Positions 1 through 64,000 of a DNA stretch of 64,000 bases are shown piece by piece (position 1 is the stretch's first letter; every line of letters begins with the position of its first letter). This DNA is from Nocardioides marmoribigeumensis (GTDB lineage: Bacteria > Actinomycetota > Actinomycetes > Propionibacteriales > Nocardioidaceae). The notes beneath the pieces are model-generated. The model worked only from the letters and a program-made list of their open reading frames with translations. It was not told the origin of the DNA and did no database searches. The position numbers were made by a program, and so were the translations under genes. The stretch is taken from positions 2,418,001 to 2,482,000 of the forward strand of contig NZ_JAVDYG010000001.1 in the NCBI RefSeq assembly GCF_031458325.1, read 5' to 3'.

Positions 1-372
1 GACGCCGCGCATCCCGACCACGATCACCAGCGGCGGGATCGTGAGGGGGAGCAGGCAGAGGAACTCGATGGTGCGCGCCGCCCACGGCACCCGCAGCCGC
101 ACCCAGATCATCGTCGGCACCAGCAGGGCCAGCATCAGCGCCACGGTCAGGGCCGCCAGGAGCAGCGAGGTGACCACGGCGGTGTAGAGCTGGTCGTCCT
201 GGAAGAGGTTGACCCAGGCCTGCCAGGACCGGTCCACGCCGGTGGCCGTGCGCGTGCTGAAGTCGGCCATCGACAGCAGGGGGATGCCGAAGAAGAGGAC
301 GAAGGGCGCCATCAGCAGCGCGCGACGCCAGCCGCTGGGCCCCGTGGTGCTCGGGGCGAGGGAGGCGCTCAC
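1..372 (-). CDS. ABC transporter permease (second permease, 3' end outside window)
   Basis: Only the first 124 codons are present; the gene runs off the left edge. It starts with GTG at 372, sharing a GTGA overlap with the stop codon of the upstream permease, so the two are translationally coupled. The visible protein has an Arg-rich cytoplasmic N-terminus, a hydrophobic segment (MAPFVLFFGIPLL), a periplasmic loop and further hydrophobic stretches, as in the inner-membrane subunits of iron, polyamine or phosphonate type importers (PotC/ThiP/FbpB-like). Substrate cannot be read from this part. An ATPase gene would be expected further left. Confidence 0.85.
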   Translation of the reverse strand, partial: MSASLAPSTTGPSGWRRALLMAPFVLFFGIPLLSMADFSTRTATGVDRSWQAWVNLFQDDQLYTAVVTSLLLAALTVALMLALLVPTMIWVRLRVPWAARTIEFLCLLPLTIPPLVIVVGMRGV

Positions 373-1232
373 CGCAGCCACCTCGACGTACGCCGCAGGA
401 GCAGGGTGTAGAGCGTCATCACGACCGCCACGACCACCACCATCTCGAGAGCCAGGGCGTAGGCGAACCCGGCCTGGCCGAGCACGACCTCGCTGGTCAT
501 CGCGGTGCGGATCATCAGCGGGACGATCGGGTTGCCCTGGCTGATCAGCGCCGCCGCCGTGGCGTAGGCGGCGAACGCGTTGGCGAACAGCAGCAGGGTC
601 GAGCCCAGGAACGCCGGGGCGAGGAGCGGGGCCGCCACGTGGGTCCAGTACTGCCGCGGAGTGGCGCCGAGGGAGACCGCCGCCTCGCGCCACTGCACCC
701 GCAGACCCTCCAGGGCGGGGAGGAACACGATCACCATCAGCGGGATCTGGAAGTAGGAGTAGACCAGCAGCAGGCCCTTGACGCTGTAGAGCCAGCCCGA
801 GCCGTAGAGGTCGAGGCTGCCGTGGTCGTGGAACCACTGGGTCAGCACGCCGGAGTAGCCGATCGTCGCGATGAACGCGAAGGCGAGCATGACGCCGCCG
901 AACTGGGCGAGCACGCTGCACACGGACGTCACCGTGCGGCGCAGGAGCGAGGTGGGGGGCGCCGAGACGACCAACCAGGAGAGCACGGCCCCGAGGACCG
1001 CGCCGATCACGGCGGTGACGGCGGAGACCAGGACGCTCTTGCCGAGGGCGCGCATGGCAGCGCCGCCGAAGAGGGCCTGGAGCTTGTCGGTGGTGAAGCC
1101 GCCGTCCTGGCTGACCGACCCCACCACGATGGCGATCGTCGGGATCAGCAGGAAGACCAGCAGGTAGAGCAGGAAGGGCGCCAGCGGCAAGGTGTTGCGC
1201 ACCCTGCCGCCGGCGCCCTTCGAGGCACTCAT
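369..1232 (-). CDS. ABC transporter permease (first permease)
   Basis: 287 aa integral membrane protein with about six hydrophobic segments, beginning with FLLYLLVFLLIPTIAIVVGS near residue 20. The region around residues 185-215 (ALEGLRVQWREAAVSLGATP) is the EAA-type loop that contacts the ATPase in binding-protein-dependent importers; EAAxxLGA is directly readable. The ATG at 1232 lies 17 bp after the stop of the binding-protein gene and the 3' end overlaps the next permease by 4 bp, so binding protein, permease 1 and permease 2 form one operon. Family resemblance is to spermidine/putrescine, iron(III) or 2-aminoethylphosphonate permeases. Confidence 0.9.
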   Translation of the reverse strand: MSASKGAGGRVRNTLPLAPFLLYLLVFLLIPTIAIVVGSVSQDGGFTTDKLQALFGGAAMRALGKSVLVSAVTAVIGAVLGAVLSWLVVSAPPTSLLRRTVTSVCSVLAQFGGVMLAFAFIATIGYSGVLTQWFHDHGSLDLYGSGWLYSVKGLLLVYSYFQIPLMVIVFLPALEGLRVQWREAAVSLGATPRQYWTHVAAPLLAPAFLGSTLLLFANAFAAYATAAALISQGNPIVPLMIRTAMTSEVVLGQAGFAYALALEMVVVVAVVMTLYTLLLRRTSRWLR

Positions 1233-1249
1233 CGAGGAACCGTCCGGCC

Positions 1250-2413
1250 TCAGCCGATGACCTTGGCCCAGTTCTTGGACAGGTAGTCGGCGCCCTTGGT
1301 GTTCTGCTCGTTGGTCACGGTGACCGGGTTGCCGGGGACCTCGGGAAGCGCGTCCCAGGCCTGCTTGTCGATCGTGCCGTCCTTGACCATCGCCTCGGCG
1401 CGGACCGGGCGGGCCCCACCGCCCAGCCAGAGGTTCTGGCCGTCGTCGCTGTAGAGGAACTCCTGCCACAGGCGAGCGGCCGCGGGGTGCGGGCCGCCCT
1501 TGTTGATCGCCTGGAAGTAGTAGCCGGCGACCGGGTCGCCGTCGCTGGGGATCACGACCTTCCAGCTGGGCAGCTTGGCGGTCTCGGCGGCGTTGAGGTA
1601 GTCCCAGTCGATGACGACCGGCGTCTGGCCGGACTCGATCGTGGCCGGGGTGGGGTCGACGGCGACGAAGTTGCCGGCCTTCTTGAGCTTCTGGAAGAAC
1701 TCGACACCAGGAGCCAGGTCGTCGGCCGAGCCGCCGTTGGCCAGGGACGCCATGACCACGCCCGAGAACGCCGCGCCCGCCTGGGTCGGGTCACCGTTGA
1801 GCGCCACGGCGCCCTTGAAGTCACCCTTGAGCAGGTCGGCGACCTTGGTCACGTCCGGGACCTTGTCGGAGTTGTAGCCGATCGACATGTAGCCGCCGTA
1901 GTCGTTGACCCAGGCGCCGTCGGGGTCCTTGAACTCCTCGGGGATGGAGTCCCAGGTCGCGACCTTGTAGGGGGCGAACATGTCGGTGTTGGCCAGTGCG
2001 ACCGACTGCCCGAGGTCGAAGACGTCGGGGGCCGTGCTCTTGCCCTTCTGCTGCTCGGCGGCGTTGATCTCGTCCTGGCTGGCGCCGTCGGGCAGCTGGG
2101 AGTTGATCTTGATGCCGTACTTGGCGGTGAAGGCCTTGAGGATCTCGCCGTAGTTGGCCCAGGTCGGGGGAAGGGCGATGACGTTGAGCTCGCCCTCCTT
2201 CTTGGCGGCCTTGACCAGGGCGTCCATGCCGCCCAGGTCCGCGGCCGAGGTGGCGGAGGCGGCCTTGTCCGAGCCGGACCCGCCGCCGCTGTCCTTGGCG
2301 GGCGGGGAGCACGCGGCCACCCCGGCGACGGCCATCGTGGCGACCAGGGTCATCGCCGGCAGGCGGTGGGCGCGCGTGGCCGTGAGACGCGCGCGGAGCT
2401 GCAGCAGTGTCAT
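1250..2413 (-). CDS. ABC transporter extracellular solute-binding lipoprotein
   Basis: 387 aa. The N-terminus has a basic segment, a hydrophobic stretch and a lipobox (VAAC, Cys35) followed by a Gly/Ser-rich linker, so it is a lipoprotein tethered outside the membrane. The body resembles SBP_bac_6/FbpA-PotD-like binding proteins: an opening strand GELNVIALPP, then AAEQQKGKSTAPDVFD, and VIDWDYLNA in the second lobe. The Met at 2413 was chosen over a longer upstream frame because it gives a proper signal peptide and has a -10 box 7 nt upstream. The ligand is unknown; iron, polyamine or phosphonate compounds are possible. Confidence 0.88.
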   Translation of the reverse strand: MTLLQLRARLTATRAHRLPAMTLVATMAVAGVAACSPPAKDSGGGSGSDKAASATSAADLGGMDALVKAAKKEGELNVIALPPTWANYGEILKAFTAKYGIKINSQLPDGASQDEINAAEQQKGKSTAPDVFDLGQSVALANTDMFAPYKVATWDSIPEEFKDPDGAWVNDYGGYMSIGYNSDKVPDVTKVADLLKGDFKGAVALNGDPTQAGAAFSGVVMASLANGGSADDLAPGVEFFQKLKKAGNFVAVDPTPATIESGQTPVVIDWDYLNAAETAKLPSWKVVIPSDGDPVAGYYFQAINKGGPHPAAARLWQEFLYSDDGQNLWLGGGARPVRAEAMVKDGTIDKQAWDALPEVPGNPVTVTNEQNTKGADYLSKNWAKVIG

Positions 2414-2420
2414 GTCTCGG

Positions 2421-2426
2421 AAGGTA
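2421..2426 (-). promoter_or_regulatory. -10 box of the ABC importer operon (likely leaderless)
   Basis: TACCTT on the minus strand, 7 nt before the ATG at 2413. The spacing puts the transcription start at or next to the start codon. No clear -35 box was seen. Confidence 0.45.
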
Positions 2427-2528
2427 GCGCACCGCGGGCGTCGCGGCAGTGACCTGCGGGCGACGAGTCGGTGGCGCCGTGGTCGACGTACGCCGGCCCG
2501 AGCGTCGAGCGGAGCGTCGGCCGGAGGG

Positions 2529-4562
2529 TCAGCCGACCCACCAGCCGCGGCCACCGAACCAGTCGCCCATGTGCTCGCCGACCGGTCCGCGTCCGCCCTT
2601 GCGCGACCCGAGGTAGGACCCCACGACCGCGGCGCCGAGGTCGTCGAGCTCGGGCGCGACGACCCGGCCCTCCACCCGGCCGGCCATCGCGTCGATGAAC
2701 CGGGCCAGCCCCGGGTCCTCGCCGAGCCGGAAGAACGTCGTCTGCGCGCCGAGCCGGCGGGCGTTGTCGAGCTCGCGGACCGCGAGGGCGATGGTGCGCG
2801 GGTGCGGCGGGTAGGAGAACCGCACCTCGCCGTCGGCCTCCAGGTGGGAGGTCGGCTCGCCGTCGGTGACGATCAGCAGCACCGGCTGGGCGTTGGGGTG
2901 CTTGCGGAAGTGCCGGTTGGCCAGCAGCAGCCCGTGGTGGAGGTTGGTGCCCTTGTCGTAGCGGGGGTCGAGCGCGGTGAGCTCCTCGATCTCCATCACG
3001 CGAGCGGCGCGACCGAACGAGATCAGCTGCAGCGCGTCACCGCGGAACCGCGACCTGATCAGGGTGTGCAGGGCCAGCGCGGTGCGCTTCATCGGCACCC
3101 ACCGGCCGTCCATGGCCATGGAGAACGACGTGTCGACCAGCAGTGCGACGCACGCCTGCGTGCGGGCCTCGGTCTCGCTGACCTCGATGTCCTCCATGGT
3201 GAGGCGCACGCCGGGCCCGGTGCGGCCCTCGGAGGAACTGCGCAGGACGGCGTTGGTGATCGAGCGCGTCACGTCCCAGGGCTCGGTGTCCCCGAACGCC
3301 CAGGGCCGCGTCGCGCCGGACAGCTCGCCGGCCGCGCCCGACTGCCGCACGTCGCGCTGGCCCTGCCGACCGGAGAGCCGGTTGGCCACGTCGCGCAGCA
3401 ACGCCTTGCCCAGCTGGCGCATCGCCTTGGGCGAGAGCTTGAGCTGCCCGTCGGCGGAGCGGCGGAGGTAGCCGGTCTCCTTGAGCGCGCGCTCGAGGTC
3501 GGCCAGCGTGCGCGCGTCGATCGCGGCCTGGTCGCCGAGCTGGCGCTGCACCTTGTCGAGGTCGATGTCGTCGAGCCGTGCTCCGGAGTAGGACTGCGAC
3601 ACCTGCTCGGCCAGCTCGTCGAGGTCGGCGAGGTCCTGCAGCACGCCGGTGCCGTCGCCGAGGCCGAGCCCCTCCTCGCCCTCGAAGCGCTGCGACCCGT
3701 GCCAGTCCTCGCCCGGACGGAGCGAGCGCAGGTTGTCGTCGAGCCGGGACATCGCCTGCATCAGCTCCGGGGACCCGAAGGCCTGCTGTGAGAGCTCCAT
3801 CAGCTCGGCGCGCTGCTCGGGCGTCATCGAGTTGAGCATGCGCTGGGCGGCGGCCGCGCGCTGGGCGAGGGCGTCGAGCAGCTCGGTGATGTTCTGCGGG
3901 TCCTCCGGGAAGTACTGGCCGTGCTTGGCCATGAACTCCTCGAAGTCCTCCTGTGTGTCCTCGCCGAGGCGGTGCTTCTCGAGCAGCTCGTTGAGGTCGC
4001 CGAGCATCTCCTGGACCGCCGCTCGGTCCTCCTCGGTGGCGCCCTCGAGCGCCTGCTTCATCCCGGCGAAGCGCTGGTCGAGCAGCTCCCGCCCGAGCAG
4101 GTCGCGGATCTTCTCGTAGTCCTCGCGGGCGTCGCTGCTCTGCCAGTCGTATGACGACAGCTCGCTGACCGCGGCGGCGGGCGACTGGGGCAGGCTGTCG
4201 AGCCGCATCTCGCGGAAGGCCCGGTCGGTGTCGTCGAGGTCGATGTCGCGGGCCAGCTGCTTGCGCTCGTTGAGCACGGCGCGGTCGAGCAGCTCCTTGA
4301 CCTCCTGCATCGTGCCGTCGAGGGAGTGCTGCTGGAGCAGCTCGCGCCGCTTCTGGGCGATGCGCCGCGCGAGCTCGTCGAGCCCCACCTGGTCGCGGCC
4401 GCCGCGGCGCAGGAACTCCTGCATCGCGCGCTCGGGGGAGTAGCCCGCCATCACGTCCTCGCCGATCGCGTCGAGCGCCTCGGCCAGGTCGACGGGAGGG
4501 GCCAGCGGGTCGGGCCCCCCGTCGTACCGGGTGTAGCGGGACCGGTGACCCGACCTAGCCAT
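2529..4562 (-). CDS. VWA-domain protein, partner of MoxR/ChlI-type ATPase
   Basis: 677 aa soluble protein. The first 450 residues are acidic and helical with many Leu, Glu and Arg (for example RRIAQKRRELLQQH), probably coiled or helical-bundle. A von Willebrand factor A domain follows from about residue 460: the MIDAS motif DTSFS is near 470 and IVTDGEPT further on, so a bound divalent metal is expected. The C-terminus is Gly/Trp-rich. The gene overlaps the upstream AAA ATPase by 8 bp. Such AAA/VWA pairs act like the I and D subunits of metal chelatases, as chaperones for metal insertion or complex assembly; the target here is unknown. Confidence 0.88.
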   Translation of the reverse strand: MARSGHRSRYTRYDGGPDPLAPPVDLAEALDAIGEDVMAGYSPERAMQEFLRRGGRDQVGLDELARRIAQKRRELLQQHSLDGTMQEVKELLDRAVLNERKQLARDIDLDDTDRAFREMRLDSLPQSPAAAVSELSSYDWQSSDAREDYEKIRDLLGRELLDQRFAGMKQALEGATEEDRAAVQEMLGDLNELLEKHRLGEDTQEDFEEFMAKHGQYFPEDPQNITELLDALAQRAAAAQRMLNSMTPEQRAELMELSQQAFGSPELMQAMSRLDDNLRSLRPGEDWHGSQRFEGEEGLGLGDGTGVLQDLADLDELAEQVSQSYSGARLDDIDLDKVQRQLGDQAAIDARTLADLERALKETGYLRRSADGQLKLSPKAMRQLGKALLRDVANRLSGRQGQRDVRQSGAAGELSGATRPWAFGDTEPWDVTRSITNAVLRSSSEGRTGPGVRLTMEDIEVSETEARTQACVALLVDTSFSMAMDGRWVPMKRTALALHTLIRSRFRGDALQLISFGRAARVMEIEELTALDPRYDKGTNLHHGLLLANRHFRKHPNAQPVLLIVTDGEPTSHLEADGEVRFSYPPHPRTIALAVRELDNARRLGAQTTFFRLGEDPGLARFIDAMAGRVEGRVVAPELDDLGAAVVGSYLGSRKGGRGPVGEHMGDWFGGRGWWVG

Positions 4563-5952
4563 AGACCGTCTCCCCGCCGCCGGTCTCCTTGCCGATCTTG
4601 CGGGCGAGGTAGAGGCCCTCGAGGGCGAGCTCGAGGGCGGAGGCGCGCGCGCCGTCCGTGCGCGCGCCGAGCCGGTCCATCACCTGGTCGTAGACGTCGG
4701 ACTCGCCGAGCACCGGCAGCCCGGCCAGGAAGTCGCGGGCGGTCACCTGCTCGCCGGTGGTGACCAGTGCGCCGTTCTCCAGCGCCGCCACGAGGGGCCC
4801 GAAGTCGATGCCGCGCAGGTGCGCGCGGACCGTCTCGGCGGTCGCGGTGCGCAGCAGGTGGGTGAGCACCTCGCGCTCGCGTCCCTCCTCGCCGGTCTCG
4901 AACTCGACCTTGCCGCCGAGCACGTCGACCGCGGTCTCGAGGTCGACGATGCGGGCGACCGCCTCGTCCTCGCCCTGGACGGTCGCGCGGTGCAGCGCGG
5001 AGGCGGCGATGGTCTCGGCACCGGCGATCGAGAAGCGCGCGCTGACGCCCGAGCGCTGGTCGACCGAGGACGACTGGCGCAGGTGACGGGTGAACCGGGC
5101 GAGGATCTCGACCACGAAGTCGGGCACCTCGGCCAGCAGGTGGGCCTCCTGGCGGATCACCGCGACCTCGTCCTCGAGCGCGACGGGGTAGTGCGTGCGG
5201 ATCTCCGCGCCGAAGCGGTCCTTGAGCGGGGTGATGATGCGCCCGCGGTTGGTGTAGTCCTCGGGGTTGGCCGAGGCCACCACGAGCACGTCCAGCGGCA
5301 GCCGCAGGAGGTAGCCGCGGATCTGGATGTCGCGCTCCTCCATCACGTTGAGCATCGCGACCTGGATGCGCTCGGCGAGGTCGGGCAGCTCGTTGATCGC
5401 CACGATGCCGCGGTGGCTGCGCGGGATCAGCCCGAAGTGGATCGTCTCCGGGTCGCCCAGCGACCGGCCCTCGGCGACCTTGATCGGGTCGATGTCGCCG
5501 ATCAGGTCGGCCACCGAGGTGTCCGGGGTGGCGAGCTTCTCGGCGTACCGCTCCGAGCGGTGCCGCCACGAGATGCGCAGGTCGTCCCCGTCGGTCGCCG
5601 CGGCCTGCTGCGAGGCGTGGCTGATCGGCTCGTAGGGGTGCTCGCCGAGCTCGGAGCCGCTGATCACCGGCGTCCACTCGTCGAGCAGCGTCACCAGGGT
5701 GCGCAGGAGGCGGGTCTTGCCCTGGCCGCGCTCGCCGAGGAGGACGACGTCGTGCCCGGCGATGAGGGCGCGCTCGAGCTGGGGGACGACGGTGTCCTCG
5801 AAGCCGTGCAGGCCGGGCCAGGGGTCCTCGCCGGCGCGCAGCTTGGCCAGGAGGTTGTCGCGCAGCTCCACGCGCAGCGGCTTGTGGACGTGCCCCGAGG
5901 CGCGGAGCTCGCCGAGGGTGGCGGGAAGCGGGGAGGGGGTGCGGTCGGTCAC
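4555..5952 (-). CDS. MoxR/ChlI-type AAA+ ATPase
   Basis: 465 aa. Walker A GERGQGKT is at residues 73-80, a Walker B-like strand IVAINEL lies near 170, and a sensor segment VVASANPEDYTNRG follows near 205. It belongs to the AAA+ group that includes Mg-chelatase subunit I and MoxR, which form hexameric rings and work with a VWA partner, here the overlapping downstream gene. GTG at 5952 is preferred because a TAGCGT box sits 7 nt before it; an in-frame GTG at 5961 would fall inside that box. The first codons are nearly identical to those of the divergent helR gene (see repeat at 5936-6050). Confidence 0.88.
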   Translation of the reverse strand: MTDRTPSPLPATLGELRASGHVHKPLRVELRDNLLAKLRAGEDPWPGLHGFEDTVVPQLERALIAGHDVVLLGERGQGKTRLLRTLVTLLDEWTPVISGSELGEHPYEPISHASQQAAATDGDDLRISWRHRSERYAEKLATPDTSVADLIGDIDPIKVAEGRSLGDPETIHFGLIPRSHRGIVAINELPDLAERIQVAMLNVMEERDIQIRGYLLRLPLDVLVVASANPEDYTNRGRIITPLKDRFGAEIRTHYPVALEDEVAVIRQEAHLLAEVPDFVVEILARFTRHLRQSSSVDQRSGVSARFSIAGAETIAASALHRATVQGEDEAVARIVDLETAVDVLGGKVEFETGEEGREREVLTHLLRTATAETVRAHLRGIDFGPLVAALENGALVTTGEQVTARDFLAGLPVLGESDVYDQVMDRLGARTDGARASALELALEGLYLARKIGKETGGGETVYG

Positions 5953-5959
5953 GGCTTCC

Positions 5960-5965
5960 ACGCTA
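5960..5965 (-). promoter_or_regulatory. -10 box of the AAA/VWA operon (likely leaderless)
   Basis: TAGCGT on the minus strand, followed by 7 nt and the GTG at 5952. Confidence 0.5.
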
Positions 5966-5993
5966 GACCCGTCCTGGTCGGACCTCCTCGCGA

Positions 5994-5999
5994 TAGGCT
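5994..5999 (+). promoter_or_regulatory. -10 box of helR
   Basis: TAGGCT upstream of helR. It would give a leader of about 28 nt carrying the Shine-Dalgarno GGGAGG at 6017-6022, so unlike its neighbours helR appears to have a leader. No -35 match was seen. Confidence 0.35.
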
Positions 6000-6033
6000 T
6001 GCGTGCTCGTTTCCCAGGGAGGACCCCGCACCC

Positions 6034-8220
6034 GTGACCGACCGGACCCCACCGGCACGCCCCGACCTCGCCGTCGGCCCCGCCGCCGCCGACCCCGCAC
6101 AGGTCGAGGCGCGCGAGATCGCCCATGAGCAGGGGGTCGTCGACCGCGTCTACGCCCAGCTCGAGGTGGCCGCGCGCAACGCCCAGCTCCTCGCCGCCGA
6201 GGGCCACAGCCGCGCCCGCCTGGGCCACGAGGGCGGGCTGGTCGAGCGCGACGCGATGGTGTTCCAGGCGGCCAAGCGCATCGCCACCCTCGACGCGGCC
6301 CACGAGGGCCTGGTCTTCGGACGGCTCGACCTCAAGGACCCGGCCGTCGAGCCGAGGTACGTCGGCCGCATCGGCGTGCGCGACGACGACCACGAGCCCC
6401 TGCTGATCGACTGGCGCGCCCCCGCCGCGGCGGTGTTCTACCAGGCGACGGCCTCGGAGCCCCAGGGCGTCGTACGCCGGCGGGTGCTGCGCTGCACCGG
6501 CAAGCGCGTCGTCGGGGTCGAGGACGACCTGCTCGACGCCGAGGCCGAGACCGACCTGCCGATCGTGGGCGAGGGCGCCCTGATGGCGCAGCTCTCGCGG
6601 GCCCGCGACCGCCGCATGCACTCGATCGTCGCGACCATCCAGGCCGCGCAGGACAAGGCGATCCGCGCCCCGAGCCGCGGTGTCGTCGAGATCTCCGGCG
6701 GACCCGGCACCGGCAAGACCGTCGTCGCGCTGCACCGCGCGGCCTACCTGCTCTACTCCGACCGCCGCCGCTACGAGCGCGGGGGCGTGCTGGTCGTGGG
6801 TCCCTCAGGCGTCTTCATGCGTTACATCGAGCGGGTGCTGCCCTCCCTGGGCGAGACCGCCGTCGCCCTGCGCTCCCTGGGCGAGGTCGTCGACGGCATC
6901 GACGCGGTCCGCCACGACGCGGCCGACGTGGCCGCGGTCAAGGGCGCGGCCCGCATGGCCGAGCTGCTGCGGCGCGCCGCCCGCCAGCCGGTGCCGGGCT
7001 CGCCGCGCGAGTTCCGCTACTTCTACCGCGACGACGTCCTGCGCCTGACCCCCGGCGACCTGGGCCGGGTGCGGCGCTCGCTGCTCGGCCAGGGTGGCGC
7101 CGCCGGGCGCCGCAACGCGGTGCCGCAGGCCCGCGCGGGCAGCCTGCTGGTCGACGCGCTCTGGCGCCAGGTCAAGGGCGAGCGGGCGCTGGAGCGCAGC
7201 CGCGAGGACTTCGCCGAGACGGTGCTCGGCGACGACCGCTTCCTGCTGTTCCTGCGCGAGTGGTGGCCGCCGCTCTACAGCGCCGAGGTGCTCGGCTGGC
7301 TGCGCGACCCCAGCTTCCTCAGCACGATCGGCGAGGGCGTGATCAGCGTCGCGGACGTCGCGGTCCTCACCCGGGCCGACGCCTGGGGCCGCGACGCCCA
7401 CGACCTGTCGGTGGAGGACGTGGCGCTGGTCGACGAGCTGCGCCACCTGCTCGGCGAGCCGCAGGAGGACCCCGAGCTGCTCGACGACCCGCTGGCGCAC
7501 CTGGTCGACGCCAACCTGCCCGAGCTCACCACGGTCCAGGACCGCGAGTTCACCGGACCCCGCGCGCAGCGCCGCATCGAGGACGACACCTACGCCCACG
7601 TGCTCGTCGACGAGGCCCAGGACCTCTCGCCGATGCAGTGGCGCATGGTCGGCCGGCGGGGCCCGACCGCGACGTGGACCGTCGTCGGCGACCCGGCCCA
7701 GTCGTCGTGGCCGTTCCCCGGGGAGGCCGACGCCGCGCGCGAGGAGGCGATGCGCAACAAGCAGCGCTACCGCTTCCACCTCGACACCAACTACCGCAAC
7801 TCCGCGGAGATCTACCGCTTCGCCGCGGCGTACGCCGAGCGCGTCGGCCTGGACATCGACCTGCCCGAGGCGGTCCGCAGCACCGGCGTCGAGCCGGTCG
7901 AGGCCAAGGCCACCGACCTGGCCGCCGAGGTGACCGCCGAGGCCCGCCGCATGCTCGACCACCTCCCCGGCACGGTCGGGGTGGTCGCGGCCGCGGGCCG
8001 CCGGGCCGAGCTCGAGGCGTGGTTCGAGGGCTGGGCCGAGCGCGAGGGCGGCGACCAGGCGAGGCTCGCGCTGCTCACCGGCCTGGACACCAAGGGCCTG
8101 GAGTTCGACGGCATCGTCGTCGTCGCGCCCGGCGAGATCGAGGCGGAGTCCCCGACCGGTCGCGCCACCCTCTACGTCGTCCTGACCCGGGCGACCCAGG
8201 AGCTCACCCTCGTCCACTGA
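6034..8220 (+). CDS. helR: HelD/HelR-type RNA polymerase-associated ATPase
   Basis: 728 aa UvrD/Rep-like superfamily 1 protein. Walker A GGPGTGKT is at residues 222-229, Walker B VDEAQD at about 525-530, and LDTKGLEFD with a terminal VLTRATQEL box close the helicase fold. An N-terminal helical arm (residues 20-70) precedes the first RecA-like half, as in HelD proteins that enter RNA polymerase channels and recycle stalled enzyme. In Streptomyces the HelR branch also removes rifamycins from RNA polymerase. Length and motif order fit the actinobacterial HelR class. GTG at 6034 was chosen for its Shine-Dalgarno and because the upstream frame is antisense to the ATPase gene. The HelR rather than generic HelD label is less certain. 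Confidence 0.85.
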   Translation: MTDRTPPARPDLAVGPAAADPAQVEAREIAHEQGVVDRVYAQLEVAARNAQLLAAEGHSRARLGHEGGLVERDAMVFQAAKRIATLDAAHEGLVFGRLDLKDPAVEPRYVGRIGVRDDDHEPLLIDWRAPAAAVFYQATASEPQGVVRRRVLRCTGKRVVGVEDDLLDAEAETDLPIVGEGALMAQLSRARDRRMHSIVATIQAAQDKAIRAPSRGVVEISGGPGTGKTVVALHRAAYLLYSDRRRYERGGVLVVGPSGVFMRYIERVLPSLGETAVALRSLGEVVDGIDAVRHDAADVAAVKGAARMAELLRRAARQPVPGSPREFRYFYRDDVLRLTPGDLGRVRRSLLGQGGAAGRRNAVPQARAGSLLVDALWRQVKGERALERSREDFAETVLGDDRFLLFLREWWPPLYSAEVLGWLRDPSFLSTIGEGVISVADVAVLTRADAWGRDAHDLSVEDVALVDELRHLLGEPQEDPELLDDPLAHLVDANLPELTTVQDREFTGPRAQRRIEDDTYAHVLVDEAQDLSPMQWRMVGRRGPTATWTVVGDPAQSSWPFPGEADAAREEAMRNKQRYRFHLDTNYRNSAEIYRFAAAYAERVGLDIDLPEAVRSTGVEPVEAKATDLAAEVTAEARRMLDHLPGTVGVVAAAGRRAELEAWFEGWAEREGGDQARLALLTGLDTKGLEFDGIVVVAPGEIEAESPTGRATLYVVLTRATQELTLVH

Positions 8221-8496
8221 CGTGGCTCACCCCGGCGGGCTCGGCCGATCGGCGGATCGGCTCAGCCGTTCGGTCGCAGGACTCGGGACCATCGCACCGG
8301 CCGAATCCGGGCCGTCCGACCGTGTCCGGTGATGTCCCGGTCCGACACAGTTGTCCCTGTCGACGCACCGGCTCGGGAAGGGCCCAGCGAAGCACCGTGG
8401 GGGGCCACGGGGGAGCTCACCGCAGGGGAGACGTGCCGCAGTCGACGGGGGTGCATCAGGAGGCTCGGCGCCACGCACGGACCGACAGATGTGACG

Positions 8497-8538
8497 CAGC
8501 AGGGCTGCACCGACCGGGGGGAAGGTGCAGCCCTGCTG
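8497..8538 (+). terminator. Strong hairpin, probable terminator
   Basis: Perfect 15-bp inverted repeat CAGCAGGGCTGCACC (8497-8511) and its complement (8524-8538) with a 12-nt loop, followed after two bases by GTTTTCCC. It lies 277 bp after helR and upstream of the next promoter, so it most likely ends helR transcription. It is not a leader attenuator if the downstream gene is leaderless. Confidence 0.6.
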
Positions 8539-8600
8539 ATGTTTTCCCACGGCGTCCGGCCGGGCCTCGAAACCCGTCGAGCCCGACCGCCCGGCCCGGG

Positions 8601-8606
8601 TAGCGT
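8601..8606 (+). promoter_or_regulatory. -10 box of the PhzE-like/pabA/pabB operon (likely leaderless)
   Basis: TAGCGT followed by exactly 6 nt and the ATG at 8613; no Shine-Dalgarno is visible between them. Confidence 0.55.
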
Positions 8607-8612
8607 TCGCCC

Positions 8613-10520
8613 ATGACCGGCACCCCTCCCTCCCCCCGTGCGGCGCTCGACGAGCTGCTGGGGTGCGAGGCCTGGGCGGTCGTCCGGGTCAAGGACGCAG
8701 CGACGGTCACGTTGGTCGGGGGGCCGAGGAGCGAGGTGGGCTCGCTGCTCGAGGTCCCCCTCGAGCAGGGCGTCCCCGCCGAGGGCAAGCGCTTCGACCG
8801 GCTGCTCGCCGTGCCGTTCCGCCAGGTCCGCGAGCGCGGGTTCGTCGCCCACGACGACGGCGCGCCCCTCACGGTCGTCGACGTGCAGGTCGAGCACGAG
8901 GTCCCCTACGCCGACCTGCTCGCCGCCCTGCCCGACGTACCCGTCACCTTCGCCGACCGCGGTGCCTTCGAGACCAGCGACGAGGACTACGCCGACGTCG
9001 TGCGCACGATCATCGACGAGGAGATCGGCAACGGCGAGGGCGCCAACCTCGTGGTCGGCCGGCACTACCGCGCCCAGCTGGAGCAGTGGGGCCCCGACCA
9101 GGCGCTGACGGTCCTGCGGCGGCTGCTCGAGCGCGAGCGCGGCGCCTACTGGACCTACTGCTTCTCCACCGGCGACCGCTTCCTCGTCGGCGCCAGCCCG
9201 GAGCGTCACGTGTCGGTGCACGGGGGCGACGTGCGGATGAACCCGATCTCCGGCACCTTCCGTCTGCGCGGGGTCCCCGAGGCCGAGCGCAAGGCGCGGC
9301 TGCTGGAGTTCCTGGCCGACGAGAAGGAGATCTACGAGCTCTTCATGGTCGTCGACGAGGAGCTCAAGATGATGTGCGACGTCTGCAACGAGGGCGGCCA
9401 GGTGCTCGGCCCGTTCCTCAAGCCGATGACGCACCTGGTCCACACGGAGTACCTCCTCGCCGGCCGCACCAGCCGCGACGTGCGCGAGGTCCTCCGCGAC
9501 ACGATGTACGCCGCGACCGTCACCGGCGCTCCCGTCGAGAACGCCTGCCGGCTGATCGCGCAGTACGAGACCGAAGGGCGCGGCTACTACGGCGCCGCCC
9601 TCGCGCTGCTGGGCCGCGACGCGAGCGGTGCCCAGACCGCCGACAGCCCGATCGTCATCCGCACCGCCGACGTCAGCCTCGACGGGCGGCTCAAGGTCAC
9701 CGCCGGTGCGACGCTCGTGCGCGACTCCGACCCGGCGTACGAGGTGGCCGAGACGTGGGCCAAGGCAGGCGGCATCCTGACCGCCTTCGGCCTCACCGAC
9801 GCGCCCGCCGAGCCGGTCACCGGTGTCGCCGAGCTGACGCAGGACGAGGACGTCATCGTCGCGCTCGGGTCGCGCAACCAGCGGCTGAGCCGGTTCTGGC
9901 TGACCGACCAGGGCGGGGCCGCCCCCGTGCCGGAGCTCAAGGGCAAGCGGGCGGCGATCCTCGAGGGCGAGGACGACTTCGTCAACATGCTCGTGCACGT
10001 GCTCGAGGTGCTCGGGATGAGCGCGGTCGTCGTACCCCACGAGGAGGCGACGCCCGAGCGGTTCGAGGGCCTCGACCTCGTGGTCGTCGGCCCCGGCCCG
10101 GGCGACCCCCGCGACGGCGACCACCCCAAGATCGCGGCGTTCCGCCGGGTGGTCGACGGGCTGCTGGCCTCGCGGAGCCCGTTCCTCGCGGTGTGCCTGG
10201 GTCACCAGGTGCTCTGCGACCGGCTGGGGATCCCCCTTGCCTACAAGGACATCGTCTTCCAGGGCACGCAGTCGCGGGTCTCGCTCGACCCCGTGCTGCC
10301 GGACCGCGAGGAGGTGGTCGGCTTCTACAACACCTTCGTCGGCCGCCCCGACGGTCCGTTGCCCGAGGGGGTCACGGTCGCCGCCGACCCGGCCACCGGA
10401 GACGTGCACATGCTGCGGGGTCCGCACTACCGCGGGATGCAGTTCCACGCCGAGTCGATCCTCACCGAGGACGGCTTCGCCCTCGTCCGCGACCTCGTCG
10501 TCGACCTCGTGCTCCGGTGA
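8613..10520 (+). CDS. PhzE-like anthranilate synthase family protein (chorismate-binding plus amidotransferase fusion)
   Basis: 635 aa. Residues 1-430 are a chorismate-utilising domain; the segments MNPISGTFR and TVTGAPVENACRLI match the PhzE pattern rather than the PIAGT/SGAPK patterns of TrpE. Residues 440-635 are a class I glutamine amidotransferase with nucleophile Cys near 528 (AVCLGHQ) and the His-Glu pair in FHAES near 612. The family makes anthranilate or 2-amino-2-deoxyisochorismate from chorismate and glutamine. It is the first gene of an operon with pabA (13 bp gap) and pabB. No phenazine genes are near, so the product and purpose are open. Confidence 0.85.
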   Translation: MTGTPPSPRAALDELLGCEAWAVVRVKDAATVTLVGGPRSEVGSLLEVPLEQGVPAEGKRFDRLLAVPFRQVRERGFVAHDDGAPLTVVDVQVEHEVPYADLLAALPDVPVTFADRGAFETSDEDYADVVRTIIDEEIGNGEGANLVVGRHYRAQLEQWGPDQALTVLRRLLERERGAYWTYCFSTGDRFLVGASPERHVSVHGGDVRMNPISGTFRLRGVPEAERKARLLEFLADEKEIYELFMVVDEELKMMCDVCNEGGQVLGPFLKPMTHLVHTEYLLAGRTSRDVREVLRDTMYAATVTGAPVENACRLIAQYETEGRGYYGAALALLGRDASGAQTADSPIVIRTADVSLDGRLKVTAGATLVRDSDPAYEVAETWAKAGGILTAFGLTDAPAEPVTGVAELTQDEDVIVALGSRNQRLSRFWLTDQGGAAPVPELKGKRAAILEGEDDFVNMLVHVLEVLGMSAVVVPHEEATPERFEGLDLVVVGPGPGDPRDGDHPKIAAFRRVVDGLLASRSPFLAVCLGHQVLCDRLGIPLAYKDIVFQGTQSRVSLDPVLPDREEVVGFYNTFVGRPDGPLPEGVTVAADPATGDVHMLRGPHYRGMQFHAESILTEDGFALVRDLVVDLVLR

Positions 10521-10533
10521 TCGAGCCGGTGCG

Positions 10534-11130
10534 GTGAGCGAGCCCGGGCGAGGTCCCCGTGTCGTGGTGGTCGACCACCATGACTCCTACACCTGGAACC
10601 TCGTCCACCTGGTCGCCGAGGTGACCGGCTCCCTGCCGGTCGTCGTCGAGCACGACCAGGTCGGCGCCGCCGACCTCGACGGGTTCACCCACGTCGTCCT
10701 CTCGCCCGGGCCCGGCAGCCCCGACGTCCCCGCGGACTTCCGGGTCGGCCGCGACCTCCTGCTCGCCGCGCGCACGCCCGTGCTCGGCGTCTGCCTCGGC
10801 CTGCAGGGCCTGGTCTCGGCGTACGGCGGCCGCGTCGCCCAGGTGCCGCCCGCCCACGGCGTGGTCGCCCGGGTGGAGCACGACGGGACCGGGGTGTTCG
10901 CGGGGCTGCCCTCACCGTTCGACGCGGTGCGCTACCACTCCCTCGCGGCCGTCGAGGTGCCCGACTGCCTGCGCGTCAACGCCTGGGTCGGCGAGGGAGA
11001 GGACCGGATCGTCATGGGCGTCGAGCACCGCGACCTCCCGCTGGCCGGCGTCCAGTTCCACCCCGAGTCGGTCCTCTCCCACCACGGCGCCCCCCTCCTC
11101 GCGAACTTCCTGGGGGTCGGTCGACCGTGA
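10534..11130 (+). CDS. pabA: Aminodeoxychorismate synthase glutamine amidotransferase subunit
   Basis: 198 aa class I amidotransferase. Nucleophile Cys87 lies in GVCLGLQ, and His/Glu are in FHPES near residue 178. It supplies ammonia from glutamine to PabB for p-aminobenzoate and folate synthesis; in some species the same subunit also serves anthranilate synthase. GTG at 10534 was chosen because it begins the conserved VVVDHHDSYTWNL core with a short lead. The stop overlaps the pabB start by 4 bp (GTGA). Confidence 0.9.
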   Translation: MSEPGRGPRVVVVDHHDSYTWNLVHLVAEVTGSLPVVVEHDQVGAADLDGFTHVVLSPGPGSPDVPADFRVGRDLLLAARTPVLGVCLGLQGLVSAYGGRVAQVPPAHGVVARVEHDGTGVFAGLPSPFDAVRYHSLAAVEVPDCLRVNAWVGEGEDRIVMGVEHRDLPLAGVQFHPESVLSHHGAPLLANFLGVGRP

Positions 11131-12398
11131 CCGAGGTCGGGGAGTTTCGGGTGGCGGCGGGGCGGTCGGACCGGATGTTCTGGCTCGACGGCGGGGGGGC
11201 GACCCCGTGGTCGGGGACGCGGTCGGTGATCGGGACGCTCGACGAGGACGACGTGTCGCTGACCTTCCACGCCGGGCGTCGGGAGGTACGCCGGCACGGG
11301 GCCGGCCCGAGCGAGGTGGTCGGCGACGACGTGTTCACGGCCCTCGAGGAGCACCTGGACGCCGACCGGGCCTCCGGGGAGGACGTGAGCTGGGTCGGCT
11401 ACCTCGGCTACGCCTGCCGCACCGACCTCCCCGGCCGGCCCTCGGACGACCCGGCGGTGCCGGACGCGGTGTGGATGCGCTGCCGCTCGCCGCGGGTGCT
11501 CGAGGGGCACCCGACCCGCGCGCACCCCGCCGCCCCGACCAGCGCGGACGAGCCGGTGCCCGAGTGGTACGCCGCGGCGTTCGCGGAGGTGCAGCGCCAG
11601 CTCCACCTCGGCAACTCCTACGAGGTCAACCTGACCTGTCGCGAGAGCGCGGTGTCCGCGCGCGACCCGGTCGCGACGTACCTCCGGCTGCGCGAGACCG
11701 ACCCGGCGCCGTACTCCGGCTACCTCCAGCACCGCGGCGTCCACCTGCTCAGCTCGAGCCCGGAGCGCTTCGCCACGGTCAACCGCCAGCGGGTGGTCGA
11801 GGCCCGGCCGATCAAGGGGACGACGCCGCGCGGCGCCGACGAGACCGATGACGCCCGGCTCCGCGAGCACCTGGCGAGCGACCCGAAGTTCCGCGCGGAG
11901 AACCTGATGATCGTCGACCTGCTCCGCAACGACGTCGGCATGGTGAGCGCACCGGGGACGGTCGCGGTGCCCGAGCTGATGCAGGTCGAGTCCTACCGCT
12001 CGGTGCACCAGCTGGTCTCCACCGTGCAGGGCCGGCTGCGCGACGAGGTCTCGACCGTGCAGGCGCTGCGCGCGATCTTCCCGGCGGGGTCGATGACCGG
12101 GGCGCCCAAGCTGCGCACGATGGAGGTGATCGACGCCGTCGAGCAGACCCCGCGCGGGGTGTACGCCGGCGCGTTCGGCTGGCTGGCCCCCGACGGCCGG
12201 GCGGACCTCGCCGTGGTGATCAGGTCGCTCGTCGCGCGGCCGGAGGGTGACCGCTGGCGCTACGCCTGGGGCACCGGGGGAGGCATCACGGTGCAGAGCG
12301 ACGTGCGTGAGGAGTGGGAGGAGACCCGGTGGAAGGCCGCCCGGATCCGGGCGGCCCTCCAGGGTCCCGCCCGGCCGCAAGGGGGGGATGCGGCCTGA
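11127..12398 (+). CDS. pabB: Aminodeoxychorismate synthase component I
   Basis: 423 aa. The chorismate-binding core carries PIKGT near residues 227-231; this Lys is the covalent nucleophile typical of PabB, where TrpE has Ala. SMTGAPK and the terminal WGTGGGITVQSD segment are also readable. Together with PabA it makes 4-amino-4-deoxychorismate. No pabC lyase is visible nearby. The N-terminus (first 90 residues) is shorter than in enteric PabB. The frame ends about 100 bp before the convergent htrA gene. Confidence 0.9.
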   Translation: MTEVGEFRVAAGRSDRMFWLDGGGATPWSGTRSVIGTLDEDDVSLTFHAGRREVRRHGAGPSEVVGDDVFTALEEHLDADRASGEDVSWVGYLGYACRTDLPGRPSDDPAVPDAVWMRCRSPRVLEGHPTRAHPAAPTSADEPVPEWYAAAFAEVQRQLHLGNSYEVNLTCRESAVSARDPVATYLRLRETDPAPYSGYLQHRGVHLLSSSPERFATVNRQRVVEARPIKGTTPRGADETDDARLREHLASDPKFRAENLMIVDLLRNDVGMVSAPGTVAVPELMQVESYRSVHQLVSTVQGRLRDEVSTVQALRAIFPAGSMTGAPKLRTMEVIDAVEQTPRGVYAGAFGWLAPDGRADLAVVIRSLVARPEGDRWRYAWGTGGGITVQSDVREEWEETRWKAARIRAALQGPARPQGGDAA

Positions 12399-12497
12399 CA
12401 GGTCTCTGGGGCGTCAGGGCCCGGTCCGAGTGCGCGGGGGCGACGCACGCGTCACTCTAGCGGTTGCGGACCCGCCGGCCGGTATCCCCCGATCGTG

Positions 12498-14045
12498 TCA
12501 GCTGGTGGTGCTGGCGACGTCGCTGTCGAGGGTGGCGTCGAGGGTCTGCGTCTTGCCGTCGCGCAGGATCGTCAGCGTGACCTTGTCGCCGGGCCGGTAG
12601 CCGCGGATCGTCGCCACCAGGGACTCGCTGCTGCTGATCGGCTCGTCGTCGACCTTGGTCACGACGTCGCCGGCCTCGAGCCCCGCCTTGTCGCCGGCCG
12701 ACCCCGGGGTGACCTGCTCGACGCCCGCCCCGGTGATGAGGCCGTTGTCGGTGGGGTCGGTGCTGCTGCCCTTGTCGGAGACCGTGATGCCCAGTCGGGC
12801 GTGGGTCGGGCTCTGGCCGTTGCGCAGCTGGTCGACGACCGGGAGCACCTTGCTGATCGGGATCGCGAAGCCGAGGCCGATCGAGCCACCCTCGCCACCG
12901 ATGTCGGAGGAGGAGCGGATCGAGGAGTTGATGCCCACGACCTGGCCGGCGAGGTTGACCAGCGGACCACCGGAGTTGCCGGGGTTGATCGCGGCGTCGG
13001 TCTGGATCGCGGGGTAGGTGGTGGACTCGTTGGCGCCGCCGTCGCCGCCCACGGAGACCGGACGGTTGAGCGCCGAGACGATGCCCGAGGTGACGGTGGC
13101 CTGGAGGCCGAACGGCGAGCCGATCGCGACGACCCCCTCACCCACGTCGAGCTTGTCGGAGTCGCCGAGCTTGGCGGGGGTGAGGCCGGCGACGCCGTCG
13201 ACCTTGATGACGGCGAGGTCGGTGACCGGGTCGTCGCCGACGAGCTTGGCGGGCGCGGTGGTGCCGTCGTTGAAGCTGACCGTCATGCGGCCGCCGTTCT
13301 TGGCGATCTCGGTGACGTGGTTGTTGGTGAGGATCTCGCCGGCGCTGCTCAGGATGATCCCGGAGCCGGACCCGGCGCCCTGGCTGCCGGAGACGTTGAT
13401 CTTGACCACGCTGGGCAGCACCTTGGCCGCGACCGCCTCGGCCGACCCGGCCGCGGCGGGCAGGTCGGTGCTGTCGGTGCGGCTGTCGTCGTCGCTGGTC
13501 GTGCGGGTGGTGACCGTCGCGGTCGGGGCGCTCAGCGAGCCGGTCGGGCTCTGGTCGCCGTTGGCCGCGGTGTACGCCGCCGCACCGACCACGCCGCCCG
13601 CGCTGCCGAGCAGGAGGGCACCGACGAGGACCCCCGCGGCGCGGTTGCGGCCACGGGTGCGCTCCTGCCGGGTCACGTGGGCCGGGTCGGACGGCTCGTC
13701 CGGGCGGAAGGTGAAGGGGCCGAACGCCGAGGTGTGCTCGGCCGGCGGGGGCGGGAGCACCGGGGGCGCCGGTGCGGTCGCCGGCCCGGTGGAGCCCGCG
13801 GGGTCGTAGGAATGGGCGGAGGGAGCCTCCCAGCCGGCCTGGGACCCGGCGGAGGCCCCCTCCTGCGACGCGGCCCGTCCCTCGCGGTGCCACGTCCCGG
13901 CCGGAGGCACGGCAGCAGTCTGCTCGGTGCCGTCCGGTGCGGAGGGGTCGTAGCGGTGCAGCCGCTCGTCGGGGTCCGGGGTCTGGGGGTCCCGGTGGGT
14001 CTCGTCCGACGTGGGCTGGGGGTCGCGAGGGTCGTGGTCGGTCAT
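12498..14045 (-). CDS. pepD: Membrane-anchored HtrA/PepD-type serine protease with PDZ domain
   Basis: 515 aa. Residues 1-130 are a Pro/Asp/Gly-rich cytoplasmic tail; one transmembrane helix (AAGVLVGALLLGSAGG, about 135-155) anchors the protein, leaving the rest outside. The trypsin-like domain shows the triad His in LTNNHV, Asp in TDLAVIKV and Ser in GNSGGPL. A PDZ domain covers roughly 395-500. Such proteases degrade misfolded envelope proteins. The 5' end overlaps the kinase gene by 4 bp. The order regulator-kinase-protease matches mprA-mprB-pepD of Mycobacterium, so it is probably an output of this two-component system. Confidence 0.9.
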   Translation of the reverse strand: MTDHDPRDPQPTSDETHRDPQTPDPDERLHRYDPSAPDGTEQTAAVPPAGTWHREGRAASQEGASAGSQAGWEAPSAHSYDPAGSTGPATAPAPPVLPPPPAEHTSAFGPFTFRPDEPSDPAHVTRQERTRGRNRAAGVLVGALLLGSAGGVVGAAAYTAANGDQSPTGSLSAPTATVTTRTTSDDDSRTDSTDLPAAAGSAEAVAAKVLPSVVKINVSGSQGAGSGSGIILSSAGEILTNNHVTEIAKNGGRMTVSFNDGTTAPAKLVGDDPVTDLAVIKVDGVAGLTPAKLGDSDKLDVGEGVVAIGSPFGLQATVTSGIVSALNRPVSVGGDGGANESTTYPAIQTDAAINPGNSGGPLVNLAGQVVGINSSIRSSSDIGGEGGSIGLGFAIPISKVLPVVDQLRNGQSPTHARLGITVSDKGSSTDPTDNGLITGAGVEQVTPGSAGDKAGLEAGDVVTKVDDEPISSSESLVATIRGYRPGDKVTLTILRDGKTQTLDATLDSDVASTTS

Positions 14046-15562
14046 GACTCCATCGTGTGGTCGGTTGCTGAAGTGTCACTGAGAGCGTGCTGCGTCGGCG
14101 CTGTCGGTGTTCTGAGAGCTTTCTGTGCCCGGCGGAGGGGGCCGTGGCCGGGGGTGGAGCCGACCTCGGACTGGTCGGGGCGACCGGGGACGAAGAACCT
14201 GAACGCGGCGCCGCCGCCGGGGGCGGACCCGGCGTGCACGCGGCCGCCGTGGGACTGCGCGACCTTGGCGACGATGGCCAGCCCGAGGCCCGACCCGGGC
14301 ATGGTGCGGGCGTCGGCCGAGCGGTAGAAGCGCTCGAACACGTGCTCCACGTCCTCGGGCGCGATGCCGCGGCCCTGGTCGAGCACCTCGAGGGTGCCCG
14401 CGCGCAGCCGCACGGTCACGGTGCCGAGCGGCGGGCTCCACTTCGCCGCGTTGTCGAGCAGGTTGGTGACCGCCCGCTCCAGCCCGTGCCCGTCGCCGAC
14501 CACCCACCACGGGTCGAGGTCGACGTCGAACTCCAGCGAGCTGGCGCGCCGGCGCACCCGGTCGACCGCCCGCTCGACGACCTCGGCCAGGTCGACGCGG
14601 TCGTAGACCTCCGTGGGCCGCTGCTCACGGGCCAGCTCGGTGAGGTCGCCGATGAGCTGGGTCAGCTCGTCGATCTGGAAGCGCAGGTCGCCCATCAGCT
14701 CGCGCCGCGACTCGGCGCTGAGCGAGCCCCGGCGGGACGGGTCGTCGGCCTGGCTGAGCAGGTCGAGGTTGGTCCGCAGCGCGGTCAGGGGCGTCCGCAG
14801 CTCGTGCCCCGCGTCGGCGACGAGCTGGGACTGGCGGGTGCGCGAGGCCTCGAGCGCGGCGAGCATCGAGTTGAAGGCCACGGCCAGCCGCGCCACCTCG
14901 TCCTGGCCCTCGACCTCGATCGGCGCGAGCCGCTCGGTGCGGGCGATGTCCTCGACGGCCCCGGTCAGCCGGCGCACCGGGCGCAGCCCGTTGCGCGCCA
15001 CCAGCCATCCCAGCATCCCGGCCAGCGCGATGCCGAGCAGCCCGAAGACGGTGAGGACGGCACCGACCTTGCCCAACGCGTCGTACGTCGGCCGGAGCGA
15101 CTGCGCGAGGATCAGTGCGGTGCCCGGGTCGTTGCCGGGGACCGCGGCGACGCGGTAGCGGCCGTCCGAGGTGCGGATGGTGCGCTGGGAGAGCGTGGAC
15201 TGCCCCCGCGCGACGGCCAGCTCGGGACGGCCGAGCTCGATCGTCGCGTCGTCGGTCGACTGGCTGTTGATCACCTGGTTGGCCTCGGTGAGGACGGCGA
15301 CCTTGATGTCGCCGGCGCCCAGCGCCCACGCGGGCACGCGCCGGGCGGTCAGCGCGGAGAGCGTGTTGGTGCTCGCCGCCGCGGTGGCCCGCTGCTCGAG
15401 CGAGGCGTCGAGGGAGGCGTAGAGCTGGTGCCGGATCACGGCGTACGCCGCGAGGGAGCCGAAGACGACCGACAGCGTCACCGCGAGGGTCGCCAGGAGG
15501 CTGACCCTGCTGGCCAGCGTGCCGCGGAACCGCACGGGCTGCACGGGCGGGAGGCCCCTCAC
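14042..15562 (-). CDS. mprB: Sensor histidine kinase, MprB-like
   Basis: 506 aa. Transmembrane helix 1 is at about 20-45, an extracytoplasmic sensor domain of about 115 residues follows, then helix 2 ([23 protein letters not shown]) near 165-190 and a HAMP linker. The phospho-accepting His is in [10 protein letters not shown] box (NLLDNAAKW), G1 (DQGRGI) and G2 (GSGLGLAI) of the ATPase domain are clear. GTG at 15562 overlaps the response-regulator stop (GTGA). Synteny with an HtrA protease suggests envelope-stress sensing. The C-terminal 55 residues after the ATPase domain are low complexity. Confidence 0.9.
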
Positions 15563-16302
15563 GCCTCGCGGAGGACGTAGCCGACGCCGCGGACCGTGTG
15601 GATGAGCCGGGGCTCGCCCTCGGCCTCGGTCTTGCGGCGCAGATAGCCGACGTAGACCTCGAGGGAGTTGGCGGTCGTCGGGAAGTCGTAGCCCCAGACC
15701 TCCTCGAGGATGAAGGACCGGTCGAGCACGCGGCGGGGGCGGCGCAGGAACATCTCGAGCAGCGCGAACTCGGTGCGGGTCAGCTCGATCAGGCGGTCAC
15801 CGCGGGTCACCTCGCGGGTGGCCGGGTTGAGCGTGAGGTCGGAGAAGCGCAGCTCCTCGGCCGCGAGGTCGTCGTCGTCGTGCTCCGCTCCGTGGCGGCG
15901 CAGCAGGGCGCGCAGGCGGGCCAGGAGCTCCTCGAGGGCGAACGGCTTGGTGAGGTAGTCGTCGGCGCCGGCGTCGAGGCCGTCGACCCGGTCCCCGACG
16001 GAGTCCAGGGCCGTCAGCACGATGATCGGCAGGTCGTTGCCGGCCGAGCGCAGGGCCTTGGTGGTCTCGATGCCGTCGAGCCGCGGCATCATCACGTCCA
16101 TCACCACCACGTCGGGTGCGGACCGCGCGATGCCGGCGAGGGCCTCCGCGCCGTCGGTCGCGGTGGCGACCTCGTAGCCGTTGAACTCCAACGAGCGCCG
16201 CAGCGAGTCGCGCACCGCCCGGTCGTCGTCGACCACCAGGACGCGCGGCCTGGCGCCGTCGGGGGTCGGCTGGGCGGCGGGCTCGGGCGGGCGGGACGTC
16301 AC
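15559..16302 (-). CDS. mprA: OmpR-family response regulator, MprA-like
   Basis: 247 aa. Receiver domain with VLVVDDD, phospho-acceptor Asp in [10 protein letters not shown], Thr in IIVLTA and Lys in YLTKPF; winged-helix DNA-binding domain at the C-terminus ([34 protein letters not shown]). It is the first gene of the regulator-kinase-protease operon. GTG at 16302 is the only plausible start before the receiver; GGGAGG abuts it directly, too close for a normal ribosome-binding site, which fits leaderless translation. It is divergent from the secreted-protein gene at 16424. Confidence 0.9.
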
Positions 16303-16308
16303 CCTCCC

Positions 16309-16314
16309 ACTTTT
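16309..16314 (-). promoter_or_regulatory. Possible -10 box of the mprAB-pepD operon
   Basis: AAAAGT on the minus strand, 6 nt before the GTG at 16302. It is a weak hexamer match, but the spacing equals that of the other start-proximal boxes in this window. Confidence 0.3.
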
Positions 16315-16423
16315 GCACCTCGCCCTGAGTTTTCGGTGATGGAGGTCGTCGAGATCGCTGAGCGGCCCACCGAGCCGTGACGATCGGCCCTCCTCGGAGG
16401 CCCCGCAGGTGCAGGATTGCGCC

Positions 16424-17686
16424 ATGCGTTCGCGGAGCCTGCTGGCGACCCTGTCCCTCGTGTCCGGCGGCCTCGCCGCGCTGGTCGTGACCACGGCGCC
16501 CACCTCGAGCGCCTCCGCGACGCTCGAGCAGCGCTGGTGCGCCGGCCCGGGCACCGCGCGCCCGTGCGTGATGTCGTTCCGCCACAACGGGGTGGACACC
16601 AGCCCCGCCGACACCTTCCGGGTCCGGCTCAACACCCCTCAGGCGCTCGACGGCGGTCACTACGTCAACTGGGCGGTCGTGCGCGCCAACGGCGTCTCCG
16701 ACCTGCCTCCGGGTGACACGTGGTCGGTCACGATCGACACCGGGACCCTCGCGCCCCGCTACACCGAGGGCTACTCCGGTGACACCTGGGTGGAGCGCAC
16801 GGTCAACGGGGACGGGACCTACCGGGTGACGATCAGCGGGCGGTCGGTCCGGACGGCGGAGGGCTGCACCGACGTGTGGCCGCCGGTCTGCCAGGACCCC
16901 GCTCCCAGGTCGACCGTGGGCGGCGCGTTCAACGGCGAGGTGTGGGACCTCGAGGGGGAGGGCGGTGCGGCCTCGTGGCGCAACGGCTACGACCGCTCGC
17001 AGAACGTCGACGGCGTCAACGACCCCGACTTCGCGCCCACCTCCGGCGGCGGTTACCGCTTCTCGACCGAGACCTACAACTCCGCGACGTACGACGACGA
17101 CGGCGACCCGGCCACGGCCCCGGTCGTCTTCACCGGCGAGCTCAGGTTCCGGCTGCCCTACGGCCTGATGCAGAAGCGGTTCGGGGTGCCCGACCCCGAC
17201 ACCCTCCCCCTGAGCAGCCTGACCGGGTCGACGTCCGGGTCCGGCGACGCCAACCCATGGACCATCACCAGGAACGCGGCCGGCAAGTACTTCCTCGCCG
17301 AGGTCACCGGGATCACCTACCCCGACACGGTCTCCGCCCGGGCCCTCGCCCGCGGTGCCTCCCGGACCCAGGTGCGCACCCTGCAGGTCGAGCGGGGCCG
17401 CATCACGCCGTACGCCCCGAGGAACGTGAGCGCGAGGCGCGTCGCCGCGCACCGGGGCCGCGTGGCCTACTCCGCCGCCCGCGCCCGGGGTGCACGACCG
17501 ACGGGCTACACCGTCCGGTGCGTCGTCGTGCGCGGCACCCACGTGGTCGCGGTCAACGACGCCGCCAGCCCGACGGCCGTGACCGGGCTCCGGTCGAGGA
17601 GGGCCTACGACTGCCGCGTCCGCGCCCGGTCCAAGGCAGGACCCGGCGCCTGGAGCGTGAAGGTCCGCGTGCGGGCCCGTCCCTGA
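16424..17686 (+). CDS. Secreted protein with C-terminal fibronectin type III-like domain
   Basis: 420 aa. A signal peptide ([20 protein letters not shown], cleavage probably near SSASA at 27-35) leads to an exported protein. The central part (50-330) is rich in Thr, Ser, Tyr and Asp with Cys pairs in CTDVWPPVC, and was not recognised as a named family. The last 85 residues look like an Fn3 domain ([35 protein letters not shown]). It lies divergent from the mprAB-pepD operon with only 121 bp between, so it could belong to the same stress regulon. Function unknown. Confidence 0.75.
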
Positions 17687-17810
17687 CCGTCTCGCGCCGG
17701 TCCGACCTGTTCACGACGTAGGTCCTGGGATCCCCCACTGAGGGACTCGCCCTCGTCCTGCCGCACTGGTGGGGTGAGGGCACGCATCGTCGTTCTCGGG
17801 GGTCCCGCAC

Positions 17811-18596
17811 ATGCCAGCACGTCTCGTCCGCCCGCTCGGTGTCCTGCTCGTCGTCCTGCTCACGACAGCCGGCGCGATCAGCACCAGTGCGGCCGCGGCC
17901 TCGACCTACGTCGTCACCGCCAAGCCCAACAAGACCAACCTGGTCCTGGGGCAGGCGGTGGTCTTCACCGGCTCGGTGTCGCCACGGGCCTCGGGCAAGA
18001 CGGTGGTCCTGCAGAAGCGCTACCGCACGACCGACGCGTGGACCAACGAGCGCACCGCGACGATCGCGAACGACGGCACGTTCCGCGTGACCGACCGGCC
18101 GTCCTCCCTCAAGCCGCGCTACTACCGCGTCCGCAAGCCGGCCTCCTCCACCATCGGCGCGGGCGTCAGCCCGACGTCCAAGGTGCTGATCTACAAGTGG
18201 CACTACCTCACCGACCTCTCGTCGGTCGACGACAACGACATGGACACCGAAGTCACCGTGACGATCAACGGCGACGCCTATCGGAAGTCGATGTACGCCG
18301 ACTGGCTCTACCTCGATGGCGACGCCTCGTTCATCGAGTGGAATCTCAGCCGCAAGTGCTCGCGAATGGTCGGCACCTTCGGCCTGTCCGACGACAGCGA
18401 AACCGGGAGCCGCGCCAACATTGAGGTGTCCGGCGACGGCAACACGCTGTACTCCCGCGACTTCGACCTGGGCGTGTCCGAGAGGCGCACGCTGGCCGTC
18501 GGCAACGTGCTCCGCGTCCGGTTCGAGTTCACTGCCCTCGCCTACCCGGACGTCTATCCAGCGGTCGGGTCGGCACGCGTCCTCTGCCGGTTCTGA
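17811..18596 (+). CDS. Secreted protein with NPCBM/NEW2-like carbohydrate-binding domain
   Basis: 261 aa. The signal peptide runs over residues 1-32 (cleavage near SAAAAS). Residues 33-125 form an Ig-like beta domain (VVTAKPNKTNLVLGQAVVF). Residues 135-261 resemble the NPCBM/NEW2 module: WLYLDGDASFIEWNLS, FGLSDDSETGS, VSGDGNTLYSR, and a closing VGSARVLC. Such modules bind glycans, usually attached to glycosidases, but no catalytic domain is present. The stop lies 4 bp from the convergent phosphatase stop. A role in binding wall or extracellular polysaccharide is an inference. Confidence 0.75.
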   Translation: MPARLVRPLGVLLVVLLTTAGAISTSAAAASTYVVTAKPNKTNLVLGQAVVFTGSVSPRASGKTVVLQKRYRTTDAWTNERTATIANDGTFRVTDRPSSLKPRYYRVRKPASSTIGAGVSPTSKVLIYKWHYLTDLSSVDDNDMDTEVTVTINGDAYRKSMYADWLYLDGDASFIEWNLSRKCSRMVGTFGLSDDSETGSRANIEVSGDGNTLYSRDFDLGVSERRTLAVGNVLRVRFEFTALAYPDVYPAVGSARVLCRF

Positions 18597-18600
18597 CCCG

Positions 18601-19113
18601 TCAGGGCAGGATCGCGGCCAGCTCGTCGACCAGGGCCCTGGACGTGCGGGTGACCATCGCGAGCACGCGCTCGAACCCGTCGTCGCGGCCGTAGTAGGGG
18701 TCGGGCACGTCGCGGTCGCCCTCGGTCGCGCGGGGGTCGAGGTCACGGAACATCCGCACGCGGTCCCACTCCTCGGGGTCGTGGGCGTGCTCCATCACGT
18801 CGGCGTGGTTGGTGGCGTCCATGGTGAGCACCAGGTCGCAGTCCTCGACCCACGAGCGTCCGAACTGGCGCGCCCGGTGCCGCGAGGCGTCGTACCCGTG
18901 GGCGGTGAGGACCGCCGCCGCCCGCCGGTCCATCGGGTCGCCGACGTGCCAGCCGCCGGTGCCCGCGCTGACCACCTCGACCCGGTCGTCGAGCCCGGCC
19001 TCGGCGACCAGGCTCTCCAGGACGACGTGGGCCATTGGGGAGCGGCAGATGTTGCCCAGGCAGACGACCGCGACGCGGTAGCGCCCGGGGGTGCGGGGCG
19101 CGGGGAGGCTCAC
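18601..19113 (-). CDS. Low-molecular-weight protein-tyrosine phosphatase
   Basis: 170 aa. The P-loop CLGNICRS carries the C-x5-R signature with nucleophile Cys18 and Arg24; the general acid Asp is in DVPDPYYG near residue 130. These soluble enzymes dephosphorylate phosphotyrosine on proteins such as kinases of polysaccharide export. GTG at 19113 overlaps the stop of the upstream membrane protein (GTGA), so the two are co-transcribed. Similar to mycobacterial PtpA in size and motifs. Confidence 0.9.
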   Translation of the reverse strand: MSLPAPRTPGRYRVAVVCLGNICRSPMAHVVLESLVAEAGLDDRVEVVSAGTGGWHVGDPMDRRAAAVLTAHGYDASRHRARQFGRSWVEDCDLVLTMDATNHADVMEHAHDPEEWDRVRMFRDLDPRATEGDRDVPDPYYGRDDGFERVLAMVTRTSRALVDELAAILP

Positions 19114-19478
19114 CTGTCGTCGTCCACGAGCGAGCCGAGCAGCGCGCCGACGACGCTGATCACCAGGGCGCCGAGCAGCGCGGTGCCGAACCCGTCGACC
19201 TCGAAGCCGAGCCCCAGCGCGTCGGCGATGCGGCTGGTGAGCAGGAGCATCGCCGCGTTGATCACCCACAGCAGCAGACCGAGGGTGAGGATGACGAACG
19301 GCAGCGACAGCAGCTTGATCACCGGCGCGACGAAGGCGTTGACCAGGCCGAAAACGACCGCGACCCCGAGCAGGGTGAGGACCCGGTCCTGCCGGTCGGT
19401 CAGCCGGATGCCGTCGAGCAGCCACGCGGCCACGGCGAGCGCCGCGGCGTTGACCGCGACGCGGATCAGCAGGTTCAT
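19110..19478 (-). CDS. Phage holin family / DUF360-type small membrane protein
   Basis: 122 aa with four hydrophobic helices; readable features are ALAVAAWLLDGIRL, VFGLVNAFVAPVIKLLSLP, ILTLGLLLWVINAAML and a C-terminal helix before LVDDDR. This is the pattern of the Phage_holin_4_2 (PF04020) family of bacterial membrane proteins, which despite the name are usually chromosomal and of unknown role. It is the first gene of a two-gene unit with the phosphatase. Confidence 0.85.
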   Translation of the reverse strand: MNLLIRVAVNAAALAVAAWLLDGIRLTDRQDRVLTLLGVAVVFGLVNAFVAPVIKLLSLPFVILTLGLLLWVINAAMLLLTSRIADALGLGFEVDGFGTALLGALVISVVGALLGSLVDDDR

Positions 19479-19484
19479 GCCGTC

Positions 19485-19490
19485 AGACTA
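19485..19490 (-). promoter_or_regulatory. -10 box of the holin-family/phosphatase operon (likely leaderless)
   Basis: TAGTCT on the minus strand followed by 6 nt (GACGGC) and the ATG at 19478. Confidence 0.55.
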
Positions 19491-19649
19491 GGCACGGTGG
19501 CCAGACGGGACGGTCCTCGCCGCACGGGCCCGGGATGGTCCGTTCGTCCCGGCGTGAGGGCCCGTCCGGGGCCGACCTCCGTCACGGGTGGCTAGCCCGT
19601 TGGGACTAGGGGCTCTCCGATCTTCGGTCGGACGATCCCTGGCCGAACG

Positions 19650-19671
19650 TAGTTGGACATCCGACCGACTA
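19650..19671. promoter_or_regulatory. 22-bp imperfect dyad, possible operator
   Basis: Half-sites TAGTNGGNC and its complement GNCCNACTA are symmetric around a 4-bp centre. A second 9-bp inverted pair, TCGGTCGGA (19624-19632) and TCCGACCGA (19660-19668), overlaps it. It sits mid-way between two divergent promoters. The binding protein is unknown. Confidence 0.35.
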
Positions 19672-19885
19672 ACGGAGGCTTATGTCCGATTCGCTCCGTA
19701 TTCTGGATCTCGGTGATCGACCACCGGACGAGCATGGTGGGTGCGCGGACAGGTGGGGTGTCGATCGCCGTCGCCGGGTGGGCCCGTGGGGGCACGTGGC
19801 CCTCCCGGCACCTCGTGGGACACGTGGCAGCAGGTGGCAAGCACGTGGCGAGACGGGGTCACACGAGGGATACGTGGGGATCGCG

Positions 19886-19933
19886 ACGGCCCCGACCCAG
19901 TGCGCAGTGGGAGGCGCAGCGGGTCGGGGCCGT
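19886..19933. repeat. 13-bp perfect inverted repeat with inner stem
   Basis: ACGGCCCCGACCC (19886-19898) pairs with its complement at 19921-19933; within the 22-nt loop a second 5-bp stem (19901-19905 with 19914-19918) forms. No U-run follows on either strand. It ends 17 bp before the -10 box of the next gene, so it overlaps the expected -35 area and would not be part of a leaderless mRNA. Confidence 0.6.
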
Positions 19934-19950
19934 GGGTCATCTCCCCGCCG

Positions 19951-19956
19951 TAGCCT
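19951..19956 (+). promoter_or_regulatory. -10 box of the aminotransferase gene (likely leaderless)
   Basis: TAGCCT followed by 6 nt and the GTG at 19963; no Shine-Dalgarno. Confidence 0.55.
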
Positions 19957-19962
19957 GAGCCC

Positions 19963-21048
19963 GTGAGCACTCCCTCAGCCCCGGTCCCTCGCGCGGCCCT
20001 CGCCGACGTGCCGGCCTACGTCGCGGGCCGTCCCGCGGCCGCCGTGCCCGGCCGCCCGTCGTACAAGCTCTCCTCCAACGAGAACCCCTTCCCGCCCCCC
20101 GCGGCGGTCGTCGAGGCGGTCCGGGAGGCGGCCGAGCGCGTCAACCGCTACCCCGACATGGGCAACACCGCGGTGTACGACGCCCTCTCGGCCCGGCTGG
20201 GCCAGCCGACCGAGCGCCTCGCGGCCGCGACCGGGTCGGTCGCGCTGCTCTACCACCTCGTGCAGGCGTTCTGCGAGGCCGGCGACGAGGTGGTCTTCGC
20301 CTGGCGGTCCTTCGAGGCCTACCCGATCGCGGCGGCGGTCAACGGCGCGCGGTCGGTGCAGGTCCCGGTGACCGCCGACGGCCGGCACGACCTGCCGGCG
20401 ATGGCCGCTGCCGTCGGCGAGCGCACCAAGGTGGTGCTCGTCTGCACCCCCAACAACCCGACGGGCCCGGCGGTCACCCGCGCCGAGCTCGAGGCCTTCC
20501 TCGCCGAGGTCCCCCCGCACGTCGTGGTCGTGGTCGACGAGGCCTACCGCGAGTTCGTCCGGGGTCCCGAGGCCTTCGACGCCCTGGACCTGCTCGAGGA
20601 CCGGCCCAACCTGGTCGTCATGCGCACGCTGGCCAAGGCGTTCGGCCTGGCCGGCCTGCGGGTCGGCTACCTCGTCGCGCACGAGCCGGTCGCGGCCGCC
20701 GTACGCGCGTGCGCCCTGCCGTTCGGCGTCAGCGCCGTCGCCCAGGCCGCGACCGTGGCGGCCCTGGGCGCGGAGGCCGAGCTGCTCGAGCGGGTCGAGC
20801 GGGTCGTCGCCGAGCGCACCCGGGTCGTCGACACGCTCCGCGAGCAGGGCTGGCACCTGCCCGAGGCACAGGGCAACTTCGTCTGGCTCGCGCTCGGTGA
20901 GGACACCCCCCGATTCGCCACCGCCTGCGAGGAGGCCGGGGTGACCGTCCGCCCCTACGCCACCGACGGGGTCCGGGTCACCGTCGGCGAGCCCGAGGCC
21001 AACGACGTCTTCCTCCGGGTGGCCGGGGAGTTCGACCCCAAGGTGTGA
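19963..21048 (+). CDS. pat: Histidinol-phosphate/aromatic aminotransferase family enzyme
   Basis: 361 aa fold type I PLP enzyme. KLSSNENPFPPP near residues 31-42 is the family's N-terminal substrate segment, VCTPNNPTG and VVDEAYREF bind the cofactor, and the Schiff-base Lys is near 225 in TLAKAFGLAG. The family includes HisC and aromatic aminotransferase Pat. No his genes are near; the gene lies 162 bp before the branched-chain oxoacid dehydrogenase operon, so a role in amino acid breakdown or aromatic transamination is more likely than histidine synthesis. HisC activity cannot be excluded. Confidence 0.85.
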   Translation: MSTPSAPVPRAALADVPAYVAGRPAAAVPGRPSYKLSSNENPFPPPAAVVEAVREAAERVNRYPDMGNTAVYDALSARLGQPTERLAAATGSVALLYHLVQAFCEAGDEVVFAWRSFEAYPIAAAVNGARSVQVPVTADGRHDLPAMAAAVGERTKVVLVCTPNNPTGPAVTRAELEAFLAEVPPHVVVVVDEAYREFVRGPEAFDALDLLEDRPNLVVMRTLAKAFGLAGLRVGYLVAHEPVAAAVRACALPFGVSAVAQAATVAALGAEAELLERVERVVAERTRVVDTLREQGWHLPEAQGNFVWLALGEDTPRFATACEEAGVTVRPYATDGVRVTVGEPEANDVFLRVAGEFDPKV

Positions 21049-21067
21049 CCGACGCCCCAGGGTTCGC

Positions 21068-21098
21068 TACCGTGGGACCGACCGGTGTGTCGCCGGTC
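21068..21098 (+). promoter_or_regulatory. Probable promoter and operator of the bkd operon
   Basis: A -10-like TACCGT at 21068-21073 is followed by an inverted repeat GACCGG-TGTGTCG-CCGGTC at 21080-21098, which would lie on the transcription start. This would give a leader of about 130 nt, with GAAGGAG at 21196-21202 as ribosome-binding site of the first gene. The regulator is unknown; Lrp/AsnC-type BkdR proteins control such operons elsewhere. Confidence 0.4.
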
Positions 21099-21210
21099 AC
21101 ATGCCGCTCGCCCCGGCCGGATCACCCTTCCTCACCCGGCGCGCGCGGCTGCTTCTCCCCAGCCGGACCCCGGAGACCCCGGGGGACGACGAGACGAAGG
21201 AGTCCCCTCG

Positions 21211-22404
21211 ATGTCGCGCACCACCAAGGACGTCATCGCCAGCGACTTCGGCCCTGCGCTGATGCACCGCCGCCGCGCCCAGGCCGAGCCGCCCGACGGG
21301 TCCCGTGAGCCGGAGTTCGTCCAGCTGCTCACCCCCGAGGGCGAGCGGGTCGAGCACCCGTCGTTCTCCTTCGACGGCGACGAGGAGACGGTCCGCGGCT
21401 TCTACCGCGACATGGTCCTCACCCGCCGCATCGACGTCGAGGCGACCGCTCTCCAGCGTCACGGCGAGCTCGGCATCTGGGCCCAGCTCCTCGGCCAGGA
21501 GGCCGCGCAGGTGGGCTCGGGTCGCGCGCTCTCCCCGCAGGACTTCGTCTTCCCGACCTACCGCGAGCACGGCGTGGCCTGGTGCCGCGGTCTCGACCCC
21601 CTCAAGCTGCTCGGTCTCTTCCGCGGCGTCGACCAGGGCTCCTGGGACCCGCACGAGGCCAACTTCGGGCTCTACACGATCGTGATCGGGGCCCAGACCC
21701 TCCACGCCACCGGCTACGCGATGGGCATCCAGCGTGACGGCAACGTCGGCACCGGCGACCCAGACCGCGACGCCGCGGTGGTCGCCTACTTCGGCGACGG
21801 GGCCAGCAGCCAGGGCGACGTCAACGAGGCCTTCATCTTCGCCGCGTCCTACAACGCGCCGGTGGTGTTCTTCTGCCAGAACAACCAGTGGGCGATCTCC
21901 GAGCCGATCGAGCGCCAGTCGCGCATCCCGCTCTACCAGCGGGCCCTGGGGTTCGGGTTCCCCGGCGTCCGCGTCGACGGCAACGACGTCCTCGCGACGT
22001 ACGCCGTCACGCAGGCCGCGCTGCAGCGCGCGCGTGAGGGCCAGGGCCCCACCTTCGTGGAGGCCTACACCTACCGCATGGGCGCCCACACCACGACCGA
22101 CGACCCGACGCGCTACCGCCTGTCCTCCGACGTCGAGGCGTGGAAGCTGCGCGACCCGATCGCCCGGGTCAAGGCCTACCTGTCCCGTCAGGGCCACGCC
22201 GACCAGGCGTTCTTCGACTCCGTGGAGGCGGAGTCCGAGGAGCTCGGCGAGCGTCTCCGGGAGGGCTGTCGTTCGATGCCCGACCCGCACGTGCTCGACG
22301 TGTTCGACCACGTCTACGCCGAGCAGACCGACGAGCTCGCGCAGCAGAAGGCCGCCTATGCCGCCTACCTGTCCACCTTCGAGACCGAGGAGGCCGCGCG
22401 ATGA
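21211..22404 (+). CDS. bkdA: 2-oxoacid dehydrogenase E1 component, alpha subunit
   Basis: 397 aa. The thiamine-diphosphate motif GDG...N is readable as GDGASSQGDVNEAF near residue 195, continuing to CQNNQWAIS; HTTTDDPTRYR near 295 is the phosphorylation-loop region of this family. With the beta subunit it decarboxylates branched-chain 2-oxoacids (or pyruvate) and passes the acyl group to E2. ATG at 21211 has GAAGGAG 8 nt upstream; a longer frame was rejected for lack of a site. The stop overlaps the next start by 4 bp (ATGA). Confidence 0.9.
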   Translation: MSRTTKDVIASDFGPALMHRRRAQAEPPDGSREPEFVQLLTPEGERVEHPSFSFDGDEETVRGFYRDMVLTRRIDVEATALQRHGELGIWAQLLGQEAAQVGSGRALSPQDFVFPTYREHGVAWCRGLDPLKLLGLFRGVDQGSWDPHEANFGLYTIVIGAQTLHATGYAMGIQRDGNVGTGDPDRDAAVVAYFGDGASSQGDVNEAFIFAASYNAPVVFFCQNNQWAISEPIERQSRIPLYQRALGFGFPGVRVDGNDVLATYAVTQAALQRAREGQGPTFVEAYTYRMGAHTTTDDPTRYRLSSDVEAWKLRDPIARVKAYLSRQGHADQAFFDSVEAESEELGERLREGCRSMPDPHVLDVFDHVYAEQTDELAQQKAAYAAYLSTFETEEAAR

Positions 22405-23405
22405 CCGAGACCCCCGCCTCCGCCCAGGTCCAGAAGATGACCCTGGCCAAGGCGCTCAACTCCGGCCTGCGCCGCGCGATGGAGGACGACCCCAAGGTCC
22501 TGGTGATGGGCGAGGACGTCGGCAAGCTCGGCGGCGTCTTCCGGATCACCGACGGGCTGCAGAAGGACTTCGGCGAGGACCGGGTGATCGACTCCCCGCT
22601 GGCCGAGTCCGGCATCCTCGGCACCGCCGTCGGCCTCGCGATGCGGGGCTACCGGCCGGTGTGCGAGATCCAGTTCGACGGGTTCGTCTACCCGGCGTAC
22701 GACCAGATCGTCAGCCAGGTCGCCAAGCTGCACTTCCGCAGCCAGGGCAAGGTGCCGATGCCGATGGTGATCCGCATCCCGTTCGGTGGCGGGATCGGCG
22801 CGGTCGAGCACCACTCGGAGTCGCCGGAGGCGCAGTTCGCGCACACGCCCGGCCTCAAGGTGGTCGCCTGCTCCAACCCGGTCGACGGCTACTGGATGAT
22901 CCAGCAGGCGATCGCCTGCGACGACCCGGTCGTGTTCCTCGAGCCCAAGCGGCAGTACCACGCCGACAAGGCCGAGGTGGACCCGACCGCGACGCCCGAC
23001 CCGCTGTTCACCTCCCGGGTGGTGCGGGCCGGCGAGGACGTCACGCTGCTGGCCTACGGCCCGATGGTGAAGACCTGCCTGACCTCCGCCGAGGCGGCCG
23101 CCGGGGACGGCGCCAGCATCGAGGTGATCGACCTGCGCACGCTGTCGCCGCTCGACCTCGAGCCGGTCTTCGAGTCGGTGCGCCGCACCGGCCGCGCCGT
23201 CGTCGCCCACGAGGCGCACACCAACCTCGGCATGGGCGCGGAGATCGCGGCCCGCATCACCGAGGAGTGCTTCTACAGCCTCGAGGCGCCGGTCCTCCGG
23301 GTCGGCGGCTTCGACACCCCCTACCCGCCCGCGCGGGTCGAGGAGGAGTGGCTGCCCGACCTCGACCGCGTCCTGGACGCCGTCGACCGCTCGCTGACCT
23401 ACTGA
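22401..23405 (+). CDS. bkdB: 2-oxoacid dehydrogenase E1 component, beta subunit
   Basis: 334 aa transketolase-like subunit. GEDVGKLGGVFRIT and DSPLAESGILGTAVGLA are the usual E1-beta segments; EIQFDGFVYPAYDQI lies at the tetramer interface, and IPFGGGIGAVEHHSES is the conserved loop near the active site. The C-terminal domain ends in GGFDTPYPPARVEEEWLP. It is translationally coupled to the alpha subunit. Branched-chain specificity is judged from overall likeness to BkdB and from context, not from a single residue. Confidence 0.9.
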   Translation: MTETPASAQVQKMTLAKALNSGLRRAMEDDPKVLVMGEDVGKLGGVFRITDGLQKDFGEDRVIDSPLAESGILGTAVGLAMRGYRPVCEIQFDGFVYPAYDQIVSQVAKLHFRSQGKVPMPMVIRIPFGGGIGAVEHHSESPEAQFAHTPGLKVVACSNPVDGYWMIQQAIACDDPVVFLEPKRQYHADKAEVDPTATPDPLFTSRVVRAGEDVTLLAYGPMVKTCLTSAEAAAGDGASIEVIDLRTLSPLDLEPVFESVRRTGRAVVAHEAHTNLGMGAEIAARITEECFYSLEAPVLRVGGFDTPYPPARVEEEWLPDLDRVLDAVDRSLTY

Positions 23406-23427
23406 TTCTTGTTGGAGTGACATTTTC

Positions 23428-24897
23428 ATGACAGTCCGTGAGTACAAGCTGCCCGACCCCGGTGAGGGCCTGACCGAGGCCGAGATCGTCACCTGGCAGG
23501 TCAAGGTCGGTGACGTCATCAAGGTCAACGACGTCGTCGTCGAGATCGAGACCGCCAAGTCGCTGGTCGAGCTGCCGTCGCCCTACGCCGGCACCGTGAC
23601 CGCCCTCCTCGTGCAGGAGGGGGTGACGGTCCCGGTCGGGACGCCGATCATCGCCGTGGACGACGGGGTCGCCTCGGCCGAGGCGCCCTCGGTGGTCGAG
23701 CCTGTCGAGACCATCGACCCCCACAACCCAGCGGCGACCGGTGGCGGCGAGAACCAGACGCTCGTCGGCTACGGCCCCCGCTCGGGCCGCGCGATGCGCC
23801 GCGCCCGTCGGGGTCCCGCGACGGCCCGGACCGACGCGGGCTCGGCCGCGCAGATGCAGGTGCAGGGGTCGTTCGCCGCCGGCGGCACCGACACCTCCGA
23901 CGTGGTGCCGGCCGACGAGCCGCCAGTCCCCTCCACGCCCGCCCGCGAGCGGACCGTGGCCGAGCCGACGGCCAAGCCCGGCTCGGCGTGGTCGGTCGGC
24001 GGCGTGCTGGCCAAGCCCGCCGTCCGCAAGCTCGCCCGCGACCTCGGTGTCGACCTCGCCTCGATCACGCCCGCCGACCCACGAGGCATCGTCAGCGCCG
24101 ACGAGGTGCGGTCCGCGGCCGACGGGTCGACCGGAGGTGGGCGCGAGCCGATGCCCGCGTCGTACTCCGGCACGCCCGGCCAGGGGCGCGTCGCGACGCT
24201 GGTCGACAAGCGCGAGCCGATCAAGGGCGTGCGCAAGATGATGGGCCAGGCGATGGTGTCCTCGGCCTTCTCGATCCCCCACGTCACCGAGTGGATCACC
24301 GTCGACGTGACCCGTACGACCAAGCTGGTCGAGCGGCTGCGCGAGGACCGCGACTTCGCCGACGTCAAGGTGTCGCCGCTGCTGGTGCTCGCCCGCGCGG
24401 TCTGCCTGGCGATGCGGCGCACGCCCGAGGTCAACGCCCACTGGGACGACGAGGCCCAGGAGGTCGTCTACCGTGCCGGGGTCAACCTCGGCATCGCCGC
24501 CGCCACCCCGCGCGGCCTGGTCGTGCCCAACGTCAAGTCGGCCGACGCGCTGTCGCTGGTCGAGCTCGCCGGCGAGATCACCCAGCTGACCGCGACCGCC
24601 CGCGAGGGCCGCACCCAGCCGGCCGAGATGGCAGGTGGCACGTTCACGATCACCAACGTGGGCGTCTTCGGGGTCGACGCCGGCACGCCGATCATCAACC
24701 CGGGCGAGTCCGCGATCCTCTGCTTCGGCGCCGTCCGCAAGCAGCCGTGGGTGCACAAGGGCACGATCAAGGCACGCGACCTCACCACGCTGGCGCTCTC
24801 CTTCGACCACCGGTTCATCGACGGCGCCCTCGGGTCGCGGTTCCTGGCCGACGTGGCCGCCCTGCTCGAGGACCCGGCAGCGGCCCTGCGCTACTGA
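23428..24897 (+). CDS. bkdC: 2-oxoacid dehydrogenase E2, dihydrolipoamide acyltransferase
   Basis: 489 aa. One lipoyl domain (residues 1-80) with the lipoylated Lys44 in IETAKSLVE, a flexible Gly/Pro/Ala-rich linker, a peripheral subunit-binding domain near 190-225 (AKPAVRKLARDLGVDL), and the catalytic domain to the end with active-site SFDHRFIDG. It transfers the acyl group from E1 to CoA. The start has a lower-GC 22-nt gap before it. No E3 gene is nearby; lipoamide dehydrogenase must come from elsewhere. Confidence 0.92.
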   Translation: MTVREYKLPDPGEGLTEAEIVTWQVKVGDVIKVNDVVVEIETAKSLVELPSPYAGTVTALLVQEGVTVPVGTPIIAVDDGVASAEAPSVVEPVETIDPHNPAATGGGENQTLVGYGPRSGRAMRRARRGPATARTDAGSAAQMQVQGSFAAGGTDTSDVVPADEPPVPSTPARERTVAEPTAKPGSAWSVGGVLAKPAVRKLARDLGVDLASITPADPRGIVSADEVRSAADGSTGGGREPMPASYSGTPGQGRVATLVDKREPIKGVRKMMGQAMVSSAFSIPHVTEWITVDVTRTTKLVERLREDRDFADVKVSPLLVLARAVCLAMRRTPEVNAHWDDEAQEVVYRAGVNLGIAAATPRGLVVPNVKSADALSLVELAGEITQLTATAREGRTQPAEMAGGTFTITNVGVFGVDAGTPIINPGESAILCFGAVRKQPWVHKGTIKARDLTTLALSFDHRFIDGALGSRFLADVAALLEDPAAALRY

Positions 24898-24922
24898 GCC
24901 CCCCGCGCCCCCAGCCCCCGCC

Positions 24923-24944
24923 GCGCGTACCCCGACGTACGCGC
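24923..24944 (+). terminator. Hairpin after the bkd operon
   Basis: 8-bp perfect stem GCGCGTAC/GTACGCGC around a 6-nt loop, 25 nt after the bkdC stop. The run after it (TGGACATTTCGG) is only weakly T-rich, so termination is probable but not certain. Confidence 0.45.
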
Positions 24945-25018
24945 TGGACATTTCGGACATCGACGACACGTACGTCGGAGTACGCCGGGCGGGCAGGCGA
25001 CCAGCGCAGACTGGACGC

Positions 25019-25324
25019 ATGAGCGAGCCACCACCCTGGCTGGTCGAGGGCGCCGACGTCGTCCACCCGACCCACGGCACGGGCACCGTCGCGCGCGTGG
25101 GCGAGGAGCGCCGGCTGCCGACGGTGTGGGTCGACTTCGACTACGGCGAGCGGCGTGCGCTCGCGATGAGGTACGCCGTCGACCTGCTGCGCCGCCCGCA
25201 GGCCGGGTCGCAGCGCACCCGGCCCAAGCCCGCGGTGCGGTGCGACCAGTGCGGTCGGCGGCCGGTCGTGCTGCGTGCCGAGGGCCACCAGTGGTGCGAG
25301 GAGCACGTGCCCCAGGAGGTCTAG
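25019..25324 (+). CDS. Small protein: CarD/Tudor-like domain plus zinc-knuckle-like tail
   Basis: 101 aa. The first 55 residues (VEGADVVHPTHGTGTVARVG, then VDFDYGERRALAM) look like the beta-barrel RNA polymerase-interacting or Tudor-like domain found at the start of CarD-type proteins. Residues 75-97 carry CDQC and CEEH, a four-ligand set suited to zinc. The combination suggests a transcription- or nucleic-acid-related role, but no function is established. Its stop codon shares a CTAG with the convergent methyltransferase gene. Confidence 0.65.
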   Translation: MSEPPPWLVEGADVVHPTHGTGTVARVGEERRLPTVWVDFDYGERRALAMRYAVDLLRRPQAGSQRTRPKPAVRCDQCGRRPVVLRAEGHQWCEEHVPQEV

Positions 25325-26103
25325 CCGAGCCGCCCGGCCAGGAAGACCGTGCCGTCCTCGTCCTCGGCGGCGACCGAGGGACGCAGCCCCGCCGTCGCCA
25401 CGGCGAAGCGCGCACTGGCGACCTGGCGACGGTTGAGCTCGACGACCAGATGACCACCGGGGACCAGCCAGTCGCGCGCGTCCCGCGCCGCCCGGCGTAC
25501 GACGTCCAGGCCGTCCTCGCCGCCGTCGTGCGTGGAGAGCGGCTCGTGTTCGCGGGCCTCGGGTGGCAGCATCTCGAGCTCGCCCGTGGGGACGTAGGGC
25601 ACGTTGGCGGTCACCACGTCGATCCGCCCGCGCAGGTCGGCCGGCAGGTTGTCGAACAGGTCGGACACGACCACCTGTGCGCGGTCGATGAGGTTGGCGC
25701 GCGCGCACTGCAGGGCCGCGGGGTGGAGGTCGGCGGCGTAGAGCTCGAGGTCGGGCCGCTCGACGCTGAGCGCCAGGGCGACCGCGCCCGAGCCGGTGCA
25801 GAGGTCCACCACGACCGCGCCCTCGCCGGCGAGCGAGGCGGCCACGTCGACCATCAGCTCGGTCCGGCGGCGGGGCACGAACACCCCCGCGCTGACGCCG
25901 ACGCGCAGCCCGCGGAACGCCGCCCAGCCGAGCAGCACCTCGAGCGGCTCTCCCGCACAGCGGCGTGCCACGAGCCGGTCGAGCCCGACGGTCGTCGGCG
26001 ACTCCTCCATCAGCAGCCGCGCCTCGTCCTCGGCGAAGACGCAGCCGGCCGCGCGCAGGCGCGAGGAGACCTGGCGGTGACGGTCGGCGTCAAGCCCGGT
26101 CAC
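25321..26103 (-). CDS. Putative protein N5-glutamine methyltransferase (PrmC/HemK-related)
   Basis: 260 aa class I SAM-dependent methyltransferase. FVPRRRTELMVD and VVDLCTGSGAVALAL (motif I) match the HemK/PrmC family. The catalytic NPPY motif is replaced by NVPY in TANVPYVPTGE, typical of the actinobacterial PrmC-related subgroup; whether it methylates release factors is doubtful, and a main prmC would be expected elsewhere. GTG at 26103 overlaps the SDR stop (GTGA). It is the last gene of a four-gene operon. Confidence 0.85.
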   Translation of the reverse strand: MTGLDADRHRQVSSRLRAAGCVFAEDEARLLMEESPTTVGLDRLVARRCAGEPLEVLLGWAAFRGLRVGVSAGVFVPRRRTELMVDVAASLAGEGAVVVDLCTGSGAVALALSVERPDLELYAADLHPAALQCARANLIDRAQVVVSDLFDNLPADLRGRIDVVTANVPYVPTGELEMLPPEAREHEPLSTHDGGEDGLDVVRRAARDARDWLVPGGHLVVELNRRQVASARFAVATAGLRPSVAAEDEDGTVFLAGRLG

Positions 26104-26996
26104 TTGCCGCCTCGGCGGTCCTGGAGGCGGCCCACGAGGGGGACGACCTTGCCGGCAGCCTTCATGACCGGGGCGGGCACCCAGGCGGTGCGGGGGCGGC
26201 GGGGGTGCATGAGCGCGTCGGTGCCGCCGTCGGCGACGACCACCGAGCCGACCAGCAGCGAGGCGTCGTCGGAGAGCAGGAACGCGATCAGCGCGGCGAT
26301 CTCCTCGGGCCGGCCGGGACGACCGAGCGCGGTGGGGTAGCTGTCGGCGAAGCGCCCGAACACCGGGTCGGCCTTGACCTGCTGGGTCATCGCGGTGGCG
26401 ACCAGGCCCGGCGCGACGGCGTTGAGACGTACGCCGGCGCCGGCCCACCCCGGTCGCGTCCCCTGCGTGCGGGCCCACCACGCCAGGGCGGCCTTCGTCG
26501 CGGGGTAGACGGTGACCGCGTCGCGGCGCGCCGCCCGGTGGCGCGCGGCCTCCTCGTCGCCGTCGAGGCACGCCCGGGCGACGTCGAGGGCCCAGCCGGG
26601 CTGGCAGAGGGTCGAGTTGGACGAGAGCAGGACGGCCGCGGCCGCCCCACCTGCCGCGGCCGTCGCGACGAGCCGGTCGTGCAGGCCCTCCACGAGCGCG
26701 ACCGCCCCGAAGTAGTTGACCGACACGAGCAGCTCGGGGTCCCCGCCGCTCAGCCCGGCGAGCCCGGCGCAGGGGACGACCCCGTTGAGGGCCGCGTCGC
26801 CGAGCGCGCCCTCGACCGCGGCCAGCGCGGCGCGGCGACCGGAGGCCGTCGAGAGGTCGGCGGTCACGGAGGTGTCGGCGGCAGGGGAGGCGACGCGGTC
26901 GACGCCGACGACCCGGTGACCGCGCTCGCGCAGCAGCCGGGTGGTGGCCTCGCCGATGCCCGACGCGGACCCGGTGACGACGGTGGTCAGGCTCAT
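26100..26996 (-). CDS. Short-chain dehydrogenase/reductase
   Basis: 298 aa Rossmann-fold enzyme. The NAD(P)-binding motif TGSASGIG is at residues 8-15, the catalytic Ser lies in LLSSNS, and YxxxK is present as YPATK; LNAVAPG and LLVGSVVVADGG complete the family pattern. An insertion of about 15 residues precedes the active-site Tyr. A C-terminal extension (about 40 residues, Pro/Arg/Lys-rich) is unusual. The substrate is unknown. ATG overlaps the upstream stop as ATGA. Confidence 0.85.
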   Translation of the reverse strand: MSLTTVVTGSASGIGEATTRLLRERGHRVVGVDRVASPAADTSVTADLSTASGRRAALAAVEGALGDAALNGVVPCAGLAGLSGGDPELLVSVNYFGAVALVEGLHDRLVATAAAGGAAAAVLLSSNSTLCQPGWALDVARACLDGDEEAARHRAARRDAVTVYPATKAALAWWARTQGTRPGWAGAGVRLNAVAPGLVATAMTQQVKADPVFGRFADSYPTALGRPGRPEEIAALIAFLLSDDASLLVGSVVVADGGTDALMHPRRPRTAWVPAPVMKAAGKVVPLVGRLQDRRGGK

Positions 26997-28474
26997 CTGT
27001 GTCTCTCCATCCTGGTGGCGACCAGCCCGGCGACGTCCTGTCGTCGGAGCCAGGCCAGCTCGTGGCGCAGCACCTCGCCGACCCGGCGGCAGAACTCCTC
27101 GGGCTCGTCGGCGGCGTCGGGCAGCTCGGGGACGACCACGTCGACGATGCCTGCCTCGAGCAGGTCGAGGCTGCGCACCCGCTGGGCCCGCGCCATGTCG
27201 GCGGCGTGGTCGGTGTCGCGGTGGACGATCGCGCTGGCCCCCTCGGGCGGCAGCGGCGAGAGCCAGGCGTGCTGGGCGGCGACCACGCGGTCGGCGGGCA
27301 GCAGCGCCAGCGCGCCGCCACCGGTGCCCTGGCCGAGCATCAGCGAGAGCGTGGGCGCGCGCAGGGTCACCAGGTCGGCGAGCGAGCGCGCGATCTCGCC
27401 CGCCAGCCCGCCCTCCTCGGCCTCGGGCGACAGGGCGGCACCCGGGGTGTCGATGAGCGTGAGCAGCGGCAGGTGGAGCTCGGCGGCCAGGCGCATGCCG
27501 CGGCGGGCCTCGCGGAGCGCGGCGGGACCCAGCGGGTGGGACTCGGTCTGCCCGCGCCGGTCCTGCGCGAGCAGCACGCACGGGGTGTCCCCGAACCGCA
27601 CCAGCGCGAGCAGCAGCCCCGCGTCGGCCTCACCCTGGCCGGTGCCGTTGAGTGGCACGACGTCGGTGGCGGCGTACTTCAGCAGGCGGCGTACGCCGGG
27701 GCGTTCGGGTCGGCGCGACCGGGTCACCGACTCCCACGTGTCGACGTCGGTGACCGCGGGGAGGGGGGCGAGGGGGACGACGGGGTCGCCGGTCGCCTGG
27801 AGGATCGTGAGCGTGCGGTCGAGGAGGTCGCCGATCTCGTCGGGCGGGACGACCCCGTCGACGAGACCGTGGGCGTAGAGGTTCTCGGCGGTCTGCACGC
27901 CCTCCGGGAACGGCTCGCCGTAGATCGCCTCGTAGACGCGCGGTCCGAGGAAGCCGAGCAGGGCGCCCGGCTCGGCGACCGTGACGTGGCCGAGCGAGCC
28001 CCAGGAGGCCATCACTCCGCCGGTCGTGGGGTGGCGCAGGTAGACGAGGTAGGGCAGGCCGGCCGCCTTGTGCACGGCCAGCGCGGCGCTGATCTGGGCC
28101 ATCCAGACGAAGGCCGGCGTGCCCTCCTGCATGCGGGTGCCGCCGGACACCGGCGCGGCGACGAGGGGCAGCGCCTCACGGGTCGCCCGCTCGACCGCCT
28201 GCACGACCCGGCGGGCGGACGCGACCCCGATGGACCCGGCGAGGAAGCCGAACTCACCGACGACCACGGCCACGCGGCGTCCCCGCAGGGTCGCCTCGCC
28301 GGTGACCACCGACTCGTCGGTGCCGGCCTTGTCCTGGGCGGCGGCGAGCTCGGCGGCATAGGCCTCGGAGGCGCCGGTGCGGTCGGGCGGGGTGTCCCAC
28401 GAGGTCCACGAGCCCTCGTCCATCACCAGGTCGACCAGGGCCCGGGCCGAGAGGCGCTCACCCCGCTGGCTCAC
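26993..28474 (-). CDS. Fused acetyl/propionyl-CoA carboxyltransferase (AccD-AccA in one chain)
   Basis: 493 aa. The N-terminal half is AccD-like (VSGGTRMQEGT near residues 110-120, GSIGVASARR), the C-terminal half AccA-like (ESVTRSRRPERPG, then MLGQGTGGGALALLPADRV). The Cys4 zinc ribbon of enteric AccD is missing. Such single-chain carboxyltransferases move CO2 from carboxybiotin to an acyl-CoA. No biotin carboxylase or carrier gene is in the window, so a partner encoded elsewhere is needed. Coupled by 4-bp overlaps to the genes on both sides. Confidence 0.85.
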   Translation of the reverse strand: MSQRGERLSARALVDLVMDEGSWTSWDTPPDRTGASEAYAAELAAAQDKAGTDESVVTGEATLRGRRVAVVVGEFGFLAGSIGVASARRVVQAVERATREALPLVAAPVSGGTRMQEGTPAFVWMAQISAALAVHKAAGLPYLVYLRHPTTGGVMASWGSLGHVTVAEPGALLGFLGPRVYEAIYGEPFPEGVQTAENLYAHGLVDGVVPPDEIGDLLDRTLTILQATGDPVVPLAPLPAVTDVDTWESVTRSRRPERPGVRRLLKYAATDVVPLNGTGQGEADAGLLLALVRFGDTPCVLLAQDRRGQTESHPLGPAALREARRGMRLAAELHLPLLTLIDTPGAALSPEAEEGGLAGEIARSLADLVTLRAPTLSLMLGQGTGGGALALLPADRVVAAQHAWLSPLPPEGASAIVHRDTDHAADMARAQRVRSLDLLEAGIVDVVVPELPDAADEPEEFCRRVGEVLRHELAWLRRQDVAGLVATRMERHR

Positions 28475-28998
28475 GGGGCGAGCTCCTTGACCATGAGGGT
28501 GTTGCGGTGGCCGGGGTCGCCGAGCACCCCGACCGGCTCGAAGCCCCGGCTGCGGTGGAAGGCCAGCGAGACCTCGTTGGGTGGCTCCTGGCGGACCTCG
28601 AGGGCCAGCCGGCCGAACGGACGCGCGGCGGCCTCGGCCACGTCGTACACCTGGGACCCGACGCCGCGCCGACGCGTCGCCGCGGTCAGCGCCACGCGGT
28701 CGAGGTAGGAGAACGAGTCGCCGTAGCGGTCGCCGAACCAGCGGTAGTTCTCCGAGTCGTACGACGTCCCGGGGCCGACCGTGACCACGAAGCCGGCGAA
28801 CCTGCCGTCGAGCTCGACGACCAGGAACTGGTCGGCCACGGCGTGGATCTCCCACAGGCGGCCCTCGTCCATCGGGGCCAGCCAGAACACCTCGGCCTCG
28901 TTGAGCGCGAGGACGTCGGCCACGTCGCGCTCCTCGATCGGCCGGAGGTCCGCCGGGCCGCCGAGCCGTCCCCGCTGGTCGAGCTTGTCGAGATCCAC
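28471..28998 (-). CDS. GNAT family N-acetyltransferase
   Basis: 175 aa. The acetyl-CoA-binding segment is YLDRVALTAATRRRGVGSQVYD (Arg/Gly-rich pyrophosphate loop), with LEVRQEPPNEVSLAFHRSRGF and a final VLGDPGHRNTLMVKEL as in acetyltransferases that act on small molecules or protein N-termini. It is the first gene of the operon with the carboxyltransferase. GTG at 28998 was chosen since a GACCAT box lies 6 nt upstream and the frame loses protein character before it. Confidence 0.8.
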   Translation of the reverse strand: MDLDKLDQRGRLGGPADLRPIEERDVADVLALNEAEVFWLAPMDEGRLWEIHAVADQFLVVELDGRFAGFVVTVGPGTSYDSENYRWFGDRYGDSFSYLDRVALTAATRRRGVGSQVYDVAEAAARPFGRLALEVRQEPPNEVSLAFHRSRGFEPVGVLGDPGHRNTLMVKELAP

Positions 28999-29158
28999 GG
29001 CCCCATGGTCCCAGTCGCGCACCGGCGTCCGGCGGCTCCCCCCGGAGGGGTGGAGCATCGGCCTCGCCACGCCTGGTGTGGCGGGACAGACACCGCTCGT
29101 GGCCGAACGTCCCATACCTTCCCCGGCCCTTGGTCGTTGACGAGTCAGATGTCCGCGA

Positions 29159-29176
29159 CGGGTCCCGAGGGACCCG
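29159..29176 (+). repeat. 8-bp inverted repeat before a ribosome-binding site
   Basis: CGGGTCCC and GGGACCCG meet over two bases, 11 bp before the Shine-Dalgarno run GAGGAGGAGG (29187-29196) of the next gene. If transcribed it would form a compact hairpin in the leader. Confidence 0.4.
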
Positions 29177-29203
29177 CGAGAGCGCCGAGGAGGAGGACAC
29201 CCC

Positions 29204-29542
29204 ATGCAGCTGGTGCACATCACGCTCACCGCCCTGCAGCGCCGCAACCGCGTCGCCTTCGCGGTGACCCCGCTCGGATCCCCGTCGCCCGAGACCGGTG
29301 AGCACGTCGTCGTGCAGGACCAGAGCGGTGCCTTCTTCGGCGCGGTCTGCGTGGACTCGGCGTACGACGCCGACGGGCGCGGCACGCACCGGCTGAGGCT
29401 CGGCGCGGCCCTGCCGGAGATCCTCGTCGAGCGGCGGCTGGGACGCCACGACGTCCCGTCGCCTGCGGCAGAGGCCCTGCACGCCCAGGTCGAGCAGTAC
29501 CTCACCGAGGCCGCGGCGTTCCAGGCCTCGTTCGCCGAGTAG
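29204..29542 (+). CDS. Hypothetical small protein
   Basis: 112 aa soluble protein without signal peptide or membrane segment. The N-terminal half is a predicted beta-rich region (QLVHITLTALQRRNRVAFAVTP, HVVVQDQSGAFFGAVCV), the C-terminal half a helix (AEALHAQVEQYLTEAAAFQA). A long purine-rich Shine-Dalgarno at 29187-29196 supports the ATG at 29204. It lies between the divergent acyl-CoA operon and the following two-component system. No family was recognised. Confidence 0.6.
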   Translation: MQLVHITLTALQRRNRVAFAVTPLGSPSPETGEHVVVQDQSGAFFGAVCVDSAYDADGRGTHRLRLGAALPEILVERRLGRHDVPSPAAEALHAQVEQYLTEAAAFQASFAE

Positions 29543-29560
29543 CCCCCGCCGAGGCGGGTC

Positions 29561-29613
29561 CACAGGAAGCACACAGGAACCGCACAGCGGGACCGCGCAC
29601 AGCCAGGGCACAG
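29561..29613 (+). promoter_or_regulatory. Five CACAG direct repeats in helical register
   Basis: CACAG begins at 29561, 29572, 29583, 29598 and 29609: steps of 11, 11, 15 and 11 bp. The last copy overlaps CACAGT, 6 nt before the ATG at 29621, which may serve as the -10 box. OmpR-family regulators bind tandem direct repeats one turn apart, so autoregulation by the adjacent regulator is likely. Confidence 0.6.
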
Positions 29614-29620
29614 TAGGGCC

Positions 29621-30346
29621 ATGGCCGCAGAGAACGACACTCTCACGCGCCCGGACGGCTCGCCGGTCCAGGTGCTCGTCGTCGACGACGAGCCCAACAT
29701 CGCCGAGCTGCTCGGCATGGCGCTGAGGTACGAGGGCTGGTCGACGACCCTGGCCCACACCGGCCTCAAGGCGGTCACTGCCGCCAAGGCGGTCAAGCCC
29801 GACGCGGTCGTCCTCGACATCATGCTGCCCGACATCGACGGCCTCGAGGTGCTGCGCCGGATGCGGGAGCACGTGCCCGACGTGCCCGTCCTCTTCCTCA
29901 CCGCCAAGGACGCCGTCGAGGACCGCGTCGCCGGGCTGACCGCGGGGGGCGACGACTACGTCACCAAGCCGTTCTCGCTCGAGGAGGTTGTCGCGCGGCT
30001 GCGTGCCCTGATGCGCCGCTCCGGGGTCTCGACGAGGTCCTCGTCCTCGGTGCTCACCGTCGGCGACCTCACCCTCGACGAGGACAGCCACGAGGTCACC
30101 CGCGGCGGGGAGGAGGTCAACCTCACCGCGACCGAGTTCGAGCTGCTCCGTTTCTTCATGCGCAACCCGCGCCGGGTGCTGTCCAAGGCCCAGATCCTCG
30201 ACCGCGTGTGGCACTACGACTTCGGCGGCCAGGCCAACGTCGTCGAGCTCTACGTGTCCTACCTGCGCAAGAAGATCGACGCCGGTCGCGCCCCGATGAT
30301 CCACACGCTGCGCGGCGCGGGCTACGTCCTCAAGCCGGCCGAGTGA
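29621..30346 (+). CDS. OmpR-family response regulator
   Basis: 241 aa. Receiver: VLVVDDEPN, phospho-acceptor in AVVLDIMLPD, VLFLTA and YVTKPF. C-terminal winged helix: NLTATEFELLRFFM, RVWHYDFGGQANVVELYVSYLRKKID and IHTLRGAGYVL. The segment between domains (STRSSSS) is a flexible Ser linker. The closest named group by appearance is the TcrX/TrcR type of actinobacteria. It is followed 4 bp later by its histidine kinase. Five repeats immediately upstream suggest autoregulation. Confidence 0.9.
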   Translation: MAAENDTLTRPDGSPVQVLVVDDEPNIAELLGMALRYEGWSTTLAHTGLKAVTAAKAVKPDAVVLDIMLPDIDGLEVLRRMREHVPDVPVLFLTAKDAVEDRVAGLTAGGDDYVTKPFSLEEVVARLRALMRRSGVSTRSSSSVLTVGDLTLDEDSHEVTRGGEEVNLTATEFELLRFFMRNPRRVLSKAQILDRVWHYDFGGQANVVELYVSYLRKKIDAGRAPMIHTLRGAGYVLKPAE

Positions 30347-30350
30347 GCCG

Positions 30351-31841
30351 GTGAACCTCGCCCGGCCGCACCTGCCGGTCACGCTGACCGCGCGGCTGCT
30401 GGCGATCCTGGTCACCCTGCTCGCCGTGGCCGGGCTCCTCGTGGCGGTCTCCACCACCCTGGCGATGCGCACCTACCTCACCGACCGGCTCGACTCCCAG
30501 GTGCTCGACTCCGTCGGCCGCGCCAGCCGCGACCCCGACGACGTCGGACAGAGCGACGACCAGCCCGGGCCCCGACGCCCGCCGCTGGAGTTCGGGCTCG
30601 GCGACCAGGAGGGGTCACTGGCCGCCGTCACCACGGGAAGCGGGTGGACGGCCGTGACCCTCGAGGTGAAGCCGGGTGCCCACCGGCCGTCCCCCGAACC
30701 GCTGCCCACCAAGGCCCTGCGCGGACTGGACTCCCTCGACCTCGAGGAGAGCGGGGTCCAGCAGGTCGAGCTCGACGGTGCCGGCACCTACCGCGTCGCC
30801 GTCCGCCGCGGCGAGGTCCAGGGGCAGCCCACCATCCTGGTCAGCGGCCTGCCCACCCACGACCTCGACCGCACGGTCCGGCGGATGCTGCTGGCCCAGC
30901 TGCTCCTCACCGGCGCCGCAGTGCTCGCGGCCGGGGTGGTCGGCCAGCGCGTGGTCCGTCGTACCCTCCAGCCGCTGAAGGCCGTCGCGACCACCGCCCA
31001 CGAGGTCGCCGGGATGCAGCTCGACACCGGCCAGGTGGGGGAGACCGCGCGCGTGCCCGAGGAGTACGTCGACGCGCGCACCGAGGTCGGACAGGTCGCC
31101 GGCGCGCTCAACCTGCTGCTCGGCCACATGGAGGGCGCACTCGACGCCCGCCACCGCAGCGAGCAGCAGGTCAGGCAGTTCGTCGCGGACGCCAGCCACG
31201 AGCTGCGCACCCCGCTGGCCACGATCATGGGCTACGCCGAGCTCGCCCGGCGCAACCCCGAGTACGACGGGGCCGAGGCGCTGCTCAAGGTCGAGGCCGA
31301 GGGCGTGCGCATGCGGGGGCTGGTCGAGGACCTCCTCCTGCTGGCCCGGCTCGACTCCGGCCGGCCCCTGGCGCGCGAGGAGGTCGACCTCACGCTCCTC
31401 GCGCTCGAGGGCGTCCAGGACGCCCAGGTGCTCGCACCGGACCACGAGTGGGTGCTCGACCTGCCCGACGAGCCGGTCTCCACGATCGGCGACGGTCCGC
31501 GGCTGCACCAGGGGCTGACCAACCTGCTCACCAACGCCCGGCGCCACACCCCGCCCGGCACCCGGGTGACGGTGTCGGTCTCGCGCGAGCCGACCGGCGT
31601 ACGCCTGCGCGTGGCCGACAACGGGCCGGGGATCCCCGAGGAGCTCCGGTCCCGGGTCTTCGAGCGCTTCACCCGCGCCGACGCCTCCCGCACCCGCGAC
31701 TCCGGCGGTGCCGGCCTCGGCCTCGCGCTGGTCCAGGCCATCGCGGCCGCCCACGGCGGCCTGGCCTACGTCGAGTCCCGCCCCGGCTCGACCGTCTTCA
31801 CCGTCGACCTGCCGGGGGGTGCAGTTTCACTAGGTACCTAG
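30351..31841 (+). CDS. Sensor histidine kinase
   Basis: 496 aa. Transmembrane helix 1 is at 12-38, an extracytoplasmic domain of about 130 residues rich in Asp/Pro follows, then helix 2 near 180-200 and a HAMP region. The His box is DASHELRTPLA; N (NLLTNARRH), G1 (DNGPGI) and G2 (GGAGLGLAL) boxes are present. GTG at 30351 lies 4 bp after the regulator stop. The last codons (V-S-L-G-T and TAG) are encoded inside the left palindrome of the element at 31824-31909, so the natural C-terminus may have been altered by it. Confidence 0.88.
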   Translation: MNLARPHLPVTLTARLLAILVTLLAVAGLLVAVSTTLAMRTYLTDRLDSQVLDSVGRASRDPDDVGQSDDQPGPRRPPLEFGLGDQEGSLAAVTTGSGWTAVTLEVKPGAHRPSPEPLPTKALRGLDSLDLEESGVQQVELDGAGTYRVAVRRGEVQGQPTILVSGLPTHDLDRTVRRMLLAQLLLTGAAVLAAGVVGQRVVRRTLQPLKAVATTAHEVAGMQLDTGQVGETARVPEEYVDARTEVGQVAGALNLLLGHMEGALDARHRSEQQVRQFVADASHELRTPLATIMGYAELARRNPEYDGAEALLKVEAEGVRMRGLVEDLLLLARLDSGRPLAREEVDLTLLALEGVQDAQVLAPDHEWVLDLPDEPVSTIGDGPRLHQGLTNLLTNARRHTPPGTRVTVSVSREPTGVRLRVADNGPGIPEELRSRVFERFTRADASRTRDSGGAGLGLALVQAIAAAHGGLAYVESRPGSTVFTVDLPGGAVSLGT

Positions 31842-31909
31842 TGGTTCTGTCACTCCCCGAGCGAAACTTCGCTCGGGGAGTGACAAGTTCACTAGGTACC
31901 TAGTGAAAC
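31824..31909. repeat. 86-nt nested palindromic element
   Basis: Outer arms (31824-31843 and 31890-31909) are a perfect 20-bp inverted repeat, and each arm contains the 16-bp palindrome CACTAGGTACCTAGTG (31828-31843, 31890-31905). Between them lies an inner 17-bp perfect inverted repeat (31849-31865 with 31868-31884) with a 2-nt centre. The kinase stop codon TAG is at 31839-31841, inside the left palindrome. The copies are 62 bp apart, about six helical turns. It could be a bidirectional terminator, a paired operator or a small repeat element; no target-site duplication is evident. Confidence 0.85.
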
Positions 31910-31923
31910 CGTTCCGGGCCCTC

Positions 31924-31950
31924 TGAACCTTTCGCCGCCGCCGTCGCGTC
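31924..31950 (+). promoter_or_regulatory. Candidate ECF-type promoter of the sigma factor gene
   Basis: TGAACC at 31924-31929 and CGTC at 31947-31950 with 17 nt between resemble the GAAC/CGTC promoters used by many ECF sigma factors. The start would lie about 27 nt before the ATG at 31984, leaving room for the GAGG ribosome-binding site. This suggests the sigma factor drives its own gene. Confidence 0.45.
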
Positions 31951-31983
31951 AACCACACTGAGAACGACAGACGCGAGGCGACC

Positions 31984-32538
31984 ATGGCACGACGTGACGA
32001 CGCGGAGTTCACCGAGTTCGTGCGCGCCCGGTCGGGGATGCTCCTCCGGACGGCGTACCTCATCCTCGGTGACCATGCGCTGGCCCAGGACCTGGTCCAG
32101 GAGGCGCTGACCAAGGTGTACGTCGCGTGGCCGCGCATCCAGCGCCGCGAGGGGGTCGACGCCTACGCACGCACCGTGGTGGTCAACACCGCGATCTCCT
32201 GGAAGCGGCGCAGGGGCTGGCGCGGCGAGCAGCCCGTCGGCGAGGTCCCGGAGCCGAGGGGCGCGGCGGCCGACGAGCCCGACGTCCGGCTGGCGATCTG
32301 GCGCACCCTGCAGGACCTGCCCCCGCGCCAGCGCGCGACGTTGGTGCTGCGCTTCTACGAGGACCTCTCGATCAAGGAGACCGCCCAGGTGATGCAGTGC
32401 GCGGAGGGCACGGTCAAGAGCCAGGTGTCGCAGGGGATCGAGCGGCTGCGCGAGACCCTCGGGAGCCGCGCCGCGGCCCTGGGGCACCTCGAGGCAGCCG
32501 ACCGCGAGCACGAGCCCGAAGGAGGTGTCCTGCGATGA
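31984..32538 (+). CDS. SigE-family ECF RNA polymerase sigma factor
   Basis: 184 aa. Region 2 runs over about 12-75 (LRTAYLILGDHALAQDLVQE, then DAYARTVVVNTAISWKRRR) and region 4 over about 105-165 (TLQDLPPRQRATLVLRFYED, SIKETAQVMQCAEGTVKSQVSQ). This is the short actinobacterial SigE-like ECF family. The stop overlaps the start of the following membrane protein (ATGA), the usual position of an anti-sigma partner. A matching ECF-like promoter is seen upstream. Confidence 0.9.
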   Translation: MARRDDAEFTEFVRARSGMLLRTAYLILGDHALAQDLVQEALTKVYVAWPRIQRREGVDAYARTVVVNTAISWKRRRGWRGEQPVGEVPEPRGAAADEPDVRLAIWRTLQDLPPRQRATLVLRFYEDLSIKETAQVMQCAEGTVKSQVSQGIERLRETLGSRAAALGHLEAADREHEPEGGVLR

Positions 32539-33653
32539 CGGGCCTGGTCGACGTCCTGCGGGAGCGGGCCGGCACGACCGTCGACCTCGACCCGGCCGAC
32601 GTGCTCGACGAGGCCAGGCGCCGCCTGCGCCGCACCCGCCTCGTGCGCGGGGTGGTCACGGCCGTCGCGGTCACGGCCGCGTCGGCCGTCGCCCTGGTCG
32701 TGGCGGCCCCGAAGGGGCACGAGCCACAACCGGTCGCGACCCAGTCGATGACAGCGCCCGCCTACTCGACCGGCGCGGTCCTGATCATCGGCGACAGGGT
32801 CGTCGAGGGCGGCGGGCCGGTCACGTCCTTCGTCCGGGTCCCGGCGGGCACGGTCTGGACCACAGGTGAGGGACGGGTGCGGCTGCTCGCCCCGCACGGC
32901 AGGGAGGCGATGACGATCGGCACCACCAAGGCCGACGCCCCCCACCTGGTGGCCGATCCGGCGCACGACCAGGTCGCGTGGGTCAGCCGTCCACCCGGCT
33001 CCCCGGCGTTCGTGGTCTACGACGTGGCGGCCGGCACCCAGCGCACGATCTTCTCCGAGGTCAGGGGAGGACGGCGCGCCGCGGATCGGGTGCGGGTCTA
33101 CGGCGTGGACGGCGACGTGCTCTATGCCCGCGACTCGCGCGGCCTGGTGCAGGTCGACCTGCGCGACGAGAGCACCAAGGTGCTGAGCATCTCCCCCGAC
33201 GACGGGACCATCGCCTCGGTCGCCGGCGGGATGCTCGCCTGGCGCTCTCCCGTGCCGTCGAAGGGCTACGTCGTGGGCCCGCGCTACGGCGACGGGGTCC
33301 CGACGGGGCGGCGTTCCCGGCCGATGCTCTCCACCGGAGGGACCTACCTGAGCACCGACGACGACGCCGGTATCCACGTCCAGCGCACCAGTGACGGTTC
33401 GGTCGTCACGCCGAGGCTCGAGCCGTCGTACACCCGGGCCGTCGCCTACGCCTGGAGCGACGACGACCACCTGCTGGTCGCCGGTGTGACCAGCCGCCTG
33501 GACGGCAGGCGCGTGGTCGACCTGGTGTTCCTCACGTGCGCCATCGACACGGGTCGATGCGAGGTGACCGGCGAGGGCCACTCCTACCCCGGCACCCTCG
33601 ACCTCCCGGTCGGGGAGCCGGCGAGCGCGCTCGCCGAGGCGCTGCGCCGCTAG
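32535..33653 (+). CDS. Membrane-anchored beta-propeller-like protein, putative anti-sigma partner
   Basis: 372 aa. A cytoplasmic N-terminus of about 38 residues (VDVLRERAGTTVDLDPADVL) precedes one transmembrane helix (VVTAVAVTAASAVALVVAA, 40-60). The outer part has repeated WD/TolB-like strands such as VAWVSRPPGSPAFVVYDVA, DVLYARDSRGLVQVDL and YAWSDDDHLLVAGV, suggesting a propeller. The N-terminal segment is short for a classical anti-sigma domain, so the anti-sigma role rests on the operon position. The stop shares a CTAG with the convergent SDR gene. Confidence 0.7.
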   Translation: MTGLVDVLRERAGTTVDLDPADVLDEARRRLRRTRLVRGVVTAVAVTAASAVALVVAAPKGHEPQPVATQSMTAPAYSTGAVLIIGDRVVEGGGPVTSFVRVPAGTVWTTGEGRVRLLAPHGREAMTIGTTKADAPHLVADPAHDQVAWVSRPPGSPAFVVYDVAAGTQRTIFSEVRGGRRAADRVRVYGVDGDVLYARDSRGLVQVDLRDESTKVLSISPDDGTIASVAGGMLAWRSPVPSKGYVVGPRYGDGVPTGRRSRPMLSTGGTYLSTDDDAGIHVQRTSDGSVVTPRLEPSYTRAVAYAWSDDDHLLVAGVTSRLDGRRVVDLVFLTCAIDTGRCEVTGEGHSYPGTLDLPVGEPASALAEALRR

Positions 33654-34510
33654 CGGGTCGACTCCTCGGCCGCCATGTCGGTGCGTGCCGCGCGGGACTC
33701 GTACGACGCGCGCGACGGGTCGTGCGAGGCGTCGGTGAAGACCCGGTCGGCGCCCATCTTCTTGGCCAGCCACAGGCCGGCGCGACGGGGCAGCAGCGTC
33801 GTGCTGGTGAGCAGGGGGCCTGCCGAGCGGGGCACGAAGACGTAGAGCCGCGGCTTCTCCAGCGCGGCGGCGATGCCGTCGGCCACGTCTTCGGGCTTGA
33901 CCGCCTTGAAGGCCGGGAGGTCGGGGACGCCCACGGACAGCTCGGTCTGGACGATGCCGGGCATCACGCAGGACACGCGGACGTCGTGCTCGGCGAGCTC
34001 CATCTCGATGCCCTCGCAGAAGGCGATCACCGCGGCCTTGGAGGCGCAGTACGTCGCCCCGCCGGCCAGCCCGGTCTTGCCCGCGGTGGAGGCGATGTTG
34101 ACGATGTGGCCGCCCTGGCCGCGCGCCACCAGGCGGCGGGCCGCCTCGCGGGAGGCGACGATCACCGAGCGCACGTTGAGGTCCAGGATCCGGTGGGTCG
34201 AGGCGTCGTCCTCCTCCAGGAGCGTGGCCAGCGGCATGATCCCGGCGTTGTTGACCACGACGTCGACCGGGCCGAGCTTCTCCTCGGTCTCGTCGAGGAA
34301 CGAGGCGAACGACTTGGGGTCGGTCACGTCGAGGCGTACGGCGAGGGTGCCGCTGCCGATGCGCTCCGCGGTGGCCTGGGCCACGTCGAGGTCGAGGTCA
34401 CCGATCGCGACCTTGGCCCCCGCGCGGGCGAGCCGGGTCGCGGTGGCGGCGCCGATACCGCGGCCGCCGCCGGTGATGGCGACGACCTTGCCGTGGAGGG
34501 AGGTGCTCAT
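33650..34510 (-). CDS. Short-chain dehydrogenase/reductase (third gene of P450 operon)
   Basis: 286 aa. NAD(P)-binding motif TGGGRGIG at 14-21, NNAG near 90, Ser in NIASTAG and active-site YCASK near 155; VMPGIVQTEL follows. The enzyme probably oxidises or reduces an alcohol/ketone intermediate in the same pathway as the P450 and aldehyde dehydrogenase before it. ATG overlaps the P450 stop (ATGA). A C-terminal tail of about 50 residues past the fold is hydrophilic. Confidence 0.88.
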   Translation of the reverse strand: MSTSLHGKVVAITGGGRGIGAATATRLARAGAKVAIGDLDLDVAQATAERIGSGTLAVRLDVTDPKSFASFLDETEEKLGPVDVVVNNAGIMPLATLLEEDDASTHRILDLNVRSVIVASREAARRLVARGQGGHIVNIASTAGKTGLAGGATYCASKAAVIAFCEGIEMELAEHDVRVSCVMPGIVQTELSVGVPDLPAFKAVKPEDVADGIAAALEKPRLYVFVPRSAGPLLTSTTLLPRRAGLWLAKKMGADRVFTDASHDPSRASYESRAARTDMAAEESTR

Positions 34511-35958
34511 CTGGGTGCCTTTCGGAGGGGTCGCAGGACGAGCGGGAGCCCGTCCTCGGGAGTCGGGAGGGACGTCATGTCCCAGGCCACCTCGTAGCCC
34601 GGGTGGGGCAGCTCGAGACGGTGGTGCAGCAGGATCGTGTGGACCAGCGCCTTGACCTCGGCGCGGCCGAAGCTCATGCCGATGCACTTGTGGGCCCCGC
34701 CGCCGAAGGCCATGTGGGCCAGGCGGTGCTGCTTGTCCTCGCGGCGCGGCTCCTCGTAGCGGCTCGGGTCGAACTGGTCGGCGGCGGTCCAGATCATCGG
34801 CAGCAGGTGGGAGGCCCAGGCCGAGACGGTGATCATCGTGCCCTCGGGCACGAAGTGGCCGAGGATCTCGGTGTCGCGCACCGCGCGGCGCGCCATGCCC
34901 GGCACGGGGGTGACCAGGCGCAGCGCCTCCATCACGCACAGGTCGAGGGACTGGAGCTTCTCGGTGCCGGCGAGGTCGATCGGGCCGGCATCGGCGAGCA
35001 CGAGCGACTCCTCGCGGCAGCGCTCCTGCCACTCGGGGTGCTTGGCGAGGAACCAGCACACCGCGGTCGCGGTGATGGTGGAGGTGTCGTGCGCGGCCAT
35101 CATCAGGAAGATCATGTGGTTGACGACGTCCTCGTCGGAGAACGCGTGACCGTCGTCGGTCTCGACCTTGCAGAGCGCGGCGAAGAGGTCCTCGTCGTCC
35201 GAGGCCCGCTTGGCCGGGATGCGGGAGCGGAAGTACTCCTCGAGCACCTTGCGGCTGCGCAGCCCGCGGTCCCAGCGCAGGCCGGGGACGGGGAAACGCA
35301 CGTAGGCCAGGCCGGCCCGCACGCAGTCCTCGAAGGCCTCGGCGATCCGCGCGGACTCCTCGTCCTGCTCGGCGCCCATGAAGATCTCGGTGGCGATGCC
35401 CAGCGAGAGGTCCTTGACCATCGGGTAGACCTGCACCGGCTCGTCGGCCGGCCACTGCGGGACCTCGCGCTCGATGACCGCGCCGAACTGCCGCGCGTAG
35501 GCCTCGAGCCGCGGCCGGGTGAAGGCCTCCTGCATGATCCGCCGGTGGTAGAGGTGCTCCTCGCCGTCGAGCAGCATCAGGCCACGCTTGAAGAACGGGC
35601 CGATGAACCACTGCCAGCCGCTCTGGCTGAAGGCCTTGTCCTTGTTGACCAGGACGGCCTGCGCGGCTTCGGCGCCGACGACCGCGCACGCGCGCATGCC
35701 GAGGAAGTTGGTCCACGAGACCGGACCGAACTTCTCGTAGTGCTCGATCGAGAGCTGGGGCCCGTGTCGCATGAACAGGAAGGTCTTGCCCACCACCGGC
35801 AGCCCGGGCTCACCCATCACCGGCCGCAGGCCGGAGTCTGCCGGCGGCTCGGCGAGTGGCGAGACACGGCCGTGCACGCGCCGGAACAGCGGCTCGAGGT
35901 AGCGGTCGCCCGGGTAGTGGGCGAGGGTCGGACGCTTGAGCGGCGGGAGGAGCGCCAT
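34507..35958 (-). CDS. Cytochrome P450
   Basis: 483 aa. Heme-ligand motif FGGGAHKCIGM with Cys near 425, oxygen-binding I-helix AAHDTST near 285, and K-helix ExxR in MEALRLVTPVP. No membrane anchor is seen, so it is a soluble bacterial P450 needing ferredoxin partners, none of which lie nearby. It is between an aldehyde dehydrogenase (1-bp overlap) and an SDR (4-bp overlap), pointing to oxidation of an alkyl, terpenoid or steroid-like substrate; the substrate cannot be told from sequence. Confidence 0.9.
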   Translation of the reverse strand: MALLPPLKRPTLAHYPGDRYLEPLFRRVHGRVSPLAEPPADSGLRPVMGEPGLPVVGKTFLFMRHGPQLSIEHYEKFGPVSWTNFLGMRACAVVGAEAAQAVLVNKDKAFSQSGWQWFIGPFFKRGLMLLDGEEHLYHRRIMQEAFTRPRLEAYARQFGAVIEREVPQWPADEPVQVYPMVKDLSLGIATEIFMGAEQDEESARIAEAFEDCVRAGLAYVRFPVPGLRWDRGLRSRKVLEEYFRSRIPAKRASDDEDLFAALCKVETDDGHAFSDEDVVNHMIFLMMAAHDTSTITATAVCWFLAKHPEWQERCREESLVLADAGPIDLAGTEKLQSLDLCVMEALRLVTPVPGMARRAVRDTEILGHFVPEGTMITVSAWASHLLPMIWTAADQFDPSRYEEPRREDKQHRLAHMAFGGGAHKCIGMSFGRAEVKALVHTILLHHRLELPHPGYEVAWDMTSLPTPEDGLPLVLRPLRKAPR

Positions 35959-37367
35959 CAGTAGAGCTTCCGCACCACGGCCTGCTTCCACCGTGAGAAC
36001 GGCGGTCGCAGGATCGGGGCGTCGGCCAGCCACGACGGGCGTCGCAGCACCGCCTTGCGGTGGCTGAAGGTCTCGAAGCCCCAGCGGCCGTGGTAGGCGC
36101 CGTAGCCGCTCTCGCCGACCCCGCCGAAGGGCAGGGCGTTGACCCCGATGTGGACCATCGCGTCGTTGACGCAGGCGCCGCCCGAGGAGGTCTCGGTGAG
36201 CACCTTGTCGACGTTCTCGTCGCCGAAGACGTAGAGCGCCAGCGGCTTGTCGCCGGCGTTGACCGCGGCGATCGCCTCGTCGACGTCGTCGACGGCGAGG
36301 AGGGGCAGGATCGGCCCGAAGATCTCCTCCTGCATCACCGCGGCGTCGCGGGAGACCCCGCGCAGGACGGTCGGGGCGACGTACCTCTCGGCCTCGTCGG
36401 CGTCGCCGCCCACCACGACCTCGAAGCCGCCGGCGTCGATGAGCTGGCTCAGGCGCAGGGCGTGCCCGGTGTTGACGATGCGTCCGAAGTCGACCGACTC
36501 GCGCGGGTCCTTGCCGAACCGGTTGCGGACCTCCTCGACGAGCAGCTCGACCAGCTCCTGCTCCACGTCGCGGTGGACGTAGACGTGGTCGACGCTGACG
36601 CAGGTCTGGCCGGCGTTGGTCCACTTGGCAAAGGCGATGCGACCGGCGGCCAGCTTGAGGTTGGCGTCCTTGTCGACGATCGCCGGGCTCTTGCCGCCGA
36701 GCTCGAGGGTCACCGGGGTCAGGTGCTTCGCCGCGGCCTGCGCGACGATCCGGCCGACGGTGCCGTTGCCCGTGTAGAGGATGTGGTCCCACCGCTGCTC
36801 GAGCAGCGCGGTCGTCTCGGGCACGCCGCCCTCGACGACCACGACCGCCTCGGGGTCGAGGTACTGCGGCAGCAGGCGCGCCATCGCCGCAGACGTCGCC
36901 GGGGCGACCTCGGAGGGCTTGCACACCACCGTGTTGCCCGCGGCCAGCGCCGCGGCGAGCGGGGTGAGCATCAGGTGGACGGGGTAGTTCCAGGGCGCGA
37001 TGACCAGGACGGCGCCGAGCGGCTCGTGGACCACGCTGGCCCTGTCGGGGCGCAGCAGCAGCGGCACCTTGTGCGACTCGGGCCGCATCCACGACGCGAG
37101 GTGCTTCTCGACGTACTCGATCTCGCGGCCCGTGCCGCGCAGGTCGGTCAACCAGGCCTCGAAGGGCGGCTTGCCGAGGTCGGCGGCCAGCGCGGCCTGC
37201 AGGTCGTCCTCGCACTCGACGAGCAGCCGGCCCAGGGCGCGCAGCTGGTCGCGACGCCACTCCTCGCTGCGGGTCCGTCCGGTGCGGTACGTCGCCCGCA
37301 TGCGCTCGGCGAGCCCCTCCAGACCGCCGGCGGTGCCGGTCGGGCGGTGGTCCTGCGTGGTGGTCAC
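35958..37367 (-). CDS. Aldehyde dehydrogenase family protein
   Basis: 469 aa. PWNYPVHLMLTPLAAALAAGN near 124 binds NAD(P), general base Glu is in LELGGKSP near 220, and catalytic Cys near 256 in NAGQTC. EEIFGPILP and PFGGVGESGYG fit the class that oxidises long-chain or aromatic aldehydes (ALDH3-like, with a hydrophobic or basic C-terminal end, here FSRWKQAVVRKLY). GTG at 37367 has AAGGAGGA just upstream. It is the first gene of the operon, with an operator-like palindrome 26 bp upstream. Confidence 0.9.
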   Translation of the reverse strand: MTTTQDHRPTGTAGGLEGLAERMRATYRTGRTRSEEWRRDQLRALGRLLVECEDDLQAALAADLGKPPFEAWLTDLRGTGREIEYVEKHLASWMRPESHKVPLLLRPDRASVVHEPLGAVLVIAPWNYPVHLMLTPLAAALAAGNTVVCKPSEVAPATSAAMARLLPQYLDPEAVVVVEGGVPETTALLEQRWDHILYTGNGTVGRIVAQAAAKHLTPVTLELGGKSPAIVDKDANLKLAAGRIAFAKWTNAGQTCVSVDHVYVHRDVEQELVELLVEEVRNRFGKDPRESVDFGRIVNTGHALRLSQLIDAGGFEVVVGGDADEAERYVAPTVLRGVSRDAAVMQEEIFGPILPLLAVDDVDEAIAAVNAGDKPLALYVFGDENVDKVLTETSSGGACVNDAMVHIGVNALPFGGVGESGYGAYHGRWGFETFSHRKAVLRRPSWLADAPILRPPFSRWKQAVVRKLY

Positions 37368-37392
37368 GAGTCCTCCTTCGCCGCGCTGATCG

Positions 37393-37409
37393 TGACAGTG
37401 ACGCTGTCA
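37393..37409. promoter_or_regulatory. TetR-type operator-like palindrome before the ALDH-P450-SDR operon
   Basis: TGACAG-TGACG-CTGTCA: perfect 6-bp arms with a 5-bp centre, 26 bp upstream of the start codon. Palindromes with TGACA/TGTCA ends are common TetR-family operators. No TetR gene is present in the window. Confidence 0.5.
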
Positions 37410-37477
37410 ACGACGCGGGGGAGGCCAGTCTGCAACGCCCGGGCAGGGCGCGCCAGGGGTCAGGGTGGAGCGTCTCG

Positions 37478-37493
37478 TGTGACGGACGTCACC
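37478..37493. promoter_or_regulatory. CRP/GlxR-like site
   Basis: TGTGACGGACGTCACC fits the TGTGA-N6-TCACA form with one mismatch; the inner GTGACG-GA-CGTCAC is a perfect dyad. It lies 111 bp upstream of the ALDH start codon, a distance compatible with activation. Confidence 0.4.
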
Positions 37494-37521
37494 CGTTGTC
37501 AGTTCGCCGCGGGGCGAGGGA

Positions 37522-38490
37522 TCAGGCGACGCCGATGCGGGTCACGCCGGTGCGGCGGCCGCGGGCGGCGGCGGCCACCGAGGTCCTCGTGAAGGTCACG
37601 ATCTCCTCGATGGCGGCCAGGCTCTCCGGGTTGACGTCGGCGAGCACCGGGAACGCGTGCACCTGGCCCTCCCAGACCTGCAGCGTGCAGCGGACCTGGG
37701 CGTCGAGCAGGCGCTCGGCCATGAGCTCGGCGTCGACGCGGAGCACCTCGTCGGCGCCGACCAGGATCAGCGCGGGCGGCAGGTCGGTCAGGTCGGCGTT
37801 GACCGGCGAGTGGTGGTCCTCGATGCGCGAGCCGACGGCCATGCGGCCGACCCGGCGCAGCCGGCGGACGGGGATGTAGGCGTCACGGCGGGCGTTGTGG
37901 TGGGCCACCTTGGGGCGGTGGTCGAAGTCGAGCCACGGCGAGAGACCGACGATGCCGGCCGGCCGCAGGCCCGCGTCGCGCATGCGGATCGCGGTCGCGA
38001 AGGCGAGGTGACCGCCGGCCGAGTCGCCGGCGAGGACGATCTGGTGGGCCGGGTGGCCGTTGCGGGTCAGCCAGCGGAACGCGTCCTCGGCGTCCTCGAG
38101 GCTGTCGTCGAGGACGCCGACCGGGAGCTGGCGGTAGTCGACGGCCAGCACGGCCATGCCCGTGCGCCACGCGAGCCGCTCGACGATGCGGCGGTGGGTG
38201 CCCAGGCCGCAGGCCAGGAAGGCGCCGCCGTGCAGGTAGAGGATCGCGCCGTCGGAGGTCGTGCCGTCGATCGGGGTGACCAGCTCCCCGCGCCACGAGC
38301 GGGCGATGATCTGGCGGTGGCTGCAGCGGCCGGATCGGGGGAGCAGGTCAGCCGCGCGGTCGATGAGCGGGAAGAGCTTCATCGTGGAGGCGTTGAGCGG
38401 GCCCCACTTCATCACGGGTCCGATGGTCAGCCTGCTGATCGCCTGCACGGCGTCGGACCGGCGGGTGGTGCCGATGCGGTGCTCGATCAT
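37522..38490 (-). CDS. Alpha/beta hydrolase, hormone-sensitive lipase/esterase family
   Basis: 322 aa. Oxyanion-hole motif HGGAF near residue 84, nucleophile Ser in GDSAGG near 154, catalytic Asp and His in LVGADEVLRVDAELM and VHAFPVL. The family hydrolyses short or medium acyl esters, including steroid or xenobiotic esters. ATG at 38490 was chosen over an upstream frame because GAGAGGCGACC supplies a ribosome-binding site. It is upstream of, and on the same strand as, the ALDH-P450-SDR genes but separated by 154 bp with its own regulatory sites. Confidence 0.85.
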   Translation of the reverse strand: MIEHRIGTTRRSDAVQAISRLTIGPVMKWGPLNASTMKLFPLIDRAADLLPRSGRCSHRQIIARSWRGELVTPIDGTTSDGAILYLHGGAFLACGLGTHRRIVERLAWRTGMAVLAVDYRQLPVGVLDDSLEDAEDAFRWLTRNGHPAHQIVLAGDSAGGHLAFATAIRMRDAGLRPAGIVGLSPWLDFDHRPKVAHHNARRDAYIPVRRLRRVGRMAVGSRIEDHHSPVNADLTDLPPALILVGADEVLRVDAELMAERLLDAQVRCTLQVWEGQVHAFPVLADVNPESLAAIEEIVTFTRTSVAAAARGRRTGVTRIGVA

Positions 38491-38642
38491 GCTGGTCGCC
38501 TCTCGTTCCCCCGGTCCCTCTGCCGGGCAGGAATGTAGTACCCGCTGTGGCGTAGACCACTCCTGCCCCCACGGGAGCAGTGTGGACGTGACGAGTCTCA
38601 CCCTGTCGACGAACCGCCGGACATGGGCTGAACGGCTCCTTC

Positions 38643-38648
38643 TAGGGT
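38643..38648 (+). promoter_or_regulatory. -10 box of purC (likely leaderless)
   Basis: TAGGGT followed by 6 nt and the ATG at 38655; no Shine-Dalgarno. An 8-bp inverted repeat GGGCAGGA/TCCTGCCC (38525-38532, 38561-38568) lies further upstream between the divergent genes. Confidence 0.55.
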
Positions 38649-38654
38649 GACCAC

Positions 38655-39542
38655 ATGCCCGCGCCGAACCTCCCGCCCGCCCCTGCGATCGCCGGCGCGG
38701 AGCCCCTGCACTCCGGCAAGGTGCGCGACCTCTACCGTCTGGCCGACGGCCACCTGCTGATGGTCGCCAGCGACCGCATCTCGGCCTTCGACTTCGTGCT
38801 CGAGACCCCGATCCCCGACAAGGGACGTGTCCTCACCCAGCTGTCCCTGTGGTGGTTCGAGCGGCTGACCGAGATCGTGCCGCACCACGTGGTGTCCACC
38901 GACGTCCCCGCCGAGGTCGCCGGGCGCGCGCTGGTGTGCGAGGCGCTGGAGATGTACCCCGTCGAGTGCGTCGCCCGCGGCTACCTCACCGGGTCGGGCC
39001 TGATCGACTACCGCGAGACCGGCGAGGTGTGCGGCGTCCCGCTGCCGCCCGGCCTCGAGGACGGCAGCCGCCTCGAGCAACCGGTCTTCACCCCGGCGAC
39101 CAAGGCCGCCCTGGGCGACCACGACGAGAACGTCTCCTACGACGTGGTGGCCGGCCAGATCGGGGCCGACCGCGCCGCCGAGCTGCGCGACCTGACCCTG
39201 CGCGTCTACGCCACCGCCGAGGGCGTGGCCCGCGAGCGGGGCATCATCCTCGCCGACACCAAGCTCGAGTTCGGCGCCCGGCCCGATGGCACGACCGTCC
39301 TCGGGGACGAGGTGCTCACCCCCGACTCCTCCCGCTTCTGGCCCGCCGACCAGTGGCAGCCGGGCCGCGCCCAGCCGTCGTACGACAAGCAGTACGTCCG
39401 TGACTGGCTGCTCTCCGAGGCCTCCGGCTGGGACCGCCACGGCGGGGAGGCGCCCCCGCCCCTGCCGGACGACGTCGTGGAGCGCACGCGCTCGAAGTAC
39501 GTCGAGGCCTACGAGCGGCTCACCGGCCGGAGGTTCGACTGA
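38655..39542 (+). CDS. purC: Phosphoribosylaminoimidazole-succinocarboxamide synthase
   Basis: 295 aa. SGKVRDLYRLADG, VASDRISAFDFVL, VECVARGYLTGSG and LADTKLEFG, with the closing LTPDSSRFWPADQW, are the standard SAICAR synthetase segments. It joins CAIR and aspartate with ATP in purine synthesis. It heads the colinear series of purine genes in this window. The stop overlaps the next start by one base. Confidence 0.95.
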   Translation: MPAPNLPPAPAIAGAEPLHSGKVRDLYRLADGHLLMVASDRISAFDFVLETPIPDKGRVLTQLSLWWFERLTEIVPHHVVSTDVPAEVAGRALVCEALEMYPVECVARGYLTGSGLIDYRETGEVCGVPLPPGLEDGSRLEQPVFTPATKAALGDHDENVSYDVVAGQIGADRAAELRDLTLRVYATAEGVARERGIILADTKLEFGARPDGTTVLGDEVLTPDSSRFWPADQWQPGRAQPSYDKQYVRDWLLSEASGWDRHGGEAPPPLPDDVVERTRSKYVEAYERLTGRRFD

Positions 39543-39967
39543 TGCAGGTCTTCGTCGCCGCGCCGCGCGACCGCGTGGCCGTCTACTTCGCCGACCCCGT
39601 CAACCGGCCCGAGTGGCAGGCCAGCCTGCGCCGGGTCGAGATCCTCGACCCCGGCGAGCCGCACGTCGGCCAGCGCTGGGTCGACCACGTGCACGCCGCC
39701 CCGCCGTTCCACCTGCGCACCACCCGGTGGGAGCCGGGCCGGGTGTGGGCGGAGGAGGGGACCTCGGGGCCCTTCACCGCGGTCGCGACGCTGCGGTTCG
39801 AGGACGAGGTGCGCGACGGCGTCGCCGGCACCCGCGTCACGTGCACGCCGCGGGTCACGGCCAGGGGTCCGGCCCGTCCCCTGGCGCTCGGCGCCCGCCT
39901 GGTCGCGGAGGTGCTGGTGCGCAACGACCTCGGGCGCGCCGCCCGTCTCCTGTCCCGCCGACGCTGA
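39542..39967 (+). CDS. SRPBCC (START-like) family protein
   Basis: 141 aa. MQVFVAAPRDRVAVYFADPVNRPEW at the start and the alternating beta strands that follow (WVDHVHAAPPFHLRTTRWEPG, TAVATLRFEDEV) match polyketide cyclase/START-like proteins that bind small hydrophobic ligands. It begins on the last base of the purC stop, so it is co-translated with purC. No catalytic residues are evident; function unknown. Confidence 0.75.
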   Translation: MQVFVAAPRDRVAVYFADPVNRPEWQASLRRVEILDPGEPHVGQRWVDHVHAAPPFHLRTTRWEPGRVWAEEGTSGPFTAVATLRFEDEVRDGVAGTRVTCTPRVTARGPARPLALGARLVAEVLVRNDLGRAARLLSRRR

Positions 39968-40040
39968 CCGTGCCGGTCGGCCGCCCAGGCGTGCCCGACC
40001 GGCTCTGCCGCCCCGTCCGGGCCCGGGCGAGGATCAGGGC

Positions 40041-40481
40041 ATGGACGAGCCGCTCGAGCTGAGCGCCGAGAAGTGCCTGGAGCTCCTCTCCGGGGGCGTC
40101 CTCGGCCGGGTCGCCGCCTGCACCGCGGCGGGCCCACGCATCTTCCCGGTCAACTACTCCGTCGTCGACGACGCGGTGGTGTTCCGGACCACCCCCCTGG
40201 GCTCCCTCGGTACGACGGGGTGGCAGACCGAGCTCGCCTTCGAGGTCGACCACGTGGACCACGATGAGGAGCGGGGCTGGAGCGTGATCGCCCAGGGGCG
40301 CGGCGAGGTGGTCCAGGACCCGACCGAGGTGGCGCGGATCCGCGCGGTCTGGGAGCCGCGTCCCTGGGCGGGCGGGACGCGGCACCTCTACGTCTGGCTG
40401 CGGTGGCGCGAGCTCACCGGCCGCCGGGTCGGCGGCGGCTGGACCCACGAGGACGAGCTGCCGTCCCGACGGCCGGTCTGA
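40041..40481 (+). CDS. Pyridoxamine 5'-phosphate oxidase-like flavin-binding protein
   Basis: 146 aa split-barrel protein. LLSGGVLGRVAACTAAGPRIFPVNYSV at the start is typical of the Pyridox_ox_2 family, followed by VVFRTTPLGS, ELAFEVDHVDH and SVIAQGRGEVV. Members bind FMN or F420 and reduce varied substrates; some are sensors or of unknown role. A GAGGAT box 6 nt before ATG 40041 could make it leaderless. Confidence 0.8.
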   Translation: MDEPLELSAEKCLELLSGGVLGRVAACTAAGPRIFPVNYSVVDDAVVFRTTPLGSLGTTGWQTELAFEVDHVDHDEERGWSVIAQGRGEVVQDPTEVARIRAVWEPRPWAGGTRHLYVWLRWRELTGRRVGGGWTHEDELPSRRPV

Positions 40482-40516
40482 GCCGGCCCCCGGCAGGCCG
40501 CCGACCCACGTGGTGG

Positions 40517-41119
40517 TCACCCGTCGCTGACCGCGTCCTCCGCGGGGAGGCCGGTGTCCCGCACGAGGTAGACCCAGGGGAAGGCCCGGGCCCCGACCTG
40601 CCAGCCGTCCGCGGCGTACCTCTTCTCGCTCGACCACAGGGCCCGCCGGTGCTCCCACTGCGTGGGGCCGCGTCGCACGCGGTGGCGCAGCATGCCGGCG
40701 CCGACGGTGCGCCACCCGAGGCGGCCGGCCAGCTCGAGCTCGGCCATCTCGTCGAAGGCGGTGACCGGACCCAGCCAGCGTTCCTCCACCTCGCCGGCGG
40801 ACCCGTCCCCAGCGTCGGCACGGTCCCCACCGTCGGCACCGTCGGCACGGTCGGCGCGGTCGGCGCGGTCGTCACGGTCGTCACGCCGCTCGCCGAAGCG
40901 CTGCTGCGCGGCCTGGCGCGTCATCCCGAGCTCGGCGCCCAGCTCTGCCCAGCTGTGACCCGCCGCGCGGGCGCTCACCACCGACTGCGCGAGGAGGTCG
41001 TGGACGGCGTGCTCCGCGGCCGCGGTGGCCCGCAGCAGTGCGAGGTGGTCGTCGTGCTGGGCGGGTGGCACCTGCTGCAGGATCGCCTGCCCGAGCGCGC
41101 GCGACAGGTCCTCGCTCAT
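40517..41119 (-). CDS. HTH-containing protein with variable Arg-Ala-Asp repeat
   Basis: 200 aa. Residues 55-72 (HSWAELGAELGMTRQAAQQRF) are a helix-turn-helix of the kind found in small actinobacterial regulators. A charged linker (DDRADRADRADGADGGDRAD) follows, encoded by 9-bp tandem repeats, then a C-terminal domain of about 90 residues with many Trp and Arg (RRALWSSEKRYAADGWQVGA). The start ATG at 41119 overlaps the stop of the small membrane protein upstream (ATGA). DNA binding is inferred from the HTH only. Confidence 0.65.
   Translation of the reverse strand: MSEDLSRALGQAILQQVPPAQHDDHLALLRATAAAEHAVHDLLAQSVVSARAAGHSWAELGAELGMTRQAAQQRFGERRDDRDDRADRADRADGADGGDRADAGDGSAGEVEERWLGPVTAFDEMAELELAGRLGWRTVGAGMLRHRVRRGPTQWEHRRALWSSEKRYAADGWQVGARAFPWVYLVRDTGLPAEDAVSDG
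40813..40884. repeat. Eight 9-bp tandem repeats inside a coding region
   Basis: Units of 9 bp such as CGTCGGCAC, GGTCGGCGC and GGTCGTCAC follow one another eight times. They encode the Asp/Arg/Ala linker of the HTH protein. Because the period is a multiple of three, copy-number change would alter the linker length without a frameshift. Confidence 0.85.
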
Positions 41120-41340
41120 CGCGTCTCGTCCCGGCTCGGGAGCCAGGGGCCGGCCTCGCCGCGGCCGTGGGGACGGGTCCGGCGCTGATGGTGCCCGGAG
41201 AGGTAGGCGCCGAGGAGGACGAGGGCGAGCCCCGCCCCCAGGAGCAACCCGCGGAGGAGACCGTCGAACGGCGAGGCCGCGGTCAGGGCGGCGACGCCGA
41301 GGATGATGAGGCCGGCGGGCGAGCGGCGAGGAGAGGTCAT
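41116..41340 (-). CDS. Small membrane protein
   Basis: 74 aa with two hydrophobic helices (SPAGLIILGVAALTAASPF and LLRGLLLGAGLALVLLGAYL) and a basic C-terminal tail (HHQRRTRPHGRGE). It is the first gene of the pair with the HTH protein and may be leaderless. Function unknown; a membrane partner of the HTH protein is possible from coupling alone. Confidence 0.65.
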   Translation of the reverse strand: MTSPRRSPAGLIILGVAALTAASPFDGLLRGLLLGAGLALVLLGAYLSGHHQRRTRPHGRGEAGPWLPSRDETR

Positions 41341-41342
41341 GC

Positions 41343-41388
41343 GTCAACTATTGCTTGACATCATCCTCGTTGTCAATCAACAGTTGAC
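41343..41388 (-). promoter_or_regulatory. Promoter with nested GTCAA/TTGAC operator-like repeats
   Basis: Minus-strand TTGACA (41371-41376) and AATAGT (41347-41352) with 18 bp between form a -35/-10 pair, 6 nt before the ATG at 41340. Within it are nested inverted repeats: GTCAACT (41343-41349) with AGTTGAC (41382-41388), TTGACA (41355-41360) with TGTCAA (41371-41376), and an 11-bp palindrome TCAACAGTTGA (41377-41387). This looks like an autoregulated promoter. Confidence 0.5.
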
Positions 41389-41464
41389 GGCGGTCCTCCC
41401 AGCCTCGACCGGTGTGGAGGCCGCGACTAGGTTGTCCTCACCCTGACTGCCTGGAGGCTCGCCG

Positions 41465-43024
41465 ATGCTCAACCTGTCCGCCCTGCTCGAAGACAGCGCT
41501 CGCAAGCACCCCGACCGCGACGCGGTGGTGCTCGGCCAGACCCGGCTGAGCTACGGGCGGGTCGAGGCCGCCGCCAACCAGGTCGCCAACCTCCTGGTGG
41601 AGCGGGGGATCCAGCCCGGTGACAAGGTCGCGCTGAGCTGCCCCAACCTCCCGTTCTTCCCGATCGTCTACTACGGCATCCTCAAGGCCGGTGCGGTCGT
41701 CGTCCCCCTCAACGTGCTGCTCAAGGGCCGCGAGGTGGCCTACCACCTCGGCGACTCCGAGGCCAAGGCCTACTTCTGCTTCGAGGGCACCGCCGACCTG
41801 CCGATCGGCGAGGAGGGCTTCAAGGGCTTCAACGACGCCGAGGGCTGCACGGACTTCTTCCTGATCACCGTCGACCCGGCGGCGGCGTCGCCGATCGAGG
41901 GCGCGGAGACGATGGGCGCGGCGGTCGCCGGCAGGTCGCCGGTCTTCGAGTCGGTGATCACCAGCCCCGACGACGGCGCGGTCATCCTCTACACCTCCGG
42001 CACGACCGGCCAGCCCAAGGGAGCGCTGCTCAGCCACGCCAACCTGGTGCTCAACGCGTTGGAGTCCAACCGGATGCTCGGCACCGACCCGACCGGCGAG
42101 CGCCACCTGGTGACGCTGCCGCTGTTCCACTCCTTCGGCTCCACCGTGCAGATGAACGCCGGGTTCGCCAGCGCCTCGACGCTGGTGCTCATCCCGCGCT
42201 TCGACGCCTCCGCCGCGGTCAAGCTGCTCGACGCCGAGGAGATCACCTTCTTCGCCGGCGTCCCGACGATGTACTGGGGCCTGCTCGGGGCGCTCGACGA
42301 CAGCGGGGTCGACGTCGAGAAGATCGCCCGCAACCTCCGCGTCGCCGCCGCCGGCGGGGCCAGCCTCCCGGTCGAGATCCTCAAGGAGTTCAAGTCGCGC
42401 TTCGGCGTCGACATCCTCGAGGGCTACGGCCTGTCGGAGACCTCACCCGTCGCGACGTTCAACCAGAAGGACCGTCCCGCCAAGCCCGGCTCGATCGGCT
42501 ACCCCATCTGGGGCATCGAGGTGAAGCTGGTCAAGGACGACTGGGAGACGGTCGAGGGCGACGGGCCGGACAACATCGGCGAGATCGCGATCCGCGGCCA
42601 CAACATCATGAAGGGCTACTACAACCGGCCGGAGGCCACCGACGAGGTCATGCGCGACGGGTGGTTCCGCTCCGGCGACCTGGCCTACCGCGACGACGAC
42701 GGCTACTACTACATCGTCGACCGGTCCAAGGACATGATCATCCGCGGCGGCTACAACGTCTACCCGCGCGAGATCGAGGAGGTCCTGCTCACCCACGAGG
42801 CGGTCTCGCTGGTCGCGGTCGTCGGCGTCCCGCACGACAGCCACGGCGAGGAGGTCAAGGCGTTCGTGATCAAGAAGGAGGGCGCCGAGGTCACCGAGGA
42901 CGAGCTGGTCGCGTGGGCCAAGGAGCAGATGGCCTCCTACAAGTACCCCCGCATCGTCGAGTTCCGTGACGAGCTCCCGATGACCGCGACGGGCAAGATC
43001 CTCAAGCGCGAGCTGGTCGAGTGA
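41465..43024 (+). CDS. fadD: Long-chain fatty acid-CoA ligase / acyl-CoA synthetase
   Basis: 519 aa adenylate-forming enzyme. The AMP motif YTSGTTGQPKG is near residue 177, EGYGLSETSP near 320, GWFRSGDLAYRDDDGYYYIVDRSKDMII near 400, and the catalytic Lys in the terminal ATGKILKRE. It activates carboxylic acids to acyl-CoA. CTGGAGG before the ATG and a TAGGTT box at 41429-41434 support the start. The chain length of the substrate is not determinable. The stop overlaps the next start (GTGA). Confidence 0.88.
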   Translation: MLNLSALLEDSARKHPDRDAVVLGQTRLSYGRVEAAANQVANLLVERGIQPGDKVALSCPNLPFFPIVYYGILKAGAVVVPLNVLLKGREVAYHLGDSEAKAYFCFEGTADLPIGEEGFKGFNDAEGCTDFFLITVDPAAASPIEGAETMGAAVAGRSPVFESVITSPDDGAVILYTSGTTGQPKGALLSHANLVLNALESNRMLGTDPTGERHLVTLPLFHSFGSTVQMNAGFASASTLVLIPRFDASAAVKLLDAEEITFFAGVPTMYWGLLGALDDSGVDVEKIARNLRVAAAGGASLPVEILKEFKSRFGVDILEGYGLSETSPVATFNQKDRPAKPGSIGYPIWGIEVKLVKDDWETVEGDGPDNIGEIAIRGHNIMKGYYNRPEATDEVMRDGWFRSGDLAYRDDDGYYYIVDRSKDMIIRGGYNVYPREIEEVLLTHEAVSLVAVVGVPHDSHGEEVKAFVIKKEGAEVTEDELVAWAKEQMASYKYPRIVEFRDELPMTATGKILKRELVE

Positions 43025-43491
43025 GCCTCCACGTCGAGGCGTCCCGGGAGGTCCCCGGCACGCCGGAGGAGGTGTACGACGCCGTCATCCCGACCCCGTT
43101 GCAGGCGATCTTCAAGCGCCGCCACGGGATCATGCCGCCGATCGCCCGGACCAGCGAGCAGGAGGGGGTCTGGGGCGGCACGGTCGGCCAGACCCGCCGC
43201 ATCCACCTGGCCGACGGCGGCTCGTTGACCGAGACCCTGGTCGAGTCCGACCGGCCCTCGCGGTCGTCCTACACGATCACCGACATCGCCGGTCCGATGC
43301 GGCTCCTGGTCTCGCAGGTTGAGGGGCGCTGGACGTTCGTGCCCGCCGGCAGCCGCACGGTCGTGACCTGGGCGTGGACCCTGCACCCGACCAACGCGGT
43401 GACCGCACGGCTGCTGCCGGTGGTCGGGATGTTCTGGCACGGCTACGCCCGCAAGGCCCTGGCCGAGGTGGAGCGTCTCGTCGCGGCGTAG
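43021..43491 (+). CDS. SRPBCC/DUF2505-like protein
   Basis: 156 aa. Opens with EASREVPGTPEEVYDAVIPTP and continues with beta strands and a long C-terminal helix (WHGYARKALAEVERLVAA), as in polyketide cyclase/START-like domains. GTG at 43021 is coupled to the acyl-CoA ligase by a GTGA overlap, hinting at a lipid-related ligand. It is the second SRPBCC protein in 4 kb; the two are not close in sequence. Confidence 0.7.
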   Translation: MSLHVEASREVPGTPEEVYDAVIPTPLQAIFKRRHGIMPPIARTSEQEGVWGGTVGQTRRIHLADGGSLTETLVESDRPSRSSYTITDIAGPMRLLVSQVEGRWTFVPAGSRTVVTWAWTLHPTNAVTARLLPVVGMFWHGYARKALAEVERLVAA

Positions 43492-43540
43492 GAGGTCTCG
43501 TCGGTCGAGGTGCGAGCAGAGCCCGCCCCGGGACCACCCC

Positions 43541-43546
43541 TAGAAT
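43541..43546 (+). promoter_or_regulatory. -10 box of purS-purQ (likely leaderless)
   Basis: TAGAAT, a good -10 hexamer, followed by 6 nt (CCAGGC) and the ATG at 43553. Confidence 0.6.
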
Positions 43547-43552
43547 CCAGGC

Positions 43553-43810
43553 ATGCCCCGCGTCGTCGTCAGCGTCATGCCCAAGCCCGAGATCCTCGAC
43601 CCCCAGGGCAAGGCCGTGCAGCACGCGCTGCCCAAGCTCGGGTTCGACGGCATCTCCGACGTCCGTCAGGGCAAGCGGTTCGAGCTCGAGGTGGACGGCG
43701 AGCTCACCGACGCCCGCCTCCAGGAGATCCACGACCTCGCCGAGAAGCTGCTCTCCAACCCGGTGATCGAGGACTTCGAGGTCGTCGTCCACGAGGACAC
43801 GCTCCCGTGA
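43553..43810 (+). CDS. purS: FGAM synthase subunit PurS
   Basis: 85 aa, the usual length. [23 protein letters not shown] and the closing [12 protein letters not shown] match PurS, which bridges PurQ and PurL in the three-part FGAM synthase. The stop overlaps the purQ start by 4 bp (GTGA). Confidence 0.95.
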
Positions 43811-44475
43811 GGATCGGCGTCGTCACCTTCCCCGGTTCCCTCGACGACGTCGACGCCGCCCGCGCGGTGCGCGTGGCCGGCGGGGACGCCGTACGCCTCT
43901 GGCACGGGGACGCCGACCTCCGGGGCGTGGACGCGGTCGTCCTGCCCGGCGGCTTCTCGTACGGCGACTACCTGCGGTGCGGCGCGATCGCGCGGTTCGC
44001 GCCGGTGATGGACGAGGTGGTCCGGGCGGCCCGCGGCGGGATGCCCGTGCTCGGCATCTGCAACGGCTTCCAGATCCTGTGCGAGTCCCACCTGCTGCCC
44101 GGGGCGCTGATCCGCAACGACCACCGCAAGTTCGTGTGCCGCGACCAGCGGCTGCGCATCGAGAACAACCGCACCTCCTGGACCTCCGGCTACACCGAGG
44201 GCCAGGAGGTGACGATCGTGCTCAAGAACGGCGAGGGCGGCTTCGTCGCCGACGAGCAGACACTCGACCGGCTCGAGGGCGAGGGCCGCGTCGTGGCGCG
44301 CTACCTCGACGACAACCCCAACGGGTCGCTGCGCGACATCGCCGGCATCACCAACGACACCGGCACGGTCGTCGGCCTCATGCCCCACCCCGAGCACGCG
44401 GTGGAGGACCTGTGCGGTCCCGGCACCGACGGCCTGCCGTTCTTCACCAGCGCCCTGGCGGCGCTCGTCGGCTGA
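43807..44475 (+). CDS. purQ: FGAM synthase glutaminase subunit PurQ
   Basis: 222 aa class I amidotransferase. Nucleophile Cys lies in [10 protein letters not shown] near residue 87, and His/Glu in [10 protein letters not shown] near the end. It releases ammonia from glutamine for PurL. GTG at 43807 begins directly with the conserved [13 protein letters not shown]. The expected next gene, purL, is 4.7 kb away; a broken LuxR-type gene follows immediately instead. Confidence 0.95.
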
Positions 44476-44746
44476 GCCGGTCAAGGACGTGCCGGTCGAC
44501 CAGCTGGTGCACGCGATCCGCACCGTCGCCGCGGGTGACTCGGTCCTCGCCCCCAGCGTGACGCGTCGCCTCAGCGCGGCCTACGCGCCGCAGACCGGCC
44601 GCACCCCTGCCGACGAGGAGCGGCTCGCCCGACTCTCCGAGGCGACGGTCAAGACCCACGTCGGCCGGGTGCTCACCAAGCTCGGGTGCCGTGACCGGGT
44701 GCAGGCGGTGGTGTTCGCCTACCGCACCAGCTTCGCCACCTCCTGA
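44476..44746 (+). pseudogene. Remnant of a LuxR/NarL-type response regulator
   Basis: The frame right after the purQ stop reads PVKDVPVDQLVHAIRTVAAG, the end of a receiver domain and linker, then LAPSVTRRLSAAYA, then a damaged HTH. The normal helix set (TxREREVLxLVAxGLSNxEIAxxL) is missing: DEERLAR is joined straight to LSEATVKTHVGRVLTKLGCRDRVQAVV. About 25 residues of the HTH and all of the N-terminal receiver are lost. A GTG at 44489 could start an 85-aa product, but it could not form a complete HTH. The deletion is in frame. Confidence 0.8.
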
Positions 44747-44825
44747 CCTGCCGCGGGGCGAGACGCCGGCGAGACGTCGACCGGGGGCGCCTTACGTTGT
44801 CGTCACGCCATCGAAGGAGATGACC

Positions 44826-46112
44826 ATGACCTACCGTCCCGAGACCATCGCCGTGCACGCCGGCCAGGAGCAGGCCGACCCCGCGACCAACGCGCGCGCC
44901 GTGCCGATCTACCAGACCACGTCCTACGTCTTCAACGACACCGAGCACGCCGCGAACCTCTTCGCGCTCGCCGAGCCCGGCAACATCTACACGCGGATCA
45001 TGAACCCGACCCAGTCGGTCTTCGAGGACCGCATGACCCAGCTCGAGGGTGGGGTCGGCGCTCTCGCGACCGCCTCGGGCTCCGCGGCCACGACGTACGC
45101 CGTGCTCAACCTGGCCGGCACCGGCGACAACATCGTCGCCCTCTCGACGCTCTACGGCGGCACCTACGCGCTGTTCGCCCACACGCTGCCGCAGTTCGGC
45201 ATCACGGTCCGCTTCGTCGACCCGGAGAAGCCGGAGGAGCTGGCGCAGCACGTCGACGACCGCACCCGCCTGGTCTTCGGCGAGACCGTCGGCAACCCGC
45301 GGATCAACGTGATCGACATCCAGGCCTGGGCCGACGCCGCGCACGCGCAGGGCCTGCCGCTCATCGTCGACAACACCGCGGCGCCGCTGCTGTGCCGTCC
45401 GTTCGACCTCGGCGCCGACGTGATCGTGCACGCCGCGACGAAGTACATCGGCGGCCACGGGACGTCCATCGGTGGCGTCATCGTCGACTCGGGCAAGTTC
45501 CCGTGGACCGAGCACGCCGAGCGCTTCCCGGGGCTGACCGGCCCCGACGGCGCCTACCACGGGGTGGTGTGGACCGAGGCCGCCGGCGAGCTGGCCTACA
45601 TCATCCGCGCGCGCACGGTGCTGCTGCGCAACACCGGCGCCGCGATCGCCCCGCTCAACTCCTGGCTCTTCCTCCAGGGGCTGGAGACGCTGCACCTGCG
45701 GATGGACCGCCACAGCGAGAACGCCCTCGCGGTCGCGCAGTGGCTCGAGAGCCGCGACGAGGTGTCGTGGGTCTCCTACCCCGGTCTGGCCTCCAGCGAG
45801 CACCGCGAGGTCGCCGAGCGCACGCTCAACGGCAACCGGGGGTTCGGCGGCCTGATCAGCTTCGGCGTCCGGTCCGGTCGCGGGGGCGGACAGCGCTTCA
45901 TCGAGGCGCTGCAGCTGTTCAGCCACCTGGCCAACATCGGCGACACCAAGTCGCTGGCGATCCACAACGCGACCACGACGCACTCCCAGCTGACCCCCGA
46001 CGAGCTGGTCGCGGCAGGGGTTCCGGAGGACATGGTCCGGCTCTCGATCGGCATCGAGCACGTCGACGACCTGCTCGCCGACCTCGAGCAGGCGCTCAAG
46101 GCCTCTGCCTGA
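44826..46112 (+). CDS. metY: O-acetylhomoserine sulfhydrylase
   Basis: 428 aa Cys/Met metabolism PLP enzyme. ETIAVHAGQEQADPAT at the start, SGSAATTYAVLNLAGTGDN, and the Schiff-base Lys in HAATKYIGGHG near 205. It makes homocysteine from O-acetylhomoserine and sulfide. The ATG at 44826 was preferred over one at 44820 because GAAGGAG (44813-44819) is then 6 nt away. No SAM-binding riboswitch is visible in the roughly 80 nt before it. metX and metW follow. Confidence 0.92.
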   Translation: MTYRPETIAVHAGQEQADPATNARAVPIYQTTSYVFNDTEHAANLFALAEPGNIYTRIMNPTQSVFEDRMTQLEGGVGALATASGSAATTYAVLNLAGTGDNIVALSTLYGGTYALFAHTLPQFGITVRFVDPEKPEELAQHVDDRTRLVFGETVGNPRINVIDIQAWADAAHAQGLPLIVDNTAAPLLCRPFDLGADVIVHAATKYIGGHGTSIGGVIVDSGKFPWTEHAERFPGLTGPDGAYHGVVWTEAAGELAYIIRARTVLLRNTGAAIAPLNSWLFLQGLETLHLRMDRHSENALAVAQWLESRDEVSWVSYPGLASSEHREVAERTLNGNRGFGGLISFGVRSGRGGGQRFIEALQLFSHLANIGDTKSLAIHNATTTHSQLTPDELVAAGVPEDMVRLSIGIEHVDDLLADLEQALKASA

Positions 46113-46137
46113 GCGCGGAGGGGCACCGGCCGGTCGG

Positions 46138-46143
46138 TAGCCT
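46138..46143 (+). promoter_or_regulatory. -10 box of metX (possibly leaderless)
   Basis: TAGCCT followed by 7 nt and the ATG at 46151. metX may therefore have its own promoter in addition to read-through from metY. Confidence 0.45.
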
Positions 46144-46150
46144 TTTCCAG

Positions 46151-47296
46151 ATGGCCACCCTCGGACTCACCAAGCCGCAGCGGGTCGTCCTCTTCACCGA
46201 GGACGACCCCCTGCGCCTTGCCGGTGGCCGGACGCTGGGTCCGGTCGAGGTCGCCTTCGAGACCTACGGCGAGCTGTCGCCCGAGCGCGACAACGTGGTG
46301 TTCGTCTGTCACGCACTGACCGGGGACGCCCACGCCGCGGGGGAGCACCCCGACGACGGTCGTCGCGGCTGGTGGGACAACCTGATCGGGCCCGGCAAGC
46401 CGGTGGACACCGACCGGTTCTTCGTCGTGTGTCCCAACCTGCTCGGCGGCTGCCAGGGCACGACCGGGCCGTCGTCGCCCAACCCGGAGACGGGGCACTC
46501 CTACGGCCGCGACTTCCCGATCCTGCAGATGAGCGACTTCGTGGCGGTGCACCGCGCGCTGCTCGACCACCTCGGCATCGAGCGGGTGATGGCCGCGGTC
46601 GGCGGCTCACTGGGCGGCATGCAGGTCCTGCAGTGGGCGGTCGAGCACCCCGAGCAGATCGAGCACGCCGTCGTGGTCGCGGCCAGCGCGCGGCTCTCCG
46701 CGCAGAACATCGCGTTCTCGGCGGTCGCCCGCGAGGCGATCATGCGCGACCCGGACTTCCAGGACGGGCATTATTTTGAGTCCGACAAGAAACCGGAGAT
46801 CGGCCTCGCCATCGCGCGGATGATGGCCCACATCACCTACCTCTCCGACGAGGCGATGACCGAGAAGTTCGGGCGCCGTCTCCAGCAGGGGGAGGAGCCC
46901 GGCTTCCGGTTCGGCGTCGACTTCCAGGTGGAGAGCTACCTCGCCCACCAGGGGCGCTCGTTCCTCGACCGCTTCGACGCGATGAGCTACCTCTACCTCA
47001 CCCGGGTCATGGACTACTACGACCCGTTCGCCGACCCCGACGCGGTGACGCGGGTCGCCGCGGGCGGGACCCACTTCCTCGTGGTCTCCTTCGACACCGA
47101 CTGGCGGTTCAGCACGTCCCACAGCCGCGAGATCGTGCGGACGCTGGAGCACGCCGGCGTGCCGGTCTCCTTCCGGGAGATCCGCTCGCCGTGGGGCCAC
47201 GACTCCTTCCTCCTCCAGCCACCGGGCTACCACCCGACGGTGCAGGCCTTCCTCGACCACGCCGACGACTGCCGGGCCCAGCGGGGCGGCGCGTGA
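46151..47296 (+). CDS. metX: Homoserine O-acetyltransferase
   Basis: 381 aa alpha/beta-hydrolase fold. Nucleophile Ser in GGSLGGMQ near 151, catalytic Asp in FDTDWRF and His in GHDSFLL near the C-terminus; NLLGGCQGTTGP is the family's substrate loop. It makes O-acetylhomoserine (succinyl transfer is less likely in this group) for MetY. Codons at 46768-46792 (HYFESDKK) are unusually A/T-rich for this genome. The stop overlaps metW by one base. Confidence 0.93.
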   Translation: MATLGLTKPQRVVLFTEDDPLRLAGGRTLGPVEVAFETYGELSPERDNVVFVCHALTGDAHAAGEHPDDGRRGWWDNLIGPGKPVDTDRFFVVCPNLLGGCQGTTGPSSPNPETGHSYGRDFPILQMSDFVAVHRALLDHLGIERVMAAVGGSLGGMQVLQWAVEHPEQIEHAVVVAASARLSAQNIAFSAVAREAIMRDPDFQDGHYFESDKKPEIGLAIARMMAHITYLSDEAMTEKFGRRLQQGEEPGFRFGVDFQVESYLAHQGRSFLDRFDAMSYLYLTRVMDYYDPFADPDAVTRVAAGGTHFLVVSFDTDWRFSTSHSREIVRTLEHAGVPVSFREIRSPWGHDSFLLQPPGYHPTVQAFLDHADDCRAQRGGA

Positions 47297-47880
47297 TGCG
47301 CAACGACCTCCGCGTGGTCTCCGGCCTCGTCCCCGACGGCAGCCGCGTCCTCGACCTCGGCTGCGGTGCGGGGGAGCTGCTGTCCCACCTGGCCACCCGC
47401 GGGTGCCGCGGCACCGGTGTCGACACCGACGAGGAGGCCGTGCTCGGGGCGATCCGCTCCGGGGTCTCGGTGATCGAGCTCGACGTCGACCACGACCTCG
47501 GCGAGTTCGCCGACGACACCTACGACGTCGTGGTGCTCTCGCGCACCCTCCAGGCCCTGCACCGGCCGGCCGACGTGCTCACCGAGATCCGCCGCATCGG
47601 TCGGCGCTGCGTGGTCTCGGTGCCCAACTTCGGTCTCTGGAAGCACCGCGCGTTCCTCGCCGTGCGCGGACGGATGCCGGTCTCCCGCGCGCTGCCGCAC
47701 GAGTGGTTCGACACCCCCAACATCCACCTCGCGACCCTCCCCGACATGGAGGCGCTGTTCGCGCGCACGAGGTGGGACGTCGAGCAGCGGGTCCTCCTCG
47801 ACGAGTCGGGCTCGCCGCTGCGCCGCCAGGCCGGCGGCAACCTGCGGGCCGGCGCCGCGGCGTACCTCCTGCAGCGCTGA
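47296..47880 (+). CDS. metW: MetW-type SAM-dependent methyltransferase-like protein
   Basis: 194 aa. VLDLGCGAGELL is motif I of SAM-binding methyltransferases; VVLSRTLQALHRPADVL, VPNFGLWKHR and PHEWFDTPNIH match MetW, which is found next to metX and is needed for or enhances homoserine acetylation in several bacteria. It begins on the last base of the metX stop. Confidence 0.9.
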   Translation: MRNDLRVVSGLVPDGSRVLDLGCGAGELLSHLATRGCRGTGVDTDEEAVLGAIRSGVSVIELDVDHDLGEFADDTYDVVVLSRTLQALHRPADVLTEIRRIGRRCVVSVPNFGLWKHRAFLAVRGRMPVSRALPHEWFDTPNIHLATLPDMEALFARTRWDVEQRVLLDESGSPLRRQAGGNLRAGAAAYLLQR

Positions 47881-47885
47881 CGGCT

Positions 47886-47920
47886 GCAGGTCGGTTTCCC
47901 TGGGTATGCAGGGGACCTGC
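47886..47920 (+). terminator. Hairpin after metYXW
   Basis: GCAGGTC (47886-47892) pairs with GACCTGC (47914-47920), and an inner CCCTG/CAGGG pair stacks on it; TCGTTCCC follows. It lies 6 nt after the metW stop and could end transcription of the methionine genes. Confidence 0.5.
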
Positions 47921-48009
47921 TCGTTCCCATGGTGAATCCAGCGTGGGAGGCGGCATGTCGGCGTGGAGGGGTTGCCAGGGCCCGGGCTGTCGTCCCGGAG
48001 GGACCCCCG

Positions 48010-49077
48010 TCAGGTGAAGCGGATCCGGACGACCTTGTCGTCGCCGGTGCGGGGGCGCCCCCGGCCGTCGCGGTTGCTGGTGGTCACCCACAGCGAGCCG
48101 TCGGGGGCCGCGGCCACGGCCCGGATCCGCCCCAGCGTGTCGTGGAAGTAGCGGGTCTTGGTGCGCGCCCCGGTGCCGCTGATGTCGACCCGCCACAGGC
48201 ACGCGCCGTGCAGCGCGCCGACCCAGGCGGCGCCGCGTGCGATCGCCAGCCCGCTGGGGGAGCAGGTGTCGGTCGGCGACCAGGTGACGTAGGGGTCGTG
48301 GAAGCCGCCCGGCCCGTCACCGCCCTCGACGGTGGGCCAGCCGTAGTCGTGGCCCTTGACGATGCGGTTGAGCTCGTCGCGGTCGTTCTCGCCGAGCTCG
48401 GTGGCCCACAGGCGGTGGCGCGAGTCGATGGCGAGGCCCTGCACGTTGCGGTGCCCCAGCGTCCAGACCCGGTTGCCGAACGGGTTGTCCGACGGCGTCG
48501 AGCCGTCGGGGTCGATCCGCAGGATCTTGCCGTTGAGGGCGTTGCGGTTCTGCGCCTGCGAGCGGTCGAGCGCGTCACCGGTGGAGACGTAGAGCTTGCC
48601 ACTGGGCCCGAACAGCAGCTGCCCGCCGTCGTGGTTGGTGCTCCTGGGGATGCCGGCCAGGATCGTGCGCCGGTCGCCCAGGGTGCCGGTGGTGCGGTAG
48701 GTCATCCGGATGACGCGGTTGTCGCTGGAGCCGGTCAGGTAGAAGAACACGTGCCGGTCGGAGCGGAACGTCGGCGAGAGGGCGACGCCCATCAGGCCGC
48801 CCTCGCCGTGGTCCTGCACGCCGGCGACGTCACCGACCTGGTGCCGTCCGCCCGTCCTGCGCACGCGGTGCACACGGCCCGACTCGCGCTCGGTCACCAG
48901 CGCGTCCCCGTTGGGCAGGAACGCCAGACCCCACGGCACGGCCAGGCCCCGGGCGAGGGTCGAGCCGATGAGCGGCCGGGCGTCGGCGCGGTCGCTCATC
49001 AGGGTGAAGGCGGTCGCGGTCGCGGCCGAACCGGCCAGCAGCGAGCGGCGGGAGAGACGGGGAGCACTGGAGGTCAT
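48010..49077 (-). CDS. Exported PQQ-type sugar/aldose dehydrogenase-like protein
   Basis: 355 aa. Twin-arginine signal [16 protein letters not shown] near residues 9-25 suggests folded export by Tat. The rest is a six-bladed propeller of the glucose/sorbosone dehydrogenase family: [41 protein letters not shown] (catalytic His), [12 protein letters not shown]. The family oxidises sugars with PQQ, though many actinobacterial members are uncharacterised. It is divergent from purL; ATG at 49077 has GGAAGGA 8 nt upstream. Confidence 0.85.
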
Positions 49078-49167
49078 GACCGGGGTCCTTCCGAGAGCGT
49101 CGTCCCATCGTGCCACCGGGGCGTCTCGGCGGGCTCGGCCGAGGACGGCGCCGACTCGTCCGCCGGA

Positions 49168-49173
49168 TAGATT
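49168..49173 (+). promoter_or_regulatory. -10 box of purL (likely leaderless)
   Basis: TAGATT followed by 7 nt and the GTG at 49181. Confidence 0.55.
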
Positions 49174-49180
49174 GAGGCCC

Positions 49181-51460
<2,280 letters not shown>

Positions 51461-51519
51461 GCTCTCCGGCCCAGACCAGGCGGACTGGACCGGACCACGG
51501 TGTCCGTTTCGCGACTGAT

Positions 51520-51545
51520 GTGACCCCTGAGACGTCAGGGGTCAC
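51520..51545 (+). terminator. Rho-independent terminator of purL
   Basis: 11-bp perfect stem GTGACCCCTGA/TCAGGGGTCAC with a GACG loop, followed by GTTTTGGG, 60 bp after the purL stop. It separates purL from the peptide gene downstream. Confidence 0.8.
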
Positions 51546-51561
51546 GTTTTGGGCGGTTCGC

Positions 51562-51591
51562 TTGCCAATTCTTGACAAGACACTTTGACTT
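51562..51591 (+). promoter_or_regulatory. TTGNCAA direct repeats upstream of the peptide gene
   Basis: TTGCCAA (51562-51568) and TTGACAA (51572-51578) are 10 bp apart, and TTGACTT (51585-51591) follows. TTGACA at 51572 can also serve as a -35 box, but no good -10 box was found at the right distance. The same motif occurs upstream of the facing regulator gene, so these may be operator sites. Confidence 0.4.
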
Positions 51592-51638
51592 CTCCTGAAC
51601 GCACGCCACCAGGGCGCGCGACGTCGGGAGGAAATCAC

Positions 51639-51752
51639 ATGTCGAAGCTCGTGCGCGCCATCGTCAGCGGTCTGTTCGTCGTCACCGCCGTCGCGGCTCC
51701 CGCGGTCCTCGGGACCGAGACCGCTCAGGCCAAGGACGTGTGGTGCTGCTGA
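51639..51752 (+). CDS. Small secreted peptide precursor, candidate signalling peptide
   Basis: 37 aa. Lys3 and Arg6 start a signal peptide, a hydrophobic core (AIVSGLFVVTAVAAPAVLG) covers residues 7-25, and a signal-peptidase site Ala29-Gln-Ala31 precedes the last six residues, KDVWCC. GGGAGGA 6-7 nt before the ATG is a strong ribosome-binding site, and a terminator upstream isolates it from purL. Its stop is 9 bp from the stop of the convergent HTH-TPR regulator. A short exported peptide beside an HTH-TPR protein is the arrangement of RRNPP quorum-sensing pairs (Rap-Phr, PlcR-PapR). No modification enzymes are near. Coding status rests on these features alone. Confidence 0.65.
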   Translation: MSKLVRAIVSGLFVVTAVAAPAVLGTETAQAKDVWCC

Positions 51753-51766
51753 GCCCCGGGCTCAGC
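51748..51766. repeat. Inverted repeat holding both stop codons of the peptide-regulator pair
   Basis: GCTGAGCCC-C-GGGCTCAGC, 9-bp perfect arms. The TGA of the peptide gene (51750-51752) and the TGA of the convergent regulator (51762-51764) occupy mirror positions. It could form a hairpin in both transcripts; no U-run follows. Confidence 0.7.
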
Positions 51767-53150
51767 GCTCACTGGTCACCGACACCGAGGACCGGAACGC
51801 CACGGCAGGAGTGGTGAGACCGGTCGAGGCCGCCGCACGCCGGTAGGCGTCGAGCGCCTCTGCGGTCGCCCCCGCCTGCTCCAGGCACATCGCGAGCTCG
51901 TACCAGACCTGGGCCGTGGCCCGGTCGGCGCCGGCAGCGCTCAGCAGCAGGGCCGCCTCGGCGCACAGGCTCTTCGCGCGCTCGGTGTCGCCCTCGAGCA
52001 CCGCCACCTGACCCAGGACGGCAGCCGCCTCGGCCTTGGCCAGGGGCATCTCGTCCGCCTCGGTGGCCCGTGCCTGCTCCGCGACCTCCGAGGCCGCGAG
52101 CAGGTCGCCGTCGAGCAGGTGCGCCCTCGCCAGGGCGGCGCGGACGTGACCGAGGTCGGCCGGCGCCGCGCTGGACTCCTGCAGCTCGGTCTCAGCCTGC
52201 CGCAGGGTCGAGAGGGCCTCGGCGACCGCCGGCGGGACGCTGCGCAGCTGCAGGATGCCGAGCTGGATGCGCAGCCGCGCCAGGTTGCGGGCGTCGCGAC
52301 CCTCGCCGAGCAGGCTGAGCGCGCGCTGGGCCTGGAAGACCGCGGAGTCGACGCGTCCGCGGTGCGACTCCACGATGCTGGCGTTCCAGTACGCCGAGGC
52401 ACGGGCGGTCGCCGACCCGAGCTGCTCGGCGGTCGCGACCGCCTCGCGGCACAGCCGGGCCGCCGTCGTCACGTCGCCGCTCTCGAAGTAGCACGAGGCG
52501 ACGGTCGCGACGAGCTGGATCGACTCGTCGGTGCCGTAGAGCGGTGTCTCGCGCAGGCGGGCCAGGGCGGCGTCGCCCTCGTCGATCGCGCGGTCGAGCT
52601 CGCCGCTCTCCCGCAGGCAGCGGCACAGCGCGATCGTGGCCCGCAGGGCGTGCGCCCCGTCGGCGGCCACGACCTGCTCGAGGACGGTCACGGCCTGGGC
52701 CAGCCGGCCGGTCGCCTCGAGGGCGCGGCCGTGCAGGAAGAGGGCGCGCTCGCGCAGGGGTGAGCCCTCCGGCAGGTGGCCCAGGGCGGTGCTCACCTGC
52801 GAGACCGCCTCCTGGGCCTCGCCCGTCTCGAGGGCGAGCTCGGCGTAGTCGAGGGTCAGGCGGAGCTCGGTGGTGGCCGGGTCGTCCTCGGGTGAGCGCA
52901 GGAGGACGTCCGGGGTCGTGCCCGTCCGCTCGGCCAGCGTCTGCAGCGCGCGGGCCGACGGCCGGCGCGCGCCGGCCTCGATGCGCGAGACGTAGGCGGT
53001 GGAGAGCTCGGGGCCGCCGGCGTCGGTCTGCGTGAGCCCGGCGGCCACGCGGGCCGCGCGCACGCGGCGCCCGAGGAGGGCGGGGTCGATCCCACGCAGT
53101 CGCTCGGCGAGGGTCGGCTCCCACCCGAGCAAGGGCTGCTCGGTCGTCAT
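51762..53150 (-). CDS. XRE-type HTH regulator with tetratricopeptide repeats, candidate peptide receptor
   Basis: 462 aa. Residues 27-85 are an XRE-like HTH (RRVRAARVAAGLTQTDAGG, ELSTAYVSRIEAGARRPSA, LQTLAERTGTTPDVLL). From about 95 to 450 helical TPR-like repeats follow, rich in Ala/Leu/Glu (for example ALETGEAQEAVSQVSTALG, ALEATGRLAQAVTVLEQVV, AYWNASIVESHRGRVDSAV). An N-terminal HTH with a C-terminal TPR solenoid is the build of RRNPP receptors such as PlcR and NprR; TPRs also occur in unrelated regulators. GGAGG lies 6 nt before ATG 53150. It converges on the secreted-peptide gene. Confidence 0.8.
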   Translation of the reverse strand: MTTEQPLLGWEPTLAERLRGIDPALLGRRVRAARVAAGLTQTDAGGPELSTAYVSRIEAGARRPSARALQTLAERTGTTPDVLLRSPEDDPATTELRLTLDYAELALETGEAQEAVSQVSTALGHLPEGSPLRERALFLHGRALEATGRLAQAVTVLEQVVAADGAHALRATIALCRCLRESGELDRAIDEGDAALARLRETPLYGTDESIQLVATVASCYFESGDVTTAARLCREAVATAEQLGSATARASAYWNASIVESHRGRVDSAVFQAQRALSLLGEGRDARNLARLRIQLGILQLRSVPPAVAEALSTLRQAETELQESSAAPADLGHVRAALARAHLLDGDLLAASEVAEQARATEADEMPLAKAEAAAVLGQVAVLEGDTERAKSLCAEAALLLSAAGADRATAQVWYELAMCLEQAGATAEALDAYRRAAASTGLTTPAVAFRSSVSVTSER

Positions 53151-53499
53151 GGCACACCTCCACGGGCGTTCGGACGGTCAGAAAGGCGGAGGTTCCCCTC
53201 CTCCGGTCAGACGATCTTGACGCAACGAGGTGACATTTGCCAGGAGACGTGTCAAATTAAGTCATGTCACCCCGTGGTGCCGCGCCACACCCCCTTGAGC
53301 GGCACCGACGACGACACGGCGACGGAGACCGCTCCGACCGACACCCCGGACGTTCGCGTTCCGGTCGGAGCGCAGTCGCCACCCTCTCCGCCACCCCCGG
53401 CGCCGTCCCCCGCGGCGCTGGCGGATCAGGGCTGCCCGGACAGGCTCGGGCGGGCAGCCCTGAGGGCGGGGCCGGGACGGCCCCGCACGCGGGTGGGGA
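53151..53499. other. 349-bp spacer with regulator promoter and three hairpins
   Basis: Apart from the motifs at 53217-53271, the spacer holds three perfect inverted repeats: 11 bp (53330-53340 with 53362-53372), 13 bp TCAGGGCTGCCCG (53426-53438 with 53451-53463) and 8 bp GCGGGGCC (53466-53473 with 53479-53486). The last two lie just after the convergently read end of the wall-protein gene and may terminate it, though U-runs are lacking. Two plus-strand frames here are Arg/Pro-rich and unsupported. Confidence 0.55.
53217..53271. promoter_or_regulatory. Upstream region of the HTH-TPR gene with dyads and TTGNCA motifs
   Basis: GGTGACAT (53229-53236) and ATGTCACC (53264-53271) form an 8-bp inverted repeat. 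Inside, TTTGCCA (53236-53242) and, on the other strand, TTTGACA (53250-53256) form a second, imperfect one. TTGACGCAA lies at 53217-53225. TTGNCA also occurs before the peptide gene. Confidence 0.45.
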
Positions 53500-54837
53500 T
53501 CAGCCCCTGCGGCCGACCTTCAGCTGGGTCCACAGGTCGCCGACCACCACGCCGGTGGGCGTGACCCCCAGGTCGGCCTGGTAGCGCTTCACCGCGGCCG
53601 TGGTGCGGCCCTCGAGCCAGCCGTTGACCGGCGAGGACATGGGGTAGAGCGCGTTGAGCGCCCGCTGCAGCTTGCGCACGTTCTCGCCCGAGGCGCCGTA
53701 CTTCTTCAGCCCGCCCGCGCGCCACGCGAGCAACGCGGCCCAGACGCGGGGGCCGGCCGAGGTGCCCGTCGGGATCCTGCGAGCCTTGCGGGCGGCCTGC
53801 ACCGCGGCGACGGTCGCGGGGTCCATGGAGCCGGTGAGCGTGCCCTCGTAGAAGCCCTGCTGGGTGAGCAGGCACTGCAGCGCCTTGACCTGGGCGCCGG
53901 TCATGCCGGGCTTCTGGGTGACGTAGCGGCCGTAGTTCATCTTCAGGCCGCCGCAGTACTCGCGCCGGGTGGTCGGGCGCGACCCGTTGCCCATCCGCAG
54001 GAAGTTGGAGTCGATGTTGATCCGGACGCCGTTGTAGGTCTCGTCGTGGCCGCCGCGGTACTGGTGCATGCGGTCGCCCGGCCTCCACCCGTCGCTGCGG
54101 ATGTACGACGACTCGACATCGGCGCGCCCGTTCCAGTCCGCGATCCAGACGCGGTCGGGCAGCGGGATGAGGGTGGGCCGGTCGACCCGCACGTCGTCGA
54201 GCATCTTGATGCCAGAGGCGGCGGAGGAGTAGAAGCCGGCGACGTAGCCGAGCTCGTGCATGCGGCGGTTCCACGCCCCGACGAAGCGGATCGCGGACTC
54301 GCGACACGTCGTACGGCCGGTGTCGAAGGCCTCGAGGTCGTACCACAGCGTGCTGCCGGCGACGAGCCCCAGCGCCCGGGCGGCGTCGACGGTGCTCTGC
54401 GCCTCGGCGCGGCCCATCCGGCGTGCCTTGAGGTAGTTGCGCGTCGGGTCGGGGCTGATCGTGGGGTCGTCCTTGTAGCGCGGGAAGCGGGTGGAGCACG
54501 AGGCCTGGGGACCCAGGGTGATCGGCAGGAGCCGCCAGCCCTTGCGCAGCTGGGTGGAGACCCAGGTGGGGGTGAGGTTGGGCTGGTTGCGGCACGCCCG
54601 CGACTTGCCGGAGATGTAGATGCCGACCGCCCAGTACGGCGAGCCGGTGAGCCAGGCGTCCATCGCGCTCTGGCTCGGGGCCACGCACTGGTCGAAGCCG
54701 TAGCCGGTGAAGTTGCCGGGCGTGGCCCGGTTGTCCGCCACGGCGGCCGGCGCGACGAGGGTCGCGGAGGCGAGCGTCGCCACGGTGGCGCTGAGCGTGG
54801 CGAGGACGAGACGGATCCGGCGTCGGGTGGGGCGCAT
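53500..54837 (-). CDS. Secreted DUF1906 (glycoside hydrolase-like) protein with two peptidoglycan-binding domains
   Basis: 445 aa. The signal peptide ends near residue 34 (AAVADN). Residues 40-260 are a DUF1906/Rv2525c-like TIM-barrel domain: GYGFDQCVAPSQSAMDAW, AVGIYISGKSRACRNQP, LWYDLEAFD, WIADWNGRADV. Two PG_binding_1 domains follow (QVKALQCLLTQQGFYEG near 315; NVRKLQRALNALYP near 385). It is likely a cell-wall-associated hydrolase or binding protein. The ribosome-binding site is GAGGAG; a TACAGT box lies about 40 nt upstream. It is a paralog of the next gene. Confidence 0.82.
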   Translation of the reverse strand: MRPTRRRIRLVLATLSATVATLASATLVAPAAVADNRATPGNFTGYGFDQCVAPSQSAMDAWLTGSPYWAVGIYISGKSRACRNQPNLTPTWVSTQLRKGWRLLPITLGPQASCSTRFPRYKDDPTISPDPTRNYLKARRMGRAEAQSTVDAARALGLVAGSTLWYDLEAFDTGRTTCRESAIRFVGAWNRRMHELGYVAGFYSSAASGIKMLDDVRVDRPTLIPLPDRVWIADWNGRADVESSYIRSDGWRPGDRMHQYRGGHDETYNGVRINIDSNFLRMGNGSRPTTRREYCGGLKMNYGRYVTQKPGMTGAQVKALQCLLTQQGFYEGTLTGSMDPATVAAVQAARKARRIPTGTSAGPRVWAALLAWRAGGLKKYGASGENVRKLQRALNALYPMSSPVNGWLEGRTTAAVKRYQADLGVTPTGVVVGDLWTQLKVGRRG

Positions 54838-55153
54838 GGAGGGCTCCTCAGGTCAGGGAAGGCCCGGTCACTGTAGTCACATCCGTCCCACCTGTTGGGC
54901 GGAATGCGCAGATCGACGGGTCTCCCCGGGGGGTGCCCGAGGGGGCGGGAGGTGAGGTGTCCCGGACGGCCCGGCGACGGCCGTTGCCGACGCGGTTGGG
55001 GTGACCTATGGGAGTAGCTCGCCCCGGGAGTCGGGAGCTGCGTCGACGACGTTCGTTGGGAGGTCGCCGCGCCGGGTCCCGTCCGGCCCTCACGTGGACA
55101 ACAGTAGAAGACTCACGCCCCTTGTGTCCCAACTTTCACAAAAGTCACATCAT
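54838..55153. other. 316-bp spacer between the two DUF1906 genes
   Basis: No ORF is supported. The minus strand carries the promoter region of the gene at 54837: a TACAGT box near 54871-54876 and, further up, an A/T-richer stretch (55087-55150) with repeated GTGA steps. A c-di-AMP (ydaO-type) riboswitch, common before actinobacterial wall hydrolases, was looked for and not seen. Confidence 0.5.
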
Positions 55154-56515
55154 TCACAGGTTGCCGCGCTGGAGCAGCCGCCACGTGCGCGCGCTCACCA
55201 CCCCGGTGGCGGGAAGGTGGTGGCGGCGCTGGTAGCGCTCCACCACGCGGGCGTCCCCGAGCCCGAAGATCCCGTCGACGGCGACCGAGGCGCGCGTGGC
55301 GGCGTTGAGCGCGCGCTGGAGCCGGCGTACGGCGGTGCCCTGGCTGCCGTACTTCAGCGCCGGCCGGTCACCGCGGGAGAGCAGCGCGGTCCACGTGCCG
55401 CGGGTGAGGACGCCGGTCGCCCGCAGGCGCGGGTGCACGGCCTGGAAGTGCCGCACCGCCCTGGTCGTACGACGGTCGTAGCGCCCGGTGAGCCGGCCGC
55501 GGTAGTGGCGGCCGTCGCGCAGCACGCACTGGGCCGCACGCACGCCCGGGCCACGGGCGCCGGGCCGCATCGTCTCGTAGCGGCCGTAGGAGATCCGGAC
55601 CCCGCAGTGCGAGCGCCGCTGCTCCTTGCCGATCCAGATGCCCTGGCCGACCGAGTAGTAGTTGCTGTCGATCACCAGGCGGCGACCGCCGTGGCGCTCG
55701 GAGTGGCCGCCGCGGAACTGGTGGACCCGCCGGTGCGGCATCCAGTGGTTGTTGCTGAGGTACTTCGTGGCGACCGTCGCCCGGCCGTTCCAGTGGGCGA
55801 ACCACAGGTAGCCCGGGAGGCTGAAGACGTCGGGGTAGGCGCGCGCCGGGCCGAGCATCCGCAGGGTCGAGGCGCTGGAGTAGAGCCCCGACCGGAACCC
55901 GTCCCGCCGCACCTGACGGCTCCACCCGCTGACGAAGTGGAGCGCCGAGCGGCGGCAGTGGGTGCGGGTGGTGTCGAAGCCCTCGAGGTCGAACCACAGC
56001 ACCGAGCCCTCGCGGATGCCGAGGTGGCGGGCGGCCCGCGCCGCACCGCGCGCGGCGTCGGCCCCCTGGCCGCGCGCCTGGCGGTAGAGCCCGGCCGGCC
56101 TCGGCGAGATCCGCTTGCCGCGATAGAGGCCCCGGGGGGCGCAGGAGGCCTGGCGCCCGACGACCAGCGGCAGCAGCTTCCACCCACGCGCCTTCTGGGT
56201 GCGCACCCAGCGGCGGTCGAGGTGGGGCTGGGAGGAGCACGCGCGGTTCATCCCGGCGATGTAGATGCCGACCGCCGAGAAGTGCGAGTGCTGGTTCCAG
56301 GCGTTCATGGCCCGCTGGGAAGGCGCGTCGCAGGCGTCGAAGCCGTAGCCGAAGCCGCTGCCGGGGTCGGGGCCGCGCACGACAGCGGCGCCCGCCGACG
56401 ACGGCAGGCCCGCGGCGACCACGAGCAGCGTGGCCGTGGCGAGCATGGCGAGCAGGGTGTGCATCGTGCGGCGGACGGGGGACGGAGGGGAAGTAGTTCG
56501 GACAGGTCCGGACAT
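55154..56515 (-). CDS. Secreted DUF1906 protein with peptidoglycan-binding domains, basic paralog
   Basis: 453 aa. Signal peptide (HTLLAMLATATLLVVAAGLP, cleavage near SSAGA). The DUF1906 domain repeats the neighbour's motifs: GYGFDACDAPSQRAMNAW, AVGIYIAGMNRACSSQP, LWFDLEGFD, WFAHWNGRATV. Two PG_binding_1 domains follow (VRAAQCVLRDGRHYRG; VRRLQRALNAATRA). It is far richer in Arg/His than the paralog, so strongly basic. TAGAGT lies 8 nt before the ATG. Arising by tandem duplication with divergence in charge is an inference. Confidence 0.82.
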   Translation of the reverse strand: MSGPVRTTSPPSPVRRTMHTLLAMLATATLLVVAAGLPSSAGAAVVRGPDPGSGFGYGFDACDAPSQRAMNAWNQHSHFSAVGIYIAGMNRACSSQPHLDRRWVRTQKARGWKLLPLVVGRQASCAPRGLYRGKRISPRPAGLYRQARGQGADAARGAARAARHLGIREGSVLWFDLEGFDTTRTHCRRSALHFVSGWSRQVRRDGFRSGLYSSASTLRMLGPARAYPDVFSLPGYLWFAHWNGRATVATKYLSNNHWMPHRRVHQFRGGHSERHGGRRLVIDSNYYSVGQGIWIGKEQRRSHCGVRISYGRYETMRPGARGPGVRAAQCVLRDGRHYRGRLTGRYDRRTTRAVRHFQAVHPRLRATGVLTRGTWTALLSRGDRPALKYGSQGTAVRRLQRALNAATRASVAVDGIFGLGDARVVERYQRRHHLPATGVVSARTWRLLQRGNL

Positions 56516-56523
56516 GGGCCGAG

Positions 56524-56529
56524 ACTCTA
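56524..56529 (-). promoter_or_regulatory. -10 box of the basic DUF1906 gene
   Basis: TAGAGT on the minus strand, 8 nt before the ATG at 56515; leader absent or only one or two nt. Confidence 0.45.
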
Positions 56530-56592
56530 ACCACAGCGCGGGGCGGATCGTGGGACCCCGCCCTGGTCCGTCCCGGCCGCGTCGCGGTGTGA

Positions 56593-56598
56593 CAATCT
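56593..56598 (+). promoter_or_regulatory. Possible -10 box of malQ
   Basis: CAATCT followed by 6 nt and the ATG at 56605; weak hexamer, same spacing as the other start-proximal boxes. Confidence 0.35.
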
Positions 56599-56604
56599 GA
56601 GGGC

Positions 56605-58158
56605 ATGGAGGACACCCCCTCGGTCCCGGACGACCAGCACCGACCGGCCGACGTGCCTCCCGACCTGCCTCTCGACGTACGCCGGGCAGGGGTCCTGCTG
56701 CACGTCACCTCGCTCCCGTCCCCCTACGGCACGGGCGACCTGGGCCACGCGGCCTACCGCTTCGTCGACTTCCTCGCCGCCGCGGGCGTGACCGTGTGGC
56801 AGGTGCTCCCGCTGGTCCCCACGCACGCCGAGGACCGCTCGCCCTACAACGGCCTCTCCGCCCTCGCGGGCAACCCCGAGCTGGTCAGCCTCGACTGGCT
56901 GGCCGACCGTGGGCTGCTGCGCGACGACGACCTCGCCCAGGTGGCCTCCGGCGAGATCAGCCGCGCCGAGGCCCGCACCCGCGCGGTGCGGCTGTGGCAG
57001 TCCGAGGTGGAGGCCGGCGAGCGGCAGGAGCAGCGCGAGCACTTCCTGTCCTGGGTCGACGAGCACGACGACTGGCTCGGCGACTACACCGACTTCGTCG
57101 CGCTGCGCGAGTCGCTCGGCGGCACCTCGTGGCACGACTGGGAGCCCGGGCTGCGCGACCGCGACGCCGACGCCCTCGACAAGGCGCTCGCCCCGCTGCA
57201 GGACCGCCTGCGGGTGCTGCAGTTCGAGCAGTACCTCTTCGATACCCAGTGGCAGGAGCTGCGCGACTACGCCGCCGAGCGCGGGGTGCTCGTCTTCGGC
57301 GACCTGCCGATCTTCGTCTCCCACGACAGCGCCGACGTGTGGGTCGACCGCGCGCAGTTCGACCTCGACGAGACCGGCGCCCCGCGCACCGTCACCGGGG
57401 TGCCGCCGGACTACTTCGCCCAGGACGGCCAGCGCTGGAACAACCCCCACTACGACTGGGACGTGATGCGCGAGGACGGCTTCGCCTGGTGGCGTCGCCG
57501 GATCGCGCGCCAGCGCGACCTGTTCGACCTGGTGCGCATCGACCACTTCCGCGGCCTGGAGGCGTCCTGGCACATCCCGGCGTCGGCGGAGACCGCGCGC
57601 GAGGGCGAGTGGGTCGCGTCCCCCGGCGTCGAGGTCCTCACCGCCCTGGTCGCCGAGGCCGGCGAGGGCCACCTGGTGGCCGAGGACCTCGGGGTGATCA
57701 CGCCCGAGGTCGAGGCGCTGCGCCTGCGGTTCGGGCTGCCCGGCATGAAGGTCCTGCAGTTCGCCTTCGACGGCAACCCCGCCAACCCCCACCTGCCGCA
57801 CCACCACGACCACCTCGGCGTGGTCTACACCGGCACCCACGACAACGACACGAGCGTCGGCTGGCTCAGCGAGGTCGACGACCGCACCCGGGTCCGGATC
57901 CGCGGCCACCTGGTCGGTCCCACCGACGACATGCCGTGGCCGTTGATGCGCACGGCGATGGCCTCGGTGAGCCGCCTGGCCGTCGTACCCGCCCAGGACC
58001 TGCTGGGCCTGGGCAGCGCGGCCCGCATGAACGTCCCCGGCAAGGCGACCGGCAACTGGTCCTGGCAGCTGCGCGAGGGCGCGCTCGACGACGCGATCGC
58101 GGCTCGGCTGCGCGACGTGCTCGAGCGCTACGACCGTGTGCCCGGCGACCCGCGGTGA
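56605..58158 (+). CDS. malQ: 4-alpha-glucanotransferase
   Basis: 517 aa GH77 enzyme. LLHVTSLPSPYGTGDLG and WQVLPLVPTHAEDRSPYNGLS open the barrel; the catalytic nucleophile Asp is in RIDHFRGL near 314, acid Glu in AEDLGV near 354, and transition-state Asp in GTHDNDTSVGW near 414. It transfers maltooligosaccharide units in glycogen/maltose metabolism. The length is that of the short form without the N-terminal extension seen in many actinobacterial MalQ proteins. Confidence 0.93.
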   Translation: MEDTPSVPDDQHRPADVPPDLPLDVRRAGVLLHVTSLPSPYGTGDLGHAAYRFVDFLAAAGVTVWQVLPLVPTHAEDRSPYNGLSALAGNPELVSLDWLADRGLLRDDDLAQVASGEISRAEARTRAVRLWQSEVEAGERQEQREHFLSWVDEHDDWLGDYTDFVALRESLGGTSWHDWEPGLRDRDADALDKALAPLQDRLRVLQFEQYLFDTQWQELRDYAAERGVLVFGDLPIFVSHDSADVWVDRAQFDLDETGAPRTVTGVPPDYFAQDGQRWNNPHYDWDVMREDGFAWWRRRIARQRDLFDLVRIDHFRGLEASWHIPASAETAREGEWVASPGVEVLTALVAEAGEGHLVAEDLGVITPEVEALRLRFGLPGMKVLQFAFDGNPANPHLPHHHDHLGVVYTGTHDNDTSVGWLSEVDDRTRVRIRGHLVGPTDDMPWPLMRTAMASVSRLAVVPAQDLLGLGSAARMNVPGKATGNWSWQLREGALDDAIAARLRDVLERYDRVPGDPR

Positions 58159-58168
58159 GGGAGGAGCA

Positions 58169-58540
58169 GTGCCCGCGCGCCTCCGCGAGGCCGACCCCGC
58201 GGCCGTGTCGTCCGCCCGCGCCCGGCTCGGTGCCGGCGACGCCACGCCGGACGACGTCCGTCTCCTGGTCAAGCACGCGATGGCCGTGCTCCAGCGGCGC
58301 GCCCCCGGCGGCGCGGTCGAGGTGCGCGTCCCGCCCTACTCCGCGGTGCAGGTGATCGGCGGCACCACCCACAAGCGGGGCACGCCGCCGGCGGTCGTCG
58401 AGATGGACGCCGACACCTGGCTCGCCCTCGCCTTCGGTGACCTGGCCTGGTCCGACGCCGTCTCCACGGGCCGGGTGGTCGCCAGCGGGGAGAGGTCCGA
58501 CCTCAGCGAGCACCTGCCGCTGGTGCCACCCCTGGTATGA
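58169..58540 (+). CDS. Sterol carrier family protein
   Basis: 123 aa. The core VEVRVPPYSAVQVIGGTTHKRG and VVEMDADTWLALAFGDLAW with SGERSDLSEHLPLVPP matches small sterol-carrier/MDMPI C-terminal-like proteins of actinobacteria, possibly lipid-binding. GTG at 58169 follows GGGAGGAG; its stop overlaps the next start by 4 bp (ATGA). Confidence 0.8.
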   Translation: MPARLREADPAAVSSARARLGAGDATPDDVRLLVKHAMAVLQRRAPGGAVEVRVPPYSAVQVIGGTTHKRGTPPAVVEMDADTWLALAFGDLAWSDAVSTGRVVASGERSDLSEHLPLVPPLV

Positions 58541-59877
58541 CAGGGCACATGGACCTCCACGCCCGGCTCGACGCCGTCCTGCCCTCCGTCCGTGCCGACC
58601 TGGAGGACCTCGTCCGGATCCCGTCGGTGGGGGCGCTGCCCGCCCACGCCGACGACGTACGCCGGTCGGCCGAGGCGACCGCCCGCCTCCTGGAGGGCGC
58701 GGGCCTGGCGGTCGAGGTGCTCAGCGTCGAGGGCGGCGCCCCCGCGGTGCTGGGGACGAGGCCGGCCCCGGAGGGTGCGCCGACCGTGCTGCTCTACGCC
58801 CACCACGACGTCCAGCCGGTCGGTGAGGAGACCGAGTGGACCAGCGCGCCGTTCGAGCCGACCGAGCGCGGCGGGCGGCTGTTCGGTCGCGGGGCGGCCG
58901 ACGACAAGGCCGGCATCGCCGTGCACCTGGCCGCCCTGCGCGCCTGGGGGGACGACCTGCCGGTCGGCGTGACCGTCCTGGTCGAGGGCGAGGAGGAGGA
59001 GGGCTCCCCGACCCTGGAGGCGTTCCTCGAGACCTACCGCGACCGCCTCGCCGCCGACGTGATCGTGATCGCCGACAGCACCAACTGGGAGGTCGGCGTC
59101 CCGGCCCTCACCACCAGCCTGCGCGGCCTCGCGGGCTGCGACATCGAGGTCTCGACCCTGGAGCACGGCGTCCACTCCGGCATGTTCGGCGGCCCCGTGC
59201 CCGATGCGCTCACCACCCTGTGCCGCCTGCTGGCGACGCTGCACGACGAGGCCGGCGAGGTCGCGGTCGAGGGCCTGCACGCCGGACCCGCCTCCGACCT
59301 CGACTACCCCGAGGACCGGTTCCGGGCCGAGGCCTCCGCCCTGGAGGGCGTCGAGCTCATCGGCTCGGGCTCGATCGTCGAGCGGCTGTGGACCAGGCCG
59401 ACGGTCAACGTGATCGGCATCGACGCCCCGAGCGTCGCCGAGTGCAGCAACACCCTCGTCCCGCGGGCCCGGGCGGCGATCTCGCTGCGCGTGGCGCCCG
59501 GCCAGGACGCCAAGGAGGCGCTGGGGCGGCTCCTGGACCACCTCGAGCGGCACGTGCCGTGGGGGGCGCGGCTCGAGGTGCTCGCGACCGACACCGGCTC
59601 CCCGACCGCGATCGACGCGACCGGCCCGGCGTACGACGCGGCGCGCGAGGCCTTCGCCGAGGCGTGGGACGGCACCGAGCCGGTCGACATCGGCGTGGGC
59701 GGGTCGATCCCGTTCATCGCGGCGTTCCGGGAGGCCTTCCCGGAGGCGTCGGTGCTGGTGACGGGCGTGGAGGACCCCGACACCCGCGCCCACAGCACCG
59801 ACGAGGGCCTGCACCTCGGGGAGTTCCGGCGCGCGTGCCTGGCCGAGACCCTGCTGCTGCGCAACCTCACCCGCTGA
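58537..59877 (+). CDS. M20 family dipeptidase/deacylase
   Basis: 446 aa. Metal ligands are visible in YAHHDVQPVG, GRGAADDKAG and EGEEEEGSP (catalytic Glu), with HGVHSGMFGGPVPD in the dimerisation domain and the last ligand His in DTRAHSTDEG. Enzymes of this group remove N-terminal residues or deacylate amides with two zinc ions. A second ATG at 58549 is possible, but the ATGA overlap favours 58537. Confidence 0.88.
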   Translation: MTGHMDLHARLDAVLPSVRADLEDLVRIPSVGALPAHADDVRRSAEATARLLEGAGLAVEVLSVEGGAPAVLGTRPAPEGAPTVLLYAHHDVQPVGEETEWTSAPFEPTERGGRLFGRGAADDKAGIAVHLAALRAWGDDLPVGVTVLVEGEEEEGSPTLEAFLETYRDRLAADVIVIADSTNWEVGVPALTTSLRGLAGCDIEVSTLEHGVHSGMFGGPVPDALTTLCRLLATLHDEAGEVAVEGLHAGPASDLDYPEDRFRAEASALEGVELIGSGSIVERLWTRPTVNVIGIDAPSVAECSNTLVPRARAAISLRVAPGQDAKEALGRLLDHLERHVPWGARLEVLATDTGSPTAIDATGPAYDAAREAFAEAWDGTEPVDIGVGGSIPFIAAFREAFPEASVLVTGVEDPDTRAHSTDEGLHLGEFRRACLAETLLLRNLTR

Positions 59878-59889
59878 GCCTGCTGGGGT

Positions 59890-59938
59890 CCGCGGGTCCG
59901 CTGGGCCCGCTGGGCCCGCTGGGTCCGGCGGGTCCGCG
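59890..59938. repeat. 9-bp tandem repeats between the peptidase gene and purF
   Basis: Five units of the form CCGCTGGGC or CCGCTGGGT follow each other with slight variation. The run is just upstream of the purF promoter, outside coding sequence; copy number may vary between strains. Confidence 0.8.
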
Positions 59939-59964
59939 ATTCGGCCGACCCCGCCTCCGGCACC

Positions 59965-59970
59965 TACACT
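59965..59970 (+). promoter_or_regulatory. -10 box of purF (likely leaderless)
   Basis: TACACT followed by 6 nt and the GTG at 59977. Confidence 0.5.
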
Positions 59971-59976
59971 CGAGGC

Positions 59977-61599
59977 GTGACTCGACGCACCCGTCCTGGT
60001 GACGGCCGCCTGAACCACGACCTCGACCCCACCTCGGCCGCCGACAAGGGACCCCAGGACGCCTGCGGCGTCTTCGGTGTCTGGGCCCCGGGCGAGGACG
60101 TCGCCAAGCTCACCTACTTCGGTCTCTACTCGCTGCAGCACCGCGGGCAGGAGTCGGCGGGCATCGCGGTGAGCAACGGGCGTCAGATCCTGGTCTACAA
60201 GGACATGGGGCTGGTCTCCCAGGCCTTCGACGAGTCGACGCTGGAGAGCCTCCAGGGCGGCCTGGCGATCGGCCACACGCGCTACAGCACCACCGGCGCG
60301 AGCACCTGGCACAACGCCCAGCCGACCTTCCGCCCGACGGCCAACGGCTCGATCGCCCTGGCCCACAACGGCAACCTGACCAACACGCGCGAGCTCGCCG
60401 ACCGGGTCGAGCGCCTCAAGCACATCGGCGGCGAGCTGGACACCCCCTCCCGCCAGGGCAACCACATCGTGGCGACCAACGACACCAGCCTGGTGACCGC
60501 GCTGCTCGCCGGCGACCCCGACCGCACCATCGAGGAGACCGCGATCGAGGTGCTCCCGACGGTCAAGGGTGCGTTCTCCTTCGTCTTCATGGACGAGCAC
60601 ACGCTCTACGCCGCCCGCGACCCGCAGGGCATCCGCCCGCTGGTGCTCGGCCGGCTCGAGCGGGGCTGGGTCGTCGCCAGCGAGGACGCCGCGCTGGCGA
60701 CCGTGGGCGCGCGCGTCGTGCGCGAGGTCGAGCCGGGTGAGCTGGTCGTCGTCGACGACAACGGCTTGCGCAGCCACAGGTTCGCCGAGCCCGCCCCCAA
60801 GGGCTGCGTGTTCGAGTACGTCTACCTCGCCCGCCCCGACGCCACGATCGCCGGCCGCAGCGTGCACGCCGCGCGTGTCGAGATGGGTCGGCTCCTGGCC
60901 AGGTCGCACCCGGTCGAGGCCGACCTGGTCATCCCGGTGCCGGAGTCCGGCACCCCTGCCGCGGTCGGCTACGCCGAGGCCAGCGGCATCCCGTTCGGCC
61001 AGGGGTTCGTCAAGAACGCCTACGTCGGCCGCACCTTCATCCAGCCGTCCCAGACCCTGCGCCAGCTCGGCATCCGGCTCAAGCTCAATGCCCTCGAGCA
61101 CGTGATCCGCGGCAAGCGGCTGGTCGTGGTCGACGACTCGATCGTGCGCGGCAACACCCAGCGTGCGCAGGTGCGGATGCTGCGCGAGGCGGGCGCGCTC
61201 GAGGTCCACGTGCGCATCTCCTCGCCACCGGTGAAGTGGCCCTGCTTCTACGGCATCGACTTCGCCACCCGGGCCGAGCTGATCGCCACCGGCCTCGGCG
61301 TGGAGGAGATCCGCGCCAGCATCGGCGCCGACAGCCTGGGCTACATCTCGCAGGAGGACATGGTCGCCGCGACGGGGCAGCCCTCGGAGCGGCTGTGCCG
61401 GGCGTGCTTCGACGGCGAGTACCCCATCGACCTGCCCGACGAGGCCCTGCTCGGCAAGCACCTGCTGGAACGCTCGCTCCCGGTCCTGGAGCGCGACACC
61501 CCGCTGCCAGGGGTCCTCGACGGGCGCGAGGCACGCGACGTCGAGGGCGTGCCGATCGGTCTCTCCGGTGGCGCCGCGGGCGCCCTGGACCACCCCTGA
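59977..61599 (+). CDS. purF: Amidophosphoribosyltransferase
   Basis: 540 aa. A 29-residue propeptide precedes the N-terminal nucleophile Cys30 (QDACGVFGV), exposed by self-cleavage. SLQHRGQESAGIA and HTRYSTTGAST are in the glutaminase half; VVVDDSIVRGNT is the PRPP-binding loop. Cys residues in KWPCFYGID and RLCRACFDGEYP fit the iron-sulfur cluster of the Bacillus-type enzyme. It catalyses the first step of purine synthesis. purM follows 17 bp downstream. Confidence 0.95.
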   Translation: MTRRTRPGDGRLNHDLDPTSAADKGPQDACGVFGVWAPGEDVAKLTYFGLYSLQHRGQESAGIAVSNGRQILVYKDMGLVSQAFDESTLESLQGGLAIGHTRYSTTGASTWHNAQPTFRPTANGSIALAHNGNLTNTRELADRVERLKHIGGELDTPSRQGNHIVATNDTSLVTALLAGDPDRTIEETAIEVLPTVKGAFSFVFMDEHTLYAARDPQGIRPLVLGRLERGWVVASEDAALATVGARVVREVEPGELVVVDDNGLRSHRFAEPAPKGCVFEYVYLARPDATIAGRSVHAARVEMGRLLARSHPVEADLVIPVPESGTPAAVGYAEASGIPFGQGFVKNAYVGRTFIQPSQTLRQLGIRLKLNALEHVIRGKRLVVVDDSIVRGNTQRAQVRMLREAGALEVHVRISSPPVKWPCFYGIDFATRAELIATGLGVEEIRASIGADSLGYISQEDMVAATGQPSERLCRACFDGEYPIDLPDEALLGKHLLERSLPVLERDTPLPGVLDGREARDVEGVPIGLSGGAAGALDHP

Positions 61600-61616
61600 C
61601 TGGACTGGAGCCACAC

Positions 61617-62678
61617 GTGAGCACCTACGAGGCCGCCGGCGTCTCCATCGAGGCCGGCGACAAGGCCGTCGAGCTGATGAAGGTCTGGGTCGACAAGGCC
61701 CGCCGCCCCGAGATGGTCGGGGGCATCGGCGGCTTCGCCGGGCTGTTCGACGCCTCGGCCCTCAAGGCCTACGACCGGCCGCTGCTGGCGACCAGCGCCG
61801 ACGGCGTCGGCACCAAGGTGGCCGTCGCCCAGGCGATGGACGTCCACCACACGATCGGGTTCGACCTGGTCGGGATGCTGGTCGACGACCTGGTCGTGTG
61901 CGGCGCCGAGCCGCTGTTCCTCACCGACTACATCGCCACGGGGCGGGTCGTGCCGGAGCGCATCGCCGCGATCGTCCAGGGCATCGCCGAGGCGTGCGTC
62001 GAGGCGGGGTGCGCGCTCGTCGGCGGCGAGACCGCCGAGCACCCCGGGCTCCTCGGGCCCGACGAGTACGACGTCGCGGGCTCGACCACCGGCGTCGTCG
62101 AGGCCACCCACCTCCTGGGTCCCGGCCGGGTCCGGCCGGGCGACCTGGTGGTGGCCATGCGCAGCAGCGGGCTCCACAGCAACGGCTACTCCCTGGTCCG
62201 CCACGTGCTGCTGGAGCAGGCCGGCTGGGCGCTCGACCGCGACGTCCCCGAGCTCGGCCGCACGCTGGGCGAGGAGCTGCTCGAGCCGACGCGCATCTAC
62301 GCCAAGGCGTGCCTGGCGCTCGCCCGCGGCACCCGCACCCACGCCATGTCGCACATCACCGGGGGCGGCCTGGCCGCCAACCTCGAGCGTGTCCTGCCGG
62401 CCGAGGTGAGCGTCACCCTCGACCGCACCACCTGGACCCCCCAGCCCGTGTTCGGACTCGTCGCGGAGGTCGGCGGGGTGGCCCGCGAGGACCTCGAGCG
62501 CACGCTCAACTGCGGTGTCGGCATGGTGGCGGTCGTGGACGCCGACGACGTCGACCGGGTGCTGGCCACGCTGGCCGAGCACGAGGTCGGGTCGTGGGTC
62601 TGCGGCGAGGTCGCGCTGGCCGGCTCCGCCGACGACGGGGGCCGGGTCCGGCTGGTCGGCGCCCACCCCGCGGGCTAG
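61617..62678 (+). CDS. purM: Phosphoribosylformylglycinamidine cyclo-ligase
   Basis: 353 aa AIR synthetase. YEAAGVSIEAGDKAVELMK, LLATSADGVGTKVAVAQ, DLVVCGAEPLFLTDYIATG and MSHITGGGLAANLERVLP are all standard. GTG at 61617 has TGGAG 7 nt upstream and begins the conserved domain directly. Co-transcribed with purF. Confidence 0.95.
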   Translation: MSTYEAAGVSIEAGDKAVELMKVWVDKARRPEMVGGIGGFAGLFDASALKAYDRPLLATSADGVGTKVAVAQAMDVHHTIGFDLVGMLVDDLVVCGAEPLFLTDYIATGRVVPERIAAIVQGIAEACVEAGCALVGGETAEHPGLLGPDEYDVAGSTTGVVEATHLLGPGRVRPGDLVVAMRSSGLHSNGYSLVRHVLLEQAGWALDRDVPELGRTLGEELLEPTRIYAKACLALARGTRTHAMSHITGGGLAANLERVLPAEVSVTLDRTTWTPQPVFGLVAEVGGVAREDLERTLNCGVGMVAVVDADDVDRVLATLAEHEVGSWVCGEVALAGSADDGGRVRLVGAHPAG

Positions 62679-62909
62679 CCCACGGGCGACAGCCCGGGGC
62701 CGGGGCCCGGTGAGGTGCAGGTCTCGTGCCGGAGTGCGGCTTTCTGGGCCGGTCGAGGTGCGGGATTCACCAGGAGCCAGGTAGCCTTGCCCGCACGAGA
62801 CAAGTCGATGGTCAGACCGGACGCATGTATCTCGGCCACGTGTTCAGTTGTGACGAAGGACCGTGGCCGCTGCATGACTCCGGCCATATGTGCGAGGGGG
62901 TCGGAGGCT

Positions 62910-63113
62910 ATGGGCCGCGGCCGTGCAAAGGCAAAGCAGACCAAGGTCGCCCGCGACCTGAAGTACCGCACTCACGAGGCGGACTTCGGAGCGCTGGCCA
63001 AGGAGCTGCACGGGTCTTCCGGTGACCCGTCGTCCCCCGGGGCGTCGGAGCCGGACGAGACTCCCGAGGACGACTACGACCAGTGGGCGGACTACGCCGA
63101 GCGGGATCGCTGA
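62910..63113 (+). CDS. DUF3073 family protein
   Basis: 67 aa. MGRGRAKAKQTKVARDLKY is the hallmark opening of this actinobacteria-specific family; the C-terminal half is acidic (DETPEDDYDQWADYAERD). Commonly found after purM, as here. ATG at 62910 follows GGAGG. A possible -10 box TAGCCT at 62782-62787 would give a leader of about 120 nt. Function unknown. Confidence 0.9.
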   Translation: MGRGRAKAKQTKVARDLKYRTHEADFGALAKELHGSSGDPSSPGASEPDETPEDDYDQWADYAERDR

Positions 63114-63119
63114 CCGCGC

Positions 63120-64000
63120 TCAGACGGTCCAGATCCTCCTGACGCGGGACACCTCCGCGATCCGATGCTCCGCAACGCGGTCGGCAGCGACCGCGGGCGG
63201 CACGCCGTCGCTCTCGGCGAGCTCGAAGATGCGCAGCGTGGTGTCGTAGATCCCGCTCGCGCGTCGCTGCGCACGGGGGAACGAGAACCCCTCGCGCTCG
63301 TCGGCGACCTGGATCAGCCCGCCGGCGTTGACCACGTAGTCGGGGGCGTAGAGCACGCCGTGGTCCTCCAGCCGCTTGGCGATGCCGGGGTGGGCGAGCT
63401 GGTTGTTGGCCGCCCCGCAGACCACCCGGGCCCGCAGCGCGTCGACGGTCGCGTCGTCCAGGGCGCCGCCCAGCGCGCACGGGGCGTAGACGTCGAGGTC
63501 GGAGGCCACCAGCGCCGCGGTGCCGTCAGGGCCGTCGGGGCCGTCGGGGCCACCGACCACGTCGACCTCCGGGTGCGCCGCGCGTACGACGGCCAGCGCC
63601 CGCTCGCTGACGTCGGTCACGACCACGTCGGCACCGTCCTCGAGCAGCAGGTCCACCAGGTGGCGGCCGACCTTGCCGACCCCGGCGACGCCGACGCGGC
63701 GACCGCGCAGGGTGGGGTCGCCCCAGGTGCGCAGGGCCGCGGCCCGCATGCCCTGGAAGACGCCGAACGCGGTGAGGACCGAGGAGTCGCCGGCCCCGCC
63801 GTGCTCCTCGGTGCGGCCGGTGACCACGCCGGGGCCGCACTCGCGGGCCACGACGTCCATGTCGGGGGAGAACGTGCCGACGTCGCAGGCGGTGACGTAG
63901 CGGCCGCCGAGGGTCTGCACGAAGCGGCCGTAGGCCCGCAGCAGCGCCTCGGACTTGTCGAGGGCCGGGTCGCCGATGATGACCGCCTTGCCGCCGCCGA
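63120..64000 (-). CDS. Leucine/Glu/Phe/Val dehydrogenase, 5' end outside window
   Basis: The N-terminal part lies beyond 64000. The visible part starts just at the catalytic-Lys segment [11 protein letters not shown], followed by [13 protein letters not shown], a Rossmann motif [12 protein letters not shown], and [11 protein letters not shown]. The family deaminates branched-chain amino acids to 2-oxoacids with NAD, which fits the bkd operon in this window. A Gly-Pro-Asp repeat ([11 protein letters not shown]) encoded by 9-bp repeats near 63525-63551 forms an unusual loop. The stop lies 6 bp from the convergent DUF3073 stop. Confidence 0.9.

Follow-up and report, generated by a model that had tools for sequence, protein, structure and literature searches.

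Described peptide receptors and the pair at this locus

In PapR of the Bacillus cereus group, a short pro-peptide that is exported, the C-terminal end is presumed to be the signal, and TPR grooves in general bind peptide tails. Rap has no HTH domain, and the arbitrium system (AimR-AimP) likewise joins a TPR-type receptor to a short peptide. Passages of PMC10075063 and PMC9765709 treat the RRNPP or RRNPPA family in Firmicutes, the group searched in PMC9765709. RRNPPA receptors carry 5–9 TPRs according to one section of PMC9765709, and duplicated or repeated pheromones are described for Rap-Phr in part of PMC11343458. The relevant portion of PMC10075063 presents the signals of Actinomycetota as typically small molecules and assigns linear oligopeptides to Bacillota, while an excerpt of PMC4748050 lists gamma-butyrolactones, as well as peptides that are cyclic or modified, as actinobacterial signals. 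Full-text searches of published open-access papers, judged by titles and abstract openings, found no description of actinobacterial WCC peptides or RRNPP-like pairs.

We analyzed a 64-kb stretch of DNA, referred to here as the window. It contains a 37-aa pro-peptide gene at 51639..51752 on the plus strand (product MSKLVRAIVSGLFVVTAVAAPAVLGTETAQAKDVWCC, C-terminus KDVWCC), preceded on the same strand by the ribosome-binding site GGGAGGA at 51626..51632, six bases 5′ of the ATG. Residues 1–31 (51639..51731, +) form a predicted Sec signal peptide with a basic N-terminus, a hydrophobic core and an A-x-A end, AQA. Residues 32–37 (51732..51749, +) are the predicted mature peptide KDVWCC, as suggested by the conservation and low pN/pS of this tail. 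A gap of 9 bp separates the gene from the convergent gene of a 462-aa HTH-TPR regulator, the proposed peptide receptor, at 51762..53150 on the minus strand. The sequence-only reading had described this 37-codon ORF with its strong ribosome-binding site and KDVWCC tail, and the convergent XRE HTH/TPR protein 9 bp away, as they were found here; the signal peptide it named also passed our simple filter, and the AQA cleavage site remains a prediction.

The 37-aa ORF stood out among the 489 small ORFs (20–110 aa) of the window. It was the only one ending in CC, and only eight were signal-peptide-like with an ATG and a ribosome-binding site under a simple custom filter, so that it alone was both CC-ending and signal-peptide-like. 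A peptide profile scan of its own 4.44-Mb genome returned the window peptide only (E 1.7e-12; next best E 0.013). Peptides searched against Pfam, NCBIfam and PHROGs matched no family above the cut-off. On one side the pair is bordered by a purL-like gene with AIRS and FGAR-AT linker domains, and on the other by a gene for an Rv2525c-type glycoside-hydrolase-like protein with peptidoglycan-binding domains.

The regulator matched Pfam HTH_3 and several TPR families. The HTH_3 DNA-binding domain covers residues 30–83 (52902..53063, −), and the TPR solenoid, delimited from an AlphaFold2 model and the alignment, covers residues 91–442 (51825..52880, −). The model, built with 123 sequences (pLDDT 93, pTM 0.83), predicts an N-terminal domain of helices that includes the HTH, followed by nine antiparallel helix pairs. 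Six A-helix residues (E104, E145, R177, R180, W255 and N256), which we take to be groove-facing from the standard TPR register, were 93–100% conserved in 94 peptide-bearing rows of the alignment. The protein thus has, by Pfam and the predicted model, a solenoid of the 5–9 repeats, usually with an N-terminal HTH, by which RRNPPA receptors are recognized, and its TPR count lies within the range given in part of PMC9765709. Another RRNPPA feature, a small neighbouring gene whose product is an exported pro-peptide, is present as well, with export judged from the sequence. The pair lies outside the known Bacillota distribution of RRNPPA, which is a matter of distribution and not of mechanism.

The closest resemblance was to PlcR-PapR, in which an XRE-type HTH and TPR regulator is likewise found beside a short exported pro-peptide. 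In a PDB search, profile A3 of the regulator matched PlcR across both HTH and TPR (E 1.7e-14, 56.9 bits). This was the best match to a non-designed protein, ranking under three designed TPR proteins and only slightly above HTH-only XRE matches at approximately 48 bits. ComR was matched over the HTH in this search, and a single-sequence phmmer search of PDB with the regulator gave no match. Foldseek with the predicted model retrieved mostly generic TPR proteins, with Rap bound to its pheromone (4gyo) and PlcR bound to PapR and DNA (3u3w) at ranks 36–37. The predicted fold and the architecture fit RRNPP receptors; given the PlcR and ComR profile matches and the generic Foldseek list, homology beyond the HTH and TPR is not proven. 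The window pair differs from PlcR-PapR in belonging to Actinomycetota instead of Bacillota, in its convergent genes, in its WCC tail and in being known from sequence, and the PlcR chain has 293 residues compared to the 462 aa and nine TPR pairs of the regulator. NprR-NprX and Rap-Phr also combine a TPR receptor with an adjacent exported peptide, and the duplicated or repeated pheromones described in part of PMC11343458 for Rap-Phr recur in systems of the window type. However, no NCBIfam RRNPP model matched the regulator above its cut-off, and the regulator differs from Rap in having an HTH. AimR-AimP is similar in its TPR-type receptor and short peptide, but the NCBIfam AimR model scored only 9.7 bits (E 0.39) against the regulator, with a cut-off of 70, and a search of IMG/VR viral contigs, sensitive to close relatives only, gave no match to the window protein.

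This viral-contig result for close relatives, together with low-coverage plasmid matches, disfavours carriage of the pair by phages or plasmids. Regulator matches occurred in 35 plasmid records, 33 of them from Streptomyces; none covered 80% of the query, and coverage was at most 63% among the best 20 of the 35. The annotation tables of three plasmid records named no such peptide. A ‘Bacteriophage sp.’ record of faecal origin that carries no annotation (MT836207.1, bases 2–1027) encodes a partial regulator, 48% identical over 73% of the query.

Linkage of peptide and regulator genes

Of 341 genomes from the window's family, Nocardioidaceae, 119 contained regulator homologs (E ≤ 1e-30), and 159 family regulator ORFs were collected among the matches listed. 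Duplicates and DNA-only matches (L001–L005, L010, L012 and L036) were omitted from the family locus set. Among the matches listed, 151 family regulators were followed by 500 bp or more of sequence, and at 103 of them a convergent signal-peptide-like ORF had CC as its very last residues; no codirectional downstream ORF of these 151 ended in this way. When the tail was defined as CC or WP in the last ten residues, an adjacent secreted mini-ORF was found at 112 of 146 scorable regulators among the matches listed, and none was found near the other 34; the remainder of the 159 were incomplete or short-flanked. The small ORF is thus retained beside most of the family's regulators, as the sequence-only reading had required of its proposal. 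That reading had also called convergent order unusual. In this family convergent order was the rule (98 of the 112 positives), and divergent upstream (10), codirectional upstream (5) and codirectional downstream (2) arrangements were few (categories overlap); among the distant homologs described below, divergent order was the rule.

Loci without an exact CC end included variant tails, namely CCL at L108 and CCR or CCK at L144, L165, L168, L172 and L173. At L101, L120, L148, L150 and L152, which lack a convergent CC ORF, the peptide gene was divergent. Two or three peptide genes stood in a row at ten loci. At L160, L164 and L166, three or four tandem regulator ORFs were accompanied by a single CC peptide gene.

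The tails were commoner beside the regulator than in other ORFs. With loose filtering, a CC end was seen in 118 of 246 convergent signal-peptide-like ORFs, compared to 21 of 1163 others, some of these 21 being peptides upstream of, or farther from, a regulator. Under a strict filter, the CC/WP tail was present in 128 of 153 regulator-adjacent signal-peptide-like ORFs and in 14 of 69 such ORFs at other positions of these loci. A shared neighbourhood was rejected as the cause of the linkage because the commonest flanking ORF (at least 90 aa, flanks of approximately 1.5 kb) occurred in just 21 of 105 loci. Flanking ORFs were mostly unshared, and thus the pair stays together while its surroundings change.

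We also searched for the peptide independently of its neighbours with profile A2 (14 peptides) through 70 whole genomes. With at most 105 first-look candidates scored per genome, matches were obtained in 24 of 30 regulator-bearing genomes and in none of 40 genomes without a regulator match at E 1e-30; the profile rows were drawn from 8 of the 24 matched genomes. All 31 matches lay within approximately 700 bp of a regulator. Five of the six regulator-bearing genomes without an A2 match do have a regulator-adjacent CC peptide, and none was found in the sixth, G015.

The genome of the window carries a second, sister regulator copy (L035, G000:C1:2905952-2907274), approximately 50% identical, with branch support of 100/97. 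No CC peptide gene was found beside this copy, which may be a receptor without its own peptide, an orphan.

Beyond the family, profiles A1/A4 detected homologs in 61 of 396 genomes of a phylum sample (E 1e-15; many HTH-only) and in 103 of 394 genomes of a class sample (E 1e-30; including the window's family). Excluding the family and a Streptomyces-like group, a neighbouring signal-peptide-like ORF with a CC/WP tail was present at 28 of 43 scorable loci and absent at 15, the WP alternative having joined the criterion only after WP tails were seen in early distant loci. Divergent order was found in 27 of the 28 positives, and none of the 17 signal-peptide-like ORFs elsewhere in the 43 loci had a CC/WP tail. 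Repeats (L210, L212, L213, L236 and L239) were omitted from this count, and L180, L238, L242 and L258 were left unscored owing to a short flank or an incomplete N-terminal match; L242 and L258 have the tails NNWPG and GWWPH. Loci fetched later (L211–L259, Streptomyces-like excluded) gave the tail in 15 of 21 scored, 13 with CC, and 20 of these later loci (L240–L259) were hand-picked from the class-sample homolog list.

Distant tails included GGTWCC, DAWCC, DWPGMCC, NWPKCC, GGIWCC, APWPHCC, ANWPHH, TANWPKH and GFPWPK. Three distant divergent precursors contain a putative pheromone in tandem, IGNWPDPM three times in L204, GNWPDPM twice in L240 and VGGSWPT three times in L243. Well-supported branches of a tree of 57 chosen regulators, one row of which (L243) sits on a long branch, require a minimum of three changes for the distant WP group and five for the distant CC group. 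No CC/WP tail was found at the 27 Streptomyces-like loci scored, which represent 21 distinct regulators, six having been retrieved twice. Many Streptomyces-like loci (in L196–L202 and L211–L235) have a divergent secreted ORF with AANAGP or a similar sequence, often with a GTG start.

Coding constraint and the conserved tail

Substitutions in the peptide gene were compared among 25 non-overlapping pairs of relatives. The pN/pS ratio was 0.49 in frame and 1.05 and 1.83 in the two alternative frames, and within the frame it was lower in the last six codons (0.28) than in the signal peptide (0.45). By this comparison, the pattern indicates a translated gene under purifying selection. Broken frames in the relatives, which the sequence-only reading had named as evidence against its proposal, are at odds with these ratios.

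The residue before CC was W in 72, G in 16 and Y in 7 of 112 distinct family peptides selected by their CC end, and position −6 was R or K in 54 of the 112. As CC served as the selection, its own weight was judged against background ORFs, that is, by the strict-filter comparison above (128/153 versus 14/69). Regulator positions showed no covariation above the 95% permutation threshold with the residue that precedes CC.

The terminal cysteine codons (51744-51749 and the homologous tails) were TGC TGC in 117 of 118 family peptides and TGT TGC in one, while regulators of the same loci used TGT for 44 of 389 cysteine codons. Nucleotide-level constraint on the terminal codons is therefore possible. 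Some of the divergent or distant loci also have TGT. The CC peptide of L157 contains an internal duplication, SLLGPHL-SLLGPHL-CC, giving a precursor with a repeated tail.

Promoter repeats, proposed circuit and alternatives

An operator-like inverted repeat, TTGCCA-N5-TGACAA, lies upstream of the peptide gene at 51562..51578, and the regulator gene is likewise preceded by an inverted repeat, TTGCCA-N7-TGTCAA, at 53237..53255. The 4.44-Mb genome contains a single perfect TTGNCA-N5-TGNCAA site, the one at the peptide promoter, and two perfect TTGNCA-N7-TGNCAA sites, one in front of the regulator gene and one near an alkB-like gene; two of the three perfect copies are thus at the promoters of these two genes. 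TTGCCA-N5-TGACAA also precedes seven further peptide genes among the 105 promoters examined. TTGNCA-type half-sites were found in 68 of the 105 peptide promoters (mean 21 in dinucleotide shuffles) and in 73 of 150 regulator promoters (mean 23).

We read the pair, with a probability of roughly 80%, as an RRNPP-like peptide-pheromone module in Actinomycetota whose peptide signal is read by the neighbouring regulator. The argument for signal reading comes from the adjacent exported precursor, the conserved tail, precursor duplication, repeated units, the HTH-TPR partner and the shared promoter repeat. In the proposed circuit, Sec would export the 37-aa pro-peptide, and a cut after AQA would free a short C-terminal peptide, here KDVWCC. 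An oligopeptide transporter would re-import the peptide; the genome contains three genes of the SBP_bac_5 family, that of oligopeptide-binding proteins. The imported peptide would sit in the groove formed by the nine TPRs, and its binding would alter DNA binding by the HTH at the TTGNCA-N5/7-TGNCAA repeats before both genes. As the repeats are at the promoters of both genes, we propose that the circuit regulates itself, and the module is, from its promoters, probably self-regulating. The linkage counts and the frame constraint support the RRNPP-like module suggested by the sequence-only reading; we infer processing, re-import and binding, as well as the sign of regulation and the output of the module.

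Alternatively, the peptide may act outside the cell as an effector, its CC reacting for instance with metals or thiols, with the regulator controlling the peptide gene and sensing something else through its TPR domain. Vicinal C-terminal cysteines are reactive and strongly conserved, and the promoter repeat is compatible with simple control of the peptide gene. However, some distant relatives have cysteine-free WPK, WPKH or WPDPM tails beside the same regulator family, which argues against pure cysteine chemistry, and the repeated tail of three precursors suits recognition over such chemistry, making this explanation unlikely in our view. Repeated units and duplicated precursor genes also suit a released signal better than intracellular sensing of the un-exported precursor, by which the pair would monitor the Sec export or thiol state of the producer and not its neighbours. 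Such sensing would agree with the binding of peptide tails by TPR grooves and with adjacent genes sharing a promoter repeat, and we consider it rather improbable.

A small hydrophobic ORF beside an XRE protein also recalls a toxin-antitoxin or addiction pair with a small membrane-active peptide as the toxin, and PADLOC and PHROGs gave matches, restricted to the HTH part. Here the exported tail is the most constrained segment (pN/pS 0.28 versus 0.45 in the signal peptide), the partner is a 462-aa TPR protein and a sister copy exists without a peptide in the same genome; these points make an addiction pair very improbable. GC-rich DNA contains many spurious ORFs, from which a CC-ending frame could arise by chance, but the conservation counts, the pN/pS ratios and the genome-wide search jointly leave this explanation a negligible probability.

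A broader form of the pheromone reading is a linear-peptide language throughout the phylum Actinomycetota, in which the HTH-TPR receptors of one family each have their own exported peptide with a CC and/or W-P core in its tail, such as NVWCC, WPxCC, NWPKH and the repeated GNWPDPM, and in which the message may be gated, through the C-terminal CC pair, by redox state or a vicinal disulfide. We hold this version tentatively, at somewhat below even odds. If the pheromone reading is correct, linear-peptide communication in Actinomycetota becomes directly testable with synthetic hexapeptides, as the signal can be read from the DNA. A pair of an unmodified-looking peptide and a TPR receptor would then be conserved across many actinobacterial families, and the C-terminal Cys-Cys would pose a new chemical question for linear pheromones, that of thiol, disulfide or metal.

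No wider regulon could be read from the promoter repeat in the genome, since four one-mismatch N5 sites were found compared to six for the reversed control pattern. The second perfect N7 site (G000:C1:3295610-3295628, L275:1501-1519) is located 60 bp 5′ of the alkB-like gene, which encodes an FA_desaturase domain and is followed by a rubredoxin ORF. This site is a lead, possibly a target of the regulator and possibly a chance occurrence.
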